NCBI RefSeq assembly: GCF_014042015.1
Contig: NZ_CP059493.1
Coordinates: 1,674,001 to 1,738,000, forward strand
DNA: 64,000 nt
Reading direction: 5' to 3'
DNA from: Actinotalea sp. JY-7876
GTDB taxonomy: Bacteria; Actinomycetota; Actinomycetes; Actinomycetales; Cellulomonadaceae
How positions within the stretch are numbered: the first letter of the stretch is position 1; each line of letters starts with the position of its first letter. Positions 1-64,000 of the stretch are shown piece by piece. The notes under the pieces were generated by a model that saw only the letters and a list, made by a program, of their open reading frames with translations, was not told where the DNA came from and made no database searches. Both the position numbers and the translations under genes were made by a program.

Positions 1-57
1 GGCACGCGCCGGGCAGCTGACCACCCTCACGACCGATCCACGCGAGAGAGAGCCACC

Positions 58-435
58 GTGATCCACCGCCATCTTGACGACACCGAGCACCGGTTCGGGC
101 AGTACGGGCCGGGCTACGTCATCCGCGGTCCTCGTACCGACGTCGGGCTCGTGCGCCTGCGCCCGGGCGACGACGCCTCGAACCACTACCACGCCGCCAT
201 CGAGGAGACGTTCGTGGTCCTCGAGGGGCGGGCCACGCTGTGGGTGGACGGACGCCGCGCCTACGCGGTCGGCGTCGGCGACGTCTACCAGATGGAGCCC
301 GGCGAGCAGCACTACTTCGTCAACGAGTCCGACGAGGTGTTCCGGGCGCTGTTCATCAAGGCGCCGTTCGACCCGCAGGACGGCGTCCAGGTGCCGTGGG
401 TCCCCGGCGAGCCTGAGCCCGACCTCGCTCCCTGA
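58..435 (+). CDS. cupin-fold protein, sugar-operon accessory
   Basis: A 125-residue single-domain cupin. Both cupin motifs are intact: motif 1 (HYH, then E and G at the expected spacing, about residues 43-57) and motif 2 (PGEQH...N, about residues 81-89), so a metal site of two or three His plus Glu is expected. The start is GTG at 58, with a purine-rich gagagag stretch just upstream. It precedes an LsrF-type gene by 58 bp on the same strand, so it is probably the first visible member of that catabolic operon; its left neighbour lies outside the window. In such operons small cupins are usually isomerases, mutarotase-like proteins or dioxygenases. The sequence does not decide which, and the substrate is unknown. 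Cytoplasmic, no signal peptide. Confidence 0.85.
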   Translation: MIHRHLDDTEHRFGQYGPGYVIRGPRTDVGLVRLRPGDDASNHYHAAIEETFVVLEGRATLWVDGRRAYAVGVGDVYQMEPGEQHYFVNESDEVFRALFIKAPFDPQDGVQVPWVPGEPEPDLAP

Positions 436-439
436 GCCC

Positions 440-460
440 TCGTCGTGGGCACCACGACGA
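440..460. other. stem-loop between cupin and lsrF-like genes
   Basis: Perfect 9-bp inverted repeat (TCGTCGTGG / CCACGACGA) around a 3-nt loop, starting five bases after the cupin stop codon. It has no T-run, so it is more likely an mRNA-stabilising or processing hairpin than a full terminator. Function inferred only. Confidence 0.45.
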
Positions 461-493
461 CCACCCCACCCACGTCGACGAAGGGAATCACCG

Positions 494-1381
494 ATGGCCG
501 ACCTCGAGGGCAACGTCTCGGCGAAGCAGTACCACGCGGACATCCCGCAGGAGACCCACGGGTTCCACGTCAAGGGAGCGTCCGGGCTCGACTTCGGCAT
601 GAAGCACCGGCTGGGCCGGATCTTCGACCCGGCCGACGGCCGGACCGTCATGCTCGCGTTCGACCACGGGTACTTCCAGGGCCCCACCAGCGGCCTGGAG
701 CGGGTCGACCTGTCGATCGTGCCGCTCGCGGCTCACGCGGACGCGCTCATGGCGACCCGCGGCATCATCCGCTCGGTGATCCCCGCCGGCACGGGCACAC
801 CGCTGGTGGTCCGGGCGTCGGGGGGCCCGTCGGTGCTCAAGGAGCTGTCCGACGAGCGCGTGGCGATGGACATGGAGGACGCCGTGCGGATCGACGCCTC
901 CGCCGTGGCCGTCCAGGTGTTCGTCGGCGGTGCCCACGAGACGCAGTCGGTGCACAACATGACGACCCTCGTGGACGCAGGCCTGCGGCTCGGCATCCCC
1001 GTGCTCGGCGTGACCGCGGTCGGCACGGAGCTCACGCGGGACGCCCGGTACCTGCGCCTGGCCACCCGGATGATCGCCGAGCTCGGCGCGCAGCTCGTGA
1101 AGACGTACTACTGCGACGGCGAGTTCGAGTCCGTCACGGCCGCGTGCCCCGTGCCCGTGATCATGGCCGGGGGGAAGAAGCTCCCGGTGCTGGACGCCCT
1201 GACCATGGCGCACGACGCGATCAGTCAGGGGGCGGCCGGTGTCGACATGGGGCGCAACATCTTCCAGCGGCAGGATCCCTCGGCCATGATCCGGGCCGTG
1301 CGTGCGGTGGTGCACGGCGGCGCCAAGCCGACGGAGGCGCTGGAGATGTACACGGACCTCTCGGGGGGCAAAGAGGACTGA
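494..1381 (+). CDS. lsrF: LsrF-type 3-hydroxy-5-phosphonooxypentane-2,4-dione thiolase / class I aldolase
   Basis: A 295-residue class I (Schiff-base) aldolase-fold enzyme that follows E. coli LsrF over its full length, including the blocks TVMLAFDHGYFQGPT, GAQLVKTYY, AGGKK and GVDMGRN. The Schiff-base lysine falls at residue 203 (VKTYY), the same number as in LsrF. LsrF moves an acetyl group from phosphorylated AI-2 product to CoA in the last step of autoinducer-2 catabolism. The start chosen is ATG 494, 58 bp after the cupin; the frame is open further upstream but family similarity begins here. No lsrK, lsrR or lsrB is visible, and the next gene is a class II aldolase, so the real substrate may be another phosphorylated sugar acid or ketose. 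Family call is firm, AI-2 role is not. Confidence 0.88.
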   Translation: MADLEGNVSAKQYHADIPQETHGFHVKGASGLDFGMKHRLGRIFDPADGRTVMLAFDHGYFQGPTSGLERVDLSIVPLAAHADALMATRGIIRSVIPAGTGTPLVVRASGGPSVLKELSDERVAMDMEDAVRIDASAVAVQVFVGGAHETQSVHNMTTLVDAGLRLGIPVLGVTAVGTELTRDARYLRLATRMIAELGAQLVKTYYCDGEFESVTAACPVPVIMAGGKKLPVLDALTMAHDAISQGAAGVDMGRNIFQRQDPSAMIRAVRAVVHGGAKPTEALEMYTDLSGGKED

Positions 1382-1406
1382 GGTGGCAGAGAGGACTGAG
1401 GAGCTG

Positions 1407-2588
1407 ATGCGCTCGACTCACTGGCCGACCGACCCGGCACCCGCGGACGGGGCCGACAGCCCTGCCGACGTCGTCCGCGCGTCGCGCCTCCTGGGGTCCG
1501 ACCCCTCCCTGGTGCTCCACGGGGGTGGCAACACCTCGGTCAAGGACGAGGGGGTTCTCTACGTCAAGGGCTCCGGGCACGACATGAGCTCGATCGGACC
1601 AGAGGGTTTCGCGCCGCTGCGGCGGGCCGCGCTCGCCACCCTGCTGGCTCGGGATCAGGTGAGCGACACGGAGATGGTCGCCGCCCTGCGCGCTGCGCTG
1701 GTCGACGCGTCGGCGCCGAACCCCTCGATCGAGGCGCCGCTGCACGCCTTCCTGCCGTACGCAGCGGTCCTGCACACCCACGCGGACGCGATCGTGACGC
1801 TCACGGACACCGTGAACGGGGCGGCCCTCCTCGACGACCTGTTCGGTGACACCGCTCCGTTGCTGCCGTACTGCATGCCGGGCTTCGAGCTCGCCCGCCT
1901 CGTGCGTTCCCGCTGGCCCGAGATCGCCCGGGGCGGCGCGGTCGGGTTCGTCCTGGCGCACCACGGTGCGTTCACGTTCGGCGACGACGTCCGGACGGCG
2001 TACGAGCGGCACCTGCGCCTGGTCGATCTCGCCGAGTCGCTCATCGCGGAGCACACGGGCGTGCGCTTCGTCGACGACCCCCACGAGAGGGTCGTCGACG
2101 CGGCCGAGGACGGTGCGCTCGCCGCTTTCGCGAGAGAGGTGCGCGACGTCGTCGGCGGGGAGGTGGTGGCCGAGGCGGTCCGCTCGGACCAGGTCGACGT
2201 CTTCCTCGACAGGGCCGACCTCGCCGAGGTGACGAGCCGGGGGCCGACCACGCTCGAGCACGTCATCCACACGAAGCGCGTCCCTCTCATCGGTCGGGAC
2301 GTCGAGCAGTACGTCGCCGACTACCGGGCCTACTTCACGCGGAACCGCCCCAGAGCCCGGATGCCGGTGCGGATGCTCGACCCGATGCCTCGCGTGGTCC
2401 TCGACCCCGAGCTCGGCCTGGTGGGGCTCGGCCGTACCGCCAAGCAGGCCCGGGTCGCGCGCGACATCTACCGGCACACGATCCGGGTGATGACGGCGGC
2501 GCAGGCGCTGGGCGGGTACGTCACGACCAGCGAGGGCGAGCAGTTCGACATGGAGTACTGGGAGCTCGAACAGGCCAAGCTCCGCTGA
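1407..2588 (+). CDS. class II aldolase/adducin family protein
   Basis: A 393-residue protein whose N-terminal two thirds is a class II aldolase fold: LHGGGNTSVK phosphate-binding region, the zinc ligands in HTHADA and AHHGAF, and an Glu in PNPSIEAP. It resembles the aldolase half of bifunctional aldolase/short-chain dehydrogenases (RhaD-type, about 680 residues) but ends after a roughly 150-residue tail and lacks the dehydrogenase half. Start ATG 1407 is preceded by GAGGAG; a GTG at 1383 is in frame but has a weaker site. It lies 25 bp after lsrF, so it is cotranscribed. Expected reaction: retro-aldol cleavage of a phosphorylated or acid sugar; substrate unknown. Confidence 0.82.
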   Translation: MRSTHWPTDPAPADGADSPADVVRASRLLGSDPSLVLHGGGNTSVKDEGVLYVKGSGHDMSSIGPEGFAPLRRAALATLLARDQVSDTEMVAALRAALVDASAPNPSIEAPLHAFLPYAAVLHTHADAIVTLTDTVNGAALLDDLFGDTAPLLPYCMPGFELARLVRSRWPEIARGGAVGFVLAHHGAFTFGDDVRTAYERHLRLVDLAESLIAEHTGVRFVDDPHERVVDAAEDGALAAFAREVRDVVGGEVVAEAVRSDQVDVFLDRADLAEVTSRGPTTLEHVIHTKRVPLIGRDVEQYVADYRAYFTRNRPRARMPVRMLDPMPRVVLDPELGLVGLGRTAKQARVARDIYRHTIRVMTAAQALGGYVTTSEGEQFDMEYWELEQAKLR

Positions 2589-2636
2589 TCGAACGACGCA
2601 CCGGGAACCGTTCACTGAGCAACCGGGCCCTGGCCC

Positions 2637-2667
2637 TAGCGCAATGTTAGTCACTAACATTGCGCTA
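2637..2667. promoter_or_regulatory. perfect 31-bp palindromic operator overlapping the tetR start codon
   Basis: Two exact 15-bp arms (TAGCGCAATGTTAGT and its complement) flank a single central C at 2652. The last base is the A of the tetR ATG. The right arm contains TAACAT (2655-2660), a good -10 hexamer that would place transcription start at about 2667, giving a leaderless mRNA. The core TTAGTNACTAA is typical of TetR-family operators. Inference: autorepression of the tetR-ABC exporter operon. Confidence 0.8.
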
Positions 2668-3239
2668 TGACGCGGACCCGCGAACGACTGCGTGCGAGCG
2701 CGCTGCGCCTGTTCGCCGAGCTGGGGTTCGACGGCACCACCGTCCAGCGGATCGCCCAGGACGCCGGGGTCTCCCACATGACGTTCTTCCGGCACTTCCC
2801 GACGAAGGAGTCCGTCCTGTTCGACGACCCCTACGACGACGCCATCGCCTCCCAGGTCCTCGCTCAGGACCGGCGGCTCCCCGTCCTGGAGCGGGTGCGG
2901 CGTGGCCTCGCCGGCGCGTGGGGGCAGCTCCCGCCATCGGCCTCGGAGGAGACGCGGCTGCGGGTGCGGATCGTGGCGGAGCACCGCGGACTCATGGCGA
3001 GCGCGTGGTCGCACAACCGGCGCACCGGCGACCTCGTCGTGGAGGCGCTCGTGCTGGACGGGGTGGACCGCTTCGAGGCGCGGGTCGCCACCGGCGCGTG
3101 CCTGGGCGCACTCATGGAGGCGCTGTTCGACTGGGGTGCCGGGCCCGACGACCGCGACCTCGGCGACGTCGTCCTGCAGGCCCTCGCGGTGCTGGGGCCC
3201 GGCACCGGGGAACCGGCTCCCGACGGAGCGGCCGGATGA
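2667..3239 (+). CDS. TetR family transcriptional regulator
   Basis: A 190-residue protein with the N-terminal TetR helix-turn-helix (RERLRASALRLF, then the GFDGTTVQRIAQDAGVSHMTFFRHFPTKE block, about residues 5-50) and an all-helical ligand-binding C-terminal domain. The start codon lies at the edge of a perfect palindrome, so autoregulation is likely. The stop codon overlaps the next start (ATGA at 3236), and the following two genes form an ABC exporter. The probable job is to sense a toxic compound or antibiotic and derepress its own efflux pump. Ligand unknown. Confidence 0.92.
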   Translation: MTRTRERLRASALRLFAELGFDGTTVQRIAQDAGVSHMTFFRHFPTKESVLFDDPYDDAIASQVLAQDRRLPVLERVRRGLAGAWGQLPPSASEETRLRVRIVAEHRGLMASAWSHNRRTGDLVVEALVLDGVDRFEARVATGACLGALMEALFDWGAGPDDRDLGDVVLQALAVLGPGTGEPAPDGAAG

Positions 3240-4042
3240 CGGCGGGACGCGCGAAACCGGCCGTGGGTGGCGGCGTGCCGGACGATGCGCTCCTGCGCCT
3301 GCGCGGCATCTCCCGGACGTTCGGCACCGAGGTCGCCGTCGCCGGTGTCGACCTCACGGTGCGCCGCGGCGAGGTGCACGCCCTCGTGGGCCTCAACGGC
3401 GCGGGCAAGACGACGTTGATGCGGTTGTGCCTCGGGATGCTGCGGCCGGACGCCGGCAGCGCCGCCGTCACCACCGCCACAGGTGCGGTGAACGCGTGGC
3501 GAGCGCCGTCGCCGACCTGGGCGCGCACCGGGCACCTGGTCGGCGTGCCCTTCCTGTACGGCGAGCTCACCGTGACCGAGGTGATCCGCTCCGCCGCCCT
3601 CCTTCGCGGCGTCGACCGTCGGGACGTCCCGGTGCTGAGCGACCGCATCATCGACGAGCTGGAGCTGCGGCACTGGGCGGACCGTCGCTGCGCCCACCTG
3701 TCCACCGGCAACCGGCAACGCGTCGGGTTGGCGTGCGCAGCAGTCCATCGGCCGGAGCTCCTGGTGCTCGACGAGCCGACGAACGCCCTCGACCCCGCGG
3801 GCGTCCTCGTCGTGCGCCGCTGGCTCCAGGAGGCTCGCCGGCGCGGCACGGGCGTCCTGGTCTCGAGCCACCACCTCGACGAGGTCGCGCGCGTGGCCGA
3901 CCGGATCACCGTCCTGCACCGCGGCACGGTCGTGGACACGCTGGCGCCCGGGGCCGTCGACCTCGAGCGGGCCTTCTTCGCCACGGTGTACCGGGCCGAG
4001 GCGAGTCGGACCGGGGAAGGCGTGAGCGAGTGGCCGGCATGA
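3236..4042 (+). CDS. ABC transporter ATP-binding protein
   Basis: A 268-residue single ABC ATPase: Walker A GLNGAGKTT, a degenerate signature STGNRQRVGLA in place of LSGGQ, Walker B LLVLDEPT and the H-loop VSSHH. The order and length fit the DrrA/BcrA/CcmA export class. It overlaps tetR by 4 bp and the permease gene by 4 bp, so all three are translationally coupled. The cargo is probably the ligand sensed by the TetR protein. The Q-loop region is shortened and reads AHLVGVPFLYG, normal for this class. Confidence 0.92.
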   Translation: MTAGRAKPAVGGGVPDDALLRLRGISRTFGTEVAVAGVDLTVRRGEVHALVGLNGAGKTTLMRLCLGMLRPDAGSAAVTTATGAVNAWRAPSPTWARTGHLVGVPFLYGELTVTEVIRSAALLRGVDRRDVPVLSDRIIDELELRHWADRRCAHLSTGNRQRVGLACAAVHRPELLVLDEPTNALDPAGVLVVRRWLQEARRRGTGVLVSSHHLDEVARVADRITVLHRGTVVDTLAPGAVDLERAFFATVYRAEASRTGEGVSEWPA

Positions 4043-4806
4043 GGGCGGCGTGGCGGGTGGAGGTCCTGAAGCTGCGGCGCTCCGGCGTGGGACGCACCGC
4101 CGCCGTCGTGCTGACGCTCGTTCCCGTGGCCATGGCTGCGGCCTTCAGCGCCGTCGCGCTCGGCACCGGCGACAGCGTGATGGCGTCGAAGGTGCGTCCG
4201 ATGATGCAGGGCACCGGCTGGGAGGGCTACCTCGGGGTCCTGGCGCAGATCCTGTCGGTGGCCGAGCTGCTCTGCGTGGGGATCGTGGTGAGCTGGTCGG
4301 TGGGCCGCGAGTTCACCGACGGCACCGTCACGGGGCTGCTCGCCCTGCCGACGCGGCCGGGCGCCATCGTGACGGCCAAGCTGGGAGCCGTCATGGTGGG
4401 CGCCGTGGGGGCTGCCGCGATCACCGCCGTCCTGGCGCTCGGCGTGGGCGGCGTCATCGGGCTGGGCGCGCCGGACGCGGACGCGCTCCGGGGCGTCGGA
4501 CGCGTGCTCGCGGTCGCCGTCCTCATGGCGATGCTGGCGCTGCCGCTGGCGACCGTCGCGAGCGGACGTCGGGGCTATCTCCCTGCGATCGGGGCGCTGC
4601 TCTGCATCGTCGTCGTCACGCAGGTCGCCACCGTCGCCGGCGCGGGCGCGTGGTTCCCGTGGGCGGCACCCAGCCTCTGGGCGGGCATGGGGGGAGCCGA
4701 CGCGGCGTCGGCGGTCCTGCCGGTCCAGCTGCTGATCGCGCTTCCCGTCGCAGGCCTCGCAGCGCTCTGGACCGCGGTGTGGTGGGAGCGGTCGGAGCTC
4801 GGGTGA
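4039..4806 (+). CDS. ABC-2 type membrane permease
   Basis: A 255-residue integral membrane protein with about six hydrophobic segments and a large loop between segments 1 and 2, the pattern of ABC-2 permeases (BcrB/NatB/DrrB type). The block VSWSVGREFTDGTVTGLLALPTRPGAIVTAKL is the usual post-TM2 coupling helix of the family. Start ATG 4039 overlaps the ATPase stop. It ends 16 bp before the convergent GGDEF gene, with no room for a separate terminator. Works with the 3236-4042 ATPase as an exporter. Confidence 0.88.
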   Translation: MRAAWRVEVLKLRRSGVGRTAAVVLTLVPVAMAAAFSAVALGTGDSVMASKVRPMMQGTGWEGYLGVLAQILSVAELLCVGIVVSWSVGREFTDGTVTGLLALPTRPGAIVTAKLGAVMVGAVGAAAITAVLALGVGGVIGLGAPDADALRGVGRVLAVAVLMAMLALPLATVASGRRGYLPAIGALLCIVVVTQVATVAGAGAWFPWAAPSLWAGMGGADAASAVLPVQLLIALPVAGLAALWTAVWWERSELG

Positions 4807-4822
4807 ACGCCCCACCGCCCGG

Positions 4823-5734
4823 TCAGCGTCGCCGCTTCGCCTCGTACATCCGGGCGTCGGCCTGCGCGAGCACCAGGTCGGCGCTCGGTGCCTCGCCCGC
4901 CTCGACGAAGGTCACGCCGACGCTTGCGGTGACGCTGATCGGCACTCCCTCGAGGCGCACGCTGCCGCCGACCGCCTCGGTGATGCGCCGCGCGAGGCGC
5001 TCGGCCTCGTCCTGGTCGTCGGCCGCACCGACGACCACGAACTCGTCGCCCCCGATCCGGGCCGCGACGTCGCCCGGGCGCACGGCGGCGCGCAGCCGGT
5101 CGGCGACCACCACGAGCAGCTGGTCGCCGATGCGGTGGCCGAGCCGGTCGTTGATCGCCTTGAACCAGTCGAGGTCGATGAAGACCACGGCGAGGCCCGC
5201 GCCCTGCCGCCGGTGGAGCATGAGGTCCATCTGCTCGAAGAGCAGGTCCCGGTTGGCCAGCCCGGTCAGCGGGTCGTGGGTGGCGCGGCGCTCCAGCTCC
5301 TCGCGGAGTGTGGCGGCCTCCTCGAGCGCCGCCTTGAGGTCCTCGATGTCGGTGCAGGTCCCGAACCACTTCACGATCGCGCCGGTGTCGTCGCGCATCG
5401 GGACCGCGCGGCCGAGCATCCAGCGGTAGACGCCGTCGTGGCGCCGCAGCCGGTACTCGATCTCGTAGGGCTGCCCGGTGCGGGTCGCCTCGGCCCACAA
5501 CCGGCGCGACAGGGGACGATCGTCGGGGTGGAACGGGGGGTTCCACCCGTCGCCGAGGCTCTCGGCCAGGGTCAGCCCCGTGTAGTCCAGCCACTGCTGG
5601 TTGAAGTACGTGTGGTAGCCGTCGGGCCGTGCGACCCACACGATCTGCGGCAGCGTCGAGACCAGCTCGGCCCACCCCGCCTCGGCGCCCTCGACGCTCG
5701 GCAGGTCAGGACATGCGGGACGCGCGAGGAGCAT
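4823..5734 (-). CDS. PAS-GGDEF diguanylate cyclase
   Basis: 303 residues: a PAS domain with PAC segment (about residues 22-130; LPQIVWVARPDG, WNPPFHPDD, EYRLRRHDG) followed by a GGDEF domain (about 150-303; THDPLTGLANR, FIDLDWFKAINDRLGH). The catalytic GGDEF is intact at 228-232, and an RxxD inhibitory site (RPGD) sits exactly five residues before it. It should therefore make cyclic di-GMP from GTP and be product-inhibited. No membrane segment, so the PAS domain probably senses an internal ligand or redox state. A PilZ protein at 39544 is the only obvious c-di-GMP receptor in the window. Confidence 0.93.
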   Translation of the reverse strand: MLLARPACPDLPSVEGAEAGWAELVSTLPQIVWVARPDGYHTYFNQQWLDYTGLTLAESLGDGWNPPFHPDDRPLSRRLWAEATRTGQPYEIEYRLRRHDGVYRWMLGRAVPMRDDTGAIVKWFGTCTDIEDLKAALEEAATLREELERRATHDPLTGLANRDLLFEQMDLMLHRRQGAGLAVVFIDLDWFKAINDRLGHRIGDQLLVVVADRLRAAVRPGDVAARIGGDEFVVVGAADDQDEAERLARRITEAVGGSVRLEGVPISVTASVGVTFVEAGEAPSADLVLAQADARMYEAKRRR

Positions 5735-5814
5735 GACCTGCGTATCGGCCGGTCAGCGCCGCCGATGAGCCCTCCGACGGCGCCGGTCGGCCGGGCGACG
5801 ACGACGACGTGACG

Positions 5815-6687
5815 CTAGCCGCGCGATGGCGGCATGAGCTCGCGCCGGTCGGCCACGTGCCACAGCTCGACCGTCTGGACCAGCCAGAACGCCGCGAACT
5901 CCGCGACGAGCAGTGCCTCGACCACGAGTACTGCGTGGGTCCACTCCGGCACGACGACGAACCGGAGCAGGCCCACACCCGCGAGCGTGACGAGCATCGC
6001 GAGGGCGATCACCGCGTACACCCGCGCGTAGCGGGCGCGTCGCGCGACCTGGTCCTGCCAGGCGTTGATCGCCACGACCACGACGATCCCGGCGAACATC
6101 GCGGGCGCCGCCACGTCGTGACCCGACGCCGCGAGCCGGTCCGGGTCGGCGACGGCGACCACCCCGCCCGCGAGGGCCAGGACCCAGGCGAGCGCGCGGA
6201 CGACGTCGGCCGGTCCGCTGCGCTCCCGCACGACGGCGCCGCGGCGCTCCAGCACCGCGGCGACCGCCTGCGCGAGCGCCGCGACCAGCAGGGCCGCCAG
6301 CACGTTGGCGCGCACCCCGTCGACGGCCATGTCCTGCGGTGCCAGCATCGCGGGGCCGCACGACGGCTCGCGGGCGGCCGGGACGAGCGCCACGACGAAC
6401 GCGAGGAACCCCGACAGGTCCAGCAGCGTGTCCTCGAGCGGCGAGCTGCCGCGGTACACGAGCAGGCACGCGCCGACCGCGCACAGCACGCCGACGACGA
6501 CGTCGTGCGCGCCGGTCCAGTAGTACGCGCTGAGCGACGTCTGCCAGCAGCCTGTGGTGAGCGCCTGGGTCGCCACCGCGGTGGCCAGGAGCAGGACGAG
6601 GAGCACGACGGCGAGCCGGATGGCGCGGTAGGTGTCGAGCACCGTCGGGGCGTGGACCCGTCGCGCGCGGACGTCGTCGTCGCTCAC
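5815..6687 (-). CDS. eight-TM membrane protein of unknown function
   Basis: 290 residues with eight hydrophobic helices and short loops. It has the block LSAYYWTGAHDVVVG after TM1 and SPLEDTLLDLSGF before TM3, a pattern I associate with an unnamed actinobacterial membrane family (SISxYYYTxxRD). Start GTG 6687 is chosen because upstream sequence in frame is low-complexity and belongs to the divergent promoter region. It faces the protease gene at 6767, with 79 bp between the starts. No function can be assigned. Confidence 0.75.
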   Translation of the reverse strand: MSDDDVRARRVHAPTVLDTYRAIRLAVVLLVLLLATAVATQALTTGCWQTSLSAYYWTGAHDVVVGVLCAVGACLLVYRGSSPLEDTLLDLSGFLAFVVALVPAAREPSCGPAMLAPQDMAVDGVRANVLAALLVAALAQAVAAVLERRGAVVRERSGPADVVRALAWVLALAGGVVAVADPDRLAASGHDVAAPAMFAGIVVVVAINAWQDQVARRARYARVYAVIALAMLVTLAGVGLLRFVVVPEWTHAVLVVEALLVAEFAAFWLVQTVELWHVADRRELMPPSRG

Positions 6688-6766
6688 GCCCCGAGTGTGC
6701 GTCCGAGCGGCGCGCGCGGCACATCGGGCGTCCACTGGTAGGGCTGCTACTTCCTCAGGGGGCGTC

Positions 6767-7978
6767 ATGTCGCACGAACCGTTCGACCCGAAGCCCGCCG
6801 CCGGCCCGCACCCCCCACCACGGACGACGACCCGCGGGGCGCAACGGTCGCGGCCGTCGTGGTGGGCGCTCGGACTGGCCGCGGTCCTCGCCGCCGTCGT
6901 CGGCGCGCTGGCGGCCCTGGGCCTGAGCCAGGGCGCGGCCGCGTCGGACGACCAGGCGGCCGCCACCGTCACGGCCACGGCGGACGACGACCGAGGCGGC
7001 GGCGCCACCACGGGCGGCGGCGCGCCCGACTGGGTCGCCGTCGCGGAGGAGGTCGAGCCCACCGTCGTCGCGATCGACGTGCGGACGGCGTCGGGCGGCG
7101 GCGCGGGCTCGGGCGTCATGCTCGGGGAGCCGGGCCGCGTCGTGACGAACCACCACGTCGTCGCCGGGGCCGTGGACGGCGGCGTCGTGGTGACCCTGCA
7201 CGACGGCCGCATGTACCAGGCCGAGATCGTCGGCACGGACGAGGCCACCGACCTGGCGGTCCTCCGGCTCGTCCACCCGCCCGACGACCTCCGGGTGGCC
7301 GAGCTCGCAGACTCCGACGCCGTGCGCGTCGGCCAGCCCGTCGCGGCGATCGGCAACCCGCTGGGCCTGAGCAACACGCTGACGACCGGGACGGTCTCGG
7401 CCCTGGACCGGCCGACCACGACGGTGCAGCAGGCCCAGTCGCCGGGGGAGCAGGCGGTGGCCTCGACGACGAACGCGATCCAGGTCGACGCGCCCGTGAA
7501 CCCCGGCAACTCCGGCGGCCCGCTCTTCGACGCGCAGGGGCGCGTGATCGGGATCAACAGCTCGATCGCGTCGCTGCCGACGGACTCCGGCGGGCAGGCC
7601 GGCAGCATCGGCCTGGGCTTCGCCATCCCGAGCGACGTCGTGGACCTGGTCACCTCCCAGCTCGACGAGGACGGCGTCGCGGAGCACGCCTACCTGGGCG
7701 TCGCGCTCGACGACACGGTCGTGGCGGTCGACGACGCCCGGCGGGCGGGCGCCGAGGTGCTGACCGTCGAGCCGGGCAGCCCGGCCGACCAGGCGGGACT
7801 GCGCCCCGGCGACGTCGTGATCGCGATCGACGGCGACCACGTGAGCGGCGCGGAGTCGCTCATCGGGTTCATCCGCCAGCACGCGGCGGGGGACGACGTC
7901 GCGCTGACCGTCGTGCGCGACGGCACGCCGACCGACGTCGACGTCACGCTCGCGGTGCGGGAGGACGCGGAGTCCTGA
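6767..7978 (+). CDS. membrane-anchored HtrA/DegP-like serine protease with PDZ domain
   Basis: 403 residues: short cytoplasmic tail, one TM helix (about 33-53), an acidic linker, an S1C trypsin-like domain with H130 (TNHHVV), D162 (ATDLAVL) and S249 (NPGNSGGPL), then a C-terminal PDZ domain (about 305-395; VEPGSPADQAGLRPGDVVIAIDG). The triad is complete, so an active extracytoplasmic quality-control or regulatory protease is expected. Start ATG 6767 has AGGGGG seven bases upstream. The stop lies 16 bp from the convergent SARP gene end. Confidence 0.93.
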   Translation: MSHEPFDPKPAAGPHPPPRTTTRGAQRSRPSWWALGLAAVLAAVVGALAALGLSQGAAASDDQAAATVTATADDDRGGGATTGGGAPDWVAVAEEVEPTVVAIDVRTASGGGAGSGVMLGEPGRVVTNHHVVAGAVDGGVVVTLHDGRMYQAEIVGTDEATDLAVLRLVHPPDDLRVAELADSDAVRVGQPVAAIGNPLGLSNTLTTGTVSALDRPTTTVQQAQSPGEQAVASTTNAIQVDAPVNPGNSGGPLFDAQGRVIGINSSIASLPTDSGGQAGSIGLGFAIPSDVVDLVTSQLDEDGVAEHAYLGVALDDTVVAVDDARRAGAEVLTVEPGSPADQAGLRPGDVVIAIDGDHVSGAESLIGFIRQHAAGDDVALTVVRDGTPTDVDVTLAVREDAES

Positions 7979-7994
7979 TCGCGTGCCGTGCGGC

Positions 7995-8762
7995 TCATCG
8001 CGTGCGCGGGAGGCCGTTGTGCCCGGCGTGCGGCGCGAGCGCCCGCGCGGCCGGGCCCCCGATGCCGAGGAGGTGCTGCAGGGCCGGGCTCGGCTCGATG
8101 CCGAACTCGGCCAGGACGAGCTTGCCGTACAGGCTGTAGGCGTCGAGCGCGAGCGCGACGTTCCCCTCACGCAGATGGACCTCGATCACGGCCCGGTGCG
8201 CGCTCTCGCGCAGCGGCTCGAGCCGGACGGCGGCGAGCGCGGCGTGCATCGCGGCTCCCGGGACGCCCCGGCGGAGCAGCTCCGAGGCCGCCAGCTCCAG
8301 GGCGTGGACGCGCAGCTGCCGGTCCCGCTCGCGCTCGGCGAGCACCCAGTCGTCGTACCACCCCGGCAGCAGCTCGAGGGCGTGCAGGTGCGGCATCAGC
8401 GCGTCCGTCGGCACACCGGCGGCGTCCCGGATGACGGACATCGCGAGGGCGTGGGCCTGGTGCACGTCCACCACGGCGTGCGGCGCCAGCATGAGAGCGT
8501 CACCAGCGTCGGCCACGAGGTCGGGGCACAGGCGCCTGACCTGCCAGATCGAGGTGCGCAGGTTGCCGTGGGCCCGGTGCTCCGGCAGGTCGGGCCACAG
8601 CTCCCCGGCGAGGAGGGCCCGAGCGGCGCGGCCGCCCAGGGCGACGCGCGCGACGAGGTGCTGCAGCGTCCGGGGCAACCGGATCTCGTCCGCACCGCAC
8701 CACGCCTGGAAGCCGCCGAGCAGGCGCAGCTCGACGGGCGGCGGGGACGCCGGTACGGACAT
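7995..8762 (-). CDS. SARP-type regulator with BTAD domain
   Basis: 255 residues: an N-terminal winged helix of the OmpR/SARP type (VELRLLGGFQAW...LPRTLQHLVARVALGG...LAGELWPD...NLRTSIWQVRR, residues 8-95) and a bacterial transcriptional activator domain (about 100-240; DDWVLAERERDRQLRVHALELAASELL, LEPLRESAHRAVIEVHL, ALDAYSLYGKLVLAEFGIEPSPALQHLL). No NB-ARC or TPR extension. SARPs activate neighbouring clusters by binding direct repeats spaced one or two helical turns. It is divergent from the six-gene operon at 9113-15254, and such a repeat array lies between them, so it is the probable activator of that operon. Start ATG 8762; the frame remains open upstream but is low-complexity there. Confidence 0.88.
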   Translation of the reverse strand: MSVPASPPPVELRLLGGFQAWCGADEIRLPRTLQHLVARVALGGRAARALLAGELWPDLPEHRAHGNLRTSIWQVRRLCPDLVADAGDALMLAPHAVVDVHQAHALAMSVIRDAAGVPTDALMPHLHALELLPGWYDDWVLAERERDRQLRVHALELAASELLRRGVPGAAMHAALAAVRLEPLRESAHRAVIEVHLREGNVALALDAYSLYGKLVLAEFGIEPSPALQHLLGIGGPAARALAPHAGHNGLPRTR

Positions 8763-8955
8763 TCGTAACCGCGCCTCCCCCCGGGGCGGCCTGCTCCACG
8801 TCGGGCGGGTGCCACGTGGCCGCGCCGCCGTGGGCCGATGCCGCAGCGCAGGAGCGGGTGAGGTGCCGCGACCAGTCTTCACCCGGGCGAGCAGCGGGGA
8901 CAAGGGCGCCCCACGGGCACGGTCGGTGGTCGCGTGCACGCGACACCGCCGCGCG

Positions 8956-9025
8956 GACGGCGTCGAGACGCCGGCCCGACGGCGTCCCGACGTGCGTCCC
9001 ACGCGCGCCGGACACGGGACCGACG
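8956..9025. promoter_or_regulatory. 11-bp phased direct repeat array (candidate SARP operator)
   Basis: GACG begins at 8956, 8967, 8978 and 8989, exactly 11 bp apart, and the phase continues with CACG at 9000, GACA at 9011 and GACG at 9022. The first and third units share GACGGCGTC. SARP regulators bind heptamer repeats with 11 or 22 bp spacing. A -10-like TACGTT at 9058-9063 lies downstream, about 50 bp before the first operon start. The remainder of the 350-bp gap 8763-9112 shows no gene. The operator role is inferred. Confidence 0.6.
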
Positions 9026-9112
9026 TCGGGCACACCTCCGCCGGACGCCGCGGCGCATACGTTCGCTGCGCACGGCACCTCCGGCGCCGGCGCCGGGTCG
9101 AGGGAGGCTGGC

Positions 9113-10369
9113 ATGGACCAGGGGCAGGGCACGGACCCCGGCGGGCTGCCGTGGGACGGGGGGCACGGTGCGGCCTGGTCCGACCGGTCCCAGGACGCTG
9201 CGCTCGAGTGGCTCACGGACGACGCCGGCACCGACGAGGCAGAGTTCCTCCCCGCTCTCGCGGCGATCATCCCGGCCGTGATCAGCGCGGCACCCGCGAT
9301 CATCAGCGCGGTCCAGCAGCTGACGAGCCGACCCCGGCCGGCCGCGCCGCCCGCCGCCGCGCCGGCCCCGGCCCCACCGGTCGCGGCACCCCGGCCAGCC
9401 GCCCCGCCGCGTCCGGCTCCCGCACCCGTCCTCCGGCCGGTCGCGCCCGCGCCGGCAGCGGTCCGGCCGGCCCTCGGTGCGCCGGTCACGGCGCCGCGTC
9501 CCGCCGCCGCACCCGGCGCCCCGGCAGCTCCGCCGCCGAGCGGAGGGCCCCCGACGACAGGTCCGGCGCCCGCGGGAGCGCTCGACCTGCTCCAGCAGCT
9601 CGCCGCCCTCCTGCCGCGGATCGCGGACCTCGTGAGCCGGCCGGAGGCCCGGGAGTGGCTGGTGTCCGAGCGGACGTCCGGGACCGGGGGGCGGCACGCG
9701 CCGGAGGCCATGTCCGGGCGCACGTCCGGCCACGCGTCCGTCCACGACGTCTCCGAAGGCTCGTCCGACGACGCGTCGGAGGGCACCACGGGCGGGCGGG
9801 GACCGCCCCCGGCGGCCGCCGGGCCCACGGCCGCCCGGCTCGTCGCCGTGCCCCCCGCCACCGCGCTGAACGTCGGCGTCAGCCCGTGCCCGACCAGTCT
9901 CCTGGTCGCCCGGTTCGGCCGGCCGCGCGAGCTCGTCTCGCACGAGTGCCGCGCGATCACGTCGACGCCCTGGGCGTCGCGGATGGCCACCGGCCAGGTC
10001 GGCGGGGCGCGGGTCAGGGGCCACCGTGCGGCCGTGGCGCTGTTCGCCGAGGCGTTCCGCGCGCTCGAGCGCGAGCACCCGGAGGTCCACTCCCGGCTCG
10101 GCTCGAACGGCATGCTGTGCGTCCGCCACGTCCGGGGGCGCCCGGACCTGCTGAGCAACCACGCGCTCGGCCTCGCGCTCGACGTGACGGTGGACGGTCA
10201 CGTCGAGATCCGCAGCGACGGCCTCGTCCAGCAGGCGTTCCTCACGCTGCACGAGGTGCTCGGCCGCTTCGGCATCTTCTGGGGCGCCGCACTGCGCCCC
10301 CAGGACACCGTGCACTTCGAGGTCGGTGCGGAGGTCGTGCACCGATGGCTCGACGAAGGGACCTTCTGA
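9113..10369 (+). CDS. M15-like peptidase with acidic N-terminal module
   Basis: 418 residues. Residues 20-70 are acidic then hydrophobic (LEWLTDD, EFLPALAAIIPAVISAAPAI), resembling the starts of two other proteins in this operon. A Pro/Ala linker follows (about 72-155), then a helical and Ser/Thr-rich segment. The C-terminal 170 residues look like an M15 (VanY/D-Ala-D-Ala carboxypeptidase-like) zinc domain: SNHALGLALD (H350, D357) and a closing VHFEV (H401, E403). No signal peptide is visible, odd for a peptidoglycan enzyme. Start ATG 9113 has AGGGAGG upstream. First gene of a six-gene operon; its stop overlaps the next start by one base. Confidence 0.75.
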   Translation: MDQGQGTDPGGLPWDGGHGAAWSDRSQDAALEWLTDDAGTDEAEFLPALAAIIPAVISAAPAIISAVQQLTSRPRPAAPPAAAPAPAPPVAAPRPAAPPRPAPAPVLRPVAPAPAAVRPALGAPVTAPRPAAAPGAPAAPPPSGGPPTTGPAPAGALDLLQQLAALLPRIADLVSRPEAREWLVSERTSGTGGRHAPEAMSGRTSGHASVHDVSEGSSDDASEGTTGGRGPPPAAAGPTAARLVAVPPATALNVGVSPCPTSLLVARFGRPRELVSHECRAITSTPWASRMATGQVGGARVRGHRAAVALFAEAFRALEREHPEVHSRLGSNGMLCVRHVRGRPDLLSNHALGLALDVTVDGHVEIRSDGLVQQAFLTLHEVLGRFGIFWGAALRPQDTVHFEVGAEVVHRWLDEGTF

Positions 10370-10845
10370 TGCCCGCCGACCGGGACCTCGTCCTCCAGCT
10401 GGCCGCGCAGCGCGCCGGCCTCACCGAGGGCCAGCTCGACGCCCTGCGGCGCCGCGACTGGGCCGCGCTCCTCGCCGAACGGACCGGACGCGATGGGGCG
10501 GCGGGCGCCGTTGCCGACGTGAGCGGGCCCGACGACCCCCCGGGCGACGAGGACGTGGGCGCCGTCCTCGAGCGCGTCGCCGGCCGGCTCGCGGTCGTCC
10601 GCGGCCAGCGCGACGCGGCCGTGCAGCTCCTCCGTCAGCTCGCGGCGCGTCTGGGCTGCTGCCAGCGCTGCTGGGGGACCGACCCGACGTGCAGCACCTG
10701 TGCCGGGGCGGGTTCTCCCGGCCACTTCCGGCCCGACCCCCAGCTCGCGGCGTGGATCGCGCCCGCGCTCGCCCGCCTCGACCCCGCACCGCCACCGCAG
10801 GACCAGGCAGCGGCACCCGCCGCTGGCACCGACGAGTGGGTCTAG
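10369..10845 (+). CDS. small zinc-ribbon protein
   Basis: 158 residues. N-terminal half is helical and charged; about residues 105-122 carry a cysteine cluster CCQRCWG...CSTCAGAG, two CxxC pairs with the G-x-G tail of DnaJ-type zinc repeats, so one zinc is likely bound. Start ATG 10369 shares its A with the upstream stop (TGATG), so it is translationally coupled to the M15-like gene. It may be an assembly factor or chaperone-like partner for its operon neighbours; that is inference. I do not recognise the family. Confidence 0.68.
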   Translation: MPADRDLVLQLAAQRAGLTEGQLDALRRRDWAALLAERTGRDGAAGAVADVSGPDDPPGDEDVGAVLERVAGRLAVVRGQRDAAVQLLRQLAARLGCCQRCWGTDPTCSTCAGAGSPGHFRPDPQLAAWIAPALARLDPAPPPQDQAAAPAAGTDEWV

Positions 10846-10878
10846 CGCCCACCGGCACGGCCAACCGAGGAGACAGAG

Positions 10879-11640
10879 ATGACCGCACTCGACGACCTTC
10901 TGGACGAGTCGGAGATGTTCGACGAGTCCGAGACCCTGCCGGACTGGGACGAGGGGGCCGAGTTCATCCCCGGCCTCGGCGCCCTCGTCCCGCAGCTCGG
11001 GTTCCTGGACCCCATCGGGGCCGGGATCAAGGCCGTGGGCAACGCGCTGACGCCGCCCGCCCGTCCGGCGGCACCCCGCGTGTCCGTGGCGCCCTCGCGC
11101 GGCGTCAACAGCGCGACGGTGCAGACGCCGCGCGGGCAGGCGCAGGTCCAGCTCCAGACGCCGATGGTCCACAAGGACGAGTTCAACGCCGCCGTCGGGC
11201 GCCTCCAGGCGGTGATCAACGCGGACTCGACGCGGATCAACACCCTGCAGAAGGACCTGACGACGCTCGGCGCCCGCGTCGGCACGGTCGTCGGCGAGAC
11301 CCAGGGCGCGATCGCCAAGCAGCGCACGGAGCAGCAGGCCGCGCTGCGCAAGCTGCGCTTCGAGACGCAGGCCGCCCTGCGCAAGATCAAGGCGGACCAG
11401 CAGCAGCAGCAGATGATGAGCATGGTCATGGGACTGATGCAGCAGCAGCAGCTCACCACCCGGTTCGAGGCCCATACCCACGCGGCCGGGGGCGCGGACA
11501 CGAGCGTGCCCAAGAACGCCGACGGCGACGACAACAGCATGCTGCCGCTGCTGTTCATGATGATGCCGTCCGGCGGCTCCGGCGGTGACAGCTCGATGAC
11601 CATGATGATGATGGCGATGGCCATGTCCGGGGGGTTCTGA
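10879..11640 (+). CDS. acidic coiled-coil protein with Met/Gln-rich C-terminus
   Basis: 253 residues, family not recognised. Residues 4-28 are acidic (DDLLDESEMFDESETL), followed by EFIPGLGALVPQLGFLDPIGAGIKAVG, comparable to EFLPALAAIIP of the first operon protein. Residues about 95-175 form a long heptad-rich helix (VHKDEFNAAVGRLQAVINADSTRINTL onward), ending in a poly-Gln patch. The tail is methionine-rich (MMSMVMGLM, LLFMMMP, MTMMMMAMAM). No signal peptide or clear TM helix. A structural or scaffold role is plausible, with the coil driving oligomerisation. SD-like GGAGACAGAG precedes ATG 10879; it lies one base before the next gene. Confidence 0.65.
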   Translation: MTALDDLLDESEMFDESETLPDWDEGAEFIPGLGALVPQLGFLDPIGAGIKAVGNALTPPARPAAPRVSVAPSRGVNSATVQTPRGQAQVQLQTPMVHKDEFNAAVGRLQAVINADSTRINTLQKDLTTLGARVGTVVGETQGAIAKQRTEQQAALRKLRFETQAALRKIKADQQQQQMMSMVMGLMQQQQLTTRFEAHTHAAGGADTSVPKNADGDDNSMLPLLFMMMPSGGSGGDSSMTMMMMAMAMSGGF

Positions 11641-11641
11641 C

Positions 11642-12115
11642 ATGAGCAACGTGCTGCCGTTCGTGGCGCTGATGTCCGTGCCCAAGAACCGGCGTCGGCG
11701 CCTCATGCCGATCGTCCTGCCCGCGGTCGCGGGCCTGCCGGCCGCGCAGGCCGGCGCGCTCGCGGTCGTCTCCGCCGACGGCGTGGCGCGGCGCGAGGGC
11801 GCGCTCGCGAGCGCGGAGGCGGTCACCGCGGTCACCGCGGTCCTGACCACCGCCGTCGACAAGGGCGCCGTCCTCACCGCGGAGGACCTCGCGCACATCC
11901 CGCTCGCCCGGCAGGTCGTGGCCGCCGACCCGGACATCCTCGCGACCTCCTCGCTCTCGGGCGTCTCGCGGGCCGAGCTGCAGCGAGCGGCCGCGGTCAT
12001 CCAGGCGGCGCTGGACGCGGACGGCGACGGCAAGCCGGCCGGGGGCGCGTCGTCCGGCGCGAAGGGCGCGACGTCGCCACCGCAGGGTGGAGGTGCCGGC
12101 GGGAGCAAGGCCTGA
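11642..12115 (+). CDS. small Ala-rich protein of unknown function
   Basis: 157 residues, not recognised. A short hydrophobic start (NVLPFVALMSV) is followed by KNRRRR and LMPIVLPAVAGLPAAQAGALAVV. Then comes a helical region with an AVTAVTAV repeat, and a Gly/Ser/Lys-rich disordered tail (GKPAGGASSGAKG). The basic patch after a hydrophobic stretch is the reverse of a Sec signal, so I do not call secretion. Starts one base after the previous stop, so it is certainly in the operon. Confidence 0.6.
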   Translation: MSNVLPFVALMSVPKNRRRRLMPIVLPAVAGLPAAQAGALAVVSADGVARREGALASAEAVTAVTAVLTTAVDKGAVLTAEDLAHIPLARQVVAADPDILATSSLSGVSRAELQRAAAVIQAALDADGDGKPAGGASSGAKGATSPPQGGGAGGSKA

Positions 12116-12137
12116 GGCCGGGGAGAGGCAGGCGATC

Positions 12138-13952
12138 ATGGGCGGCCCGGGCCTCGACCTCGATCTCGACCCCCACCTGCGCCAGCTCCTGCTGGAGGAG
12201 GCGGAGCGGGAGCCGGTGGTGCGCCGTCGCCGCGTCGGCGTCATCGCGCGGCTCCGCGGGGCGCAGGTCGAGGTCCCGGGTCTGGACGTCGTGGTGCGGG
12301 CCGGGACGGTGGTGACCGGCCGCACCGACGTGGCGGCGCTGCCGGCCCTGCGCCGGCACCCCGACGTGCTGAGCCTCAAGCGCACCCATCGGTACCTGCC
12401 CCACGACGCCGTCACCGTGCCCGGTGCCACGGTCGCGGACCGGCCCGGCGACCGCGACGCCCGGGAGCCCGCCGCGGCCGACCGCCCGTGGACCGGGCGT
12501 GGCGTCGTCGTCGGGATGCTCGACTGGGGGTTCGACCCGGCGCACGTCGACCTGCTCGACGCCGACGGGCGCAGCCGGTTCCTGGCCCTGTGGGACCAGC
12601 GGGGCGGTCGCACGCCCCTGAGCCCGGCCGCCTACGGGTACGGCCGCGTGCTGGACGCGGCGGCCCTCGACGCCGCGCTCGCGACGCCCGACCCGTATGC
12701 GGCGCTCGGGTACGACCCCGCCGACGTCGACCCGTTCGGGCAGGGCACCCACGGCACCCACACCCTGGGGATCGCGTGCGGCACGGGGCGCTCGGGAGCG
12801 CCGCGGGGCCTGGCGCCCGACGCGGCGATCCTGGCCGTGCACCTGCGCGGTGACGACACCGCCCCGCACGACACGCTCGGCGACTCCGTCCGCATCCTCG
12901 AGGGCGTCGACTGGGTCTTCCGGACGGCGGGGGACCGGCCGGTCGTGCTCAACATGAGCCTGGGGCGCTGCGGTGGCCCGCACGACGCGTCGCCGCTGGT
13001 CGTGCGGGCGCTCGACACGATGCTCGAGGTCCCGGGCCGGCAGATCGTCTGCTCGGCCGGCAACTACTACGCGACGGGCCAGCACACCAGCGCCCAGCTG
13101 CGGGAGGGCGTCCCGGTCACGTGGGGATGGCACGTCGAGGCTCCCCTGGTCGACGACGCCGAGCTCGAGATCTGGTACCCGGCCGCCGACGAGGTCACGG
13201 TCGAGCTCCTGGCGCCGGGTGGCGCCGTCGTGCGGCTCGCGGCGGGGGAGGCGCGCGTGCTGCGCGACGACGGGCGCGTGGTGGTCTCCGGCTTCCACCG
13301 GCGGGCGGACCCCGCCACCGGGGACGGCGTGGTCGACCTGTTCCTGTGGCCCGGGGCGCCCGCCGGGACCTGGCGGGTGCGCCTCCTGCCGGACCGGGTG
13401 CAGGACGGTGAGGTCCACGGCTGGATCGAGCGGGTGCACCGCGGCCGCCAGAGCCGCTTCACCGACCCGGACCCGCTCTTCACCACCAACACCCTGTGCA
13501 ACGGCAGGCGCACCCTCGCGGTCGCGGCGTACGACCACCGGGCGCCGGTGCCGGTCCCCGGTGCGTTCAGCAGCGCCGGTCCGGCCCGGGACCTGCACCC
13601 GAAGCCCGACCTCGCCGCGCCCGGCGTGGCGATCACCGCCGCGCGCTCGGCCGTGCTGCTCAACGGGCGCCGGGAGCGGGACGGCACCACGACCATGACC
13701 GGGACGAGCATGGCCGCCCCGCACGTCAGTGCCGCGGTCGCCGTGCTGTTCGAGGCCGCGGGGCGGCCCCTGGCCGCGGCGGAGGTGGGGGACCTGCTGC
13801 GCTCGACCGCGCGTCCCTGCCCGCTGGGGACCGACCGCGTCGGACGCGGCCTTCTCGACGTCGACGCCGCGCTGGCGGCGTTGGCCGCACGCCCCGGGAC
13901 GCCGGTGACGCCGGCCGGTGGCCCGGCGACCGACGACGGACGGACGAGGTGA
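12138..13952 (+). CDS. subtilisin-family (S8) serine peptidase without signal peptide
   Basis: 604 residues. The subtilase triad is complete: D129 (VGMLDWGFDP), H205 (GQGTHGTHTLGIACG) and S524 (GTSMAAPH), with oxyanion Asn in CSAGNYY. Residues 1-110 resemble an inhibitor-type propeptide (charged, LKRTHRYLP). Between N and S lies an insertion of about 200 residues with beta-rich character (EIWYPAADEVTVELLAPGG...VVDLFLWPGAPAGTWRVRLLPD), like a jelly-roll domain inserted in the catalytic fold. There is no N-terminal signal peptide, unusual for this class. Fourth of the closely packed genes after the M15-like start; GAGAGG precedes ATG 12138 and the next gene starts 6 bp after its stop. Confidence 0.85.
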   Translation: MGGPGLDLDLDPHLRQLLLEEAEREPVVRRRRVGVIARLRGAQVEVPGLDVVVRAGTVVTGRTDVAALPALRRHPDVLSLKRTHRYLPHDAVTVPGATVADRPGDRDAREPAAADRPWTGRGVVVGMLDWGFDPAHVDLLDADGRSRFLALWDQRGGRTPLSPAAYGYGRVLDAAALDAALATPDPYAALGYDPADVDPFGQGTHGTHTLGIACGTGRSGAPRGLAPDAAILAVHLRGDDTAPHDTLGDSVRILEGVDWVFRTAGDRPVVLNMSLGRCGGPHDASPLVVRALDTMLEVPGRQIVCSAGNYYATGQHTSAQLREGVPVTWGWHVEAPLVDDAELEIWYPAADEVTVELLAPGGAVVRLAAGEARVLRDDGRVVVSGFHRRADPATGDGVVDLFLWPGAPAGTWRVRLLPDRVQDGEVHGWIERVHRGRQSRFTDPDPLFTTNTLCNGRRTLAVAAYDHRAPVPVPGAFSSAGPARDLHPKPDLAAPGVAITAARSAVLLNGRRERDGTTTMTGTSMAAPHVSAAVAVLFEAAGRPLAAAEVGDLLRSTARPCPLGTDRVGRGLLDVDAALAALAARPGTPVTPAGGPATDDGRTR

Positions 13953-13958
13953 GGGACG

Positions 13959-15254
13959 ATGGACGACGACCTGCTGACCGGGTACTCCGAGGACGCCGCG
14001 GTCGCGTGGCTGACCGACGGCGAGTCCACCGAGGACGCGAGCGCGTGGCCCCCGGACGGCGAGTCCTCCGACGCCGCCGCCGCGTGGCTCGTCGGTGAGG
14101 GTGCCGAGGCCCGACCCCCGACCGGGGCGGCCGTCGCCGCGCTGCGCGTCGTCCCGCCGCTCCTCGAGGCGATGCCCGCGCTCCTGGAGGCGCTCGTCCG
14201 GGTCACCGGACCGGGCACCGCGGAGGCGCCCGACCCGGACGGGTCCGACACGGGTGGCTGGGAGCCTGGGCCGGCGCACCTCACGGAGCACCTCGAGCCC
14301 GACGACGGCGCCTCGCCGGAGGTCGGGTTCATCGCGCTCGCGGGCGTGCTGATCCCGGCGGCGGAGCTCGGGCTCGGGGTGTTCGACCGGCTCCAGCAGC
14401 ACGTGTTCAACGGCTCGTTCTCCGTGACCTCCACGCCCGCGACGTACGTGCACAACCCGAGCCCGACGGGCCTGGCGATCCAGCGTCGCTCGTTCCGGTT
14501 CCCGATCACCGCGCACCACCCGAGGGTCGGCATCGACACCCAGACCTTCTGGTTCGACGTGGCGCTCGAGTACGACGGCTTCAACGTGCGGCGGGTCGCG
14601 GTGTCGGAGGACCGCGGCAGCTCGAGCACGCTGGTCTCGTCGAGCTTCTCGGTCTCCTTCACCCCGTCCGCCTACACCGCGGCGAACGAGCCGGTGTCCG
14701 CGGTGGCCTTCACGATCGGCGGCCGGTGGGACCCCGTCGGCAGCGGCGACGAGAGCTTCACCGGACGGTTCGTCGTCGACGCCGCGGGCAACCTCACCGG
14801 GCTGCAGGTCGCCTCCTCGCAGAGCTGGGTCCGCCATGGCGCGCTGACGTACTCGGGTGGGGGCCCCGTCCCGCGGCCCACGACCGCCGTGCAGGCGACG
14901 ACCGTGCACTTCGACCCGTCGGGGAGCTTCGCCCTCACCCAGGAGAAGATCCGCCACCTGCACACCTGGTACACCGGGCTCCCGGGCGCCGTGCAGGCGG
15001 AGATCCGTCGCGGCGTGCAGCCCGTCCGCCTCACCGGCCGGGCGTCGACGACCGGCACCGTGCAGCAGAACCAGGAGCTCGCCCGCAAGCGCGCCGACGC
15101 GGTGGCCCGGGTGCTGCGGGACCTGGCCGGCACGTCGGCCCGCGTCGACGTGGAGGTGCACGGCGAGCTCGGGGCGCGGACGCCCGACGCGCAGGAGGTG
15201 CCCGCGGAGCGGCGCGTCGACGTGCGGTGCGAGTACCAGGTCTACCAGCTCTGA
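13959..15254 (+). CDS. acidic-repeat protein with C-terminal OmpA-like domain
   Basis: 431 residues. The N-terminus carries acidic repeats (DAAVAWLTDGE, ASAWPPDGE, DAAAAWLVGEG, residues 12-48), then helical segments and EVGFIALAGVLIPAAELG (121-137), matching the plan of two other operon proteins. Residues about 145-300 are beta-rich with Ser/Thr-rich strands. The last 120 residues resemble an OmpA/MotB peptidoglycan-binding fold (VHFDPSGS, LTGRASTTGT, NQELARKRADAVARVLRDLAG, RRVDV). No signal peptide or TM anchor is obvious. Last gene of the SARP-linked operon; its 3' end overlaps convergent helR by 13 bp. Confidence 0.72.
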   Translation: MDDDLLTGYSEDAAVAWLTDGESTEDASAWPPDGESSDAAAAWLVGEGAEARPPTGAAVAALRVVPPLLEAMPALLEALVRVTGPGTAEAPDPDGSDTGGWEPGPAHLTEHLEPDDGASPEVGFIALAGVLIPAAELGLGVFDRLQQHVFNGSFSVTSTPATYVHNPSPTGLAIQRRSFRFPITAHHPRVGIDTQTFWFDVALEYDGFNVRRVAVSEDRGSSSTLVSSSFSVSFTPSAYTAANEPVSAVAFTIGGRWDPVGSGDESFTGRFVVDAAGNLTGLQVASSQSWVRHGALTYSGGGPVPRPTTAVQATTVHFDPSGSFALTQEKIRHLHTWYTGLPGAVQAEIRRGVQPVRLTGRASTTGTVQQNQELARKRADAVARVLRDLAGTSARVDVEVHGELGARTPDAQEVPAERRVDVRCEYQVYQL

Positions 15255-17449
15255 ACCGCGGGCCAGGTCGCGGCGCGGCGCCGCGCGACCCCGGCGCCCG
15301 AGGCGCCCCGCAGCACGACGAGCTGCTGCGTCGCGCGGGTCATGGCGACGTAGCGGTCGACGGCGCCCTGGATCCCGTCGCCGAACGCCTCCGGGTCCAC
15401 GAGCACGACGAGGTCGACCTCGAGGCCCTTGGCGAGCAGCGGGGTCAGCGACCGGACCCGGTCCGACCCGGACGGTGCGGGCGCGCCGATGACGCACGCC
15501 GTGCCCTCGGGGTGCTCCGCGAGCCACGCGTCGAGGACGTCCTCGAGCTCGGCGATGGTCCCGTGACGCACGGGGACACCCGTGCTCCGGACCGACGCCG
15601 GGACGTTCGCGTCCGGGACCGCGGCGCGGATCACCGGCTCCGCCTCGGCCATGACCTCGGCCGGCGTGCGGTAGTTCAGGCTCAGGGACGCGACGGTGAC
15701 GTCGTCGAGCCCGACCCGGCGCAGCCGCTCCTGCCAGGGCTCGGGGAAGCCCTGCCGGGCCTGGGCCCGGTCGCCGACCACCGTCAGGCTCCGCGACGGG
15801 CACCGGCGCAGGACCATCCGCCACTGCGCGTCCGTGAGCTCCTGCGCCTCGTCGACGACGACGTGCGCGAACGGGCCCGTGGTCGAGCCGGGATCCACGG
15901 GCGCCTGGGCGTCGGCCACCAGCGCGTCGCTCAGGTCCTCGCCCCGCAGCATCGACATGACCAGCAGCTCCGAGTCGTCGGACGCGATGAGGTCGTCGAC
16001 GACGTCGGCCCGGCGCTCGCGCTCGGACGCGATCTGCGCCTCGTGCCGTCGCCGGCGGCGTGCGGCCTCGGGGTCGCCCAGCCGATCCCGCGCCGCGTCG
16101 AGCAGGGGCAGGTCGGCGACGGTCCAGGCGTGCGGCTCGGCGCGCTGCAGGAGGCGGACCTCCTCCGGAGTGAGCCACGGCGCGCACAGGCGCAGGTAGG
16201 CGGGCACGGACCAGAGGTCGGCGACCAGGTCGGGAGCGTCGATCGCCGGCCACGCACGGTCGAGGGCCCGCCGCAGCGGGCGGTGCCGTGCGAGGGCGCG
16301 GCGCAGCTCGTCGGCCGGGACCTCCTCGTCGAGGCCGTCGAGCCGGTCCACCAGGAGGTCGAGCAGCGCCGCCCAGATGTCCTCGCGGGCCTCGTTGTGC
16401 GAGGTGCCGGGGTCCACCGCAGCGAAGGCCTCGTCCCAGTCGTCGGGGACGAGGCGGACGTCCCCCCACGGCGTCTCGACGGTCATGCCGGACGCCGGCG
16501 GACGCTCGGAGAAGCGGACCGCCGGCTCGATCGCGTCGACCATCCGCGCGGAGGCCTTGAGCAGCGCGACCCGCGGGTCCGTCTCCTCGAGCGCGCCGGC
16601 CCCCTCGGGGACGAGGTCGCGCAGGGTGCAGGTGCGCACCCCCTCCTCGCCGAGGCTCGGCAGCACGTCCCCCACGTACGCCAGGTACGGCTCGTGCGGG
16701 CCGACGACCAGCACCCCGCCGCGCCGGTGGCCCAGGCGCGGGTCGGAGTGGAGCAGGTACGCGGTGCGGTGCAGGGCGACGACCGTCTTGCCCGTACCCG
16801 GGCCGCCGTCGACCACGAGGGCGCCCCGGGACCCCGCCCGGATGATCGCGTCCTGGTCGGCCTGGATGGTCCCGAGCACGTCGCGCATCCGGGCCGATCG
16901 GCTGGCACCGAGGCTCGCGACGAACGCCGACTGGTCGTCGAGGGCGGCGTGGCCCTCGAGGCCCTCGGGGGTGAACACCTCGTCCCAGTAGTCCGTGACC
17001 CGGCCGGCGGTCCACCGGTACCGGCGGCGGCTGACGAGCCCGTGCGGGTCGGCGTGGGTGGCGCCGAAGAACGGTTCCGCGGCCGGGGAGCGCCAGTCCA
17101 CCAGCAGGCGCCGGCCGCCGTCGTCGGTGAGCCCGAGCCGCCCGACGTAGACCGTCGTACCGTCGGCCCGCACCATGCGGCCGAGGCACGCCTCGAGGCC
17201 GGCGCGGCTCAGCGCCTTCAGGCGCGCGGTCTGGCGGTGCACCTCCTGGTCGCGCTCGAGCGCCGCCTGGCCGCCGCGGGTGGGCCGGCGTCGGGCGGCG
17301 GTGAGGCGCGTCGAGGCCGTCGCGGCGGCCGCCGCGAGCGCCGCCGCGACCGCGGCGAGGTGGCGGTCGTCGTCGGCCGTGAGGCGCGGGTCGGCCTTCG
17401 CCGCGAGGCGCTCCGGCAGGGCGAACGCGCTGGTCGTGACGGGTTCCAT
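15242..17449 (-). CDS. helR: RNA polymerase-recycling ATPase HelR (rifamycin tolerance)
   Basis: 735 residues of the HelD/UvrD-like SF1 class: Walker A GGPGTGKT at 215-222, Walker B VVVDEAQEL, NYRTP and VAMTRATQQL helicase motifs. The N-terminal blocks LGRMVRADG, VGRLGLTD, LLVDWRSPAAEPFFGATH and YRWTAGRVTDYWDEVF are those I associate with HelR rather than generic HelD. HelR proteins displace rifamycins from RNA polymerase and rescue stalled enzyme. Start ATG 17449 is chosen by family similarity; an in-frame ATG at 17569 would add low-complexity residues and would read through the regulatory elements. A likely rifamycin-associated element lies 53 bp upstream. Confidence 0.88.
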   Translation of the reverse strand: MEPVTTSAFALPERLAAKADPRLTADDDRHLAAVAAALAAAAATASTRLTAARRRPTRGGQAALERDQEVHRQTARLKALSRAGLEACLGRMVRADGTTVYVGRLGLTDDGGRRLLVDWRSPAAEPFFGATHADPHGLVSRRRYRWTAGRVTDYWDEVFTPEGLEGHAALDDQSAFVASLGASRSARMRDVLGTIQADQDAIIRAGSRGALVVDGGPGTGKTVVALHRTAYLLHSDPRLGHRRGGVLVVGPHEPYLAYVGDVLPSLGEEGVRTCTLRDLVPEGAGALEETDPRVALLKASARMVDAIEPAVRFSERPPASGMTVETPWGDVRLVPDDWDEAFAAVDPGTSHNEAREDIWAALLDLLVDRLDGLDEEVPADELRRALARHRPLRRALDRAWPAIDAPDLVADLWSVPAYLRLCAPWLTPEEVRLLQRAEPHAWTVADLPLLDAARDRLGDPEAARRRRRHEAQIASERERRADVVDDLIASDDSELLVMSMLRGEDLSDALVADAQAPVDPGSTTGPFAHVVVDEAQELTDAQWRMVLRRCPSRSLTVVGDRAQARQGFPEPWQERLRRVGLDDVTVASLSLNYRTPAEVMAEAEPVIRAAVPDANVPASVRSTGVPVRHGTIAELEDVLDAWLAEHPEGTACVIGAPAPSGSDRVRSLTPLLAKGLEVDLVVLVDPEAFGDGIQGAVDRYVAMTRATQQLVVLRGASGAGVARRRAATWPAVQSW

Positions 17450-17501
17450 GGTGCGGCTCCGATCGTCGGCGGCCCAGGCCGGCGATTCTCCGGCGCGACG
17501 G

Positions 17502-17520
17502 GGGTCTTGCCGCAAGATCC
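17502..17520 (-). promoter_or_regulatory. probable rifamycin-associated element (RAE) upstream of helR
   Basis: A 19-bp dyad GGGTCTTGCCGCAAGATCC: 9-bp arms around one central base, 8 of 9 positions paired, core TTGC-N-GCAA. This matches the architecture I remember for the RAE that sits upstream of rifamycin-resistance genes in actinobacteria. It lies 53-71 bp upstream of the helR start. The consensus is from memory, so the match needs an alignment. Confidence 0.68.
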
Positions 17521-17541
17521 CGGGCGCGCTATACGTTGAGC

Positions 17542-17569
17542 ATGGCAAGGACCCGCGGGTCCTTGCCAT
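17542..17569. promoter_or_regulatory. 28-bp perfect palindrome between helR and dinB
   Basis: A completely self-complementary 28-mer centred on CCCGCGGG, with outer arms ATGGCAAGGACC / GGTCCTTGCCAT. It has no loop, so it suits a dimeric DNA-binding protein better than an RNA terminator, and no gene ends here. Its half-site GGGTCCTTGCC resembles the RAE half-site GGGTCTTGCC with one inserted base. Confidence 0.6.
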
Positions 17570-17599
17570 CGCTGTGCGCCGCGCCCGCGACCGGCGCTG

Positions 17600-17615
17600 T
17601 CGAACGTGTGTTCGA
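17600..17615. promoter_or_regulatory. LexA (SOS) box of dinB
   Basis: TCGAACGTGTGTTCGA, a perfect actinobacterial LexA box (TCGAAC-N4-GTTCGA). TACGCT at 17617-17622 is a plausible -10, so the box fills the promoter spacer and would block RNA polymerase. The -10 to GTG distance (7 bp) suggests a leaderless dinB transcript. Confidence 0.9.
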
Positions 17616-17628
17616 GTACGCTGATCGC

Positions 17629-18912
17629 GTGACCGCCGCGACGATCCTGCACGCCGACCTGGACGCGTTCTACGCGTCGGTCGAGCAGCTGCTGGACCCG
17701 GACCTGCGCGGACGCCCCGTGGCGGTCGGCGGCGGGCCGACGGGCGGCGTCGTGCTGGCGGCGTCGTACGAGGCGAAGGCCTACGGGGTCCAGGGCGGGA
17801 TGGCGGGGTGGCGCGCCGCGCGGCTGTGCCCCTCGCTCGTCTTCGTGCGCGGCACCTTCGGGGAGTACCAGCGGATCGCCGACCGGGTGATGGCGGTGCT
17901 CGAGGACGTAACGCCGGAGGTGGAGCGGATCTCGATCGACGAGGCGTTCCTCGACGTCTCGGGGGCGACGCACCTGTTCGGGACGCCCGAGACGATCGCC
18001 GGGATGGTGCGTCGTCGCGTCCGCGGCGACGTCGGCCTGCCGATCTCCGTCGGCGTCGCGCGGACCAAGCACCTCGCGAAGATCGCCTCCCAGGTCGCCA
18101 AGCCGGACGGGCTCGTGGTGGTCACGCCCGGCACGGAGCAGCAGTTCCTCGCGCCGCTGTCCGTGGACCTCGTCTGGGGCGTGGGGCCCGTGACCTCGCG
18201 CCGCTTGGCCGACGCCGGGATCCGCACCATCGGCGAGCTGGCGCGGATGCCGACGGACCTCGTGGAGTACCTGCTCGGCCGCGGCGTCGGGCGCAAGCTC
18301 CACGCCATGGCGCACGACGACGACCCGCGACCCGTCGTGACGTCCCGGCGCGCCCGGTCGGTCGGTGCCCAGTCCGCGCTCGGGCGGCGCCGGCCCGAGC
18401 GGCACCTCGTGCGGGAGGTGCTGGCCCACCTGGCCGACCGGGTCTCGCGCCGGCTCCGGGCCACGCACCAGGCGGGCCGGACCGTGACCGTGCGGGTCCG
18501 CTTCGCGGGGATGCGCTCGGTCACGCGCTCGCGGACCCTCGACGTGGCCGTGGCCAGCACGCTGACGCTCACCGAGGTCGCCGAGCGGCTGGCGTGGGCC
18601 GCGATCGAGGAGACGCCCGACGAGCCGGAGATCTCGCTGCTCGGCGTCCAGGTCTCCCACCTCGCCGAGCAGCGCGCGATCCAGCTGGAGCTCGAGCTCG
18701 GGCCCAGCGACCCCTGGCGCGCGGGATCCCCGACGGGTGCGGCGCGGCACGCCGTCGACGGCTCGATGGACGCGATCCGGCAGCGGTTCGGCGCCGGGGC
18801 GGTCGGCTACCTCCCGGCCCTGACCAGGTCGAACGGCGTCCCCGACGAGTTCCGCGAGCTCGCCGAGCACGACCTGCAGGACGACGGCGTGGTCAGGCCT
18901 CGAGCTCGGTGA
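17629..18912 (+). CDS. dinB: DNA polymerase IV (Y-family)
   Basis: 427 residues. Palm motifs are present: LHADLDAFYASVEQ (D10) and SIDEAFLD (D104, E105). The finger region GGGPTGGVVLAASYEAKAYGVQ, helix-hairpin-helix region (VWGVGPVTSRRLADAGI) and little-finger domain (about 245-360) follow. It performs error-prone translesion synthesis. I see no clear QxxLF-type clamp motif at the C-terminus. Start GTG 17629 gives the canonical N-terminus; a LexA box lies directly upstream, so expression is SOS-induced. The 3' end overlaps the convergent nnrD end by 20 bp. Confidence 0.95.
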   Translation: MTAATILHADLDAFYASVEQLLDPDLRGRPVAVGGGPTGGVVLAASYEAKAYGVQGGMAGWRAARLCPSLVFVRGTFGEYQRIADRVMAVLEDVTPEVERISIDEAFLDVSGATHLFGTPETIAGMVRRRVRGDVGLPISVGVARTKHLAKIASQVAKPDGLVVVTPGTEQQFLAPLSVDLVWGVGPVTSRRLADAGIRTIGELARMPTDLVEYLLGRGVGRKLHAMAHDDDPRPVVTSRRARSVGAQSALGRRRPERHLVREVLAHLADRVSRRLRATHQAGRTVTVRVRFAGMRSVTRSRTLDVAVASTLTLTEVAERLAWAAIEETPDEPEISLLGVQVSHLAEQRAIQLELELGPSDPWRAGSPTGAARHAVDGSMDAIRQRFGAGAVGYLPALTRSNGVPDEFRELAEHDLQDDGVVRPRAR

Positions 18913-19759
18913 GGACCGAGGGGAGCTCCTCCAGCAGCTCGCGGGCCAGGTAGCCGCGCTGGGCGACGCGCGCCGCGAGCCGGCCGCCCGAGGCGCCGTG
19001 CAGGTGGGTGCCCCAGCACGCCGCCTGGAGCGGCGTCGCGCCGCGGGCGAGGACCCCGGCGACCGCGCCCACCAGGACGTCGCCGCTGCCGGACGTCGCG
19101 AGGCCGCCGTTGCCGGTCGAGGCCTCGTGGAGGGCGCCGTCCGGGTCCGCGACGGCGCCGCGGCACGTGACCACGGCGCCGTACCGCCGCGCGATGCGGG
19201 GGGCCATGGCGACGGGGTCGTCCTCGTCGCCGTCGAGCAGGCGCGCGCCCTCGTCGCCGTTGGGCGTCAGGAGGAGGCGGCCCGCGAGGCGGGCCACGAG
19301 GGCGTCGTCCACCGACGGCAGGACCCCGAGGGCGAAGGCGTCGAGCACCACCTGGGTGTCGCTGCCCACCAGCGGCAGGAGTGTCTCGAGGAGGGCCAGG
19401 GTCTCGTCGGCCCCCGCCAGGCCGGGCCCGACCACGAGGACCCGTGCGCGCTCGAGGTTCGGGGCCAGGCGGTCCGTCCCGGCCCCGTCGAGCAGGCCAC
19501 CCGCGGTCTCCGGCAGCCCCACCGCGCCGGACTCGGGCACGGCGACGGCGACGGCCGTCGCCACCGACTCCGCGACGGCGAACGTCAACCGGCCCGCACC
19601 GACGCGCAGCGCCGCGATGCCGGCGAGCATCGCCGCACCCGGCGTCTCCCGCGCGCCGCCCACGACGAGCACGGAGCCGCGCTCGTCCTTGGACCCGGCG
19701 TCCCGGGGGAGCGGCCACGCGCGCAGGGTGGCCGGCGTGATCGGCTCAGAGCGCGCCAT
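18893..19759 (-). CDS. nnrD: ADP-dependent NAD(P)H-hydrate dehydratase
   Basis: 288 residues of ribokinase-like fold: KDERGSVLVVGGARETPGAAMLAGIAALRVGAGRL (N-terminal block), VGPGLAG, LTPNGDE, and the catalytic GNGGLATSGSGDVLVGAVAG. This is the dehydratase domain only; the epimerase (NnrE) domain fused in many bacteria is absent, so an epimerase must be elsewhere. It repairs hydrated NAD(P)H using ADP. Last gene of a minus-strand run: permease, histidine phosphatase, then nnrD, with starts and stops overlapping (14 bp with the phosphatase). Confidence 0.9.
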   Translation of the reverse strand: MARSEPITPATLRAWPLPRDAGSKDERGSVLVVGGARETPGAAMLAGIAALRVGAGRLTFAVAESVATAVAVAVPESGAVGLPETAGGLLDGAGTDRLAPNLERARVLVVGPGLAGADETLALLETLLPLVGSDTQVVLDAFALGVLPSVDDALVARLAGRLLLTPNGDEGARLLDGDEDDPVAMAPRIARRYGAVVTCRGAVADPDGALHEASTGNGGLATSGSGDVLVGAVAGVLARGATPLQAACWGTHLHGASGGRLAARVAQRGYLARELLEELPSVLTELEA

Positions 19760-20501
19760 CAGTGGTCCCCGGAGGCGCGGTCGCCGGCACGTCGAGCTCG
19801 GCCAGGTGGTCCGCCGCGTCGAAGTCGCGCATCGTCCAGACGGTGCCCGGGCCCCCGTCGCGCACGAGGCGCGTGACCGACGTGTTGCGCAGCGAGCGCT
19901 CCCGCCCGACGGCGAGGATCTCCGACTCGGTCAGCTCCTCGCACAGGTAGCGCAGCACCATGATGGGCGCGTCGTGGCACACGACCATCACGGGGCCCTC
20001 GCCCACCGCGCCCGCCGCACGCAGCACGTCGAGGTCCGTGAGGAAGGCGCGCAGCCGCAGCGCGATGTCGGCCCAGGACTCCCCGCCCGGCGGTCGGTAG
20101 TAGAACTTCCCGAGCCAGCGCCGGCGCTGGGCCTCGAACGGCTGCTGGGCGTCGACGCCGCGGCCGGTCAGCGTGTCCAGCACCCCGAGCTCGCGGTCCC
20201 GCAGGCGCTCGTCCAGGCGGACACGCAGGTCCAGACCGGCCGAGCGCAGGGCGATCTCGGCGGTCCGGTGGGCGCGGACGTACGGCGACGCCCACACGGT
20301 CGCGGGACGCTCCGCGACCGGCTGCGCAGCCAGCCATGCGCCCAGCGCGCGGGCCTGCGCCTCGCCCAGCGCCGAGAGCTCGACGTCCGGGTCGCGCGCG
20401 GGGACGGGCACGACCTCGGCACCGGAGGAGTGGGCGGCGTCGGCCGCCACGTTGCCCAGGCTCTGGCCGTGGCGGACCAGCAGGAGCGTGCTCGGGCTCA
20501 T
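19746..20501 (-). CDS. histidine phosphatase family protein
   Basis: 251 residues of phosphoglycerate-mutase-like fold. The RHG motif (LLLVRHGQSLGN, residues 6-17) supplies the catalytic His; the second half-site is VVCHDAPIMVL. It has ELSALGEAQARALG and an ERLRDRELG acid loop. Substrate is unknown: sugar phosphate or nucleotide phosphatase are both possible. ATG 20501 overlaps the permease stop (ATGA) and its 3' end overlaps nnrD, so the three genes are translated as one unit. Confidence 0.85.
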   Translation of the reverse strand: MSPSTLLLVRHGQSLGNVAADAAHSSGAEVVPVPARDPDVELSALGEAQARALGAWLAAQPVAERPATVWASPYVRAHRTAEIALRSAGLDLRVRLDERLRDRELGVLDTLTGRGVDAQQPFEAQRRRWLGKFYYRPPGGESWADIALRLRAFLTDLDVLRAAGAVGEGPVMVVCHDAPIMVLRYLCEELTESEILAVGRERSLRNTSVTRLVRDGGPGTVWTMRDFDAADHLAELDVPATAPPGTTDGAL

Positions 20502-21973
20502 GCCTCGCCCTGCGTCGCGCCGGTCGTCGCGCCGGTCGCCAGGCGGCTGCGCCGCCGGCCGTAGGCCATGTACACCACGAGGCCGATCACCATCCAGACG
20601 AGGAAGCGGATCCACGTGTCCAGCGGCAGGTTGATCATGAGCCACAGGCACGCCACCACACCGAGGATCGGGACGAGGGGCACGCCGGGCGTGCGGAACG
20701 AGCGCGGCAGGTCGGGACGCGTCCGGCGCAGCACGAGGACGCCGATGCAGACCACGGCGAACGCGAAGAGCGTGCCGATGCTCACGAGCTCGGAGAGCGT
20801 CTCGAGCGGGACGAAGCCGGCGAGCCCGGCGACGCACGCCGTGACCACGACGGTGATGAGCCACGGCGTGCCGAACTTCGGGTGGACGCGTGCCAGACCC
20901 GGGGGCAGCAGGTGGTCGCGAGCCATCGCGAAGAGCACGCGGGACTGGCCGAGCATCAGCACGAGGATCACGCTCGTGATCCCGGCCACGGCGCCGAGCG
21001 CGATGAGCCGCGCCGCCCACGTGAGGCCGAGGCTCGAGAAGGCCTCGGCCAGCGGCGCCGCGGTGTTGAGCTCCCCGTACGGCACCATCCCGGTGATGAC
21101 GGCGGCGACGGCCATGTAGAGGACCGTGCAGATGGCGAGCGACCCCAGGATGCCGCGCGGCATGTCCCGCTGCGGGTTGCGCGTCTCCTCGGCCGTGGTG
21201 GCCACGATGTCGAACCCGATGTAGGCGAAGAAGACGACGGACGCGGCGGCGACGACGCCGAACGCCCCGAACATCGTCGGCTCCAGGCCGAGGAACGCCT
21301 GGATGATCGGCTGGTGCATGAGGCCGCCGCCCTCGGCGGCCGGAGCCGGCTCGGCGGGCGGGACGAAGGGGCTCCAGTTCGCCGTGTTGATGTACATGGC
21401 GCCGAGCACGATCACCAGGAGCACGACGGCGATCTTCACCACGACGAGCACGGCGGTGAACCGGCTGGAGAGCTTGGACCCGCGGATGAGGAGGAAGCCC
21501 AGCAGGATGACGATGGCCATCGCCGCGAAGTCCGGGCGGGCGGCGTCACCGGCGAGCCAGGTGGGCAGGCCGAAGAGCTGCGCGAGGTACGCCGACCAGC
21601 CGCGCGCCACGACCGCGCCGCCCAGCATGAGCTCGAGCAGCAGGTCCCACCCGATGATCCACGCCGCGACCTCGCCGAGGGTCGCGTAGGAGAACGTGTA
21701 CGCGCTGCCCGCGACGGGCACGGACGAGGCGAGCTCGGCGTAGCACAGCGCCGCGAGCCCGCAGGTGAGCCCCGCGAGGAGGAACGAGAGGACCACCGCG
21801 GGGCCAGCGTTCGTGGCGGCCTGGGTGCCCGTGAGCACGAAGATGCCCGTGCCGACGATGACGCCGACCCCGAACACCACCAGGTCCCACGCGCTGAGGT
21901 CGCGCTTGAGCCGGTGGGCCGGCTCGTCCGTCTCGCGGATCGACTGCTCGACCGACTTCACCCGCCTGGCCAT
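20498..21973 (-). CDS. APC family amino acid permease
   Basis: 491 residues with twelve hydrophobic helices. Family marks include DLVVFGVGVIVGTGIFVLTG in TM1, PVAGSAYTFSYATLGE in TM3 and FFAYIGFDIVATTAEETRNPQRDMP in TM6-loop, which is typical of cationic amino acid permeases (YfnA/CAT type). It should import an amino acid with protons. Start ATG 21973 has GGAGG upstream. It lies 40 bp after the nagZ-like stop, so it may be in the same transcript. Confidence 0.93.
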   Translation of the reverse strand: MARRVKSVEQSIRETDEPAHRLKRDLSAWDLVVFGVGVIVGTGIFVLTGTQAATNAGPAVVLSFLLAGLTCGLAALCYAELASSVPVAGSAYTFSYATLGEVAAWIIGWDLLLELMLGGAVVARGWSAYLAQLFGLPTWLAGDAARPDFAAMAIVILLGFLLIRGSKLSSRFTAVLVVVKIAVVLLVIVLGAMYINTANWSPFVPPAEPAPAAEGGGLMHQPIIQAFLGLEPTMFGAFGVVAAASVVFFAYIGFDIVATTAEETRNPQRDMPRGILGSLAICTVLYMAVAAVITGMVPYGELNTAAPLAEAFSSLGLTWAARLIALGAVAGITSVILVLMLGQSRVLFAMARDHLLPPGLARVHPKFGTPWLITVVVTACVAGLAGFVPLETLSELVSIGTLFAFAVVCIGVLVLRRTRPDLPRSFRTPGVPLVPILGVVACLWLMINLPLDTWIRFLVWMVIGLVVYMAYGRRRSRLATGATTGATQGEA

Positions 21974-22013
21974 GGGTCCTCCGTCGTGATGGTGCGCGTC
22001 GCTCTGCGGGACC

Positions 22014-23285
22014 CTAGCGGGGCACGCTGACGGCTGCTCGGCCAGTCTCTCCTGGTCCGCCCCTTCCCGGCACCCCGGGATCGAGGCATGACATCGCGCG
22101 CGCGTCGCCCCCGGCCAGTGCCGTGACCCGTGCCGCCGCCTCGGAGAGGCGCCCCTCGGGCAGCTCGCCCGCGTGCACGGCGGCGACGAGGGCGTCACGC
22201 ATCCGGACGGCCTGGTTGCCGTCGGTCGCCAGGACGGCGTCGGCGCCCGCACCGACCGCGAGCACCGCCGCGACCGGGAAGTCCCACCGCACGTTCACGG
22301 CGCCCATGCCGATGCTGTCCGTCATCGCGACGCCCTCGAAGCCCATCTCGCGCAGCAGCGCGTACGCCGCGGGGCTCAGCGAGGCGGGCAGGGCGGGGTC
22401 CAGGGCCTCGTACTGCACGTGGTTGAGCATGACCACCGGCACCCCGGCGTCGACGGCGTCCTGGAACGGCAGCAGGTCCGTGGTCCGCAGCTCGGCCAGG
22501 GGCGTCGTCACGACGGCGCTCCCGGCGTGGGTGTCGTCGGTCGCGCGGCCCTGCCCCGGGAAGTGCTTGACGGTCGGCGTGACGCCCGCGTCCTGGAGCC
22601 CGGCCGCGAACGCGAGGCCGTACCGCGAGGCGGTCGCCGGGTCGGCGCTGAAGGAGCGGTCCCCGATGACGCCGCCGGCGGCGCCGTCGTCGAGGTCGAG
22701 CAGCGGGGCGAGGTCCAGGTCGACGCCGACCTCGGCGAGGCGCGCGCCGAGCCCCGCGGCGTACGCCTGGACCTCGGCGGTCGACATCGCCGCGAGCCGG
22801 CGCGGCGAGGGGCCCGCGCCCACGATGGCGCGGGTCACGGCGACCCGCCCCGACTCCTCGTCGGTCGAGACGAGCAGCGGCCGGGCGGCGCGCTCGCGCA
22901 GCCCCGCCGAGAGCGTGGCGACCTGCGCGGCGGAGCGGACGTTGGACTCCGAGAGGAAGACGCCGCCGACGCCGAGATCGACGACCTGCTGCGCCAACGC
23001 GTCGTCGGGCGCCGTCACACCGGGGAGCCCCACGACGAGCACGGCGGCGGCGCGCTGCTCGAGCGGTGCCGGCACGCAGGCGGGCTCCGCGGGCTCGGGC
23101 GCAGCCGGGGGCGCCACGTCGGTCCCGGTGGCCACGAGGGCGTCCATCCGCGGCACCGCGTCGGCAGCGTGCGGGAAGACGTCGCCGACCGTCGCGCAGC
23201 CGCCGAGCAGCGCGGTCGCGACGACCACGCCGACGACGGCGCGCTGCCGTCGACCGACACCCGCCACGGCGTGGTTGTCCCGCAC
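22014..23285 (-). CDS. nagZ: GH3 beta-N-acetylhexosaminidase lipoprotein
   Basis: 423 residues. The N-terminus has a lipobox (TALLGGC, about residues 24-30), so it is a surface lipoprotein. The GH3 domain carries VSTDEESGRV, DLDLAPLLDLDD, IGDRSFSADP, the NagZ loop VKHFPGQGRATDDTH with its His, and the nucleophile Asp in VAMTDSIGMGAV. It should release N-acetylglucosamine from muropeptides during cell-wall recycling. Start GTG 23285. The signal sequence begins with a rather long N-region (MRDNHAVAGVGRRQR). Confidence 0.9.
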   Translation of the reverse strand: MRDNHAVAGVGRRQRAVVGVVVATALLGGCATVGDVFPHAADAVPRMDALVATGTDVAPPAAPEPAEPACVPAPLEQRAAAVLVVGLPGVTAPDDALAQQVVDLGVGGVFLSESNVRSAAQVATLSAGLRERAARPLLVSTDEESGRVAVTRAIVGAGPSPRRLAAMSTAEVQAYAAGLGARLAEVGVDLDLAPLLDLDDGAAGGVIGDRSFSADPATASRYGLAFAAGLQDAGVTPTVKHFPGQGRATDDTHAGSAVVTTPLAELRTTDLLPFQDAVDAGVPVVMLNHVQYEALDPALPASLSPAAYALLREMGFEGVAMTDSIGMGAVNVRWDFPVAAVLAVGAGADAVLATDGNQAVRMRDALVAAVHAGELPEGRLSEAAARVTALAGGDARAMSCLDPGVPGRGGPGETGRAAVSVPR

Positions 23286-23351
23286 GGGCCCATCGTGCGG
23301 GCCGACCGCCCGGCGCGCGAGCGGGCGGGGGCGGGGGCGGTGGCCCCGACG

Positions 23352-23367
23352 TGCGGGTTCCCCCGCA
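23352..23367 (-). terminator. short hairpin after the SOS small gene
   Basis: TGCGGG-TTCC-CCCGCA, a 6-bp perfect stem located 17 bp beyond the stop of the 23385-23678 gene. GC-only stem without T-run, as many actinobacterial terminators. Weak evidence. Confidence 0.4.
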
Positions 23368-23384
23368 GCGGCCGCTTCCGGGCC

Positions 23385-23678
23385 TCAGCGCCGGCCGGGC
23401 AGCGGGGTGCGGTGGGGCGGCACCAGCCAGCTGACGGAGCGCATCACGTCACCGGCGCGCAGCCACTCGTAGCGCTCCGTGGTGGCGTCCGACGGGTTGT
23501 CCCGCCAGCAGACGAAGACGTGCGACGTGGTCCACCGGTTGGCGCGGGCCGGGCGCCACTCCTCGGTCCCGTCCGCCCACTGCACCCGCACGATGACGGG
23601 GACCTCGCCCATCGGCCGCACCGGCACGTCGGCGGGCTGGTCCCGGTTGGCGACCACGCGCCCGTCCCCACCCACCAC
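23385..23678 (-). CDS. small SOS-controlled protein of unknown function
   Basis: 97 residues, no recognised domain. Composition is mixed with several Trp (VRVQWADGTEEWRPARANRWTTSHVFVCWRD), suggesting a small beta-barrel or SH3-like fold in residues 25-75. GTG 23678 is preceded by a strong AGGAGG at the right spacing. A perfect LexA box lies 17 bp upstream of the start, overlapping the region just downstream of a TATCCT -10 (23710-23715). It therefore belongs to the SOS regulon and may act in DNA repair, checkpoint or nucleic acid binding. Function is not predictable. Confidence 0.8.
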   Translation of the reverse strand: MVGGDGRVVANRDQPADVPVRPMGEVPVIVRVQWADGTEEWRPARANRWTTSHVFVCWRDNPSDATTERYEWLRAGDVMRSVSWLVPPHRTPLPGRR

Positions 23679-23694
23679 GGGATCCTCCTGCTGC

Positions 23695-23710
23695 TCGAAC
23701 GTGTGTTCGA
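23695..23710. promoter_or_regulatory. LexA (SOS) box of the 97-residue gene
   Basis: TCGAACGTGTGTTCGA, identical to the dinB box including the central GTGT. On the minus strand TATCCT (23715-23710) is a good -10, putting the box over the transcription start region. Confidence 0.9.
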
Positions 23711-23736
23711 GGATACCCCGTGGGCAGGACGCCGCG

Positions 23737-25290
23737 TCAGCGGTTCGGGCTGTCCCACCCGGCGTCGGTGCCGTACTCCCAGTGCCACGGCTCCTGGGGG
23801 CCGCCGCCGCCGGGTTCCATGATCGACGGGTGGTGCCAGCCGAACGCGGGCCCGTGCTCCTTCATCCAGAGGTAGTCGGGGTGGCTGAAGCTGCCCAGCC
23901 GACCGAAGTTCCCGAAGTCGACGGCGACGGCGCGGCCGTGGTTGGAGGTGCCGGGGGTGGCGGCCAGGCCGCCGCGGGAGCGCCGCGTGGCGACCTGCAT
24001 GCCGTAGCTGCGGTAGGAGCTGACGACCGACAGGTCGTGGCCGTGCTCGGCGCGGTAGGCCTCGTTGAGGCGCTCCAGCGCCTCGGCCGCGTCGCAGCGC
24101 AGGAGCTCGTCGGCCGCGAACGCCGGGGCGCACAGCGCCTCGGCCGGGATCTCGCCGTTCGGTGCGGCCTCGGCGATGGCGACCTTGCGGGCCATCTCCG
24201 CGGCGGCCGCCTCGGCGGCCGCGCGGGCGGCGTTCTCCGCGATGCGTGCCTCGGTCGCCGCCTGCACCTGTGCGGCGAGGGCCGTGACCTGCTCCGCGAC
24301 CTGGACCATCTCCTGGGTGGCCGCCAGGTCCGAGACCGGGGCGACGGGTGCCTGCGGCGCCGGCGTGGCCTCGGCCGGCGCCTCGGCGTCGCCGTCGGTG
24401 GGCACGGCACCCCGGCCGCCGGAGGCGCGGCTCGTGCGCTCGAGGAGCGTGTCGCGCAGCTCGGTCTCGGCGGCCTGGGTGGTGCCCGGGGCCGGCTCGG
24501 CAGAGCCGATCATGGCCTCGAGGCTGGCGACCGCCTGGTCCAGCGGCGCGACGGCGCCGGGGTCCACGACGGGCGCGGCCGTCGCGGCGACGGCGTCGGC
24601 CTGCTCGATGGCCGCCGCGGCGACCTGCAGGGCCTGCGTCCGCTGGCCGGCCGCCCACGCCTCGGCCTGGGCGGTGAGCCGCGCCGTCTCCGCGTTCGCG
24701 ACGCGGGCGACGTGCTGCTGCCGGGCACCGACCGCCTCGGTGGCCACGTGAGGCGGGGTGGCGCCGACGCCCTCCTGGAGCGCGAACCCGCTGACCGCCA
24801 GGGCGGCGGACAGGGCGAGCGCGGTCGCGCCCTTGGCGGCGCGCACGGAGCGCGACCTGGGGGCCGGCGAGGCGGCGGCAGGGCCGTCGATCAGCGCGAA
24901 CGGCGGCGGGCACGTCACCGCGGCCCGCAGCTCGCGGCGGGTGCGCTGCGCCTCCGGCCGCGGTGCGTCGCCCGCGACGGCGTGGTCCCGGGCGGCCGAC
25001 GGCGTCGGGCGGGGGAGGGTCGTCGTCGTGCCGACCGTCGAGGCGGGCGTCGTGCCGGTCGTGGCGCCAGCCGTCGCAGCCGCTCGGAGCATGCGGCGGG
25101 TGGTCGCCGTCGCGGCCAGCGGTGCCGTCGCGGGTGCGGGTGCCGGCGCGGCGGTGGCCGGACGCGCGGCGGCAGCGGCTGCGTCGTCGACCGCGGCGGC
25201 GGCGACGCGTGCCGCCGCGAGGCGGAGCGAGCGGCGCGTGGGGCCGGTCGGTGCGGTGGGGTGCCCAGGGTTCGCGGACGCGGACGGCAT
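23737..25290 (-). CDS. VanY-like M15 D,D-carboxypeptidase, membrane-anchored
   Basis: 517 residues. A basic N-terminal region contains three copies of TRRxLR (18-23, 64-69, 117-122). It is followed by one TM helix (about 154-171), a long Ala-rich predicted coiled coil (to about 390) and a C-terminal M15 domain with SNHGRAVAVDFG and PWHWEYG zinc/catalytic motifs. It should trim peptidoglycan stem peptides outside the cell. A paralogue with the same layout lies at 28929-30332. Start ATG 25290 is chosen as the first ATG giving a sensible N-terminus; no clear ribosome site, so the start is uncertain. An in-frame upstream start at 25434 is possible. Confidence 0.82.
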   Translation of the reverse strand: MPSASANPGHPTAPTGPTRRSLRLAAARVAAAAVDDAAAAAARPATAAPAPAPATAPLAATATTRRMLRAAATAGATTGTTPASTVGTTTTLPRPTPSAARDHAVAGDAPRPEAQRTRRELRAAVTCPPPFALIDGPAAASPAPRSRSVRAAKGATALALSAALAVSGFALQEGVGATPPHVATEAVGARQQHVARVANAETARLTAQAEAWAAGQRTQALQVAAAAIEQADAVAATAAPVVDPGAVAPLDQAVASLEAMIGSAEPAPGTTQAAETELRDTLLERTSRASGGRGAVPTDGDAEAPAEATPAPQAPVAPVSDLAATQEMVQVAEQVTALAAQVQAATEARIAENAARAAAEAAAAEMARKVAIAEAAPNGEIPAEALCAPAFAADELLRCDAAEALERLNEAYRAEHGHDLSVVSSYRSYGMQVATRRSRGGLAATPGTSNHGRAVAVDFGNFGRLGSFSHPDYLWMKEHGPAFGWHHPSIMEPGGGGPQEPWHWEYGTDAGWDSPNR

Positions 25291-25601
25291 GGCCGACTGC
25301 TGGGGCTCGTGCTGCAAAGCGGGGGGATCCTTGATCGTCGAGGGGCGGACGGCGCGGGCGGGTCCGGGGGCGCTGCCGGGCTCGCCTGGGGGCTTCGCGC
25401 GACGGGGTTCGAGGTCTGCTGTCCATTGGCACACGCCGGAGGCCCGTCGGACGAATCGAGGGAGCGCCCTTCACATGACCCGCACACCGATCGCGTCAGG
25501 GGTTGGGCAGGCCCCCCGGTGAACCGTTCCGCGCGTTGGTCACGGTTCCATCACGGCCGCCCCGCCGGGGCTCACGCCGCCAGGGAGCGGGGCTGAGTAC
25601 C
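25291..25601. other. 311-bp non-coding stretch between M15 gene and corA
   Basis: No gene seen. Just after the corA stop (minus strand) a 7-bp stem GCCCCGC / GCGGGGC spans 25559-25593 and could end corA transcription. A second dyad, GAACCGT / ACGGTTC, spans 25521-25548. The rest should be promoter and leader for the M15 gene; I could not fit a known riboswitch. Confidence 0.5.
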
Positions 25602-26618
25602 TCACAGCCAGCGCCGGGACCGGAAGTAGGCGTGCAGGACGACGGACCCCAGGACCATGAGCCCGAGGGCGGCCGGGTACGCCCAGGGCCAGGTCAGCTC
25701 GGGCATGTGCTCGAAGTTCATGCCGTAGACCGTCCCCACGAGCGTGGGCGCGAAGAGGATGGCGGCCCACGCGGAGATCTTCTTGACCTCCTCGTTCTGC
25801 GCGAGGCTCGCCTCGGTCATCGCGCGGACCTCCTCGTTCTGCCGCTCGGTGACGACCGTCGCGTTGACCGACAGCGCGTTCTGCAGCAGCGCGCGGAAGC
25901 CGTCCGCCCGCTCGACGACCCGCACGACGTGGTCCTGGACGTCGCGCAGGTGGCGGCGGAGCTCCTCGTCGACGTGGTACTCGTCCGCGCCCGCCTCGAG
26001 CGCGGCCAGCATCCCGAGGAGCGGGTGCGTGGCGCGCTGGAACGCCATCACCTCGCGGAGCAGCTCGTAGATGCGGCGCGAGACGGCCCGGTCGCCCGCG
26101 AAGAGCTGGTCCTCGATCTCGTCGATGTCGTTCTCGAGCCCCGCGACCACGGGCCCGTACTCGTCGACGACCTCGTCGAGGATGGCGTAGAGCACGGCCT
26201 CGGGCCCGAGTCGCAGCAGCTCCGGCGCGGCCTCCATCCGGCGGCGCACCTCGGCGAGGTCGGGGGACTCGGCGTGGCGCACCGTCACGACCACGCCGGG
26301 GCCGAGGAACACGTGCAGCTCGCCGAACTCGACGCTCTCGTCCGCGTCGAGGTACCGCGCGGGCCGGAGCACCGCGAACAGGACGTCGCCGTAGCGCTCG
26401 AGCTTGGGGCGCTGGTGCGCCTTGACCGTGTCCTCGACCGCGAGCGGGTGGATGTCGAACTCCCGGGCCACCGAGGCCAGCTCGGACTCGTGCGGCCGGT
26501 ACATCCCGATCCAGGCCATCCCGCCCGTGGCGCGTATGGCCTCGTACGTCTCCTCGAGACCCATCGGCTCCGAGTGCCGCTTGCCGTCGACGTAGATCGC
26601 GTTGTCGACGATGCCCAT
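25602..26618 (-). CDS. corA: CorA family magnesium/cobalt transporter
   Basis: 338 residues. A large cytoplasmic N-terminal domain is followed by two C-terminal TM helices, the first ending in the signature YGMNFEHMPEL. It forms a pentameric divalent-cation channel in the membrane. The KKISAWAAILFAPTLVGTVYGMNF stretch is characteristic. Start ATG 26618 is preceded by a purine-rich AGGACAGGAGCGGGC. It lies 48 bp after the ChaB gene on the same strand. In a cobalamin-using organism cobalt supply is relevant, but magnesium is the usual substrate. Confidence 0.95.
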   Translation of the reverse strand: MGIVDNAIYVDGKRHSEPMGLEETYEAIRATGGMAWIGMYRPHESELASVAREFDIHPLAVEDTVKAHQRPKLERYGDVLFAVLRPARYLDADESVEFGELHVFLGPGVVVTVRHAESPDLAEVRRRMEAAPELLRLGPEAVLYAILDEVVDEYGPVVAGLENDIDEIEDQLFAGDRAVSRRIYELLREVMAFQRATHPLLGMLAALEAGADEYHVDEELRRHLRDVQDHVVRVVERADGFRALLQNALSVNATVVTERQNEEVRAMTEASLAQNEEVKKISAWAAILFAPTLVGTVYGMNFEHMPELTWPWAYPAALGLMVLGSVVLHAYFRSRRWL

Positions 26619-26666
26619 GCCCGCTCCTGTCCTCGTGCCACGACGTCGCCGGGGCCACCCGGGAAC

Positions 26667-27083
26667 CTAGCGGGCGCTGCGCGTGCGGCGCGCGTTCTCC
26701 TTGCCGATGGCGTCGACCAGCTCGTCCTTGGTCATGCTCGATCGTCCTGCGACCTCCAGCCGCTTCGCGACGTCGTACAGGTGGCGCTTCGAGGCGTTGG
26801 CGTCCACGCCGCCGGACGTCTCGGCGCGGGTGCCGCGCCCCCCGGCGGCCTTGCGGTCCGACGGCCCGTTCTCGTCCTTGGGCTCCCAGTGGTCGCCGAC
26901 CTTCTCGTGGGTGTGCTTGAGCGCGGAGTACGCGACGCGGTGGGCGCGCTCGCCCTCGCCGTACTCGTCCGCCGCCGAGTCGTGGGCCTTGGCGAAGGTG
27001 CGCTGCGCCTTGGCGTCCGACCGCTGCAGGGTCGACGGCAGCTCCTCCTGCTTGGCCGTGCCGCGTCGCGTCGTCTTGGGCAT
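26667..27083 (-). CDS. ChaB family protein with Rho N-like C-terminus
   Basis: 138 residues. The N-terminal half is ChaB-like (ELPSTLQRSDAKAQRTFAKAHDSAADEYGEGERAHRVAYSALKHTHEKVGDHW). The C-terminal half resembles a Rho N-terminal/SAP-like fold (SKRHLYDVAKRLEVAGRSSMTKDELVDAIGKEN). ChaB was named for cation transport regulation, but many actinobacterial members have unknown roles; nucleic-acid binding through the C-terminal half is plausible. Start ATG 27083 (MPKTTRRG) has GGAGGA upstream. Confidence 0.88.
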   Translation of the reverse strand: MPKTTRRGTAKQEELPSTLQRSDAKAQRTFAKAHDSAADEYGEGERAHRVAYSALKHTHEKVGDHWEPKDENGPSDRKAAGGRGTRAETSGGVDANASKRHLYDVAKRLEVAGRSSMTKDELVDAIGKENARRTRSAR

Positions 27084-27196
27084 CTCAGTCCTCCCTGGTG
27101 GTGACGGCCGTGGCTCCACGATGAGCCGGTCGGCAGGCCCGCGCCACCGCAGGCCCGCCGGCGCACGCGGTCACCCGGCGCGGTCCGGGCGCGGCC

Positions 27197-28903
27197 TCAG
27201 AGCGCGGCGAGCTCCCGCGCGAGGTCGTCCAGGCCGAGCGACCCGAGCCCGAGCGCGGCGGTGTGCCACGCCCGCAGGTCGAAGTCCGCGCCGCTCGCCG
27301 CGTGGCGGGCGCGGGCGGCCTCGCGGCCGGCGAGCCATGCCCGCTCGCCGAGCTTGTAGCTGATGGCCTGGCCGGGCCACCCGAGGTACCGGACGATCTC
27401 GCTGTGCACGAAGGCGCGGGGCGAGCCGCTGCGGGCCGCGAAGAACTCCTCGCCGAGCTCGGCGGTCCACCGCTCGCCGGGTGCGGACGCGACGGCGGCC
27501 GGGACCGGGAGGGACAGGTGCATGCCGATGTCGATCACCACGCGGACGGCCCGCATGCGCTGACCGTCGAGGTAGCCCAGGCGCGCGCCCGGGTCCGTCA
27601 GGTAGCCGAGCTCGTCCATGAGCCGCTCGGCGTACAGCGCCCAGCCCTCCGTCGTGGCCGAGACCGAGCCGAGGCTGACCTGGTAGCGCGAGAGCTCCGC
27701 GGCACGGTACGCCCACTGGCCGAGCTGGAGGTGATGGCCCGGCACGCCCTCGTGGTACCAGGTGCTGATGAGGTCCCACGTGGGGAAGCGGGTGCGGCCG
27801 AGCGTCGGCAGCCAGGTGCGGCCCGGCCGGCTGAAGTCGAGCGAGGGGCGGGTGTAGTACGGCGCCGCGGCCGCGCCCGGCGGCGCGATCATCGCCTCGA
27901 CCCGCCGCACGGGCTCGGCGACGTCGACCACCGTGCCGTCGAGCTCGGCGATGGCGCGGTCCATCATCGCCTGGAGCCACGCGCGCACCTCGTCCACGCC
28001 CTCGACGGCCTCGCCGTGGACGTCGAGGTGGGCCAGGGCCTGCGCCGGCGTCGCGCCCGGCAGCACCCGGTCGGCCTCGGCGGCCATCTCGGCCTCGATG
28101 CGCGCCAGCTCCTCCCAGCCCCACGCGTAGGCCTCCTCCGGGTCGACCTGCGCGCCGGTCGCGGCCCTGGCCCCGAGCAGGTAGCGCTCTCGTCCGACGC
28201 CGTCCGGGGTTCCGGCGCATCCGGGCAGGTAGGTCTGCGCGATCCAGTCGCGCAGCTCCGCCACCCCGTCCCCGGCCCGGGCCGCGGCCGCGTCGAGCTC
28301 GGGCCGCAGCGACTCGGGCGCGGCCTCGACGAACCCGGCGTGCCACCCGCGCCCGGTGAGCCACGCGCCCAGCTGGCCGACCACGGCCTCCGCCTGGCGC
28401 GGCGCGCTCGTGCGGCCGGACGTCAGGCCCGCCGCGAGCTGCGCCCGGTAGCTGCGCGCGCACTCGGGCACGGCGTCGAGCCGGCGGCCGACGGTGCGCC
28501 AGTCCTCCTCGTCCTGCGTCGGCATCATGAGGAACAGGGACTGGAGCTGGTGCACGGGCGAGGCGATCGGCCGCAGGCTGACCAGGTCCTCGCCGGCCTC
28601 GTGGAGCGCGAGCTGGGAGCCCAGGCGCTCGGCGAGCAGGGTCGCGCACCGGCGGTCGTCCTCGTCGGTGACCCGGGCGCGCGCCAGGTCCGCGAGGGCC
28701 GAGCGGGCGGCGTCCGCCCGCTCCTCGAGCCCGGCGGGGGACAGGTCGGGCATGCGGTGCTCGTGGGGCCGGACCCCCAGGGCCGTGCTCACCGAGGGGT
28801 CGAGCTCGACGAGCGTGTCGACCCACCGGTCGGCGACCTCGCGGGCCGTCGGCGTCCCGTCGGGCTCGCGGGCGTCGGTGGGCTGCGGCGCGGGTGCTGT
28901 CAT
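27197..28903 (-). CDS. DUF885 family metallohydrolase
   Basis: About 568 residues, full length for DUF885. The HExxH-like site appears as YHEGVPGHHLQLG (about residues 375-387), followed by EGWALYAERLMDELG with the third ligand Glu. DUF885 proteins are M32-like, probably zinc-dependent peptidases or hydrolases. No signal peptide, so cytoplasmic. Start ATG 28903 (MTAPAPQ); a GTG three codons earlier is also in frame. It is 25 bp from the next minus-strand gene. Confidence 0.87.
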   Translation of the reverse strand: MTAPAPQPTDAREPDGTPTAREVADRWVDTLVELDPSVSTALGVRPHEHRMPDLSPAGLEERADAARSALADLARARVTDEDDRRCATLLAERLGSQLALHEAGEDLVSLRPIASPVHQLQSLFLMMPTQDEEDWRTVGRRLDAVPECARSYRAQLAAGLTSGRTSAPRQAEAVVGQLGAWLTGRGWHAGFVEAAPESLRPELDAAAARAGDGVAELRDWIAQTYLPGCAGTPDGVGRERYLLGARAATGAQVDPEEAYAWGWEELARIEAEMAAEADRVLPGATPAQALAHLDVHGEAVEGVDEVRAWLQAMMDRAIAELDGTVVDVAEPVRRVEAMIAPPGAAAAPYYTRPSLDFSRPGRTWLPTLGRTRFPTWDLISTWYHEGVPGHHLQLGQWAYRAAELSRYQVSLGSVSATTEGWALYAERLMDELGYLTDPGARLGYLDGQRMRAVRVVIDIGMHLSLPVPAAVASAPGERWTAELGEEFFAARSGSPRAFVHSEIVRYLGWPGQAISYKLGERAWLAGREAARARHAASGADFDLRAWHTAALGLGSLGLDDLARELAAL

Positions 28904-28928
28904 GCCTCGCACGGTAACCGAGGTCGGC

Positions 28929-30332
28929 TCAGTCCTCCGTGTCGTACTCCCAGTGCCACGGTTCGGCCGGCCCGGCGCCGCCGGGCTGCATGTACGAGGG
29001 GTGGTGCCAGCCGTAGGCGCCCGCGTTCTCGCGCATCCACCGGTACGTCGGGCGGTCGAACTGCCCCAGCGACCCGAACCCCTCGAGGTCCACGGCCAGG
29101 CCGAGCCCGTGGTTGGACGTGCCGGCCGCCGCCGCGAGGCTGCCGCGGGCCTGCCTCACCGCCGCCTGCGAGGCGAGGTCGCGGTAGGACGAGGACACCC
29201 CCAGGTCGCGCCCGAAGTGGGCGCGGAACGCCACGTTGAGCTGCTCGAGCGCCGCGGCCGCGTCGCACCGCAGCTGGACCCGCGGGGCGAAGTCGACGCC
29301 GCAGAGCGCGCTGGCGGGGATCGCGCCGTTGGGCGCGTCGCGCACCGCGTCGACGCGCCGCGCGAGCTCGGCCTGCGCCTGCGCCTGCGCCTGGGCGGCG
29401 GCCTCGGCGGCTGCGTTCGCGGCGATCGTGGACTCCGCCGTGACCCGGAGGCTCTCCGCCAGTGCCACGAGCTCCACCGCGGCGGCCCGGACCTGGGCCG
29501 TGACGGTCAGGTCGAGGGCCTGCGCGGCGCTGGTGACCACCGACGGCGTCGCGCCCCGTGGAGTCGTGCTGCTGCGTGCGCCGTCGTCCGTCGCGCGCTC
29601 CGCCGCCACGAGCGTGGCCGTCGCGGCCGCGGCGCGGTCGGCTGCCGTGCCGCTGGTTCCGGCGGCCTCCGGTGCGGCCTCCGGTGCGGCCTCCGGTGCG
29701 GGTGCGGCGGCCGGCTCCGTGTCGGTGCGCAGCATGCTGTCGGTCCTCGGCGGCGGGGCGATGACCTGGGACGCCGAGGGCGCCGCCGCGACGAGCTCGG
29801 CGAGCTGCGCCGCCGCCGCGTCGAGCGGGCCGACCTCCTCCGGTGCGACGACCGGCGTGGCCACGACGACGACGGCGCCCGCCGCGGCGAGGGCCGCCTG
29901 CGCCTGCGCCAGGGCGTCGTCGCGCTCCCGCGCCGCGTACGCCACGGCCTGCTCGGTCAGGCGTGCGGACTCGGCGGCGCCGACGCGCCGTAGGTGCTCG
30001 GCAGCGGCCTGCTCGGCCGCCTCCTGCGCCGCGACCGCCGCGGCCTGGCGGTCGTCCCGCGCGGTCTGCTCGACGTTGACCTGGGTCACCGCCCCCGCCA
30101 GGAACGCCGCGGAGAGGAGCATGACGGCGCCCGGACGCGCGACGACCCCGCGCAGCGTGCCCGCCCAGGCGTCCGGCGCGAGCGCGGCGGCCGGGCCGCG
30201 GAGCGCGGCGCGGAGTGCCGGCCACGGGCTGCCGGGCACGGCCGACCTGCGGCGCGCGCGGTGCCGCCCGGCCGCCGCCTGCTCGCGCGCCCTGAGCTCG
30301 CGACGAGTCAGGGGGGGCTGGTCGAGCTGCAT
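28929..30332 (-). CDS. VanY-like M15 D,D-carboxypeptidase, membrane-anchored (paralogue)
   Basis: 467 residues with the same architecture as 23737-25290: a basic cytoplasmic N-terminus with one TRRELR (9-14), a TM helix (about 66-84), a long Ala/Gln-rich coiled coil, and a C-terminal M15 domain with SSSYRDLASQ, SNHGLGLAVD, YGWHHPSYM and PWHWEYD. It also has three tandem EAAPEAAPEA repeats in a linker (about residues 213-224). An extracellular peptidoglycan carboxypeptidase is expected. The two paralogues are separated by corA, chaB and the DUF885 gene. Start ATG 30332. Confidence 0.85.
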   Translation of the reverse strand: MQLDQPPLTRRELRAREQAAAGRHRARRRSAVPGSPWPALRAALRGPAAALAPDAWAGTLRGVVARPGAVMLLSAAFLAGAVTQVNVEQTARDDRQAAAVAAQEAAEQAAAEHLRRVGAAESARLTEQAVAYAARERDDALAQAQAALAAAGAVVVVATPVVAPEEVGPLDAAAAQLAELVAAAPSASQVIAPPPRTDSMLRTDTEPAAAPAPEAAPEAAPEAAGTSGTAADRAAAATATLVAAERATDDGARSSTTPRGATPSVVTSAAQALDLTVTAQVRAAAVELVALAESLRVTAESTIAANAAAEAAAQAQAQAQAELARRVDAVRDAPNGAIPASALCGVDFAPRVQLRCDAAAALEQLNVAFRAHFGRDLGVSSSYRDLASQAAVRQARGSLAAAAGTSNHGLGLAVDLEGFGSLGQFDRPTYRWMRENAGAYGWHHPSYMQPGGAGPAEPWHWEYDTED

Positions 30333-30419
30333 CCGGGGCGTCGTCCTTCGGTGGCCGTCGACGACCGGGGACGTGGGGGCGTCCGCGGTCGCTAGTACGA
30401 CCTGTCTCGGCGCGCCGGC

Positions 30420-30439
30420 GGCCGGACTGAAGCCCGGCC
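30420..30439 (-). terminator. GC hairpin between small gene and M15 gene
   Basis: GGCCGG / CCGGCC stem with 8-nt loop; it lies about 60 bp beyond the stop of the 30503-30796 gene and about 90 bp upstream of the M15 start. Could be a terminator or leader structure. The surrounding 170 bp hold no gene. Confidence 0.35.
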
Positions 30440-30502
30440 GGCGTGTCGTCCCAGGAGTTCACCCGTATGAGGGAACCGGCGGCGCCCGCACCGCGGGGCA
30501 GG

Positions 30503-30796
30503 TCAGCCGACGGACGTCGTGCCCCCCGCGGGCGGCACGCCGGCATCCCGGCCCGCGCCGCCCGGTGGCGGCGCGTCGATGCGGCAGCGCGAGAGGCCGT
30601 CGGCGAGGACCGAGACCAGGGCGGCCGCCTCGGTGGCGGAGAGCCGGACGCTCGCGACGCACTGGCCCTGGCGCCACGTGCTGACCACCACGACGGCGTC
30701 CTCCTCGTGCCAGGTGACCTGCAGGGCACGGCGCTCACCCCGCAGGTCAGGCAGCGCGGTGGCACCCGGTAGCGGCACCGCGACGACGTCTCCCAT
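30503..30796 (-). CDS. small conserved-looking protein, unknown function
   Basis: 97 residues. The core (GERRALQVTWHEEDAVVVVSTWRQGQCVASVRLSATEAAALVSVLADGL, residues 19-67) reads as two antiparallel strands and a helix, a compact fold typical of short actinobacterial proteins I have seen only as hypothetical. The tail is Gly/Pro-rich. Start ATG 30796 (MGDVVAVPLPG) with GGGAGA upstream; longer in-frame starts exist but lack similarity to a protein fold. It lies downstream of the nrdJ terminator and is probably transcribed independently. Confidence 0.6.
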   Translation of the reverse strand: MGDVVAVPLPGATALPDLRGERRALQVTWHEEDAVVVVSTWRQGQCVASVRLSATEAAALVSVLADGLSRCRIDAPPPGGAGRDAGVPPAGGTTSVG

Positions 30797-30847
30797 GGAC
30801 GCACGATGCTCCGGCGCCGCGCGGATGTCCAGAGCCGCCGGGCACGC

Positions 30848-30883
30848 GTGAGGGGCGCCGACCCGACGGTCGGCGCCCCTCAC
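30848..30883. terminator. strong GC-rich terminator after nrdJ
   Basis: A perfect 16-bp stem: GTGAGGGGCGCCGACC pairs with GGTCGGCGCCCCTCAC across loop CGAC. It begins 17 bp after the nrdJ stop. No T-run, as common in high-GC actinobacteria. Confidence 0.85.
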
Positions 30884-30900
30884 CGGTGCTCAGCGAGCGG

Positions 30901-33816
30901 TCAGCTGCAGCCGCTGGTCGAGCCGCAGCCCTCGCAGACGTGGCACGAGCCCGCCGGGCGCATCTTGATGCCGCAGTTCATGCACAGCGGCGCGTCCGCC
31001 GCGCGGCCCTGCATGAGGTCCATGAGCTCGGCGGAGGAGTGCACGCTCGCGGGCACGGGGGCCACCGACGCCGCCGCGACCGACGGCGCGGGTGCCGAGG
31101 GGGCCGGTGCCGGGGCGGGCGCGGACGCCGCGGTACGTGCGGACGACTCGGCGAGGTCCGACGCCGACGGCGGCTCGTTCAGGGCCTCGTACGCGTCGCT
31201 GGGGACGGGCTCGTACGACCCGGTCTCGAGCTGACGCGTGCGCTCCTGCGTCGTGTAGATGCCGAGCGACGCGCGCGTCTCGAACGGCAGGTAGTCCAGC
31301 GCCAGGCGACGGAAGATGTAGTCCATCATCGACTGCGCCATGCGGATGTCCGGGTCGTCCGTCATGCCGGCCGGCTCGAAGCGCATGTTGGTGAACTTCT
31401 GCACGTACGTCTCCAGCGGCACGCCGTACTGCAGCGCGACGGAGATCGCGATCGAGAACGCGTCCATGACGCCCGCCAGGGTCGAGCCCTGCTTGCCGAG
31501 CTTGACGAACAGCTCGCCGAGGCCGTCGCCGGGGTACGAGCCCGCGGTGATGTAGCCGTCGGCGCCGCCCACCGTGAACGACGTCGTCAGGGACGTGCGC
31601 TGGCGGGGCAGGCGCTTGCGCGTGGCCCGTGCGGGCGCGGCCTCGACGACCGTCGTCGCCGCCGTCGCCTCGACCGCCGAGTCGGCGCCCTTGGCCTTGG
31701 CGTCGGAGAGCGGCTGGCCGACCTTGCAGTTGTCGCGGTAGATGGCGAGCGCCTTGATGCCCATCTTCCAGGACTTGAAGTAGATCTCCTCGATCTCCTC
31801 GACGGTGGCCGTCTCCGGCATGTTCACCGTCTTGGAGATCGCGCCCGAGATGAACGGCTGCACCGCGGCCATCATCCGGACGTGCCCCATCGGGGAGATG
31901 GCGCGCTCGCCCATGGCGCAGTCGAACACCTCGTAGTGCTCCGGCTTGAGGCCGGGGGCGTCGACGACGTGGCCGTGCTCGGCGATGTACTCGACGATCG
32001 CCTCGACCGTCTCCTCGGCGTAGCCCATGCGGCGCAGCGCCCGCGGGATCGTCTGGTTGACGATCTGCATCGAGCCGCCGCCGACGAGCTTCTTGAACTT
32101 CACCAGCGAGAAGTCCGGCTCCACGCCCGTGGTGTCGCAGTCCATCATGAAGCCGATGGTCCCGGTCGGGGCGAGCACCGACGCCTGCGCGTTGCGCCAG
32201 CCGTTCGTCTCGCCGATCCGGTTGCCCTCGGCCCAGACCTTGGTCGCGGCGGCGTGGATGCCGGCGTCCATCGAGCCGAGCGTGCGGATGTCGTCGTTCG
32301 CCGCGGCGTGCTTGCGCATGACGCGCTTGTGCCCGGCCTCGTTGAGGCGGTAGCCCTCGTACGGGCCCACGACGCCCGCGAGCTGGGCCGAGCGCTTGTA
32401 GGCCGTGCCCGTCATGAGCGAGGTGATCGACGCGGCGAGCGCACGCCCGCCGTCCGAGTCGTAGCCGTGCCCCGTCGCCATGAGCAGCGCACCGAGGTTG
32501 GCGTAGCCGATGCCGAGCTGGCGGAACTTGCGCGTCGTGTCGCCGATCGCCTCCGTCGGGAAGTCCGCGAAGCAGATCGAGATGTCCATCGCCGTGATGA
32601 CGAGCTCGACCGCCTTCTCGAAGCGCTCGACGTCGAACGTGTCGTCGGCCCTGAGGAACGTCAGGAGGTTGAGCGAGGCGAGGTTGCACGAGGAGTTGTC
32701 CAGGTGCATGTACTCCGAGCACGGGTTGGACGCGGTGATGCGGCCGGACTCCGGGCTCGTGTGCCAGTCGTTGATCGTGGAGTCGTACTGCAGGCCCGGG
32801 TCGGCGCACTCCCAGGCGGCCTTCGCGATCTTGCGGAAGAGGCCCTTGGCGTCGACCGTCTCGATGACGCGGTTGTCCTGACGCGCGCGCAGCCCGAAGG
32901 TGCCGCCGTCCTCGACCGCCTGCATGAACTCGTCGCTCACGCGGACCGAGTTGTTCGCGTTCTGGTACTGGACCGAGACGATGTCCTTGCCGCCGAGGTC
33001 CATGTCGAAGCCGGCGTCGCGCAGCGCGCGGATCTTGTGCTCCTCGCGCGCCTTGGTCTCGACGAACTCCTCGATGTCGGGGTGGTCGACGTCGAGCACG
33101 ACCATCTTGGCGGCGCGGCGCGTGGCGCCGCCCGACTTGATGGTGCCCGCGGACGCGTCCGCGCCGCGCATGAAGGAGATGGGGCCGCTCGCGGTGCCGC
33201 CCGAGGACAGCAGCTCCTTGGAGGAGCGGATGCGGGAGAGGTTCAGGCCGGCGCCCGAGCCACCCTTGAAGATCATCCCCTCCTCGCGGTACCAGTTGAG
33301 GATCGAGTCCATGGTGTCGTCGACGGCGAGGATGAAGCACGCGCTCACCTGCTGCGGCGACGGCGTGCCGACGTTGAACCACACCGGGGAGTTGAACGAG
33401 AAGACCTGGTGCAGCAGCATCCACGTCAGCTCGTGCTCGAAGACCGTCGCGTCCTCGTCGGTCGCGAAGTAGCCGAACTCGCGGCCGGCCTTGGTGTAGG
33501 TCAGCACCACCCGGTCGATGAGCTGCTTGAGGCTCCACTCGCGCTGCGAGGAGCCGACGGCGCCGCGGAAGTACTTGGTCGTGACGATCGTGGTCGCGTT
33601 GAGCGACCACGACGCCGGGAACTCGACGCCCTTCTGCTCGAAGATCGTCTCGCCGCTCTTCCAGTTCGTCTGCACGACGTCGCGACGGTCCCACTCGACC
33701 TCGTCGTACGGGTGGACCCCGGGCGTGGTGAACACGCGCTCGACCACGAGGCCGTTCTTGCGTCCGCGGGTCCCGCGGGCGCCCGCCTTGCCGGTGGACT
33801 CCGACGTCTCTGTCAT
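30901..33816 (-). CDS. nrdJ: adenosylcobalamin-dependent class II ribonucleotide reductase
   Basis: 971 residues, full length for the large actinobacterial NrdJ. Recognisable blocks include FSFNSPVWFNVG with the substrate-site region, NPCSEYMHLDNSSCNLASLNL with finger-loop residues, and the long C-terminal extension with a zinc-type CMNCG...CHVCEGCGSTSGC ending. It converts ribonucleotides to deoxyribonucleotides using AdoCbl, independent of oxygen. Start ATG 33816 has AAGGAG upstream; the frame stays open to 34011 but is repetitive. NrdR-like boxes lie about 260-300 bp upstream. The B12 importer and adenosyltransferase genes nearby supply its cofactor. Confidence 0.96.
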   Translation of the reverse strand: MTETSESTGKAGARGTRGRKNGLVVERVFTTPGVHPYDEVEWDRRDVVQTNWKSGETIFEQKGVEFPASWSLNATTIVTTKYFRGAVGSSQREWSLKQLIDRVVLTYTKAGREFGYFATDEDATVFEHELTWMLLHQVFSFNSPVWFNVGTPSPQQVSACFILAVDDTMDSILNWYREEGMIFKGGSGAGLNLSRIRSSKELLSSGGTASGPISFMRGADASAGTIKSGGATRRAAKMVVLDVDHPDIEEFVETKAREEHKIRALRDAGFDMDLGGKDIVSVQYQNANNSVRVSDEFMQAVEDGGTFGLRARQDNRVIETVDAKGLFRKIAKAAWECADPGLQYDSTINDWHTSPESGRITASNPCSEYMHLDNSSCNLASLNLLTFLRADDTFDVERFEKAVELVITAMDISICFADFPTEAIGDTTRKFRQLGIGYANLGALLMATGHGYDSDGGRALAASITSLMTGTAYKRSAQLAGVVGPYEGYRLNEAGHKRVMRKHAAANDDIRTLGSMDAGIHAAATKVWAEGNRIGETNGWRNAQASVLAPTGTIGFMMDCDTTGVEPDFSLVKFKKLVGGGSMQIVNQTIPRALRRMGYAEETVEAIVEYIAEHGHVVDAPGLKPEHYEVFDCAMGERAISPMGHVRMMAAVQPFISGAISKTVNMPETATVEEIEEIYFKSWKMGIKALAIYRDNCKVGQPLSDAKAKGADSAVEATAATTVVEAAPARATRKRLPRQRTSLTTSFTVGGADGYITAGSYPGDGLGELFVKLGKQGSTLAGVMDAFSIAISVALQYGVPLETYVQKFTNMRFEPAGMTDDPDIRMAQSMMDYIFRRLALDYLPFETRASLGIYTTQERTRQLETGSYEPVPSDAYEALNEPPSASDLAESSARTAASAPAPAPAPSAPAPSVAAASVAPVPASVHSSAELMDLMQGRAADAPLCMNCGIKMRPAGSCHVCEGCGSTSGCS

Positions 33817-34026
33817 GACTTCTCCTTCAGCGGGGTGCCGGGTGGCGCTCGCGCGGGTGTTCGGGGCTCGCTGTCCCAGGTGGTCGTGCCGTGCTCGCCG
33901 TGCTGCTCGTCGCGCGTGCTGCTCGTCGTGCCGTGCTCGTCGTGTCGTCGTGCGGTGGTGGTCGTGCTGGCCGTGCTGCGTCGCGGGTGGTGGGTCCTGG
34001 CGCCGGTCCACAGCGGGGGCGCGTCC

Positions 34027-34057
34027 TGCACAGGGTCATGCACAGGTTCATGCACAG
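34027..34057. repeat. three TGCACAG direct repeats at exact 12-bp spacing
   Basis: TGCACAG occurs at 34027, 34039 and 34051 (plus strand), separated by GGTCA/GTTCA. It lies within the nrdJ leader, downstream of the predicted transcription start. Could be a protein site or an RNA element; it matches no box I know. Confidence 0.7.
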
Positions 34058-34071
34058 TTTTGGCCGCTCAC

Positions 34072-34117
34072 CACTACAGGTGCCTAACTTACAACCGTGG
34101 AACCACTAGATGTAGTG
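34072..34117 (-). promoter_or_regulatory. nrdJ promoter with tandem NrdR-like boxes
   Basis: Box 1 CACTAGATGTAGTG (34104-34117) is a CACTA-N4-TAGTG dyad close to the NrdR consensus (ACACWATATATWGTGT). Box 2 CACTACAGGTGCC starts at 34072, 32 bp away (three helical turns), and keeps about half the positions. Minus-strand TAAGTT (34091-34086) between them is a plausible -10. NrdR represses ribonucleotide reductase genes when dATP is high. Box 2 is weak. Confidence 0.6.
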
Positions 34118-34240
34118 CCACGGGCGGTGAATCTGCGGGCCATGACGCCGCGGCCGCGCCGGGCGCGACGAAGCCGCAGGCCAGGGCGCTGTCGATGATG
34201 GACGTAGGCCGTGGGGGTGATCCTGAGCGCCCGGCGTGTC

Positions 34241-35125
34241 TCACCGCTCGGCGTGTCGGGCTCCGGGGGACGGGACGACGGCGGGGTCGGGTGCGGGAGC
34301 GGCGCGGCGCGGCGCGAACGCCGCCCGCGCCGCGGTGCGGCGCAGCGCGACCAGCGTGGGCCGTGCGACGAGGGCCAGCGCGAGCGCCGTCGTCAGGGCG
34401 CGTCCCACGTCCCAGCCCAGGGAGGTGGCGAGCGTGAAGAGCCCGAACCGGCGCAGGTTCTCCAGCACGGGGTCGCCCGCGACGAAGGAGATCCCCGTGC
34501 CGGTCCCGACGCCGAACGGCCAGAAGGACAGGTTCATCGCGAGGCCGAAGGCGAACGCCGCGACGGCGCCGTACGCGACCAGCAGGGCGATCTCGCGCGC
34601 GCCCCGCACGCGCCGGGGCAGCAGCCCGGCGCCGAGCCCGATCCACGAGGCCCCGAGCATCTGGAACGGCATCCACGGCCCGACCCCGCCGGTCAGCAGC
34701 GCCGAGGCGAGGATCGTCGTGGAGCCGAGCGCGAAGCCGAAGCCGGGCCCGAAGACGCGCCCGCCCAGCACGATGACGACGAACACCAGCTCGACGCCGG
34801 CGGTGCCGGCCGAGAGCGGCCGCAGCACGGAGCCCACCGCCGACAGCAGCCCCAGCACCGCGACGGCCTTGACGTCGAGCCCGCCCTCGCTGAGGGCCAC
34901 GAGCACGACGGCGACCACCGCCACGAGCACCACCGCCAGGACGAGCGGGGCGTCGGTGCTGTGCTCGAGCCCGCTGCCGGGCTGCAGCACGAGCGGCCAG
35001 CCGAACGCGAGGATCCCGGCGAGCGTGGCCAGCCCCAGCGCGAGGCGGGTGCGGGGCCCGAGCGGCAGCGCGGCCACGTCGACCGCGGGCGCGGCGCGGC
35101 GCACCGCGGCGGTCGGCGCGCTCAC
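34241..35125 (-). CDS. ECF transporter S component (probably cobalamin)
   Basis: 294 residues with about six to eight hydrophobic helices. It has the substrate-binding-subunit plan of ECF importers: RVFGPGFGFALGSTTILASALLTGGVGPWMPFQMLGASWIGLGAGLLPRR is typical of larger S components in actinobacteria. Its start overlaps the ATPase stop, so it is the last gene of the riboswitch-led operon. Substrate is inferred as cobalamin from the riboswitch upstream and from neighbouring B12 genes, as for CbrT-type S components. The sequence alone does not prove the substrate. Confidence 0.85.
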   Translation of the reverse strand: MSAPTAAVRRAAPAVDVAALPLGPRTRLALGLATLAGILAFGWPLVLQPGSGLEHSTDAPLVLAVVLVAVVAVVLVALSEGGLDVKAVAVLGLLSAVGSVLRPLSAGTAGVELVFVVIVLGGRVFGPGFGFALGSTTILASALLTGGVGPWMPFQMLGASWIGLGAGLLPRRVRGAREIALLVAYGAVAAFAFGLAMNLSFWPFGVGTGTGISFVAGDPVLENLRRFGLFTLATSLGWDVGRALTTALALALVARPTLVALRRTAARAAFAPRRAAPAPDPAVVPSPGARHAER

Positions 35126-36882
35126 GGGACCGCCCCGAGCGTGGCGCTGACCGCACCCACCGTGAGGAGGCCCACCGGGTGCAGCACCTTGGCGACCTGC
35201 GGCGCGAACGTGGGGGAGGCGACGAGCACGTCACGCGCCGGCCCGTCGGTGACGACCTCGCCCGCGGCGAGCACGACGACGCGGTCGGCCGCCTCGGCGA
35301 CGAACTCCACGTCGTGGCTCGAGAGCACCACCGCGCCGCCCGCGTCGGCGTGCGCCCGCAGGGCCACCGAGAGCCTCGCCTTGGCCGCGTAGTCCAGCCC
35401 GCGCGTCGGCTCGTCGAGGAGCAGCACGCGCGGGCGTGCCGCGAGCTGGACCGCGAGGACCAGCGCCAGGCGCTGACCTTCGGAGAGGTCGCGCGGGTGG
35501 GCGTCCGCCGGGACGGTGCCCGCCAGGCCGGCCAGCAGCGCTGCGGTGGTGCCCGGCTCGGCGCCGGACTCGCGGTCGGCCGCGGCGCACTCCGCCGCCA
35601 CGGTCTCGAGGTAGAGGAGCTGGGCGGGGTCCTGCGGCACGAGCCCGACCAGGGCCCGCGCGGCGGCCGGGGCCAGGAGCGCGGGGTCGGCGCTCCCCGC
35701 GACGGCCACCGGCCGTCGTGCCCGCCAGGGCAGGAACCTGCCCGGGCCGGTGGGCCGCGCGGCCCGGTCGGTCGCGCGGGCGGGGTCCGGCCGGTCTGCC
35801 GGCGCCTCGCCCGGCGCCGGGACGTGCACCACGACGGTGCCGCCCGAGCGCCGCCCCGAGCCCTGCAGCGCCCACAGCAGCGACGTCTTGCCCGCGCCGT
35901 TGCGCCCCATCACCGCGAGCACCTCGCCGGGCCGCACCTGCAGGTCGACCCCGCGCACGGCGCGGGTGGCGCCGTGGCGCACCTCGAGCGCCCGGGCCTC
36001 CAGGAGCGGCGCCGCCGGCGTGGCGGGGGGCGCCGCCGCGGGCGTGCCGGCCGCGAGCCCCGGCTCCGCGTCGAGGAGCCGCTCGCGCAGGGGTGCCGCG
36101 AGCCGCCGCGCGTCGCGCACGGACAGCGGCACCGGCGACCACCCGGCGACCTGCGCCAGCTCGACGACGGGGGGCGCGACGGGCGAGCCGGGCAGCACGT
36201 CCTGCGGTCGCCCGTCGGTGACGGTGCCGTCGGGGGAGACGAGCACGACGCGGTCCGCGTACTGCACCACGCGCTCGAGCCGGTGCTCCGCGAGCAGGAC
36301 CGTCAGGCCGAGGTCGTGCACGAGGCGGGTGAGCGCCGCGAGCACCTCCTCGGCCGCCGTCGGGTCGAGGGCCGACGTCGGCTCGTCGAGCACCAGCACG
36401 CGCGGGTTGCTCGTCAGGACGGCGCCGATCGCGACGCGCTGCTGCTCCCCACCGGAGAGGTCGGCGAGCGGGCGCGCGCGCAGGGGAGCCAGCCCCAGCA
36501 GGTCCAGCACCTCCTCGACGCGGCGGCGCATCACCTCCGGCGGCACGCCGAGCTGCTCCATGCCGTAGGCCAGCTCCTCCTCGACCGTGTCGGTGACGAA
36601 GCCGGTCGCGGGGTCCTGGACGACGACGCCCACCACGTCCGCCAGGTCGCGCGGGAGGTGCGTGCGCGTGTCCCGGCCCGCCACGACGACCGTGCCCTCG
36701 AGCAGGCCGCCGGTGAAGTGCGGGACGAGCGAGGCGACGGCGCGCAGGAGCGTCGACTTGCCGGCGCCGGTGGGCCCCACGACGAGGCAGAGCTCGCCCT
36801 CGCCGACGCTCAGGTCGACGTCGACGAGGCTCGGGCGCGAGGCCCCGGGGTAGGTGACGGTGACGCCGTCGAGCCGGATCAC
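35122..36882 (-). CDS. fused ECF transporter ATPase (EcfA1-EcfA2)
   Basis: 586 residues containing two ABC ATPase domains in one chain. Domain 1: Walker A GPTGAGKST, signature LSGGEQQRVAIG, Walker B VLVLDEPTSALDP, H-loop AEHR. Domain 2: Walker A GRNGAGKTS, a changed signature LSEGQRLALVLA, Walker B LLLDEPTRGLD, H-loop SSHD. The linker and an insertion of about 60 residues in domain 2 (after GSGRRSGGTVVVHV) are Pro/Ala/Arg-rich. It powers the ECF importer with the T and S components. GTG start 36882 overlaps the T-component stop (ATGA-type overlap). Confidence 0.93.
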   Translation of the reverse strand: MIRLDGVTVTYPGASRPSLVDVDLSVGEGELCLVVGPTGAGKSTLLRAVASLVPHFTGGLLEGTVVVAGRDTRTHLPRDLADVVGVVVQDPATGFVTDTVEEELAYGMEQLGVPPEVMRRRVEEVLDLLGLAPLRARPLADLSGGEQQRVAIGAVLTSNPRVLVLDEPTSALDPTAAEEVLAALTRLVHDLGLTVLLAEHRLERVVQYADRVVLVSPDGTVTDGRPQDVLPGSPVAPPVVELAQVAGWSPVPLSVRDARRLAAPLRERLLDAEPGLAAGTPAAAPPATPAAPLLEARALEVRHGATRAVRGVDLQVRPGEVLAVMGRNGAGKTSLLWALQGSGRRSGGTVVVHVPAPGEAPADRPDPARATDRAARPTGPGRFLPWRARRPVAVAGSADPALLAPAAARALVGLVPQDPAQLLYLETVAAECAAADRESGAEPGTTAALLAGLAGTVPADAHPRDLSEGQRLALVLAVQLAARPRVLLLDEPTRGLDYAAKARLSVALRAHADAGGAVVLSSHDVEFVAEAADRVVVLAAGEVVTDGPARDVLVASPTFAPQVAKVLHPVGLLTVGAVSATLGAVP

Positions 36883-37952
36883 GGGGTCACCGTGCCGGCG
36901 ACGGGGCGGGCGTCCCGCGCGGTGGTCCCCAGGACGGCGGGCGCTGCGGCCAGGGCGGCGCACAGCAGCGCGACGGGAGGCAGCGCGGGCCAGCCGAGCG
37001 GCTGCAGCGAGGGGTCGAGCGCCGAGGGGTCGCTCGCCGTCACGGCGACGAGGACGGCAGCGGCCAGGAGCCCGCAGCCCGCGACGAGCGTCTCCGGGGT
37101 CCGCCACGGGTCGGGGCGGTAGCGGGTGCGCGAGACGCGGCGGCCGGCGAGCACGCCACCGACGGTCGCGGTCACGGCGCCGGCCGCGAGCACCGGGACC
37201 CCGAGCCACGGGGGCGAGGTGCCGTCCAGGAGCCCGTAGGTGCCGACCGCCGCGGCGACCAGCGAGAGGAGCAGCAGCCCGGACACCCGCCGGTCGCTGG
37301 TGCCGGCCACCGCCCGCGCGTACCCCCGCGAGTCCATGGAGGCGGCGAGCGCGATGGCCCGGTCGAGCGCGTCCGCGAGCACGGGGACCGCGGTACGCGC
37401 GAGCGTTCGCAGCCCGCGCGCGTCGTGGCCCCGCAGGCGCAGCGCCCGGCGCACCGAGGCCGCCGACGCCACGAGCGCGGGCGTGACGCTCACGGCGATG
37501 ACGACGGCCGTGCCGACCTGGTGCAGCGCCGCGGGCAGCGAACGCAGGGCACGGCGCGGGTTGGCGAGGGCGTTCGCCGCCCCGACGCACACGACGAGCG
37601 TCGCGAGGCGCAGCCCGGCGTACCCGGCCGTGAGGAGGCCCGTGAGCGTGATCGGCCCGAGCAGCTCCACGTTGACGGCCCAGCCGGGCAGCGCCAGGCG
37701 CGGCAGGTCCAGGAGCACCGGGCCCGGCGCCTTGATGCCGACCACGACGTAGAACAGGACGCGGGCGGCGACGATGCACCCGCCGAGCAGGAGGTAGCCG
37801 CGGAAGGCGCGCGCCCAGGGCGCGTCCTCCCGCCGCGCCACGACCACGAGCACGACGGCGGCCAGCACCAGCCCGAGCACGAGCGGGTTGGTGGTGCGCG
37901 TCGCGGCGACCGCGAGCCCCAGAGCCCACGCCCACCAGGCGAGCGGGTGCAT
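36879..37952 (-). CDS. ECF transporter T component (EcfT/CbiQ family)
   Basis: 357 residues with N-terminal hydrophobic helices, then the cytoplasmic coupling helices carrying the two Ala-Arg-Gly motifs (LRLRGHDARGLRT and DSRGYARAVAG) that touch the ATPases, then more helices at the C-terminus than the usual CbiQ length of about 250. It links S component and ATPase. The extra C-terminal TM region (about residues 260-345) is longer than in standard EcfT. Start ATG 37952 lies 8 bp after the upstream anchored protein stop; its 3' end overlaps the ATPase start. Confidence 0.88.
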   Translation of the reverse strand: MHPLAWWAWALGLAVAATRTTNPLVLGLVLAAVVLVVVARREDAPWARAFRGYLLLGGCIVAARVLFYVVVGIKAPGPVLLDLPRLALPGWAVNVELLGPITLTGLLTAGYAGLRLATLVVCVGAANALANPRRALRSLPAALHQVGTAVVIAVSVTPALVASAASVRRALRLRGHDARGLRTLARTAVPVLADALDRAIALAASMDSRGYARAVAGTSDRRVSGLLLLSLVAAAVGTYGLLDGTSPPWLGVPVLAAGAVTATVGGVLAGRRVSRTRYRPDPWRTPETLVAGCGLLAAAVLVAVTASDPSALDPSLQPLGWPALPPVALLCAALAAAPAVLGTTARDARPVAGTVTP

Positions 37953-37960
37953 CGTCGTGG

Positions 37961-38680
37961 TCAGTCCTGGCCGGCGGGACCGTGCGGCGAGCGCCGGCGC
38001 GCGACCACGAACGCCGCGGCGCCGAGGACGGCGACGACCCCGATCCCGGCCACGACGGTCGGCGGGACGCCGGACCCGTCGCCGGCACCCTCGTCCTGCG
38101 CCGGCTCGCCCTGCGTCGTGGTGACCGAGGCGCCGTCGTCCACGGCGTCCGCGGCGTCGTCGGCGGTCGCGGCGTCCGCCGGGGCGAGCGTCGGGGGCTC
38201 GGCGCCGTCGTTGTACCGCCAGCCCTCGATGCCGCCCGGCGCGGGGACCGCCTGGTCGGAGCCCACCTGGGCCTGCTCCCAGCCGCCGTCGGCCGAGGCC
38301 GTCCAGTAGGCCCAGTACGAGCCGGTGAACTCGGTCGGGCAGGGGTCCGGGAGGCCGTCGATCGCGCAGATCATCGTCGCGGCGTCGCGCGTGTCGGTGA
38401 AGCCGGCCGCCTGGAGCGCCTCCGTGCCGGTCGCGGCCTGCGGGGCGCAGCCGACCTCGACCTCGCCGCCGAGGTCGGTCTTGTCGACGACGACCGTGAT
38501 GCCCGTGTCGTCGGTGCACGCCCCCGCAGGGAGCGCCGTCGGTGCGACGGCCGACGCGGACGCGGCGCCGAGCAGGCCGGCAAGGGCCGTGCCGAGCAGC
38601 ACGGAGCCGGTTGCCGCCGCGCGGGCGGCGTGCCGGCGTGGGAGGACGTGGGGCGCGCCGGAGCGGGCGAGGGTGGTCAT
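37961..38680 (-). CDS. secreted, C-terminally anchored ECF partner protein (SCO2322/DUF4430-like)
   Basis: 239 residues: Sec signal peptide (about 1-38, ends ASASA), a compact domain with four Cys (ACTDD, GCAPQ, ICAIDG, DPCPTEF) and a GSYWAYWTASADGGWEQAQVGSD block, then an acidic linker and a TM anchor (about 205-225) ending in RRR. The YWxYW...GG-W pattern resembles the SCO2322/transcobalamin-like C-terminal domain proteins found beside ECF importers. First gene after the cobalamin riboswitch, so it may capture corrinoid at the surface for the S component. That role is inference. Start ATG 38680, with AGGAAGAAGG upstream. Confidence 0.8.
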   Translation of the reverse strand: MTTLARSGAPHVLPRRHAARAAATGSVLLGTALAGLLGAASASAVAPTALPAGACTDDTGITVVVDKTDLGGEVEVGCAPQAATGTEALQAAGFTDTRDAATMICAIDGLPDPCPTEFTGSYWAYWTASADGGWEQAQVGSDQAVPAPGGIEGWRYNDGAEPPTLAPADAATADDAADAVDDGASVTTTQGEPAQDEGAGDGSGVPPTVVAGIGVVAVLGAAAFVVARRRSPHGPAGQD

Positions 38681-38757
38681 GGTGCCTTCTTCCTGAGTGG
38701 TCCGTGACGGACCCGGCACGCTCCAGGGAGGCGACCGGGCTCCGTCCCGTATGCCTC

Positions 38758-38884
38758 GACGGGTGGAGCCTCTCGGCCTGCACCAGGTGCTCCGGCTCGC
38801 CGGACCGCGTGGTCCGACCTACGGTTGCGGGTCAGCGCCGGACTCGGACCGGCTTCCCCTGGCTGCAGGACGTCGTGCACCGCC
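38758..38884 (-). promoter_or_regulatory. cobalamin riboswitch
   Basis: Reading the minus strand, the core 38859-38814 contains GGGGAAGCCGGTCC, AGTCCGGCGC and CCCGCAACCGT, the conserved centre of the B12 riboswitch. The 3' B12 box is at 38800-38777 (GCGAGCCGGAGCACCTGG). Between the aptamer and the start codon a perfect GGTCCGT-G-ACGGACC hairpin (38699-38713) sits just before the ribosome site, consistent with translational control. It should shut off the importer operon (38680 to 34241) when adenosylcobalamin is plentiful. Aptamer ends are approximate. Confidence 0.92.
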
Positions 38885-38933
38885 TGGTGGCGGCCTGCAC
38901 ACGGTACCGCCTCGCCTCCGGCAGGATCGACGG

Positions 38934-39482
38934 ATGCGCATCTACACCAAGGTCGGCGACGACGGCACGACGGGCCTCTTCCTCGGGAGCCGCGTCTCCA
39001 AGGCGGACGTGCTGGTGGACGCCTACGGCGACGTCGACGAGGCCGTCTCGCTGCTCGGCGTCGCGCGCGCGGCGTGCACCGAGGAACGCCTCGCGACCCT
39101 CCTCTTCGAGCGCCAGCGCGAGCTCTTCGTGGCGGCCGCGGACCTCGCGACGAACCCCGCCCACCGGGACCGGCTGCAGCCCGGCATCTCGCTCGTGACC
39201 CAGGAGATGGTCGACCGCGTCGAAGGGCTGATCGACGAGCTCGTCCGCGAGCACCCCCTGCGCCCCGTCTTCGTCGTGCCGGGCGCGACGCCCCTGGCCG
39301 CGGCGATCGACCACGCGCGCACGGTGGTGCGGCGCGCGGAGCGCAACGTGGTGCGCGCCCAGGACGCGGGTCACCGGGTCAGCCCGCTCGTGCTGCAGTA
39401 CCTGAACCGGCTCTCGGACCTGGTGTTCGTGCTCGCGCGCTACGCCGCCCGTGGCGTGGACGAGGCGGCGAGCCACGACTGA
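38934..39482 (+). CDS. pduO: PduO-type cob(I)alamin adenosyltransferase
   Basis: 182 residues, full length for the PduO family. The N-terminal ATP loop RIYTKVGDDGTTGLF, FVVPGATPLAAAIDHARTVVRRAERNV and QYLNRLSDLVFVLARYAAR are diagnostic. It transfers adenosyl from ATP to cob(I)alamin, making the coenzyme used by NrdJ. It is divergent from the B12 importer; its promoter overlaps the template of the riboswitch on the other strand. Start ATG 38934 has AGGA eight bases upstream. Confidence 0.95.
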   Translation: MRIYTKVGDDGTTGLFLGSRVSKADVLVDAYGDVDEAVSLLGVARAACTEERLATLLFERQRELFVAAADLATNPAHRDRLQPGISLVTQEMVDRVEGLIDELVREHPLRPVFVVPGATPLAAAIDHARTVVRRAERNVVRAQDAGHRVSPLVLQYLNRLSDLVFVLARYAARGVDEAASHD

Positions 39483-39543
39483 CCACTAGAGTCGGCGCCG
39501 ACCGAGGCGCGCCGGCGCCTCCGCGGCGCAGCGAGGGGGTCGC

Positions 39544-40173
39544 GTGGCGTTCGAGCTGGACCCGTGCCGCATCCGCACCACCGAGGGCGAGCTGCTCGTC
39601 CAGGGCTTCGTGCGTGAGCACTGGGGCACAGGCGCCGAGGTGGAGGTCGACCACGAGGCGGGCGGCTGGATCCAGGACGGCGACGCCGTGCTCCTCGAGG
39701 TCCTCAGCTCCGTGCGCGGTGCCTGCACCTTCGACGCCGTCGTCGTCGCCTCCGGTGAGCGACGGGTCGAGCTCTGCGACCTCGTCCTGCGCGAGACCGT
39801 GCAGATGCGCTCCGCCGTCCGCGTCCCGACCAGCATCCCGGTCACCCTGCACCCCGTCGGGCCTCCCGCGCGCACCGGTGAGGACGCCGAGCCGGACGTC
39901 CAGGGCGTCCTCATCGACGTCAGCGCCACCGGCGTCCGGGTGCGTCTCGCGGAACCGCTGGACCAGGGCACCCGCTTCACCTTCCGCCTCGACGCCACGC
40001 GTGTGCCCCTCGACCTGCAGCTCGAGGTCCTGCGAGGCCACGAGATCGGCGGCGCCACGGCCGTGGGCTGCCGTCTCGTCGACGTCTCCGAGCGGGAGAC
40101 CGACGAGCTGTTCCGCTTCGTGCTCGAGGAGCAGCGCCGGCTCCTGGCGCAGCGCGCCGCCGAAGATCGTTGA
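39544..40173 (+). CDS. PilZ domain protein (c-di-GMP binding, YcgR-like)
   Basis: 209 residues. An N-terminal YcgR-like beta domain (about 1-90) is followed by a PilZ domain (about 92-195) with the RxxxR site MRSAVR and the D-x-S-A-x-G motif DVSATGVRV, both needed for c-di-GMP binding. A role in c-di-GMP-dependent surface behaviour is expected; the partner is unknown. Start GTG 39544. The stop lies inside an inverted repeat (40168-40200). Confidence 0.88.
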   Translation: MAFELDPCRIRTTEGELLVQGFVREHWGTGAEVEVDHEAGGWIQDGDAVLLEVLSSVRGACTFDAVVVASGERRVELCDLVLRETVQMRSAVRVPTSIPVTLHPVGPPARTGEDAEPDVQGVLIDVSATGVRVRLAEPLDQGTRFTFRLDATRVPLDLQLEVLRGHEIGGATAVGCRLVDVSERETDELFRFVLEEQRRLLAQRAAEDR

Positions 40174-40200
40174 CGCGTCACGTATTCTGACGCGTCAACG
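40168..40200. promoter_or_regulatory. dyad containing two TGACGCGTCA palindromes
   Basis: 13-bp arms CGTTGACGCGTCA / TGACGCGTCAACG flank CGTATTC. Each arm contains the 10-bp palindrome TGACGCGTCA, 17 bp centre to centre. It spans the PilZ stop codon and includes TATTCT, a possible -10 for the DUF3105 gene. It could be the PilZ terminator, an operator, or both. Confidence 0.65.
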
Positions 40201-40223
40201 ACCGAGCCGGCCCCAGGAGCGAC

Positions 40224-40856
40224 GTGAGCAAGGCATCCACCCGAGACGACCGGCGCGCCCAGCTCGCCGCCCTCCAGGAGCAGCAGCGCCGCGCCGAGCG
40301 CCGTCGCAACGGCCTGATCATCGGGATCTCGGTGGTGGTGGCCCTGGCGCTCATCGTCCCGGCGATCGTCCTGATCTCCGGTGAGCAGCGGCGCCAGTCC
40401 GAGGTCGAGGCGGCGGCGAACCGCCCGATCGAGGGCATCGCGGAGGTGGAGGTGCCCTCCGCGAACCACGTCCAGGAGGACGTCGAGTACGAGCAGTCGC
40501 CCCCCGTCGGCGGCGACCACCACCCGACGTGGCAGAACTGCGGCTTCTACTCCGAGCCGGTGGTCGAGGAGTACGCGGTCCACTCGCTCGAGCACGGCGC
40601 GGTCTGGATCACCTACGCGCCCGACCTGGCCGGCGACGAGGTCGCCCAGCTCGAGGCGCTCGCCGATCGTCACCCCTACGTGCTGGTGAGCCCGCGCGAC
40701 GACGTCGCCGCGCCCGTCACCCTCTCGGCCTGGGGGCTGCAGCTCGAGGTCGACTCGGCCTCGGACGAGCGGGTCGGCGTCTTCCTCACCAAGTACCTGC
40801 AGGGGCCGCAGACCCTCGAGCCCGGCGCCGCGTGCACGGGCGGCATGGGCGCGTGA
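40224..40856 (+). CDS. DUF3105 membrane-anchored protein
   Basis: 210 residues: charged coiled N-terminus (to about 28), one TM helix (about 29-52), then an extracytoplasmic domain with the DUF3105 marks GGDHHPTWQNCGFYSEPV and AVHSLEHGAVWITYAPD. The His-rich and Cys residues suggest a metal site. It is followed 14 bp later by a DUF305 gene; the two families often sit together and are suspected in copper or metal handling. Function is not established. Start GTG 40224 behind CAGGAGCGAC. Confidence 0.88.
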   Translation: MSKASTRDDRRAQLAALQEQQRRAERRRNGLIIGISVVVALALIVPAIVLISGEQRRQSEVEAAANRPIEGIAEVEVPSANHVQEDVEYEQSPPVGGDHHPTWQNCGFYSEPVVEEYAVHSLEHGAVWITYAPDLAGDEVAQLEALADRHPYVLVSPRDDVAAPVTLSAWGLQLEVDSASDERVGVFLTKYLQGPQTLEPGAACTGGMGA

Positions 40857-40870
40857 GCGCCGGATCGTGA

Positions 40871-41542
40871 GTGCTGATCGTGAGTGCTGACGCGCCCGCG
40901 GCCGCGCCCGCGCGTGCTGGCGTGGGCCGCGTCGTCCTGGTCGCCGTCGCCGTGGTGGCCCTCGCCGCGGGCGCCGCGATCGGCCTGCTCGCGGGCGGCT
41001 CGCTGCTGCGCCCGGCCGCGCCCGTGGAGGGCTCGGTGGACGCGGGGTTCGCTCGCGACATGTCGGTGCACCACGGGCAGGCCGTCGAGATGGCGGTGCT
41101 GGTCCGCGACCGCAGCCAGGACCCTGCCGTCCGGCAGCTGGCGCTCGACATCCTCGTCACGCAGGGGCACCAGCAGGGGCAGATGTTCGGCTGGCTCGCG
41201 ACGTGGGGCCTGAGCCCGACGTCGAGCGCGCCGCCGATGGCGTGGGCGGGCGACCACGAGCACGGCGGGCAGTCCGCCGACGGCGGGATGCCGGGCCTGG
41301 TGACCTCCGACCAGCTGGCGCGGCTCGAGGCGGCCGACGGCGCGGAGGCGGACCGGCTCTTCCTCGCGCTGATGATCCCGCACCACCGGGGCGGCGTCGC
41401 GATGGCCGAGGTCGCCACGGAGCGCGCGACGCAGCCGCAGGTCCGCCGACTGGCCGAGGCCGTGGTCGCGTCCCAGGCGGCCGAGATCACGCTCCTCGAG
41501 CAGATGCTCGACGAGCGGGGCGGGCCGCCGGCCGACCTCTAG
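40871..41542 (+). CDS. DUF305 family protein, membrane-anchored
   Basis: About 223 residues: a TM helix (about 21-43) followed by a DUF305 four-helix domain with paired His motifs DMSVHHGQAVEMAVLV and MIPHHRGGVAMAEVA, plus a His/Met-rich loop (DHEHGG). The HH sites imply metal binding, copper being the usual suggestion. Two in-frame GTG starts (40871 and 40880) lie in a 13-bp tandem duplication of GATCGTGAGTGCT, so the start is ambiguous by three codons. Confidence 0.88.
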   Translation: MLIVSADAPAAAPARAGVGRVVLVAVAVVALAAGAAIGLLAGGSLLRPAAPVEGSVDAGFARDMSVHHGQAVEMAVLVRDRSQDPAVRQLALDILVTQGHQQGQMFGWLATWGLSPTSSAPPMAWAGDHEHGGQSADGGMPGLVTSDQLARLEAADGAEADRLFLALMIPHHRGGVAMAEVATERATQPQVRRLAEAVVASQAAEITLLEQMLDERGGPPADL

Positions 41543-41569
41543 GGTCGGCCGGCGACGTCCGCCCGGCGC

Positions 41570-43381
41570 TCAGACCCGCGGCGCGCGCGCCGGGGCGGGG
41601 CGACGCGGACCCGAGTGCTTGGTGCCGGGGTGCGCCGTGGCCCGGGCAGCGGACCGCACACGCGGGCCCTCGTCCACGGCGATGCGCAGCGGCCGGCCGG
41701 CGACGCGCGCGCCGCCGATGCGGCGGAACGCCTCGGGGGAGAGGGTGGCGTCGATCTCCACGAGGCTGAAGCTCGCGAAGATGTCGATCTTGCCGAGGTC
41801 CTTGCCGCTGAGGCCGCCCTCGCCGGTCAGGGCACCGACGATCGCCTCCGGGCGGGCGCCGTGGGTGTGGCCGACCGCGACCCGGTACCGGGTGCCGCGC
41901 GTGGGCCGCAGGGAGGCCGTGCGCGCCCGCTCCTCGCTCGTGAAGGAGACCCGTCCGTCGTCGCTGCGCGCGCCGCGTGCCTGCTGCAGCGGCGCGGCCT
42001 CGATCTCGTCGGCGGGCATGGGGCCCTCGTCGCCGACGGCCAGCGCGGCCAGGACGGCGGCGAGCTCGGCCGCGTCGACGTCCGACGTCGCGAGGAACTC
42101 GCGGACCGCCGTGCGGTACATGTCCAGGCGGCCGGCCTCGATGCGCTCGCCCGTGCGCCCGAGGATCTTGGCGACGCGGTGCGCCGAGACGTCGGCGGGC
42201 GTCGGGATGGAGGCCTCCTCGAGGCGCTGACGCGTGGTCCGCTCGATCGCGCGGAGCCGGCCCTGCTCGTTGGGGGTGACGAAGGTCAGCGCGGTGCCGG
42301 TGCGCCCGGCGCGGCCGGTGCGCCCGATGCGGTGGACGTAGGCCTCCGGCTCGGTCGGGACGTCGAAGTTCACGACGAGACCGACGCGCTCCACGTCGAG
42401 GCCGCGCGCGGCGACGTCGGTCGCCACCAGCACGTCGAGGCTGCCGGAGCGCAGGCGCTCGACGAGCTTCTCCCGGTCCTTCTGCGCGACGTCGCCCGAG
42501 ATGGTCGCGGCGGAGATGCCGCGCTCGGCGAGCGCCACGCCCACCTCCTCGGCGGCGCCCCGGGTGCGGGTGAAGACGATCGCGGCGTCCGCGTCCGACG
42601 TCGCGAGGACGCGGGCGAGGGCGCCGATCTTGTGGCGGAAGGGCACGACGGCGAAGGTCTGCTTGACGTTCGCGACGGTCGACGCCTGGCGCGACGTGGC
42701 GATCTGCACCGGGTCCTTGAGGTGCTGCGCGGCGACGCGGACGATCGGCGGCGGCATCGTCGCGGAGAACAGCGCGACCTGACGCTCCTTGGGGGCGCGG
42801 GCGAAGATGTTGTCGACGTCCTCCGCGAAGCCCATGCGGAGCATCTCGTCCGCCTCGTCCAGGACGAGGAAGTTGATCGCGTCGAGCCGCAGCGTGCGGC
42901 GCTCGAGGTGGTCGATCACGCGGCCCGGCGTGCCGACGACGATCTGGGCGCCGCGGGCCAGGGCGCGCTGCTGCGGGAGGAAGGGCGAGCCGCCGTAGAC
43001 GGCGACGACGCTCACGCCCGGCAGGTGCTTGGCGAAGGTCTCGAGCGCATCGGCCACCTGCATGGCGAGCTCGCGGGTGGGGGCCAGGACGAGGCCCTGC
43101 ACCTGGCCGAGGTCCGGGTCGACCGCCGCGAGGAGGGGCAGGCCGAACGCCGCCGTCTTGCCCGTGCCGGTCTGGGCGACGCCCGTGATGTCGCGCCCGG
43201 CGAGCAGGGCGGGGATGGCTGCCTGCTGGATCGGCGTGGGGCGCGTGAAGCCGAGGTCGAGCACCGCGCGCAGGAGCGGCTCGGGCAGGCCGAGGTCGAC
43301 GAGGTCGAGCTCGCGCGACTCGGAGGGGGCTGCCGGGGCGTTCGAGGGCATGGCAGGCAGCGAGGAGGCAGTCGTGGTCAC
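41570..43381 (-). CDS. deaD: DEAD-box RNA helicase (CsdA/DeaD-like)
   Basis: About 603 residues: Q motif (FTRPTPIQQAAIPALL), motif I AQTGTGKT, Ia PTRELA, DEAD, SAT, and the C-terminal RecA lobe with ATDVAARGLD and HRIGRTGRAGRTG. A DbpA/CsdA-type RNA-binding domain follows (about 485-560; YRVAVGHTHGARPEAIVGALTGEGGL), then a basic Arg/Pro tail. It unwinds structured RNA in ribosome assembly and cold adaptation. Start set at GTG 43381 (MTTTASS); ATG 43351 is the alternative. The 130 bp upstream contain several GC hairpins, a plausible structured cold-shock leader. Confidence 0.93.
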   Translation of the reverse strand: MTTTASSLPAMPSNAPAAPSESRELDLVDLGLPEPLLRAVLDLGFTRPTPIQQAAIPALLAGRDITGVAQTGTGKTAAFGLPLLAAVDPDLGQVQGLVLAPTRELAMQVADALETFAKHLPGVSVVAVYGGSPFLPQQRALARGAQIVVGTPGRVIDHLERRTLRLDAINFLVLDEADEMLRMGFAEDVDNIFARAPKERQVALFSATMPPPIVRVAAQHLKDPVQIATSRQASTVANVKQTFAVVPFRHKIGALARVLATSDADAAIVFTRTRGAAEEVGVALAERGISAATISGDVAQKDREKLVERLRSGSLDVLVATDVAARGLDVERVGLVVNFDVPTEPEAYVHRIGRTGRAGRTGTALTFVTPNEQGRLRAIERTTRQRLEEASIPTPADVSAHRVAKILGRTGERIEAGRLDMYRTAVREFLATSDVDAAELAAVLAALAVGDEGPMPADEIEAAPLQQARGARSDDGRVSFTSEERARTASLRPTRGTRYRVAVGHTHGARPEAIVGALTGEGGLSGKDLGKIDIFASFSLVEIDATLSPEAFRRIGGARVAGRPLRIAVDEGPRVRSAARATAHPGTKHSGPRRPAPARAPRV

Positions 43382-43614
43382 GGTGTCCGCATCGGTCGAG
43401 GTGGGTCCAGGCGGTGCCTCGCCGTGTCGGCGGGGCCGTCCGTCGCTGTCCCGAACTCTCGATCGGCCGGCTCTGGGCCGGCTGCACACAGCCGCCGATG
43501 TCGGCGGTCACACACAGGGAAGGGCGACGTGCTCCTGGGGATTCGCGGTCCACCCTACCGGTCGACCGGCGCGGCGTCCGGGTTCGCGGCCGTGACGCCC
43601 GCCACCCCCGACGA

Positions 43615-43634
43615 CACAAGCCTCCGGGGTTGTG
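43615..43634 (-). terminator. hairpin after the SDR gene
   Basis: CACAAGCC / GGGTTGTG, 8-bp stem with one mismatch and a 4-nt loop, starting 8 bp after the SDR stop (minus strand). Confidence 0.45.
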
Positions 43635-43641
43635 CCCACCC

Positions 43642-45159
43642 TTACCAGCCCGCGGGCTTGTAGTCCTTGAGGAAGACGCCGTAGACGTCCTCGCCGGCCT
43701 CGCCGCGCACGATCGGGTCGTAGACCCGCGCGGCGCCGTCGACGAGGTCGAGCGGGGCGTGGAAGCCCTCCGTGGCGAGGCGCACCTTCGTGGGGTGCGG
43801 GCGCTCGTCCGTGATCCAGCCCGTGTCGACGCTGGTCATGAGGATGCCGTCCCGCGCGAGCTCGGCGGCGCTCGTGCGCGTCAGCATGTTGACCGCGGCC
43901 TTGGCCATGTTGGTGTGCGGGTGCCCGGGGCCCTTGTAGCCGCGGGAGAAGACGCCCTCCATGGCGGAGACGTTGACGATGTACGTCCGGCGCGCGGGCG
44001 AGGCCGCGAGCGAGGGACGCAGGCGGCTGACGAGGATGAACGGCGCCGTCTCGTTGCAGAGCTGGACCTCGAGCATCTCGAGGGGGTCCACCTGGTCGAC
44101 CGTGGCGACCCAGCTGTTGGTGTCGTGCAGGTCCGGCAGGAGGCCGCCCGCGTCGATGGTCCCGCTCGCGCCGCTCGTGAGGCGCTCGAGCGACGTCGAG
44201 CCGGCCCGCAGCGCCGCGGCGGTGAGCCGGTCGGCCCCCTCGGTGGTGCTGGTGTCGTCGTCGTGGTGGGCCACGGCGGTGGTGCCGACCGAGCGCACGA
44301 GGGCTGCCGGGTGCGCGTCGCTGGCGTGGTCGAAGGTCACCAGGCGCGGGAGGGGGCCGTCGGGCAGCGGCGCGCTCTCGGCCTCGACGAGCGGTGCGTA
44401 GGAGCCGGCGGACCGGCGCACCGTCTGCGCCGCGTTGTTGATCAGCACGTCGAGCGGACCCGCCGCGGCCACCTCGTCGGCGAGGGCGACGACCTGCGCC
44501 GGGTCGCGCAGGTCGATGCCGACGACCGTGAGGCGGTCGATCCACTCGTGCGCGTCGGGCATGGAGGAGAACCGGCGCACGGCGTCGCGGGGGAACCGGG
44601 TCGTGATGGTGGTGTGGGCACCGTCGCGCAGCAGCCGCAGGGCGATGTACATGCCGATCTTGGCGCGGCCGCCGGTGAGCAGCGCGCGGCGCCCGGTGAG
44701 GTCGGTGCGCGCGTCGCGCTTGGCGTGGTTGAGGGCGGCGCACTGCGGGCACAGCTGGTGGTAGAACGCGTCGACCTGGCTGTACAGCTCCTTGCAGATG
44801 TAGCAGGCGCGCGGTCGCAGCAGGGTGCCGGCGCTCGCGCCGCGGGTCTGGGACACGAGCGGCAGGCCGGCCGTCTCGTCGTCGATGCGCTGCGGGCTGC
44901 CCGTGGCGGTCGCGGCCACGACGGCGGCGTCCTGCGCGCTCACGGCGGCGCGGCGGTCCAGGCGCCGCTGCTTCTTCACCGCCTTGAAGAGGCGGGCGGT
45001 GGCGCGTCGCAGCGCGAGGGCGTCCGGGTGGTCCTCGGGGAGCTGCTCCGCACGCCGGAGCACGTCGAGGCACGCGGCGAGCTCGGTGGGCTCGATCGCG
45101 TCGGGGGAGCTCGCGGACGGGGTCGCGGGGGACGTGGTGGGGGTGGTGGTGCGCTGCAC
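43642..45159 (-). CDS. zinc-ribbon SDR oxidoreductase with altered active site
   Basis: 505 residues. About residues 50-105 are helical and basic, 118-145 form a zinc ribbon (CYICKELYS...LCPQCAALNH), and the rest is a Rossmann SDR domain (RALLTGGRAKIGMYIALRLLRDG; VLINNAAQ). At the catalytic site the expected Tyr of YxxxK is Thr in PHTNMAKAA, although NVSAMEGVFS supplies Ser and the Lys is kept. About 100 residues are inserted between NNAAQ and the active site. It is divergent from a DUF6421 gene. Start GTG 45159 has GAGGACC upstream. Activity may be non-classical or lost. Confidence 0.8.
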   Translation of the reverse strand: MQRTTTPTTSPATPSASSPDAIEPTELAACLDVLRRAEQLPEDHPDALALRRATARLFKAVKKQRRLDRRAAVSAQDAAVVAATATGSPQRIDDETAGLPLVSQTRGASAGTLLRPRACYICKELYSQVDAFYHQLCPQCAALNHAKRDARTDLTGRRALLTGGRAKIGMYIALRLLRDGAHTTITTRFPRDAVRRFSSMPDAHEWIDRLTVVGIDLRDPAQVVALADEVAAAGPLDVLINNAAQTVRRSAGSYAPLVEAESAPLPDGPLPRLVTFDHASDAHPAALVRSVGTTAVAHHDDDTSTTEGADRLTAAALRAGSTSLERLTSGASGTIDAGGLLPDLHDTNSWVATVDQVDPLEMLEVQLCNETAPFILVSRLRPSLAASPARRTYIVNVSAMEGVFSRGYKGPGHPHTNMAKAAVNMLTRTSAAELARDGILMTSVDTGWITDERPHPTKVRLATEGFHAPLDLVDGAARVYDPIVRGEAGEDVYGVFLKDYKPAGW

Positions 45160-45232
45160 GGCGGTGGTCCTCGGTCGGTGGCGGCGCCCGGATCGGCCGG
45201 AGAGCGCCCGGACAACTGTACGCACCGCATCG

Positions 45233-45261
45233 TTGACCCCCCGATCCCGCGCCCCTAGCGT
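45233..45261 (+). promoter_or_regulatory. sigma-70-type promoter of the DUF6421 gene
   Basis: TTGACC (45233-45238), 17-bp spacer, TAGCGT (45256-45261). Transcription would start near 45268, giving a leader of about 70 nt. On the opposite strand TACAGT (45220-45215) may serve the SDR gene. Confidence 0.75.
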
Positions 45262-45338
45262 GCCGTTACCCACCAGTAACCCAGCGGTGTCACGCTGCAC
45301 GAGCACCCGTCCTGCACCACCACCCGGTGAGGAGCACC

Positions 45339-47147
45339 ATGGCCGCCACGACCAGCACCGACAGCTCGCAGGCCGCGGTTCCGGACGTCGTCGTCCTGGG
45401 CCCCGGACGGGCGCCGGACGGTGAGGTGGCGACGCGGCTGGGCCGCGGCGCCGGGCTGCTGGTCGTCGGGGCGGACCCCTGGCACCCCGAGGTCGTCGCG
45501 CTGCTGGCCGCGCGCGGCATCGACGTCGTGCCCGTCCCGCCCCAGCCGGGCCCCTTGCGGCTCGACGCGGCGGCCGGTGTCACCGACCAGGACCTCGGGG
45601 CCTGGGTCGGCGACCTGGAGGGCACGCTGGGCGCCCACCTGGGCGTGACCGGGACGGCCGCCCCCTTCGTCCGGACGTCCGCGGGGGCCGTCTGCGGGGT
45701 CCTTGCCGAGGGCGAGCACGGCCGCACCGCGGTCGTGGCCGCCGACCTGACGCCGGGCGCCTCGGCCGCGGCGCTGCTGCGCAACCTCAGCGCGTGGTGC
45801 GCGCCCGAGCCGGCGCCGCTCGCGCCCGCGGCGGCCCTGTCCGGCGCGGTCGCCGATCCGGCGTGGCAGCGCCTCAAGGCCGCGGTGGCCTCGCTCCAGG
45901 CGGTCCAGGCCGCGGACGGATCCGTGCCGCAGGCCGCGGACCACGCGACCGCCCGCGCCGCCGTCGACGCCGTCCGCGCCGCGGTCGCCGCGCTGCGCCC
46001 ATGGTTCCCGCACGACGACGACTACCTGGCGGCCCTCGACGTCGACCTGGCCCGCTGGGCCGACGGCGGCTTCCTCGTGCCGGACTTCCTCGACTCGCTC
46101 GTCGCCTTCCAGCCGCAGCGGCACCGGATCGACGGGCTCCAGCACCTCGTGGTCTTCGGGATGTACACGCAGAACGGCAGCCCGGACCGGCACCTCGAGG
46201 CGGTGCTCGTCGAGGTGGTGTGGCCGGAGTTCGTCGCCGAGCTCGAGGCGGGGGACTACTCGAACGCGATGTTCGTGCCCATCCGCTTCGTCGACTTCAC
46301 GGCGGGGTACGACACCAACTCGGCGGTGCTCTTCCCCGAGACGGTCGCGATGCGCGCGGTGCCCACGTTCACGTGGGGCGCGATCTTCGCGGACCGCGAG
46401 GCGGCGCGCTTCCGGCGGGTGGTCCGGGCGGCGGCGGAGACGACGCGGCTGTCGCTGCCGCCGGACGCGGCCCGGCTCCTGGCGGACCAGCGCCTGGCCG
46501 AGGAGACCTTCGTCATGTGGGACCTCATCCACGACCGCACCCACATGCGCGGGGACCTGCCGTTCGACCCGTTCATGATCAAGCAGCGGATGCCGTACTT
46601 CCTCTACGCGCTCGAGGAGCTGCGCTGCGACCTCGTCGCCTTCCGGGAGGCGGTGCGCCTGCAGGACGAGGTGCCGCACGCCCGCCTCGTGCAGTACGCG
46701 GTCGTCTTCGACCGCATCTTCCGGTTCGCGATCACCGGCAGCCGGGTGCGGAACTACGACGGCCTGGGCGGGCAGCTGCTGTTCGCGTGGCTGCACCAGC
46801 ACCACGTCCTGCACTGGACGGACAACCGGCTCTCGATCGACTGGGAGGGCCTGCCGGACGTGGTGCTCGCGCTCGGCCGCGAGATCGAGGACCTGTACTG
46901 GCGCTCGATCGACCGGCCCAAGGTGTCGCACTGGCTCGCCGCGTACGGGCTCGTCTCCGCCACCCTCACGCCGCACCCGTCGTCCACCTGGGCGAAGGGC
47001 GCCGACGCGCTGCCGCTCGACGGCCCCCTCAAGGGCCTCACGGACGCGGTGCTGCCGGACGAGTTCCCGCTGTCGATGTTCTACGAGGCCCTGACGCGGC
47101 GCATCGGCGACGTGGTGGGCTCGACCGCGGGCATCACGGGGCGGTGA
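45339..47147 (+). CDS. DUF6421 family protein
   Basis: 602 residues, no TM helix. The C-terminal two thirds is strongly structured, with WDLIHDRTHMRGDLPFDPFMIKQRMPYFLYALEELRCDL (about residues 390-430), a His/Asp/Glu-rich block that looks like a metal centre. Further marks are HRIDGLQHLVVFGMYTQNGS and AWLHQHHVLHW. Family function is unknown to me; I recall it occurring next to zinc-ribbon SDR genes, as here (180 bp divergent). Start ATG 45339 has GAGGAG upstream. The next gene begins 14 bp after the stop. Confidence 0.82.
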   Translation: MAATTSTDSSQAAVPDVVVLGPGRAPDGEVATRLGRGAGLLVVGADPWHPEVVALLAARGIDVVPVPPQPGPLRLDAAAGVTDQDLGAWVGDLEGTLGAHLGVTGTAAPFVRTSAGAVCGVLAEGEHGRTAVVAADLTPGASAAALLRNLSAWCAPEPAPLAPAAALSGAVADPAWQRLKAAVASLQAVQAADGSVPQAADHATARAAVDAVRAAVAALRPWFPHDDDYLAALDVDLARWADGGFLVPDFLDSLVAFQPQRHRIDGLQHLVVFGMYTQNGSPDRHLEAVLVEVVWPEFVAELEAGDYSNAMFVPIRFVDFTAGYDTNSAVLFPETVAMRAVPTFTWGAIFADREAARFRRVVRAAAETTRLSLPPDAARLLADQRLAEETFVMWDLIHDRTHMRGDLPFDPFMIKQRMPYFLYALEELRCDLVAFREAVRLQDEVPHARLVQYAVVFDRIFRFAITGSRVRNYDGLGGQLLFAWLHQHHVLHWTDNRLSIDWEGLPDVVLALGREIEDLYWRSIDRPKVSHWLAAYGLVSATLTPHPSSTWAKGADALPLDGPLKGLTDAVLPDEFPLSMFYEALTRRIGDVVGSTAGITGR

Positions 47148-47160
47148 GAGGATTCACCGC

Positions 47161-48228
47161 GTGACCACGCTGCACGACCCCGCCGCCACGAGCTTCGCGT
47201 CCGACAACTACGCCGGCGCCCACCCCGAGATCCTGCAGGCCCTCGTCGACGCCAACGGGGGACACCAGGTCTCCTACGGCGAGGACGTCTACACCGCGCG
47301 CCTGCGGGAGGTCATGGCGGCCCACCTCGGGCGCGAGGTCGAGGTCTTCCCGGTGTTCACGGGGACCGGCGCGAACGTGCTGTCGCTCCAGGCCATGCTG
47401 CCGCCGTGGGGCGCGGTGGTGTGCAGCGAGAACGCCCACATCCACACGGACGAGAACGGCGCGCCCGAGCGCGTCGCGGGCATCAAGCTCCTCACGGTGC
47501 CGACGCCGGACGCCAAGCTGACGCCCGAGCTCGTCGACCGGCAGGCGTGGGGCTGGGGCGACGAGCACCGGGCACAGCCGCTCGTCGTCTCGCTCACCCA
47601 GACGACGGAGCTCGGCACCTGCTACACGCCCGACGAGCTGCGCGCCCTGTGCGACCACGCCCACTCGCTCGGCATGCGGGTCCACCTCGACGGCGCGCGG
47701 CTGGCCAACGCCGCCGCGACGCTCGGCGTGCCGTTGCGGGCGCTCACGACGGACGTCGGCGTGGACGTGCTCTCGTTCGGCGGGACGAAGAACGGCCTGC
47801 TCGGCGCCGAGGCCGTCGTCGTCCTGAACCCGGAGGCCGCGCAGGGGCTGCCCTACCTGCGCAAGATGAACATGCAGCTGGGCTCCAAGATGCGCTTCCT
47901 CTCCGCGCAGCTCGTGGCCCTGCTCGAGGGCGACCTGTGGTTGCGGTCCGCGCAGCACGCGAACGCGATGGCGCTGCGCCTGCGTGATGCGGTCGTGCCG
48001 CTGCCGGGCGTCGAGGTCGTCCAGCGCGTCGAGTCGAACGCGGTGTTCGCGGCGCTGCCGGTCGGCGCGGCCGACCGGCTCCGTGAGCGCTTCCGCTTCT
48101 ACGACTGGAACCGCGCGCGCGGCGAGGTGCGGTGGATGTGCGCCTTCGACACCACCGAGGCCGACGTCGACGCGTTCGCCACCGCGCTCCGCGAGGAGCT
48201 CGCCCGCGAGGACCAGCCCGCCGGCTGA
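47161..48228 (+). CDS. ltaE: low-specificity L-threonine aldolase / beta-eliminating lyase
   Basis: 355 residues of fold-type I PLP enzyme. FASDNYAGAHPEILQAL at the N-terminus, HIHTDENGAPE, RVHLDGARLANAAA and the PLP lysine K210 in SFGGTKNGLLGAE are all family marks. It cleaves threonine or allo-threonine to glycine and acetaldehyde, and could act on other beta-hydroxy amino acids. Start GTG 47161, 13 bp after the DUF6421 stop, so cotranscribed with it. Confidence 0.93.
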   Translation: MTTLHDPAATSFASDNYAGAHPEILQALVDANGGHQVSYGEDVYTARLREVMAAHLGREVEVFPVFTGTGANVLSLQAMLPPWGAVVCSENAHIHTDENGAPERVAGIKLLTVPTPDAKLTPELVDRQAWGWGDEHRAQPLVVSLTQTTELGTCYTPDELRALCDHAHSLGMRVHLDGARLANAAATLGVPLRALTTDVGVDVLSFGGTKNGLLGAEAVVVLNPEAAQGLPYLRKMNMQLGSKMRFLSAQLVALLEGDLWLRSAQHANAMALRLRDAVVPLPGVEVVQRVESNAVFAALPVGAADRLRERFRFYDWNRARGEVRWMCAFDTTEADVDAFATALREELAREDQPAG

Positions 48229-48295
48229 GGCGCTCGGGAGCAAGGGCGAGCCCCGGCACCGGGCATTCCCCTCCCACCTCGCCGGGCCGTTCGGC

Positions 48296-49720
48296 TCATG
48301 CGGCCGGCGCGTCGACGAACGTCGTCTCGTCGAAGAGCCCCACGTTCTCGCCCGGAGGCCCGCTCGCCCCTCTGTCCGGGGCATCGACGGCGATGCGGCC
48401 CGGTGGCGCGCCGGGTGCGTGCTCGGGCAGGACAGCGGGTCGGCCGTCGGGGTGTCGGAACTCGAACCCGTGCGGGACTCGGGTGATCCGTAGGTCGTGG
48501 GTGTGGACGTGGTCGTGGTGGTGCCAGCACAACAGGACGCCGTTGTCGGTGGAGGTGTCGCCGCCGCGTGACCACCACCGGATGTGGTGGATGTCGCCCA
48601 GGGCGGGTCGTGCGGTGCATCCGGGGTACTGGCAGTGCCGGTCGCGGGCGATGACCGCGCGGCGGAGTTGTTTGGTGTAGGTGCGTCGGGTTTGGCCGAC
48701 GTTGAGGATCTGCCGGTCGGGTCCGAACACGATCCGAGTGACCTCGGAGTCGCAGGCGATGCGCGCCAGGACCGAGGGCGGGACCGGGTCGCCGGAGTCG
48801 AGCTCGGCGGGGTCGAGGAGATCGGTTTCGAGCCCGGTGCGCCGGGCGGGTGCGCCGTCGCCGTCGCGGGCGGCCGCGTCGGTGGCCAGGCGTTGGAAGG
48901 TGTCCCAGGAGACGTGGACGTTCAGGTGCGGGCGAACCTGGGCCCCGACACCGGTCAGGCCCTGGTCCAGGACCAGCCGGGCGAGGTCGACCAGGGCTTC
49001 GGCCTGGCGCTGCTCAACGGGTCGCTGGTCGTCTTTCGCGGGCACGCCGGCGATGGATCGGACGGCGGTGGCCAGGAGCTGACCGTTCTCGTGGGTGAGG
49101 AACCCCGCGACCGTGACGCCGTCCCCGCGCGGGGTCAAGGTCAGGCGCTGGCGGGCGACGGCCTGGCGGTGCTCACGCTCGGCGGCCTGGTCGTCGAGCT
49201 TCGTGGCCATGCGACTGGTCAGGCGGCGGAACTCGTCGACACCCAGGCGTTTGGCCTGCTCGACGAAGAACGCCTCATTGCGGTCGGGCAGGTCGCTGGC
49301 CAAGGCGGCGCGCCGGGCGGGGGAGGACACCAGCCGGCTCAACGCCTCGGCGTGACCCCGGGTGATCTCCCCGGACGCCACCGCCTCGCGCACCACGGGC
49401 AGTTCGCCCATGGCCCGGCCGAGCTGGGCCTGGCGGGCCGCGTCCCCGTAGGCGATGCCCTCACGGCGCGCGACGTGCCCCGCCACCGTGCGGTCCGCCC
49501 CACCTAGCGCCCAGCGCCCGTCCGCCTCCACCGCTGCGAGCAGGACCGAGGCAGCCAGGTGGATCTGGTCTCCGACCACCCGCAGGTCCCTACGCACCGC
49601 GGCCGCCCGCGGCCCCTCCAGCGAACCCAGCGCCATCCCCGCCAACGCGGCGGCGTCCGCACGCAGCCGGGCGAGCAGCGCGTCGAGGCCCTCGACCCCG
49701 ATCCCACCCGCCTCGCCCAT
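48296..49720 (-). CDS. DUF222-HNH endonuclease (13E12 repeat family)
   Basis: 474 residues: DUF222 helical domain (about 20-330) and C-terminal HNH nuclease (DRHCQYPGCTARPALGDIHHIRWWSRGGDTSTDNGVLLCWHHHDHVH) with CxxxxC, HH, N and HxxxH ligands intact. These genes are multicopy in actinobacteria, like the M. tuberculosis 13E12 repeats, and some carry LexA boxes. The DNA looks less GC-rich than its neighbours, fitting a mobile or repeat-borne gene, but I see no flanking repeats. A LexA-like box overlaps its promoter (49752-49767). Start ATG 49720. Confidence 0.92.
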   Translation of the reverse strand: MGEAGGIGVEGLDALLARLRADAAALAGMALGSLEGPRAAAVRRDLRVVGDQIHLAASVLLAAVEADGRWALGGADRTVAGHVARREGIAYGDAARQAQLGRAMGELPVVREAVASGEITRGHAEALSRLVSSPARRAALASDLPDRNEAFFVEQAKRLGVDEFRRLTSRMATKLDDQAAEREHRQAVARQRLTLTPRGDGVTVAGFLTHENGQLLATAVRSIAGVPAKDDQRPVEQRQAEALVDLARLVLDQGLTGVGAQVRPHLNVHVSWDTFQRLATDAAARDGDGAPARRTGLETDLLDPAELDSGDPVPPSVLARIACDSEVTRIVFGPDRQILNVGQTRRTYTKQLRRAVIARDRHCQYPGCTARPALGDIHHIRWWSRGGDTSTDNGVLLCWHHHDHVHTHDLRITRVPHGFEFRHPDGRPAVLPEHAPGAPPGRIAVDAPDRGASGPPGENVGLFDETTFVDAPAA

Positions 49721-49751
49721 CTCGACCCCCTGTGCACCGGTTCGCCCCTGA

Positions 49752-49767
49752 TCGAACTAGTGTACTA
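49752..49767 (-). promoter_or_regulatory. degenerate LexA-like box and promoter of the HNH gene
   Basis: TCGAACTAGTGTACTA matches TCGAAC-N4-GTTCGA at 10 of 12 defined positions. The minus-strand -10 TACACT (49764-49759) lies within it, about 40 bp before the ATG. Confidence 0.55.
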
Positions 49768-49857
49768 ATGGCCACCGACACGCACCATGCGCCGCCCGAG
49801 ATCCGGACACAACCGACCCGGCCGCGCACAGCCCTCGTCGGCCGGCAGGAGCGCCCG

Positions 49858-50355
49858 TCACACGCCGCGCACGAACCGCACCTGCCGCACGTCCATCTCC
49901 GTCGTGCTCCGCCCGTCGGGCGCGAAGCCGTGCTTGCGGTAGAAGGCCTGCGCGCGCGGGTTGGGGTCCGCCACCCAGGCGGCGACGCCCTCGTCGGGGT
50001 CCAGGACCGCGTCCAGCAACGCCGCGCCGGCACCTGAGCCGTGGTGCGCGGCATCCACGTAGAGCACGAACAGCTGTCGGCTCCAGGTGGCGTCCGGGTC
50101 GCGGGCCGGTCCGGACATCGCGATGCCGACGACCGCGCCGTCGATCTCCGACACGGCGACGCGGTTGCCGCGGTAGCGCTCGTCGGTGAGGCCGACGGTC
50201 CAGAAGTGCTCGCGCCTCCGGAGGAGCTCCGGGTCGTCCAGCACCGAGTCCGGCATGAGTCCGCGGTAGGTCTGGCGCCAGGAGTCGACGTGCACACGCG
50301 CCATCTCGGGGGCGTCGGCGACCACCGCGGGCCGCACGGTCACAGCAGGCGTCAT
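49858..50355 (-). CDS. GNAT family N-acetyltransferase
   Basis: 165 residues, single GNAT domain. AVTVRPAVVADAPEMARVHVDSWRQTYRG opens it, and the acetyl-CoA loop reads VDAAHHGSGAGAALLDAVL (Q/RxxGxG/A type), with NPRAQAFYRKHGF at the end. Acceptor unknown. Start ATG 50355; a pair of 12-bp direct repeats lies 29-62 bp upstream. Confidence 0.92.
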   Translation of the reverse strand: MTPAVTVRPAVVADAPEMARVHVDSWRQTYRGLMPDSVLDDPELLRRREHFWTVGLTDERYRGNRVAVSEIDGAVVGIAMSGPARDPDATWSRQLFVLYVDAAHHGSGAGAALLDAVLDPDEGVAAWVADPNPRAQAFYRKHGFAPDGRSTTEMDVRQVRFVRGV

Positions 50356-50383
50356 CCCGTGACACTAGAGAGGGCAAAGACGC

Positions 50384-50417
50384 GCGGCCACGCGATATCC
50401 CAGAGGCGGCCACGCGA
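50384..50417. repeat. GCGGCCACGCGA direct repeat, 22-bp spacing
   Basis: Two exact 12-bp copies start at 50384 and 50406, two helical turns apart, in the 82-bp gap upstream of the GNAT gene. Possible operator. Confidence 0.55.
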
Positions 50418-50437
50418 CCACCCGGAGGCGTGCGCCG

Positions 50438-51511
50438 TCAGCCCTGCCCGGCCGCGGGCAGCAGGCCCGCGTCCACCAGCTTCAGCGCGATCTCGTTGCC
50501 GTCCCCGCCGTGTACGACGGCGGCCGTGTCGCCACGCCGACCGAGGTCGTCGTCCTCGGCCGGCGTCGGGGTGCCGTGCGCGAGGACCTGCTCCGCCGGG
50601 GTCAGCTGCCGGATCGCGATGAGCTCGACCCGGTCCGGGTGCTCCGCGGCGATGTCGCCGTAGATCTGCGGGTCGTGCTGGCCGTCGTCGCCCACGAGCA
50701 CCCACCGGATGTGCGGGAACTCCGTCATCAGGCGGCGGAGCGTCTCGCGCTTGTGGTGCTGCCCGCTGCGGAACCAGCCCGTGTTGGTCGGGCCCCAGTC
50801 GGTCAGCAGCAGCGGACCCGACGGGTACCCGTGGCGCTCGAGGAACCGGCGGATCGCGGGCGCGACGTTCCACGCACCGGTCGAGAGGTAGAAGGTCGGC
50901 GCGCCGGGGTTCGCGGCGCCCCACCGCCGGTAGAACGCGGACATGCCCGGCACGACGCGCCGCGCGTTCTCGTGCAGCACCATGCTGTTGTACGCGGCGA
51001 GCATGGGCCGGGGGAGCGCGGTGACCATGACGGTGTCGTCGATGTCGCTCACGAGCGCGGTGCGCTGGTCCGCACCGACGATGAGCAGGGGCGCCGTGAT
51101 GCTGCGGCCGCCGAGGGTGAGCGTCGCCTGGCCCCAGCCGGGCTCGAGGTCCGCCTCGACGACGGTGTCGACGTAGCCGCCGCGGTCCGAGCGCACCGTG
51201 TGCGTCCGGCTGCCGACCTGCACCTCGACCTCGACGTCCGCGACCTGGGCCGTGAGGAAGGACCGCCAGCCGCGGACCGCGCGCTGGGCCGACTCGGGAT
51301 CGCGCTCGGTGGCCTCGCCGGCCGTCGTCCCGGGCGGGGCGAGGAGCGCGCGCGCCATGATCCGGACCCACCCGGGTGCGCCGTAGCCGGTGTAGGGCTC
51401 GATGCGCGGCACCCACCCCCGGTGGTCGAGCTGGTCCACGAGGAAGCCGTTCAGCCGGTCCTCGAGGCGTGCGGCACGGTGGGGGCGGCTGCTGCCGGTC
51501 TGGTTGCTCAC
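50438..51511 (-). CDS. App1-type (DUF2183) phosphatase domain protein
   Basis: 357 residues. A beta-rich N-terminal region (about 1-150) precedes a HAD-like phosphatidate-phosphatase App1 domain with DIDDT (about 156-160) as catalytic motif, FYLSTGAWNVAPAIRRFLERHGYP, LTDWGPT and VLVGDDGQHDPQIYGDIA. It may dephosphorylate phosphatidic acid or another phosphate ester. No TM helix. Start GTG/ATG region at 51511 (MSNQTGSSRP), divergent from the LLM oxidoreductase with 92 bp between. Confidence 0.88.
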   Translation of the reverse strand: MSNQTGSSRPHRAARLEDRLNGFLVDQLDHRGWVPRIEPYTGYGAPGWVRIMARALLAPPGTTAGEATERDPESAQRAVRGWRSFLTAQVADVEVEVQVGSRTHTVRSDRGGYVDTVVEADLEPGWGQATLTLGGRSITAPLLIVGADQRTALVSDIDDTVMVTALPRPMLAAYNSMVLHENARRVVPGMSAFYRRWGAANPGAPTFYLSTGAWNVAPAIRRFLERHGYPSGPLLLTDWGPTNTGWFRSGQHHKRETLRRLMTEFPHIRWVLVGDDGQHDPQIYGDIAAEHPDRVELIAIRQLTPAEQVLAHGTPTPAEDDDLGRRGDTAAVVHGGDGNEIALKLVDAGLLPAAGQG

Positions 51512-51603
51512 GCGTCACGAGTCTGGCATCGGACGCGCCCGCGCGCGCCCTGGGCCGCTCGCTGGACGCGCGCCGCGCGCCCGAGCCCGGTAGACACGTC
51601 GCC

Positions 51604-52569
51604 GTGACCATCATCGGATTCCACGCCTCGCACGAGCAGGTCCACCCCGCCGCGCTGCTGCGCGCGGTCCAGCAGGCGGAGCAGGCCGGCTTCGACGCCG
51701 CCATGTGCTCCGACCACTTCGCACCGTGGAGCGCCCGGCAGGGCCACTCGGGCTTCGCCTGGTCCTGGCTCGGCGCCGCGCTGGCCACGACCTCACTGCG
51801 CTTCGGTGTCGTCAACGCGCCCGGTCAGCGGTACCACCCCGCGATCATCGCCCAGGCCGCGGCCACCCTCGCCGCGATGTTCCCGGGCCGGTTCTGGGCC
51901 GCGCTCGGCTCCGGGGAGAACGCGAACGAGCACATCACCGGCGACCCGTGGCCCGTCAAGGAGGTGCGCGACGACCGCCTCGTCGAGACCGTCGGGGTGA
52001 TCCGCCGCCTGCTCGCGGGTGAGGAGGTCACCCACCACGGCCTCGTCACCGTGGACCGCGCGCGCATCTGGACCCTGCCGGAGGAGCCTCCGGCCCTCAT
52101 CGGCCCGGCCGTCACGGTGGCGACCGCGCGGCGCGCCGCGACGTGGGCCGACGGCCTCATCACCATCAACCAGCCCCACGACGTGCTCCGGGAGCTCATC
52201 GGCGCCTACCGGGAGGAGGGCGGGCGTGGCCCGCTCGCGCTCCAGGTCCACGTGTCCTGGGCGCCGGACCAGGCGGAGGCCGAGCGCATCGCCTTCGACC
52301 AATGGCGCTCGAACGTGTTCCCGCCCCCGGTGTGCTGGGACCTCGCCACGCCGGAGCACTTCGACGTGGCGTCGTCGCACGTGCGCCCGCAGGACGTGCA
52401 CGACGCCGTCCTGGTCTCCTCCGACCTCGCGGAGCTCACCGGACGCATCGCCGACCTCGCGGCTCTCGGCTTCGACGAGGTCTACCTGCACCACGTCGGG
52501 CAGGAGCAGGAGGCGTTCATCGACACGTTCGGCGAGCGCGTCCTGCCGCAGCTGCGGAGCGCCTCGTGA
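51604..52569 (+). CDS. LLM-class flavin oxidoreductase (TIGR03885-like)
   Basis: 321 residues of luciferase-like TIM barrel: IGFHASHEQVHPAALLRAVQQAEQAGFDAAMCSDHFAPW, GVVNAPGQRYHPAIIAQAAATLAAMFPGRFWAALGSGEN. The sequence resembles the non-F420 LLM group found in front of trehalose-synthase-like amylases. GTG 52566 of the GH13 gene overlaps its stop, so the pair is translationally coupled. Start GTG 51604; TAGACA at 51591-51596 is a possible -10 that would make the transcript leaderless. Substrate unknown. Confidence 0.87.
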   Translation: MTIIGFHASHEQVHPAALLRAVQQAEQAGFDAAMCSDHFAPWSARQGHSGFAWSWLGAALATTSLRFGVVNAPGQRYHPAIIAQAAATLAAMFPGRFWAALGSGENANEHITGDPWPVKEVRDDRLVETVGVIRRLLAGEEVTHHGLVTVDRARIWTLPEEPPALIGPAVTVATARRAATWADGLITINQPHDVLRELIGAYREEGGRGPLALQVHVSWAPDQAEAERIAFDQWRSNVFPPPVCWDLATPEHFDVASSHVRPQDVHDAVLVSSDLAELTGRIADLAALGFDEVYLHHVGQEQEAFIDTFGERVLPQLRSAS

Positions 52570-54245
52570 ACGTCACCGAGACCGGCGACCTGTGGTGGAA
52601 GAACGCGGTCATCTACTGCCTCGACGTCGAGACCTACATGGACTGGGACGGCGACGGCACCGGCGACTTCCAGGGCCTCGCCCAGCGCATCGACCACCTC
52701 GCGGAGCTCGGCGTCACCTGTCTGTGGCTCATGCCCTTCTACCCGACGACGGATCGGGACGACGGCTACGACGTCACGGACCTCTACGGCGTCGACCCCC
52801 GCCTGGGCACGCCCGGTGATCTCGTCGAGCTCATCCGCACGGCGAAGGACCGCGGGATGCGGGTGATCGCGGACATCGTGGTCAACCACACGTCGGACAA
52901 GCACCCGTGGTTCCGCTCGGCCCGGTCGAGCAAGGACAGCCCCTTCCGCGACTTCTACGTCTGGCGCGCCGACACGCCGCCGGACACCTCCGCCGAGGTC
53001 GTGTTCCCGGACCAGGAGTCGAGCATCTGGGAGTACGACGAGAAGACGCAGGAGTACTACCTCCACCGCTTCTACAAGCACCAGCCCGACCTCAACGTCG
53101 CCAACCCCGCGGTCCGCGACGAGATCGCCAAGGTGATGGGCTACTGGCTCGAGCTCGGGCTGGACGGCTTCCGGGTCGACGCCGTGCCGTTCTTCCTCGA
53201 GACGCTCGGGGCGGGAGACGAGCAGGTCGAGGCGCTCGGCGACCCGCACGAGTACCTGCGCTCGCTCCGCTCGTTCCTGGGACGGCGCGCGGGCGGCGCG
53301 ATCCTGCTGGGAGAGGTCAACCTGCCGCACGCGGAGCAGCGGCTCTACTTTGGCAACGGCGACGGCGACGAGCTCACGATGATGTTCGACTTCATCGCCA
53401 TGCAGAACCTCTACCTGTCGCTCGCGCGCCAGGACGCCGGCCCGCTGGTCAAGGCCCTGCTGGACCGCCCGGAGATCCCGCGCGACTGCCAGTGGGCCAC
53501 GTTCGTGCGCAACCACGACGAGCTCACGTTGGACAAGCTCACCGAGTCCGAGCGGCAGGAGGTCTTCGCGGCGTTCGGGCCGGACCCGGACATGCAGCTC
53601 TTCGACCGCGGTCTGCGCCGCCGCCTGCCGCCGATGCTCGACGGCGACCCGCGCCGGATCCGCATGGTCTACTCGCTGCTCTTCGCGCTGCCCGGCACCC
53701 CCACGCTGTTCTACGGTGAGGAGATCGGCATGGGCGAGAACCTCGACGTCCCCGGCCGGATGGCGGTGCGCACGCCGATGCAGTGGTCGGACGAGGCCAA
53801 CGGCGGGTTCTCCCGCGCCCGCGCGTCACGCCTGCCGTCGCCGGTGACCGAGGGCGGGTTCGGCCCGGCCCACGTCAACGTGCGCGCGCAGCGGCGCGAC
53901 CCCGACTCGCTGATGTCGTTCATCGCGACGCTGGTGCGCCGCTACCGGGACAGCCCCGAGCTCGGCTGGACGCAGGTGCAGGTGGTCGACCAGCCGCACG
54001 CGAGCGTCGTCGCGCTGTGCAGCGCCGTGGACGACGCCGCGGTGATCACCCTGCACAACCTGTCACCCGAGCCGCTGACCGTCCCGCTGCGCCTGGACAG
54101 CACGCCGCCGGGGCACCGCCTCGTCAACCTGCTCGAGGCGGGGGAGTGCACCGTGGACGAGCGCGGCGCGGTCGACATCGAGCTCGAGGGCTACGGCTAC
54201 CGGTGGCTGCGGGTCATGGGACCCGACAGCCGCCACCTCGTGTAG
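52566..54245 (+). CDS. GH13 alpha-amylase family enzyme (trehalose synthase-like)
   Basis: 559 residues, (beta/alpha)8 barrel with all catalytic residues: nucleophile D205 (GFRVDAV), acid E250 (LLGEVNLP), D318 (RNHDEL), plus the VVNHTSDKHPWF region I and a C-terminal beta domain. Its N-terminus (WWKNAVIYCLDVETYMDWDGDGTGDFQGL) is like trehalose synthase TreS, but it lacks the TreS/maltokinase extension. An alpha-glucoside isomerase or hydrolase is likely; cytoplasmic. Coupled to the LLM gene by GTGA overlap. Confidence 0.9.
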   Translation: MNVTETGDLWWKNAVIYCLDVETYMDWDGDGTGDFQGLAQRIDHLAELGVTCLWLMPFYPTTDRDDGYDVTDLYGVDPRLGTPGDLVELIRTAKDRGMRVIADIVVNHTSDKHPWFRSARSSKDSPFRDFYVWRADTPPDTSAEVVFPDQESSIWEYDEKTQEYYLHRFYKHQPDLNVANPAVRDEIAKVMGYWLELGLDGFRVDAVPFFLETLGAGDEQVEALGDPHEYLRSLRSFLGRRAGGAILLGEVNLPHAEQRLYFGNGDGDELTMMFDFIAMQNLYLSLARQDAGPLVKALLDRPEIPRDCQWATFVRNHDELTLDKLTESERQEVFAAFGPDPDMQLFDRGLRRRLPPMLDGDPRRIRMVYSLLFALPGTPTLFYGEEIGMGENLDVPGRMAVRTPMQWSDEANGGFSRARASRLPSPVTEGGFGPAHVNVRAQRRDPDSLMSFIATLVRRYRDSPELGWTQVQVVDQPHASVVALCSAVDDAAVITLHNLSPEPLTVPLRLDSTPPGHRLVNLLEAGECTVDERGAVDIELEGYGYRWLRVMGPDSRHLV

Positions 54246-54252
54246 GCCGCTC

Positions 54253-55281
54253 TCACCCCAGCAGGTCGGCGACCGCACGCAGGGCCGCGGCGTCGCCCTG
54301 CACGAGGATCGAGGTGACGACCGTCTCGTCCCACGCGGCGAGGCGGTCGCGGATGGCCGCCGGCGGACCCACGAGCGCGATGTCCTGGACGAGCGCCGTG
54401 GGGACGGCGGCGGCGGCCTCCGCCCGACGCCCCTCGGCGAAGAGCCGGGCCACCTCGTCGCACTCGCGCACGTAGCCGAGCCGCTCGACCATGTCGCGGT
54501 GGAAGTTGGCGGCGGAGGCGCCCATGCCGCCCACGTACAGCGCGACGAACGGGCGGACGACGTCGGCCGCCCGCTCGACGTCGTCGTCCACCACGACCGG
54601 GACGGTCGCGCTGACCTCGAACTGCTCCGGCGGCGGCAGCGCCGCCGAGCGGCGCGCAAAGCCCTCGGCCAGCGCCTCGCGGTAGAAGCCGTCCACGCTC
54701 GGTGCGTAGAACAGCGGCAGCCAGCCGTCCGCGACCTCGGCCGCGAGCGCGACGTTCTTGGGCCCCTCCGCCGCGAGGTGCACGGGCAGGTGGGGCCGCA
54801 GGGGGTGGACGGTCGAGCGCAGGGGGCGGCCGAGGCCGGTGCCACCCGGGTAGGGCAGCTGGTAGAACGCGCCGTCGGCGACGACCGGCTGCTCGCGCCG
54901 CAGCACCTGCCGCACGACGTCGACGTACTCCCGGGTGCGCGCGAGCGGCCGCGGGTACGCCGTGCCGTACCACCCCTCCACGACCTGCGGGCCGGACGCT
55001 CCGAGGCCGAGCACGAAGCGGCCGTCGCTGAGGTGGTCCATGGTCAGGGCTGCCATCGCGGTCGCCGTCGGCGTGCGGGCCGAGATCTGCGCGATGGCGG
55101 TGCCGAGGCGGATGCGGCTGGTCCTGCTGCCCCACCAGGCGAGCGGCGTCAGCGCGTCCGAGCCGTAGGCCTCCGCGGTCCACACGGAGTCGAAGCCGAG
55201 CCGGTCGGCGGCCACGACGGCCTCTTCCGCTCCCGGGGGAGGACCCGCCGCCCAGTAGCCCACGTGGTAGCCGAAGCGCAT
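54253..55281 (-). CDS. LLM-class F420-dependent oxidoreductase
   Basis: 342 residues. MRFGYHVGYWAAGPPPGAEEAVVAADRLGFDSVWTAEAYGSDAL and TSRIRLGTAIAQISARTPTATAMAALTMDHLSDGRFVLGLGASGPQVVEGWYG are typical of F420-dependent LLM enzymes of actinobacteria. Substrate unknown. Start ATG 55281 shares a base with the DUF4126 stop (TGATG), so it is coupled to that gene. Convergent with the GH13 gene, 7 bp between stops. Confidence 0.9.
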   Translation of the reverse strand: MRFGYHVGYWAAGPPPGAEEAVVAADRLGFDSVWTAEAYGSDALTPLAWWGSRTSRIRLGTAIAQISARTPTATAMAALTMDHLSDGRFVLGLGASGPQVVEGWYGTAYPRPLARTREYVDVVRQVLRREQPVVADGAFYQLPYPGGTGLGRPLRSTVHPLRPHLPVHLAAEGPKNVALAAEVADGWLPLFYAPSVDGFYREALAEGFARRSAALPPPEQFEVSATVPVVVDDDVERAADVVRPFVALYVGGMGASAANFHRDMVERLGYVRECDEVARLFAEGRRAEAAAAVPTALVQDIALVGPPAAIRDRLAAWDETVVTSILVQGDAAALRAVADLLG

Positions 55282-55910
55282 CAGGCGCTCACCGTCCTTC
55301 GATCGGGGTCGGGGCCAGGGGGACCCGGGCTGCGGCGACGCTGCGCGCGCCGGCGCACGACGCGCACGCCGGCCCAGGCGAGGAGGGCGAGGCCGACGAT
55401 CACGAGGACCGGCAGCACGAGCGCCACGAACGTCATCACGGCGCTCGCCACGTCCTCGAGGACGCTCGCGATGGGCCCGCCGGCGCCGGCCGTGGCGGCG
55501 TTGACCACGGGCCGGCCGAGCGCCTTGCCGGTGTGCACGGTCAGCGCCAGCAGGACGCCGACCGCGACCGGCACCCACGACCCGGAGGTGAAGAACTCGC
55601 CCGGGTCCGTGACGGCGACCGTCTGCGAGCCTGAGCCCGCCCCGAAGGCGAGCCCGCCCGCCGTCGGGCGCACGACCGTCTGGACGACGTCGTTGATGGT
55701 GTCGACGACGGGCACCTTGTCCGCGACCACCTCGAGCACCAGGAGCCCGGCGAGGATCGCCAGGACCCAGCCGTTCGTCAGCCACTGCCAGCCGTCCGGC
55801 AGCGTGAGGAACGGGGTCCAGCGGTCGAGGACCCCGAGCACGAGGAGCGGGAGCGCGGCGTTCAGCCCGGAGGCGGTCGCCAGACCTGCGCCGGTCAGGA
55901 GCTCGAGCAT
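55281..55910 (-). CDS. DUF4126 membrane protein
   Basis: 209 residues with about five hydrophobic helices: LLTGAGLATASGLNAALPLLVLGVLDRW, WVLAILAGLLVLEVVADKVPVVDTINDVVQTVVRPTAGGLAFG (DUF4126 signature) and VMTFVALVLPVLVIVGLALLAWAGVRVV. Basic C-terminal tail. Function unknown; in the family it is often near transport or redox genes. Coupled to the LLM gene. Start ATG 55910. Confidence 0.87.
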   Translation of the reverse strand: MLELLTGAGLATASGLNAALPLLVLGVLDRWTPFLTLPDGWQWLTNGWVLAILAGLLVLEVVADKVPVVDTINDVVQTVVRPTAGGLAFGAGSGSQTVAVTDPGEFFTSGSWVPVAVGVLLALTVHTGKALGRPVVNAATAGAGGPIASVLEDVASAVMTFVALVLPVLVIVGLALLAWAGVRVVRRRAQRRRSPGPPGPDPDRRTVSA

Positions 55911-55962
55911 GCGCACAGCATGGCATCCGTGATCGACATCGGGCGCTGCGTAGGGTGGGCGC

Positions 55963-57399
55963 GTGCCCGTGCAGCGTCGACGTCTCAGGTCCCCCGACGG
56001 CCTCGCCCCCGGCTTCGACGCCGTCCGGCGTGAGCACGAGGTGCCCGTCGAGTTCGCCCCCGACGCCCTGGCGGAGGCCGAGGCCGTCGTGGCCGGCCGC
56101 GTGGTGCCGGTCGAGGGTTCCCGGCGCGACCTGCGCGACGTCGAGTTCCGGACGATCGACCCGGTGGGCTCGACCGACCTCGACCAGGCCATGCACCTCG
56201 AGCGTGCGGGCGAGGGCTACCGCGTCCGGTACGCGATCGCCGACGTCGCGGCGTTCGTCCGTCCCGGTGGCGCCCTCGACCGCGCGGCGCACGAGCGCGT
56301 GACGACCGTGTACTGCCCGGACACGCGGGTCCCGCTGCACCCGCCCGCGATCAGCGAGGACGCCGGGTCGCTCCTGCCCGACCGCGACCGGCCGGCTGTC
56401 GTGTGGACGCTCGCGCTGGGGGCCGACGGCGAGGTGACGGACGCCGCGGTCGAGCGCGCGACCGTGCGCAGCCGGCTCCGCCTGGACTACGCCGGCGAGC
56501 AGGAGCGCCTCGACGCGGGCGTGGACGACGACGACCCGGTCGCGCTCCTGGCGGAGATCGGCACCCTGCGGGCGGCGCTCGAGCGCGCGCGGGGCGGGGT
56601 CTCGCTCGGCCTGCCCGAGCAGGAGGTCGTCCGGGAGGGGCCGGGGTGGCGCCTCGTCCAGCGTGCGCCCGTGCCGCTCGAGGACCACAACGCCCAGATC
56701 TCGCTGATGACCGGCATGGTGGCCGCGCGCATGATGCTGGAGGGCGGCGTCGGCGTCCTGCGCACGATGCCGCCCGCACCGGACGAGGCGGTCGCGGCCC
56801 TGCGCCGCGTCGCGGCCACGCTCGGTGTCCCGTGGCCCGACGGCGCCTCCTACGGGGACGTCCTGGCCGGTCTGGACCGGTCGCTCCCCACGACGGCGGC
56901 GTTCCTCGATGCAGCGACGGGCCTGTTCCGCGGCGCCGCGTGGACCCCCTTCGACGGCGCGTCCCCGGCCGAGCCGCGGCACGGCGCGGTCGCGGCCCCG
57001 TACGCCCACGTCACGGCGCCCTTGCGGCGGCTGGTCGACCGGTACGGGCTCGAGGTGTGCCTCGCGCTGCACGCGGGCCGCGACGTCCCGGCCTGGGTGC
57101 GCGACGCGCTGCCGGGCCTGGGCGCCCGGATGGCGCAGGGCACGCAGCGCGCCAACGCGGTCGACCGGGCGTGCACGGACCTCGTGGAGGCCGCGCTGCT
57201 CGGGCCGCTCGTGGGGCGCGAGCTCGAGGGCGTCGCCATCGACGCCCGGACCGTCCGCCTGGAGGAGCCGGCGGTCGTCGCCCGCACCACCACGGCCGAC
57301 CTGCCGGTGGGCGAGCGGGTCCGGGTGCGGGTCGTCTCGGCCGACGTCCCGACGCGGCGCGTCGAGCTGGCGCTCGTCCCCGGGCGGGCGGCGCGCTGA
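55963..57399 (+). CDS. RNB-domain 3'-5' exoribonuclease
   Basis: 478 residues: RNB catalytic domain (about 50-390) with TIDPVGSTDLDQAMHLE carrying the metal Asp residues, YAIADVAAFV, and the RNB C-terminal PYAHVTAPLRRLVDRYGL; then a short OB/S1-like region (about 400-478). The N-terminal cold-shock domains of RNase II/R are missing, as in the short actinobacterial RNB group. It degrades RNA. Start GTG 55963; TAGGGT at 55951-55956 suggests a leaderless transcript. Confidence 0.92.
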   Translation: MPVQRRRLRSPDGLAPGFDAVRREHEVPVEFAPDALAEAEAVVAGRVVPVEGSRRDLRDVEFRTIDPVGSTDLDQAMHLERAGEGYRVRYAIADVAAFVRPGGALDRAAHERVTTVYCPDTRVPLHPPAISEDAGSLLPDRDRPAVVWTLALGADGEVTDAAVERATVRSRLRLDYAGEQERLDAGVDDDDPVALLAEIGTLRAALERARGGVSLGLPEQEVVREGPGWRLVQRAPVPLEDHNAQISLMTGMVAARMMLEGGVGVLRTMPPAPDEAVAALRRVAATLGVPWPDGASYGDVLAGLDRSLPTTAAFLDAATGLFRGAAWTPFDGASPAEPRHGAVAAPYAHVTAPLRRLVDRYGLEVCLALHAGRDVPAWVRDALPGLGARMAQGTQRANAVDRACTDLVEAALLGPLVGRELEGVAIDARTVRLEEPAVVARTTTADLPVGERVRVRVVSADVPTRRVELALVPGRAAR

Positions 57400-57516
57400 G
57401 GTCGCGCCAGGGGCCCGGGAGCGTCCGCGGGGTGCGTCGTGGGCCCGGCGCACGGCCCGTCCCCCGTAGGATCGCCGCGGTGAGGACGATGTGCGAGTCG
57501 GGGGGCGGTCTACGCG

Positions 57517-58128
57517 GTGACTGACCTCAGCCGTGCCCCGGCGGGCGGTGGGGCCCTGCGCCGGGGACGCCACGGCATCGTGACGCTCCCCAACATCATC
57601 AGCGCGCTGCGTCTGCTGCTGGTCCCCGTCTTCGCGGTCCTCATCGCGCAGGGAGCGGACGGCTGGGCCCTGCTGGTGCTCGCGGTCGCGGGCGCCAGCG
57701 ACTGGCTCGACGGCGTCCTCGCCCGCGCGCTCGACCAGCGGTCGCGCCTCGGCGAGCTGCTCGACCCGGCGGCCGACCGCCTCTTCATCCTGGTCACCCT
57801 CGTCGGGCTGGCCGCGCGCGAGGTGGTCCCCGGGTGGGTCCTGGCGACAGTGGTCGGCCGTGACGTCCTGCTCGCGCTCGTGCTCCTCGTGCTGGTCCGG
57901 CGGGGCATCGGCCCGCTGCCCGTGCACTTCGTCGGCAAGGCCGGCACGTTCGCGCTGCTCTACGCCTTCCCGCTGCTCCTGCTCGCGCAGTGGGAGGAGC
58001 CGATCGGGCCGGTCGCCGGGGTCGCGGGGTGGGCGTTCGCGTGGTGGGGCATGGGGCTGTACTGGCTCGCGGCCGCCATCTACCTGCGCCAGTCCTGGCG
58101 CGCGCTGACCGACGGCGGGCGCGCATGA
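57517..58128 (+). CDS. pgsA: CDP-alcohol phosphatidyltransferase (PgsA family)
   Basis: 203 residues with about five TM helices. The active site D-G-x2-A-R-x8-G-x3-D-x3-D is read as DWLDGVLARALDQRSRLGELLDPAADR. It transfers a phosphatidyl group from CDP-diacylglycerol to glycerol phosphate or a related alcohol in the membrane. First gene of the block equivalent to Rv1822 (pgsA2). TAGGAT at 57467-57472 is a likely -10. Start GTG 57517; overlaps the DUF881 gene by 4 bp. Confidence 0.93.
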   Translation: MTDLSRAPAGGGALRRGRHGIVTLPNIISALRLLLVPVFAVLIAQGADGWALLVLAVAGASDWLDGVLARALDQRSRLGELLDPAADRLFILVTLVGLAAREVVPGWVLATVVGRDVLLALVLLVLVRRGIGPLPVHFVGKAGTFALLYAFPLLLLAQWEEPIGPVAGVAGWAFAWWGMGLYWLAAAIYLRQSWRALTDGGRA

Positions 58129-59036
58129 CCCCGACCGGCCGCCGTCCGCCCGCGGGGCAGCGCCCCGACGCGTCGATGAGCCTCCTCAACGAGGTGATGT
58201 ACCAGCCCGTGGACGCCGGCTACGCGGAGGCGGCCGCCCGCCCGCGGACGCCGCTCGCGCCCGCCGCGCGTGCGCGCCGGAGCGGCATCACGCTCGCGGT
58301 CGCGGCCGCGCTCGGTCTCCTGGTCGCGGCCGCCGTCGTCTCGTTGCGGGCGCCCCAGCCCTCGGTGACCGGCGCGCGCGCCCTCCTGGCCGAGCAGATC
58401 GCCGAGCGGACGGCGCACGCGGACGAGCTCCAGGCGACGCACGACGCCCTCGCCGCGGAGGTCGCGCAGGTGCGCAGCGACGCGCTCGCCGCGGCGGACC
58501 CCGAGCTCTTCGCCGAGCTCGAGGAGCTCGAGCTCGCCTCGGGCGTCACGGCCGTGCGGGGCGACGGCCTCGTCGTCGAGCTCACCGACGCGCCCGTGGC
58601 GGACGCGGAGGAGGCCGACCCGCGCACCCGCGTCCAGGACATCGACCTGCAGATCGTCACGAACGGCCTGTGGGCCTCCGGGGCCGAGGGCATCGCCATC
58701 AACGGCCAGCGGCTCACGGCCCTGAGCGCGATCCGCGGCGTCGGGCCCGCCGTGCTGGTGGACCTCGTGCCGCTCCTGTCGCCGTACCGGATCGAGGTCG
58801 TCGGCGACGCCCAGGCGGTCCAGACGGCCTTCGCCCGCACGACGGCCGCCAACCACCTGGCGTCCCTGAGCGCCAACCTCGAGATCGGGGTCAGCGTGCG
58901 GGCACAGGAGGTGGAGCTGCCGGCCGGGGCGGCGCCCTCCCTGCGCTACGCCTCGCCGCTCGACCCGGACGATGTGGCAGGGTCTGGGGCGACCGAGGGC
59001 ACGGACGACGGGACACCCGGAGGGGGAACTTCATGA
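58125..59036 (+). CDS. DUF881 family membrane protein (first copy)
   Basis: 303 residues: cytoplasmic N-terminus, one TM helix (about 54-73), coiled coil (about 85-120) and an extracytoplasmic DUF881 domain with LASGVTAVRGDGLVVELTDAP, DLQIVTNGLWASGAEGIAINGQRLTALSAIR. Corresponds to Rv1823. DUF881 proteins flank the small basic protein gene and are linked to cell-envelope or division functions, without defined activity. Overlaps pgsA and sbp at both ends by 4 bp. Confidence 0.92.
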   Translation: MTPTGRRPPAGQRPDASMSLLNEVMYQPVDAGYAEAAARPRTPLAPAARARRSGITLAVAAALGLLVAAAVVSLRAPQPSVTGARALLAEQIAERTAHADELQATHDALAAEVAQVRSDALAAADPELFAELEELELASGVTAVRGDGLVVELTDAPVADAEEADPRTRVQDIDLQIVTNGLWASGAEGIAINGQRLTALSAIRGVGPAVLVDLVPLLSPYRIEVVGDAQAVQTAFARTTAANHLASLSANLEIGVSVRAQEVELPAGAAPSLRYASPLDPDDVAGSGATEGTDDGTPGGGTS

Positions 59037-59365
59037 TCGCGCTCATCGGCCTGGCCATCGGCGCCGTGGTGGGACTCCTCCTCGAGCCCACCGTGCCGCA
59101 GGCGCTCCAGCCGTACCTGCCGATCGCCGTCGTCGCGGCACTGGACGCGCTGTTCGGCGGCCTGCGGGCGCTGCTGGACGGCACCTTCGACGACCGCGTG
59201 TTCGTCGTCTCGTTCCTGTCCAACGTCGTCGTCGCCGCGCTCATCGTGTTCCTGGGCGACCAGCTGGGCGTCGGCACGCAGCTCTCGACGGCCGTCGTGG
59301 TCGTGCTCGGGATCCGGATCTTCTCGAACACCGCGGCGATCCGCCGCCACCTGTTCAAGGCCTGA
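59033..59365 (+). CDS. sbp: small basic protein Sbp (DUF1290)
   Basis: 110 residues, three hydrophobic helices, full length for the family: LIGLAIGAVVGLLLEPTVPQALQPYLPIAVVAALDALFGGLRALLDGTFDDRVFVVSFLSN and a C-terminal FSNTAAIRRHLFKA. Corresponds to Rv1824, in the same position between two DUF881 genes. Membrane protein near cell-division genes; biochemical role unknown. Start ATG 59033 has GGGGGAAC upstream. Confidence 0.93.
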   Translation: MIALIGLAIGAVVGLLLEPTVPQALQPYLPIAVVAALDALFGGLRALLDGTFDDRVFVVSFLSNVVVAALIVFLGDQLGVGTQLSTAVVVVLGIRIFSNTAAIRRHLFKA

Positions 59366-59366
59366 C

Positions 59367-60143
59367 GTGAGCGAACCGGACACGACGCCGCAGCCCCCCG
59401 ACCCGGGCACCTCCCGCTCGGCCTGGCGCACCCTGGGGCGCGCCCTGGCGCCGCGCGCCACCCGCGCCCAGGTGATGGCGGGCATCCTGTGCGCGCTCCT
59501 CGGCTTCGCGATCGTCGTGCAGGTCCAGCAGAACCGGAGCGAGGGCCTGTCGTCGCTGCGGCAGGACGAGCTGGTCCGGATCCTCGACGAGGTGACGCAG
59601 CGGACCGAGGAGCTCGAGGACCAGGCCGCGGCCCTGCGCCAGCAGCGTGCCGAGCTCGTGACCGGCTCGGACACCCAGCGCGCCGCCCAGGACGCGGCGA
59701 TGGAGCGCGCCGCGCAGCAGGGCATCCTCGCGGGTCGGCTGCCGGCCGAGGGCCCGGGAGTCTCGCTCGTCGTGCGCGACCAGCGCCGCGAGGTGCCCGC
59801 GCTCGCGCTGCTCAACGTCGTCGAGGAGATGCGCAACGCGGGCGCGGAGGCCATCCAGCTCAACGACGTGCGGGTCACGGCCTCCACCTACCTCGTCGAC
59901 ACGCCGGACGGCGTCGAGATCGACGGCGTCGCGATCGCCCCGCCGTACCGCTGGCTGGCCATCGGCGACCCCGACGTGATCGTGCCCGCGCTCAACATGC
60001 CCGGCGGCGCGCTCGCCGTGGTTCGGGGGTACGGCGGGACCAGCGACGTGCAGCCCTTGGAGACGGTCGTCGTGGACGCCGTGCGCCTCGTGGACCCGCC
60101 CCAGCACGCCACGCCGGTGCCCACCTCGCCGGACGCCGGGTGA
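59367..60143 (+). CDS. DUF881 family membrane protein (second copy)
   Basis: 258 residues: TM helix (about 37-53), coiled coil (about 60-100), DUF881 domain with GPGVSLVVRDQRREVPALALLNVVEEMRNAGAEAIQLNDVRVTASTYLVDT. Corresponds to Rv1825. Together with the first copy and Sbp it may form a membrane complex. Start GTG 59367, one base after the sbp stop. In M. tuberculosis gcvH follows; here garA follows instead after 94 bp with its own promoter. Confidence 0.92.
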   Translation: MSEPDTTPQPPDPGTSRSAWRTLGRALAPRATRAQVMAGILCALLGFAIVVQVQQNRSEGLSSLRQDELVRILDEVTQRTEELEDQAAALRQQRAELVTGSDTQRAAQDAAMERAAQQGILAGRLPAEGPGVSLVVRDQRREVPALALLNVVEEMRNAGAEAIQLNDVRVTASTYLVDTPDGVEIDGVAIAPPYRWLAIGDPDVIVPALNMPGGALAVVRGYGGTSDVQPLETVVVDAVRLVDPPQHATPVPTSPDAG

Positions 60144-60237
60144 GCGGCCGGACGAGGGACTGCGAAGGTGCCCCGCGTTTGCATAGGCTGTGCCCCGACA
60201 ACGACGTGATCACCACCCCCGTGGCGTAGGAGGAACG

Positions 60238-60702
60238 ATGACCGAGCGCGACGCCTCCGAGCCGCGATGGGCGAATGCCGACACGACGATCAGCTTCGGT
60301 GACGGTGTCATCGGGGCGGTCGAGTCCGATGCCCCGAGGGTGGGCCTGAGCCCGGAGGAGCACGCCGCCGTCGCGGCACTGCCGCCGACGTCGGCCCTGC
60401 TGATCATGCAGCGAGGCCCGAGCGCGGGCGCGCGGTTCCTGCTCGACGCCGACCGGACCGTCGCGGGTCGCAGCCCCGACGCGGACATCTTCCTCGACGA
60501 CGTGACGGTCTCCCGCAAGCACGTCGAGTTCGTGCGCGAGCGCGAGGGCTTCGTGGTGCGCGACGTCGGCTCGCTGAACGGCACGTACGTCAACCGGTCC
60601 CGCATCGAGCAGGCCGTGCTCCGCGCGGGCGACGAGGTCCAGATCGGCAAGTTCCGCATGACCTTCCACCCGAGCCCGGCGGCCGCGGCCGCGGCGCAGT
60701 GA
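60238..60702 (+). CDS. garA: FHA-domain metabolic regulator GarA/OdhI
   Basis: 154 residues. N-terminal disordered tail carries a TT phosphorylation site (ADTTISF, about residues 15-21) as in GarA/OdhI. The FHA domain (about 55-145) has GRSPDADIFLDD, SRKH and NGTYVN. Phosphorylated by Ser/Thr kinases such as PknG, GarA switches between inhibiting 2-oxoglutarate dehydrogenase and glutamate dehydrogenase and stimulating glutamate synthase. TAGGAGG precedes ATG 60238; TAGGCT at 60184-60189 is a possible -10. Stop overlaps the ftsR start. Confidence 0.93.
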   Translation: MTERDASEPRWANADTTISFGDGVIGAVESDAPRVGLSPEEHAAVAALPPTSALLIMQRGPSAGARFLLDADRTVAGRSPDADIFLDDVTVSRKHVEFVREREGFVVRDVGSLNGTYVNRSRIEQAVLRAGDEVQIGKFRMTFHPSPAAAAAAQ

Positions 60703-61484
60703 CGCCCGCACCCCGGCGCAGGTCGGAGGAGCGGACCCACCACGACGCGACGCCGGCGCCCGCCGCGCCGCGCCTGGACGGCCGCTGGCCGCACGGGGTC
60801 TCGACGGACCCCACGATGCGGATCTCCGACGTCCTCGCCGACCTCGGGGCCGACTTCCCGACGGTGACGCCCTCCAAGCTCCGCTTCCTCGAGGAGCAGG
60901 GTCTGGTCGAGCCGCGGCGTACGGCGGGCGGCTACCGGCAGTACAGCCCGGCCGACGTCGAGCGCCTCCGGTTCGTGCTGCGCCAGCAGCGGGACCGCTA
61001 CCTGCCGCTGAAGGTGATCGGCGAGCAGCTCGCCGCCCTCGACGCCGGCGAGCAGGACGAGCGGCCGGCACCGCGCCTGGCCACCACCGACGGTGAACGA
61101 CCCGTCGCGGCGGGCGCCGGGCGCTGGACGCCGGAGGGGCTGGCAGCCGACACGGGCGTCGACCCCGCGCTCGTCGTGCAGCTCGTCGAGGCGGGCGTCC
61201 TCGCGCCGAGCGCGTCCGGCCACCTGGACGCGTGGGCGCGCGAGGTGGTGGTGCTGGCCGGGGCGCTTGCCGAGCACGGCGTCGAGCCGCGCCACCTGCG
61301 CTCGTTCCGCCAGGCCGCCGACCGCCAGGTCTCGGTCGTCGAGCAGATCGTCGCGCCCCTGCGGGGGCAGCGCGCCGTCGCCGCGCAGGCGCACGCCGCC
61401 ACCGTGGCGGCCGAGGTCGGGGAGCTCTGCGGTCGGCTGCACACGGCGTTCGTCCGGTCGGGCGTCGCCGGCCTGACGCGCTGA
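60699..61484 (+). CDS. ftsR: MerR-family regulator FtsR
   Basis: 261 residues: disordered N-terminus (to about 38), MerR-type winged helix (RISDVLADLGADFPTVTPSKLRFLEEQGLVEPRRTAGGYRQYSPADVERL, about 40-90), then a helical C-terminal domain (about 130-255). Orthologue of Rv1828/FtsR, which controls ftsZ expression in corynebacteria. Start GTG 60699 overlaps the garA stop (GTGA), so the two are coupled. Confidence 0.92.
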   Translation: MTPAPRRRSEERTHHDATPAPAAPRLDGRWPHGVSTDPTMRISDVLADLGADFPTVTPSKLRFLEEQGLVEPRRTAGGYRQYSPADVERLRFVLRQQRDRYLPLKVIGEQLAALDAGEQDERPAPRLATTDGERPVAAGAGRWTPEGLAADTGVDPALVVQLVEAGVLAPSASGHLDAWAREVVVLAGALAEHGVEPRHLRSFRQAADRQVSVVEQIVAPLRGQRAVAAQAHAATVAAEVGELCGRLHTAFVRSGVAGLTR

Positions 61485-61545
61485 CGCGGACGACCCGCGG
61501 CAGGTCCACTCGTCGCGGCGACGCCGCGGACGTAGCGTGGCACCC

Positions 61546-62094
61546 ATGCGCGACGACCTCATCCCTGTCGAGGTGCTCGGGGTGCGCCGGCAGGCGCCGC
61601 TGGACCAGGTGGTGGTCCTGCTGCTCGACCTCGCGGGCCGACGCCTGCTCCCGATCGTCGTCGGCGTGACGGAGGGCTCGGCCATCGCGACGGCCCAGCA
61701 GGGCGTGGTGCCGCCCCGGCCGATGACGCACGACCTGCTCGCGGCGGTCATCGAGGAGTGCTCGGCGGGCCTGGACCGCGTCGAGATCATCTCGCTCGTG
61801 GACGGGGTCTTCCACGCCGAGCTGGTCATGGCGGACGAGACCCGGGTCGACGCGCGCGCCTCCGACGCGATCGCGGTCGCGGTCCGGGCCGGGTGCGCGG
61901 TGCTCTGCGCGCCCGAGGTCCTCGAGGAGTCCGGCCTCGAGGTCGAGGAGCACACCACCGAGGACGAGGTGGAGGAGTTCCGCGCCTTCCTCGACACGGT
62001 CAGCGCGGACGACTTCGTCAGCGGCGAGGGTGCGCCGGAGGAGGAGGAGGGCGGTGACGCCGGTCACGGGGAGGGCGGGCCCCGGGGCGCCTGA
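61546..62094 (+). CDS. bifunctional nuclease domain protein (DUF151)
   Basis: 182 residues: BFN/DUF151 domain (about 1-135) with LLPIVVGVTEGSAIATAQQG, RPMTHDLLAAVIE, RVDARASDAIAVAVRAGCAVLC; acidic tail (EEEEGG). Corresponds to Rv1829. The family has reported RNase/DNase activity; the role here is unknown. Start ATG 61546; TAGCGT at 61533-61538 places the transcription start at the ATG, suggesting a leaderless mRNA. Confidence 0.93.
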   Translation: MRDDLIPVEVLGVRRQAPLDQVVVLLLDLAGRRLLPIVVGVTEGSAIATAQQGVVPPRPMTHDLLAAVIEECSAGLDRVEIISLVDGVFHAELVMADETRVDARASDAIAVAVRAGCAVLCAPEVLEESGLEVEEHTTEDEVEEFRAFLDTVSADDFVSGEGAPEEEEGGDAGHGEGGPRGA

Positions 62095-62130
62095 CGGACG
62101 GGTGCGGAGCACCAGGTCGCAGGCCCTGTC

Positions 62131-62145
62131 TCAACCTGAGGTCGA
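62131..62145. promoter_or_regulatory. MerR-type operator half-turn dyad TCAACCTGAGGTCGA
   Basis: 7-bp arms TCAACCT / AGGTCGA (one mismatch from perfect) around G, inside a longer GTCTCA...TGAGAC dyad. It lies about 50 bp upstream of the promoter of the merR gene. TCAACCT-N-AGGTTGA-like sites are typical for MerR proteins of this cluster, so FtsR or the Rv1830-like protein may bind. Inferred. Confidence 0.5.
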
Positions 62146-62195
62146 AGGTGAGACACGCCGCAGCAACACGCCGCGGCGCGTCGCCCGCCGGTTCG

Positions 62196-62224
62196 TTGAC
62201 TGCCCCACCCCCCGGCCCTAGCGT
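62196..62224 (+). promoter_or_regulatory. sigma-70-type promoter of the Rv1830-like merR gene
   Basis: TTGACT (62196-62201), 17-bp spacer, TAGCGT (62219-62224). A leader of about 95 nt follows, with two perfect 7-bp hairpins (62247-62265 CGCCGCC/GGCGGCG; 62281-62304 GTCCCGC/GCGGGAC). Confidence 0.75.
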
Positions 62225-62324
62225 GACGTGTGGACATCCTGTGAAGCGCCGCCGACCCGGCGGCGTGAGGGTGGCACGACGTCCCGCAGAGCACCTGGCG
62301 GGACGACAGCGAGGGGAGTGGCCC

Positions 62325-62909
62325 GTGAGCGGCACCGGAGACACGGCCGAGGAGGCCGTCGGCGTCCCGCAGCGCGCCCAGGGACTCCTCTTCGGCGACG
62401 AGCTGCCCGACCTGGACACCACGACCGGCTACCGCGGCCCGACCGCGTGCCGCGCCGCCGGCATCACCTACCGCCAGCTCGACTACTGGGCCCGCACGGG
62501 CTTGGTCGAGCCCACGGTGCGGCCGGCCAGCGGCTCGGGCACCCAGCGGCTCTACAGCTTCCGCGACATCCTCGTCCTCAAGGTCGTCAAGCGGCTCCTC
62601 GACACCGGGGTCTCGCTCCAGCAGATCCGCACCGCTGTCGCGCACCTGCGCGAGCGGGGCGTCGACGACCTGGCGCAGATCACGCTCATGAGCGACGGCG
62701 CCAGCGTCTACGAGTGCACCTCCGCGGACGAGGTCATCGACCTGGTCCAGGGCGGCCAGGGCGTCTTCGGGATCGCCGTCGGGCGCGTGTGGCGCGAGGT
62801 CGAGGGGACGCTCGCCGCCCTGCCGACCGAGCGCGTGAGCGAGGACGCACCCGCGGCGGTCGCCGACGACGAGCTGGCGCAGCGCCGCCGGGCGCGCACC
62901 GCAGGCTGA
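62325..62909 (+). CDS. MerR-family regulator (Rv1830-like)
   Basis: 194 residues. MerR winged helix (about 35-105; GPTACRAAGITYRQLDYWARTGLVEPTVRPASGSGTQRLYSFRDILVLKVVKRLLDTGVSLQQIRTAV) and a C-terminal sensory helix region with YECTSADEVIDLVQGGQGVFGIAVGRVW. Matches Rv1830 in position and layout. Regulates unknown targets. Start GTG 62325 after GAGGGGAG; an extended in-frame ORF upstream crosses the promoter and leader and is not used. Confidence 0.9.
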   Translation: MSGTGDTAEEAVGVPQRAQGLLFGDELPDLDTTTGYRGPTACRAAGITYRQLDYWARTGLVEPTVRPASGSGTQRLYSFRDILVLKVVKRLLDTGVSLQQIRTAVAHLRERGVDDLAQITLMSDGASVYECTSADEVIDLVQGGQGVFGIAVGRVWREVEGTLAALPTERVSEDAPAAVADDELAQRRRARTAG

Positions 62910-62923
62910 CGCGGCGATCGCGC

Positions 62924-62940
62924 GTCCGCCTCGCGGACGA
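62924..62940 (+). terminator. hairpin after merR
   Basis: CGTCCGC-CTC-GCGGACG, perfect 7-bp stem starting 14 bp after the merR stop. TACGGT at 62966-62971 beyond it may be the -10 for the carboxylase gene. Confidence 0.5.
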
Positions 62941-63005
62941 CGGGTACGAGCGCGCTCCGGGGGGCTACGGTTCTCGTGCCCCCGCCGCTACATCTGAGGT
63001 GAGCC

Positions 63006-64000
63006 GTGTTCTCGAAGGTCCTCGTCGCCAACCGTGCTGAGATCGCCGTCCGCGGCTTCCGCGCGGCCTACGAGCTCGGTGCCCGCACCGTCGCCGTCTT
63101 CCCCTACGAGGACCGGAGCTCGGAGCACCGCCTCAAGGCGGACGAGGCCTACTCGATCGGCTCGCCCGGTCACCCGGTGCGCGCGTACCTGGACGTCGCC
63201 GAGATCATCCGCGTGGCGCAGGAGTCCGGCGCCGACGCCGTCTACCCGGGCTACGGCTTCCTCTCCGAGAACCCCGAGCTGGCCCGGGCGTGCGAGGCCG
63301 CCGGGATCGCGTTCGTCGGGCCGCCCGCCCACGTGCTCGAGATGGCGGGGAACAAGGTCACGGCCCTGCGTGCGGCGAAGGCGGCGGGCATCCCGACGCT
63401 CGCGTCCTCGGACCCGTCGTCCGACGTCGACACGCTCCTCGCGGCCGCCGAGGAGATCGGCTTCCCGGTCTTCGTCAAGGCCGTCGCCGGTGGCGGCGGG
63501 CGCGGCATGCGCCGGGTCGACGCGCGCGAGGAGCTGCCCGGCGCCCTGGCGGCGGCGATGCGCGAGGCGGACAGCGCCTTCGGTGACCCGACCGTGTTCC
63601 TCGAGCAGGCCGTCCTGCGCCCGCGCCACATCGAGGTGCAGATCCTCGCGGACGCCACCGGCGAGGTCGTGCACCTGTTCGAGCGCGACTGCTCGGTCCA
63701 GCGGCGCCACCAGAAGGTCATCGAGATCGCCCCGGCGCCCAACCTCGACCCGGAGCTGCGCGACGCGCTGTGCCGCGACGCGGTCGCCTTCGCGCGCAGC
63801 ATCGGCTACGTCAACGCCGGCACCGTCGAGTTCCTCGTGGACACCGTGGGGGAGCGGGCCGGCAAGCACGTGTTCATCGAGATGAACCCGCGCATCCAGG
63901 TCGAGCACACGGTGACCGAGGAGGTCACCGACATCGACCTCGTGCAGTCCCAGCTCCGGATCGCGTCGGGGGAGACGCTGGCGGACCTCGGCATCTCGCA
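63006..64000 (+). CDS. pyc: pyruvate carboxylase, N-terminal part (truncated by window edge)
   Basis: First 331 residues of a long chain continuing beyond the window. Biotin carboxylase domain: KVLVANRAEIAVRGFRAAYELG, YPGYGFLSENPELA, ATP-grasp GGGGRGMR, RHIEVQIL, ERDCSVQRRHQKVIEIAPAP, EMNPRIQVEHTVTEE. The FPYEDRSSEHRLKADEAYSIG segment points to pyruvate carboxylase rather than acetyl-CoA carboxylase. It makes oxaloacetate from pyruvate and bicarbonate. GTG start 63006 follows GAGGTGAG. The identity of the C-terminal half cannot be seen. Confidence 0.9.
   Translation, partial: MFSKVLVANRAEIAVRGFRAAYELGARTVAVFPYEDRSSEHRLKADEAYSIGSPGHPVRAYLDVAEIIRVAQESGADAVYPGYGFLSENPELARACEAAGIAFVGPPAHVLEMAGNKVTALRAAKAAGIPTLASSDPSSDVDTLLAAAEEIGFPVFVKAVAGGGGRGMRRVDAREELPGALAAAMREADSAFGDPTVFLEQAVLRPRHIEVQILADATGEVVHLFERDCSVQRRHQKVIEIAPAPNLDPELRDALCRDAVAFARSIGYVNAGTVEFLVDTVGERAGKHVFIEMNPRIQVEHTVTEEVTDIDLVQSQLRIASGETLADLGIS

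Follow-up and report, generated by a model that had tools for sequence, protein, structure and literature searches.

The Csp subtilases of spore-forming Clostridia (CspB, CspBA, and CspC) are S8 peptidases that lack a signal peptide. Other S8 peptidases work within multi-gene protein systems, as do the mycosin of type VII secretion and PatA/LanP, or are encoded in a small operon, as in the IetAS anti-phage system. S8 leader peptidases occur in the lanthipeptide and cyanobactin pathways. Peptidase-centred conflict systems combine a protease with exchangeable effector domains, including wall-targeting effectors (Kaur et al. 2020, PMC7159879, section 32). In SARP-controlled antibiotic clusters, a BTAD regulator is found beside an operator of 11-bp direct repeats, and the classical SARP site has two or three such units in the case of PimR (PMC5930380). 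I analysed a cassette that shares traits with each of these systems. It lies in a stretch of 64,000 nucleotides, hereafter called the window.

In the window, the gene of a SARP-type BTAD regulator (7995..8762, minus strand) is divergent from six collinear plus-strand ORFs. They encode an M15-like peptidase (P1, 9113..10369), a zinc-ribbon protein (B, 10369..10845), a coiled-coil Met/Leu-rich protein (C, 10879..11640), a small Ala-rich protein (D, 11642..12115), a Csp-type subtilase (S8, 12138..13952), and an OmpA-like protein (P6, 13959..15254). The gene order and the intergenic gaps of -1, 33, 1, 22, and 6 bp listed in the initial annotation were reproduced exactly from the ORF coordinates. 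The subtilase and P6 match Pfam S8 (104.5 bits) and OmpA (33 bits), and P1 matches M15_4 with 26.2 bits, barely over the cut-off of 25. No Pfam family was found above cut-off for B, C, and D; B has a CxxCxGx4CxxCxGxG motif, and D has a basic-hydrophobic N-terminus. The six genes include no secretion, RiPP, or exporter genes, no biosynthetic enzymes, no sensor, and no ATPase or NTPase. A promoter and terminator consensus scan gave no terminator, and its sole promoter-like site was within the C gene.

L007 and L008, the two relatives in which C finds a strong match, each have the full set of seven genes in identical order, which indicates that the grouping is more than chance. A fixed gene order next to a BTAD gene is supported in these two close relatives, and scattering of the genes in relatives was looked for but not seen. 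The six genes are not the unit, however. M15 and OmpA genes are present in 3 of the 13 cassettes and other enzyme domains replace them elsewhere, while A, B, C, and S8 recur. The recurrent core comprises A (or a stand-in), the zinc-ribbon B, the coiled-coil C, usually a small D, and the Csp-type subtilase. I counted such cassettes in 13 genomes, which belong to three phyla, the Actinomycetota, Pseudomonadota, and Gemmatimonadota; three of the copies are on plasmids. The cargo differs between hosts: an M4 gene, PG_binding_1, an amine oxidase, and DUF4056 were found. The g303 cassettes are without recognisable C and D. Weak matches of C in two genomes (G099 and G050; E 2.9e-4 and 9.3e-4) and of B in three (G497, G393, and G424; E 0.003-0.008) were not counted as cassettes. 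In a blind test, the G176 locus (L157), found through the subtilase alone, turned out to hold A (E 4.7e-38), B (3.3e-24), and C (2.8e-23), together with a PASTA-type D and a SARP gene. Could the locus be a loose island of unrelated genes, joined by chance or by mobile elements, with no joint function? The varying D and cargo and the g303 cassettes would fit this, but the genes are packed on one strand and keep their order across three phyla, the cassette subtilases are monophyletic, and the blind test and the shared operator point the same way. A loose island is already contradicted by the conserved gene order and is very improbable.

The regulator was taken as the 255-aa ORF starting from the ATG at 8762; an alternative ORF of 346 aa from the GTG at 9035 would cross the predicted operator. 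Its BTAD domain scores 52.5 bits (Pfam cut-off 22.1), while its N-terminus has no Trans_reg_C match in Pfam and a likeness to the OmpR-type winged-helix DNA-binding domain recognisable by eye only. Orthologues are present in L007 and L008, and the regulator is 37% identical to a SARP of S. canus and matches the L157 SARP with E 5e-32. The predicted operator (8956..9054, plus strand) consists of nine 11-bp units, versus the two or three of the PimR site (PMC5930380). Each unit begins with [GC]AC, nine of nine in one register and one of nine in the next best register. The heptamer score at the 11-bp phase in the gap between the SARP and M15 genes is 31 versus a shuffled mean of 9.2, and 0/300 shuffles reach it. 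Such repeats exist in all three Actinotalea-group gaps (the window, L007, and L008; 0/300 shuffles each), and the signal is weak in S. canus. A -10-like element, ATACGTT (9057..9063, plus strand), starts 13 bp past the start of the last unit, and this phase is repeated in L008 (ATACGTT) and in L007 (CTACGGT; tied register). The element lies 56 nt upstream of 9113, which supports the M15 start there. Thus, the predicted 11-bp-repeat operator is beside the SARP gene and in phase with a -10-like element. A BTAD gene adjoins 5 of the 13 cassettes, and none was identified beside the other eight; ahead of the g303 and Gemmatirosa cassettes lie genes of LuxR-type response regulators. Unlike SARP-controlled antibiotic clusters, the six genes here encode proteases and scaffold-like proteins and no biosynthetic enzymes.

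The catalytic residues of the subtilase (Asp129-His205-Ser524 and Asn309) are intact, and the catalytic motifs are kept in all eight cassettes compared. Its best solved relative is CspB (4i0w, 2e-23, residues 118-539). Judging from its sequence, the enzyme is Csp-type and apparently active. It resembles the Csp subtilases in domain layout but falls far below the NCBIfam cut-offs of CspBA (86.5 bits versus 1250) and CspC (66.2 versus 675), and it is embedded among A, B, C, and cargo genes. Even at its longest, an N-terminal extension would add no residue in 7 of the 8 cassettes; in the window it would add 17. Thus, the subtilase starts are not misplaced, and seven of the eight have no room for a signal peptide. 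In the subtilase tree, the cassette members fall on one side of one branch (support 100/99, 12 vs 12). No A, B, C, or D was found near 13 other relatives of the subtilase. Relatives outside cassettes adjoin caspase, CHAT, MBL, phospholipase-D-like, M6, and LodA/GoxA genes. The subtilase gives a weak PADLOC match to IetS but scores 15.1 bits against the IetS cut-off of 900 (NCBIfam), and the six genes include no ATPase partner. Likewise, it scores 64.9 bits versus 278.75 for mycosin and 21.6 versus 421 for PatA. The NucA endonuclease and trypsin-like peptidase that form the core of the NucA-peptidase conflict systems (PMC7159879) were not found in the cassette by Pfam, and neither were EAD and STAND NTPase. 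The initial annotation knew of no described system with this composition, and a narrow literature search of open-licence papers likewise found nothing comparable. The gene composition matched no known system tested and seems undescribed.

B was recovered independently in L031-L034 and in L157, and the four Cys residues of its zinc ribbon are invariant in 7 aligned sequences. C has an acidic-aromatic N-terminus, a coiled coil, and a Met/Leu-rich hydrophobic C-terminus; it is related to the distant C proteins (hhalign 96%, E 3e-9) and was recovered independently in L157. The D slot of other cassettes holds unrelated proteins, three of them with a PASTA domain, and D proteins as a single family were rejected (hhalign 0.1%). 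A is a glycine-rich protein, normally ahead of the B-C-(D)-subtilase core. P1 occupies the slot held by A in other cassettes; it is not detectably homologous to A (hhalign 2.4%) and was rejected as a form of it. P1 is composed of an acidic leader, a hydrophobic segment, a Pro/Ala-rich linker, and a C-terminal M15 peptidase domain, whose zinc motifs HxxGxAxD and HxE are present as HALGLALD...VHFE in 3/3 orthologues. P6 has an acidic N-terminus, a hydrophobic segment, a beta-rich middle, and an OmpA-like C-terminus. In the canonical peptidoglycan-binding domain of OmpA, the Asp of a GHTD motif binds the diamino acid of peptidoglycan. All three P6 orthologues have GRAS in place of GHTD and lack the wall-binding Asp. 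Thus, the label "peptidoglycan-binding-type" was not borne out. No fold is claimed for P6, whose AlphaFold model is poor (pLDDT 44.6; Foldseek best E 0.18).

It had been noted that none of the six proteins has a signal peptide or a membrane anchor. By hydropathy, charge, and composition, ordinary Sec signals were indeed absent from the subtilase, M15, B, C, and OmpA-like proteins, while D is ambiguous. The D N-terminus, MSNVLPFVALMSVPKNRRRRLMPIVLPAVAGLPAAQAGA, has a basic stretch followed by a hydrophobic stretch (1.77 at 24-42) and could represent either a signal or a membrane segment. The statement on membrane anchors was not quite right, since residues 49-67 of P1 and 124-142 of P6 are strongly hydrophobic (Kyte-Doolittle means 2.24 and 2.06). 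These segments bear on an intracellular suicide or anti-invader function, in which a sensor-triggered Csp-like zymogen would free a wall hydrolase and membrane-active C and D and kill its own cell. The signal-less protease and hydrolase, the hydrophobic segments in C, D, P1, and P6, the caspase, CHAT, and MBL genes beside other subtilase branches, the weak PADLOC subtilase/IetS matches, and the patchy, mobile distribution would all suit such abortive defence. It is nevertheless unlikely, as the cassette has no sensor, ATPase, or NTPase gene, SARP control suggests a programme of expression and not a guard kept in readiness, the M4 peptidase and amine oxidase among the cargo are of kinds typical of extracellular enzymes, and the IetS score is far under its cut-off.

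Acidic, aromatic-rich tags were found in 16 of 18 A, C, and accessory proteins, 0 of 22 B, D, and S8 proteins, and 3 of 138 flanking genes, with thresholds set after reading the sequences and with related rows among those counted. The main threshold is missed by P6 of the window and the Cupriavidus C; in the blind locus, C fails it and the SARP passes. The P1 and P6 leaders of the window align better than expected (1/2000 shuffles), but a shared leader sequence was rejected beyond this species, since L007 and L008 gave 59/2000 and 337/2000. At an E limit of 10, the P1 leader had a single further match in its genome, to the C protein encoded in its own operon (E 0.40), a likeness that is suggestive only; it had no match among plasmids. 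Are A and C precursors with acidic leaders, maturing into a protein product, for instance a large bacteriocin, with the subtilase as leader peptidase and the SARP controlling production as in antibiotic clusters? The predicted operator, the acidic N-termini of P1, C, and P6, the S8 leader peptidases of other pathways, and the weak PatA match are in line with this. I consider it doubtful, less likely than the suicide function: the six genes lack an exporter or RiPP enzyme, PatA is far under its cut-off, A and C are large, at 186-389 aa where the start is clear, and the varying cargo enzymes are left unexplained.

Within the genus, 3 of 19 genomes have the cassette, and so do 3 of 11 plasmid records examined, of 21 matched by the subtilase. 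The flanks of the L007 and L008 cassettes differ from those of the window, whose flanking genes P0008 and P0009 are absent from the 10-kb flanks of both relatives. An empty insertion site was not found; P0008 and P0009 never occur together elsewhere among the matches listed for the 19 genomes. From these distributions, the cassette looks horizontally mobile. A phage origin was rejected, since the subtilase gives just 3 weak phage records and P0006 none. No A, B, or C was found in the viral loci from the S8 profile (best 80 of 85). In PHROGs, P1 to P4 had no match, the P5 protease and P6 matched only a protease and an OmpA-like unknown family, and no structural families of phages or contractile injection systems were found. 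A developmental or wall-remodelling complex, in which the Csp-like protease serves dormancy, germination, or envelope maintenance with M15 and the OmpA-like protein, might be suggested by the Csp germination proteases as the nearest solved relatives and by the LuxR-type regulators. The OmpA Asp is lost, and presence in only 3 of 19 genus genomes plus the plasmid copies is ill-suited to core development, making this improbable, slightly more so than the bacteriocin.

I favour, at a rough probability of 35%, a horizontally moving, SARP-switched, protease-triggered effector cassette, with its assembly, delivery, and target inferred. An active SARP would cause the cassette proteins to be made together in the cytoplasm. 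A or P1, C, and P6 might co-assemble via their hydrophobic segments and tags, B serving as a zinc-ribbon adaptor or chaperone. The subtilase would be produced as a zymogen and would mature or trigger the assembly through leader cutting. The main parts would be released without Sec, perhaps through lysis, and the enzymes, here the M15 peptidase, may attack the walls of other cells. The mechanism may prove to be a variation on effectors that are activated by proteolysis. A fuller version, a mobile assembly system under SARP or response-regulator control in which scaffolds A and C and the zinc-ribbon adaptor gather enzymes via tags and a complex matured or triggered by the subtilase attacks neighbours as a non-Sec particle, is rather unlikely, about on a par with the suicide function or just short of it. 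The effector cassette offers concrete handles: the predicted operator, a protease next to its predicted substrates, and a candidate recruitment tag. If true, a conserved module of three phyla that combines an apparently active internal protease with exoenzyme-type cargo that can be exchanged, and that has no known export route, would point to an unrecognised form of enzyme deployment.

It was found that the arrangement of seven genes proposed in the initial annotation holds. A gene for a BTAD-domain regulator (SARP, 7995..8762, minus strand) is divergent from six packed plus-strand genes encoding an M15 peptidase (P1, 9113..10369), a zinc-ribbon protein (B, 10369..10845), a coiled-coil protein (C, 10879..11640), a small protein (D, 11642..12115), a Csp-type subtilase (S8, 12138..13952) and an OmpA-like protein (P6, 13959..15254), with gaps of -1, 33, 1, 22 and 6 bp. 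For the M15 gene, a -10-like element lying 56 nt before the start supports the call, and for C, D and P6 the absence of a longer ORF with a start codon does so. A 17-residue extension of the subtilase is possible in the window, and none is possible in the other seven cassettes examined. The open frame that contains B is very long; the start of B was called from orthologues. The gene upstream of SARP (6632-7978) encodes a trypsin-PDZ (HtrA-like) protease. Its relatives in the genus are located elsewhere, so it apparently does not belong to the cassette.

Is this block conserved? In a search of the family with the coiled-coil protein C, 5 of 200 genomes matched at E <= 1e-3, two of them weakly and three strongly, the window's own among the latter. 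A search of 19 genomes of the genus gave the same result, and the window's own genome was the sole match in a 296-genome phylum sample. The strong relatives are Cellulomonas carbonis (locus L007) and Actinotalea sp. Marseille-Q4924 (L008). Both carry all seven genes in the order seen in the window, which supports a fixed order beside a BTAD gene. P0008 and P0009, which flank the cassette in the window, were not found within 10 kb of it in either relative. The L008 copy of the M15 gene is distributed over two frames (L008:7893-9352), which is a sequencing error or a broken gene.

The subtilase was found in 4 of 200 family genomes, namely the three known ones and G176 of another genus. The G176 region, L157, was chosen by this match alone. 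It encodes a glycine-rich protein standing where P1 stands in the window (A, 4.7e-38), B (3.3e-24), C (2.8e-23) and a PASTA-type D. Its SARP gene lies immediately upstream of these in the same orientation (tblastn E 5e-32; BTAD 69.6 bits), and the P1 and OmpA models have no match in the region. In a tree, twelve cassette subtilases lie on one side of a branch (support 100/99) from twelve others; the program flagged long branches among the latter (L128, L036) and, in general, uneven composition. In 13 loci that surround other subtilase relatives, the A, B, C and D models have no match even at E 1; these relatives adjoin caspase, CHAT, MBL, phospholipase-D-like, M6 and LodA/GoxA genes. On Rhizobium, Agrobacterium and Sinorhizobium plasmids (L013, L122, L123, L126, L127), non-cassette subtilase relatives adjoin caspase, CHAT, MBL, phospholipase-D-like, S53 and LodA/GoxA genes, and the order S8, small protein, phospholipase-D-like recurs in three of the five.

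Among plasmid records, 21 had a subtilase match at E <= 1e-20, and the cassette is present in 3 of the 11 examined. Two of these, L009 of Cupriavidus oxalaticus and L010 of Gemmatirosa kalamazoonensis, carry A, B, C, D and S8. In the third, L011 of Streptomyces canus, a BTAD gene is divergent from A, B, C, D and S8, after which comes an M4 peptidase gene. In a class sample (n=394), the subtilase was found at E <= 1e-50 in 9 genomes including the window's own. Of the eight other loci, six are of the cassette type (five from a single genus, g303, and L035 from Streptomyces); A, B, C and D are absent from L036 and L037. The g303 order is a LuxR-type regulator, a receiver-like gene that matches nothing in Pfam, A, B, another gene with no recognisable relationship to C, and S8. 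In 199 sampled Streptomyces the subtilase matched 1 genome, the query's own, and 5 of 22 genomes of g303's family have the cassette. Judging from these frequencies in sampled genomes, the cassette is widespread but rare. The LuxR-type response-regulator genes directly upstream of the Gemmatirosa and g303 cassettes (L010:6898-8381 and L031:6717-7930) are 38% identical; each precedes a small receiver-like gene, and these two small genes show no significant similarity (E 0.26). In the Cupriavidus locus, a second, partial A copy (L009:8796-9344, minus strand) adjoins a peptidoglycan-binding-domain gene and points to another cassette that was duplicated or has decayed. A gene piece beside the Cupriavidus cassette, matching the first 113 of 287 positions of Pfam SpvB (L009:10397-11380), looks truncated.

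Thirteen genomes were counted: the window, L007, L008, L157, L009, L010, L011, L035 and g303 L031-L034 and L038. L034 is cut by a contig end, and L038, whose contig starts inside the S8 gene, was counted by kinship. B is present in 12 of 13, the exception being L038. Seven of the 13 served to build the B model, and B was found independently of it in L031-L034 (E 5e-14 to 5e-17) and L157 (3.3e-24). A occurs in 9, of which L033, L034 and L157 did not contribute to its model, and C is recognisable in 8 (independently in L157). By hhalign, C of the window's group is linked to C of the remaining cassettes (96%, E 3e-9). Homology between the D of this group and that of other cassettes was not detected; a PASTA domain occurs in D of L009, L035 and L157. 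Among these loci, the P1 and OmpA models match solely the window, L007 and L008. A SARP gene adjoins 5 of 13 cassettes (window, L007, L008, L011, L157).

The classical SARP site is described as an 11-bp unit, a heptamer with a 4-nt spacer (PMC5930380). A predicted operator of this kind lies in the SARP-M15 gap, where 11-bp-spaced heptamer matches score 31 in the window (shuffled mean 9.2), 54 in L007 (20.9) and 49 in L008 (7.8). None of 300 shuffles reached the observed score in any gap, and the 10- and 12-bp control phases gave no signal. Twelve other window gaps of 137-509 bp score at most 19. Of 1273 overlapping 350-bp windows across the 64 kb, 11 score at least 31, of which six cover part of the gap, four fall within the coding sequence of C (11051-11201) and the last is at 34301. 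Thus, the 11-bp score alone is not unique. The C coding region (11051-11550) scores 45, above the operator's 31, probably due to its repetitive coding sequence. Without anchoring, [GC]AC units fill 9 of 9 positions of the best register in the window, counted from 8956 (the runner-up register fills 1), and 8 of 9 in L008, counted from 7735 (runner-up 3); in L007 the best register holds 6 of 9 and ties with a second one. One L007 unit listing was anchored on the -10-like element, and the free test was run separately. In all three, the register is 13 bp in phase with the sole matching -10-like element of the gap, which lies 56, 57 and 53 nt before the ATG. Outside this repeat/-10 phase, the gaps have no convincing alignment. 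The signal is weak in S. canus (11; best windows of that locus 12), and the 300 bp before the L157 SARP gene score 13 vs 1 and 3 in control phases, while coding windows of that locus reach 25.

The subtilase keeps its catalytic motifs in 8 of 8 proteins, its closest solved structure being CspB, and the module's internal protease is apparently active. P1 keeps its M15 zinc motifs in 3 of 3. Canonical OmpA domains use an Asp for peptidoglycan, and this residue is lost in 3 of 3 OmpA-like proteins, against the suggested peptidoglycan-binding type. B has four invariant Cys in CxxCxGx4CxxCxGxG, a pattern reminiscent of DnaJ zinc modules. It had been stated that no signal peptides or membrane anchors are visible. 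By charge counts this holds for the N-termini of the window's P1, C and P6, whose first 50 residues include 11-14 acidic and 0-1 basic ones, the reverse of a Sec signal. By hydropathy it is less secure, since P1 49-67 (2.24), P6 124-142 (2.06) and D 24-42 (1.77) are hydrophobic; the last follows an arginine run, and D could thus be membrane-bound or exported. The N-terminal part of Gemmatirosa B is also hydrophobic.

An acidic-aromatic tag (25 residues with >= 8 D/E, >= 3 F/W/Y and <= 1 K/R) marks 16 of the 18 proteins of types A, P1, C and OmpA, compared with none of 22 from B, D and S8 and 3 of 138 genes in the flanks. The Fisher value of 5e-17 exaggerates the significance because the rows are related, and the thresholds were picked after reading the sequences. 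The tag is missing from the window's P6 and Cupriavidus C. Left out of the count are L032 and L033 as near copies, P1 of L008 because it is split and, for a 12-bp overlap, the helicase P0009, which has a tag window (4 of 139 if included). Three alternative settings gave 14, 18 and 6 of 18 vs 3, 14 and 3 of 138 and 0, 7 and 0 of 22. In the blind locus L157, A is tagged (DDAWADDAWADDAW), C is not, and SARP passes the threshold in two windows. Gemmatirosa A, from another phylum, contains DAWDDAWDDAWDDAWDE, which is of the same repeat type. It is inferred that the tags would bring the cassette proteins together, with proteolysis as a trigger.

The cargo varies: M15 and OmpA-like proteins in the window, the M4 peptidase in S. 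canus, a subtilase running on into PG_binding_1, amine oxidase and DUF4056 in L035 or into PG_binding_1 in Cupriavidus, and a lactamase-fold match under the cut-off in Gemmatirosa. The C-terminal part of S8 has no Pfam match in L011, L031 and L157. No family was found above the cut-off for the window's B, C and D in Pfam, NCBIfam, PHROGs and PADLOC, nor a Pfam family for Cupriavidus A. No description of such a cassette was found in narrow literature searches, which are a weak test as most required several terms to co-occur. At the level of gene comparison, these loci show a conserved, mobile module with exchangeable enzymes. Rivals to the preferred reading of the module are suicide of the own cell, a maturation system for a protein product, a complex acting in development and an island assembled by chance. 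In the reading preferred here, the main parts of the module would leave the cell without Sec, and the released enzymes would act on other cells.
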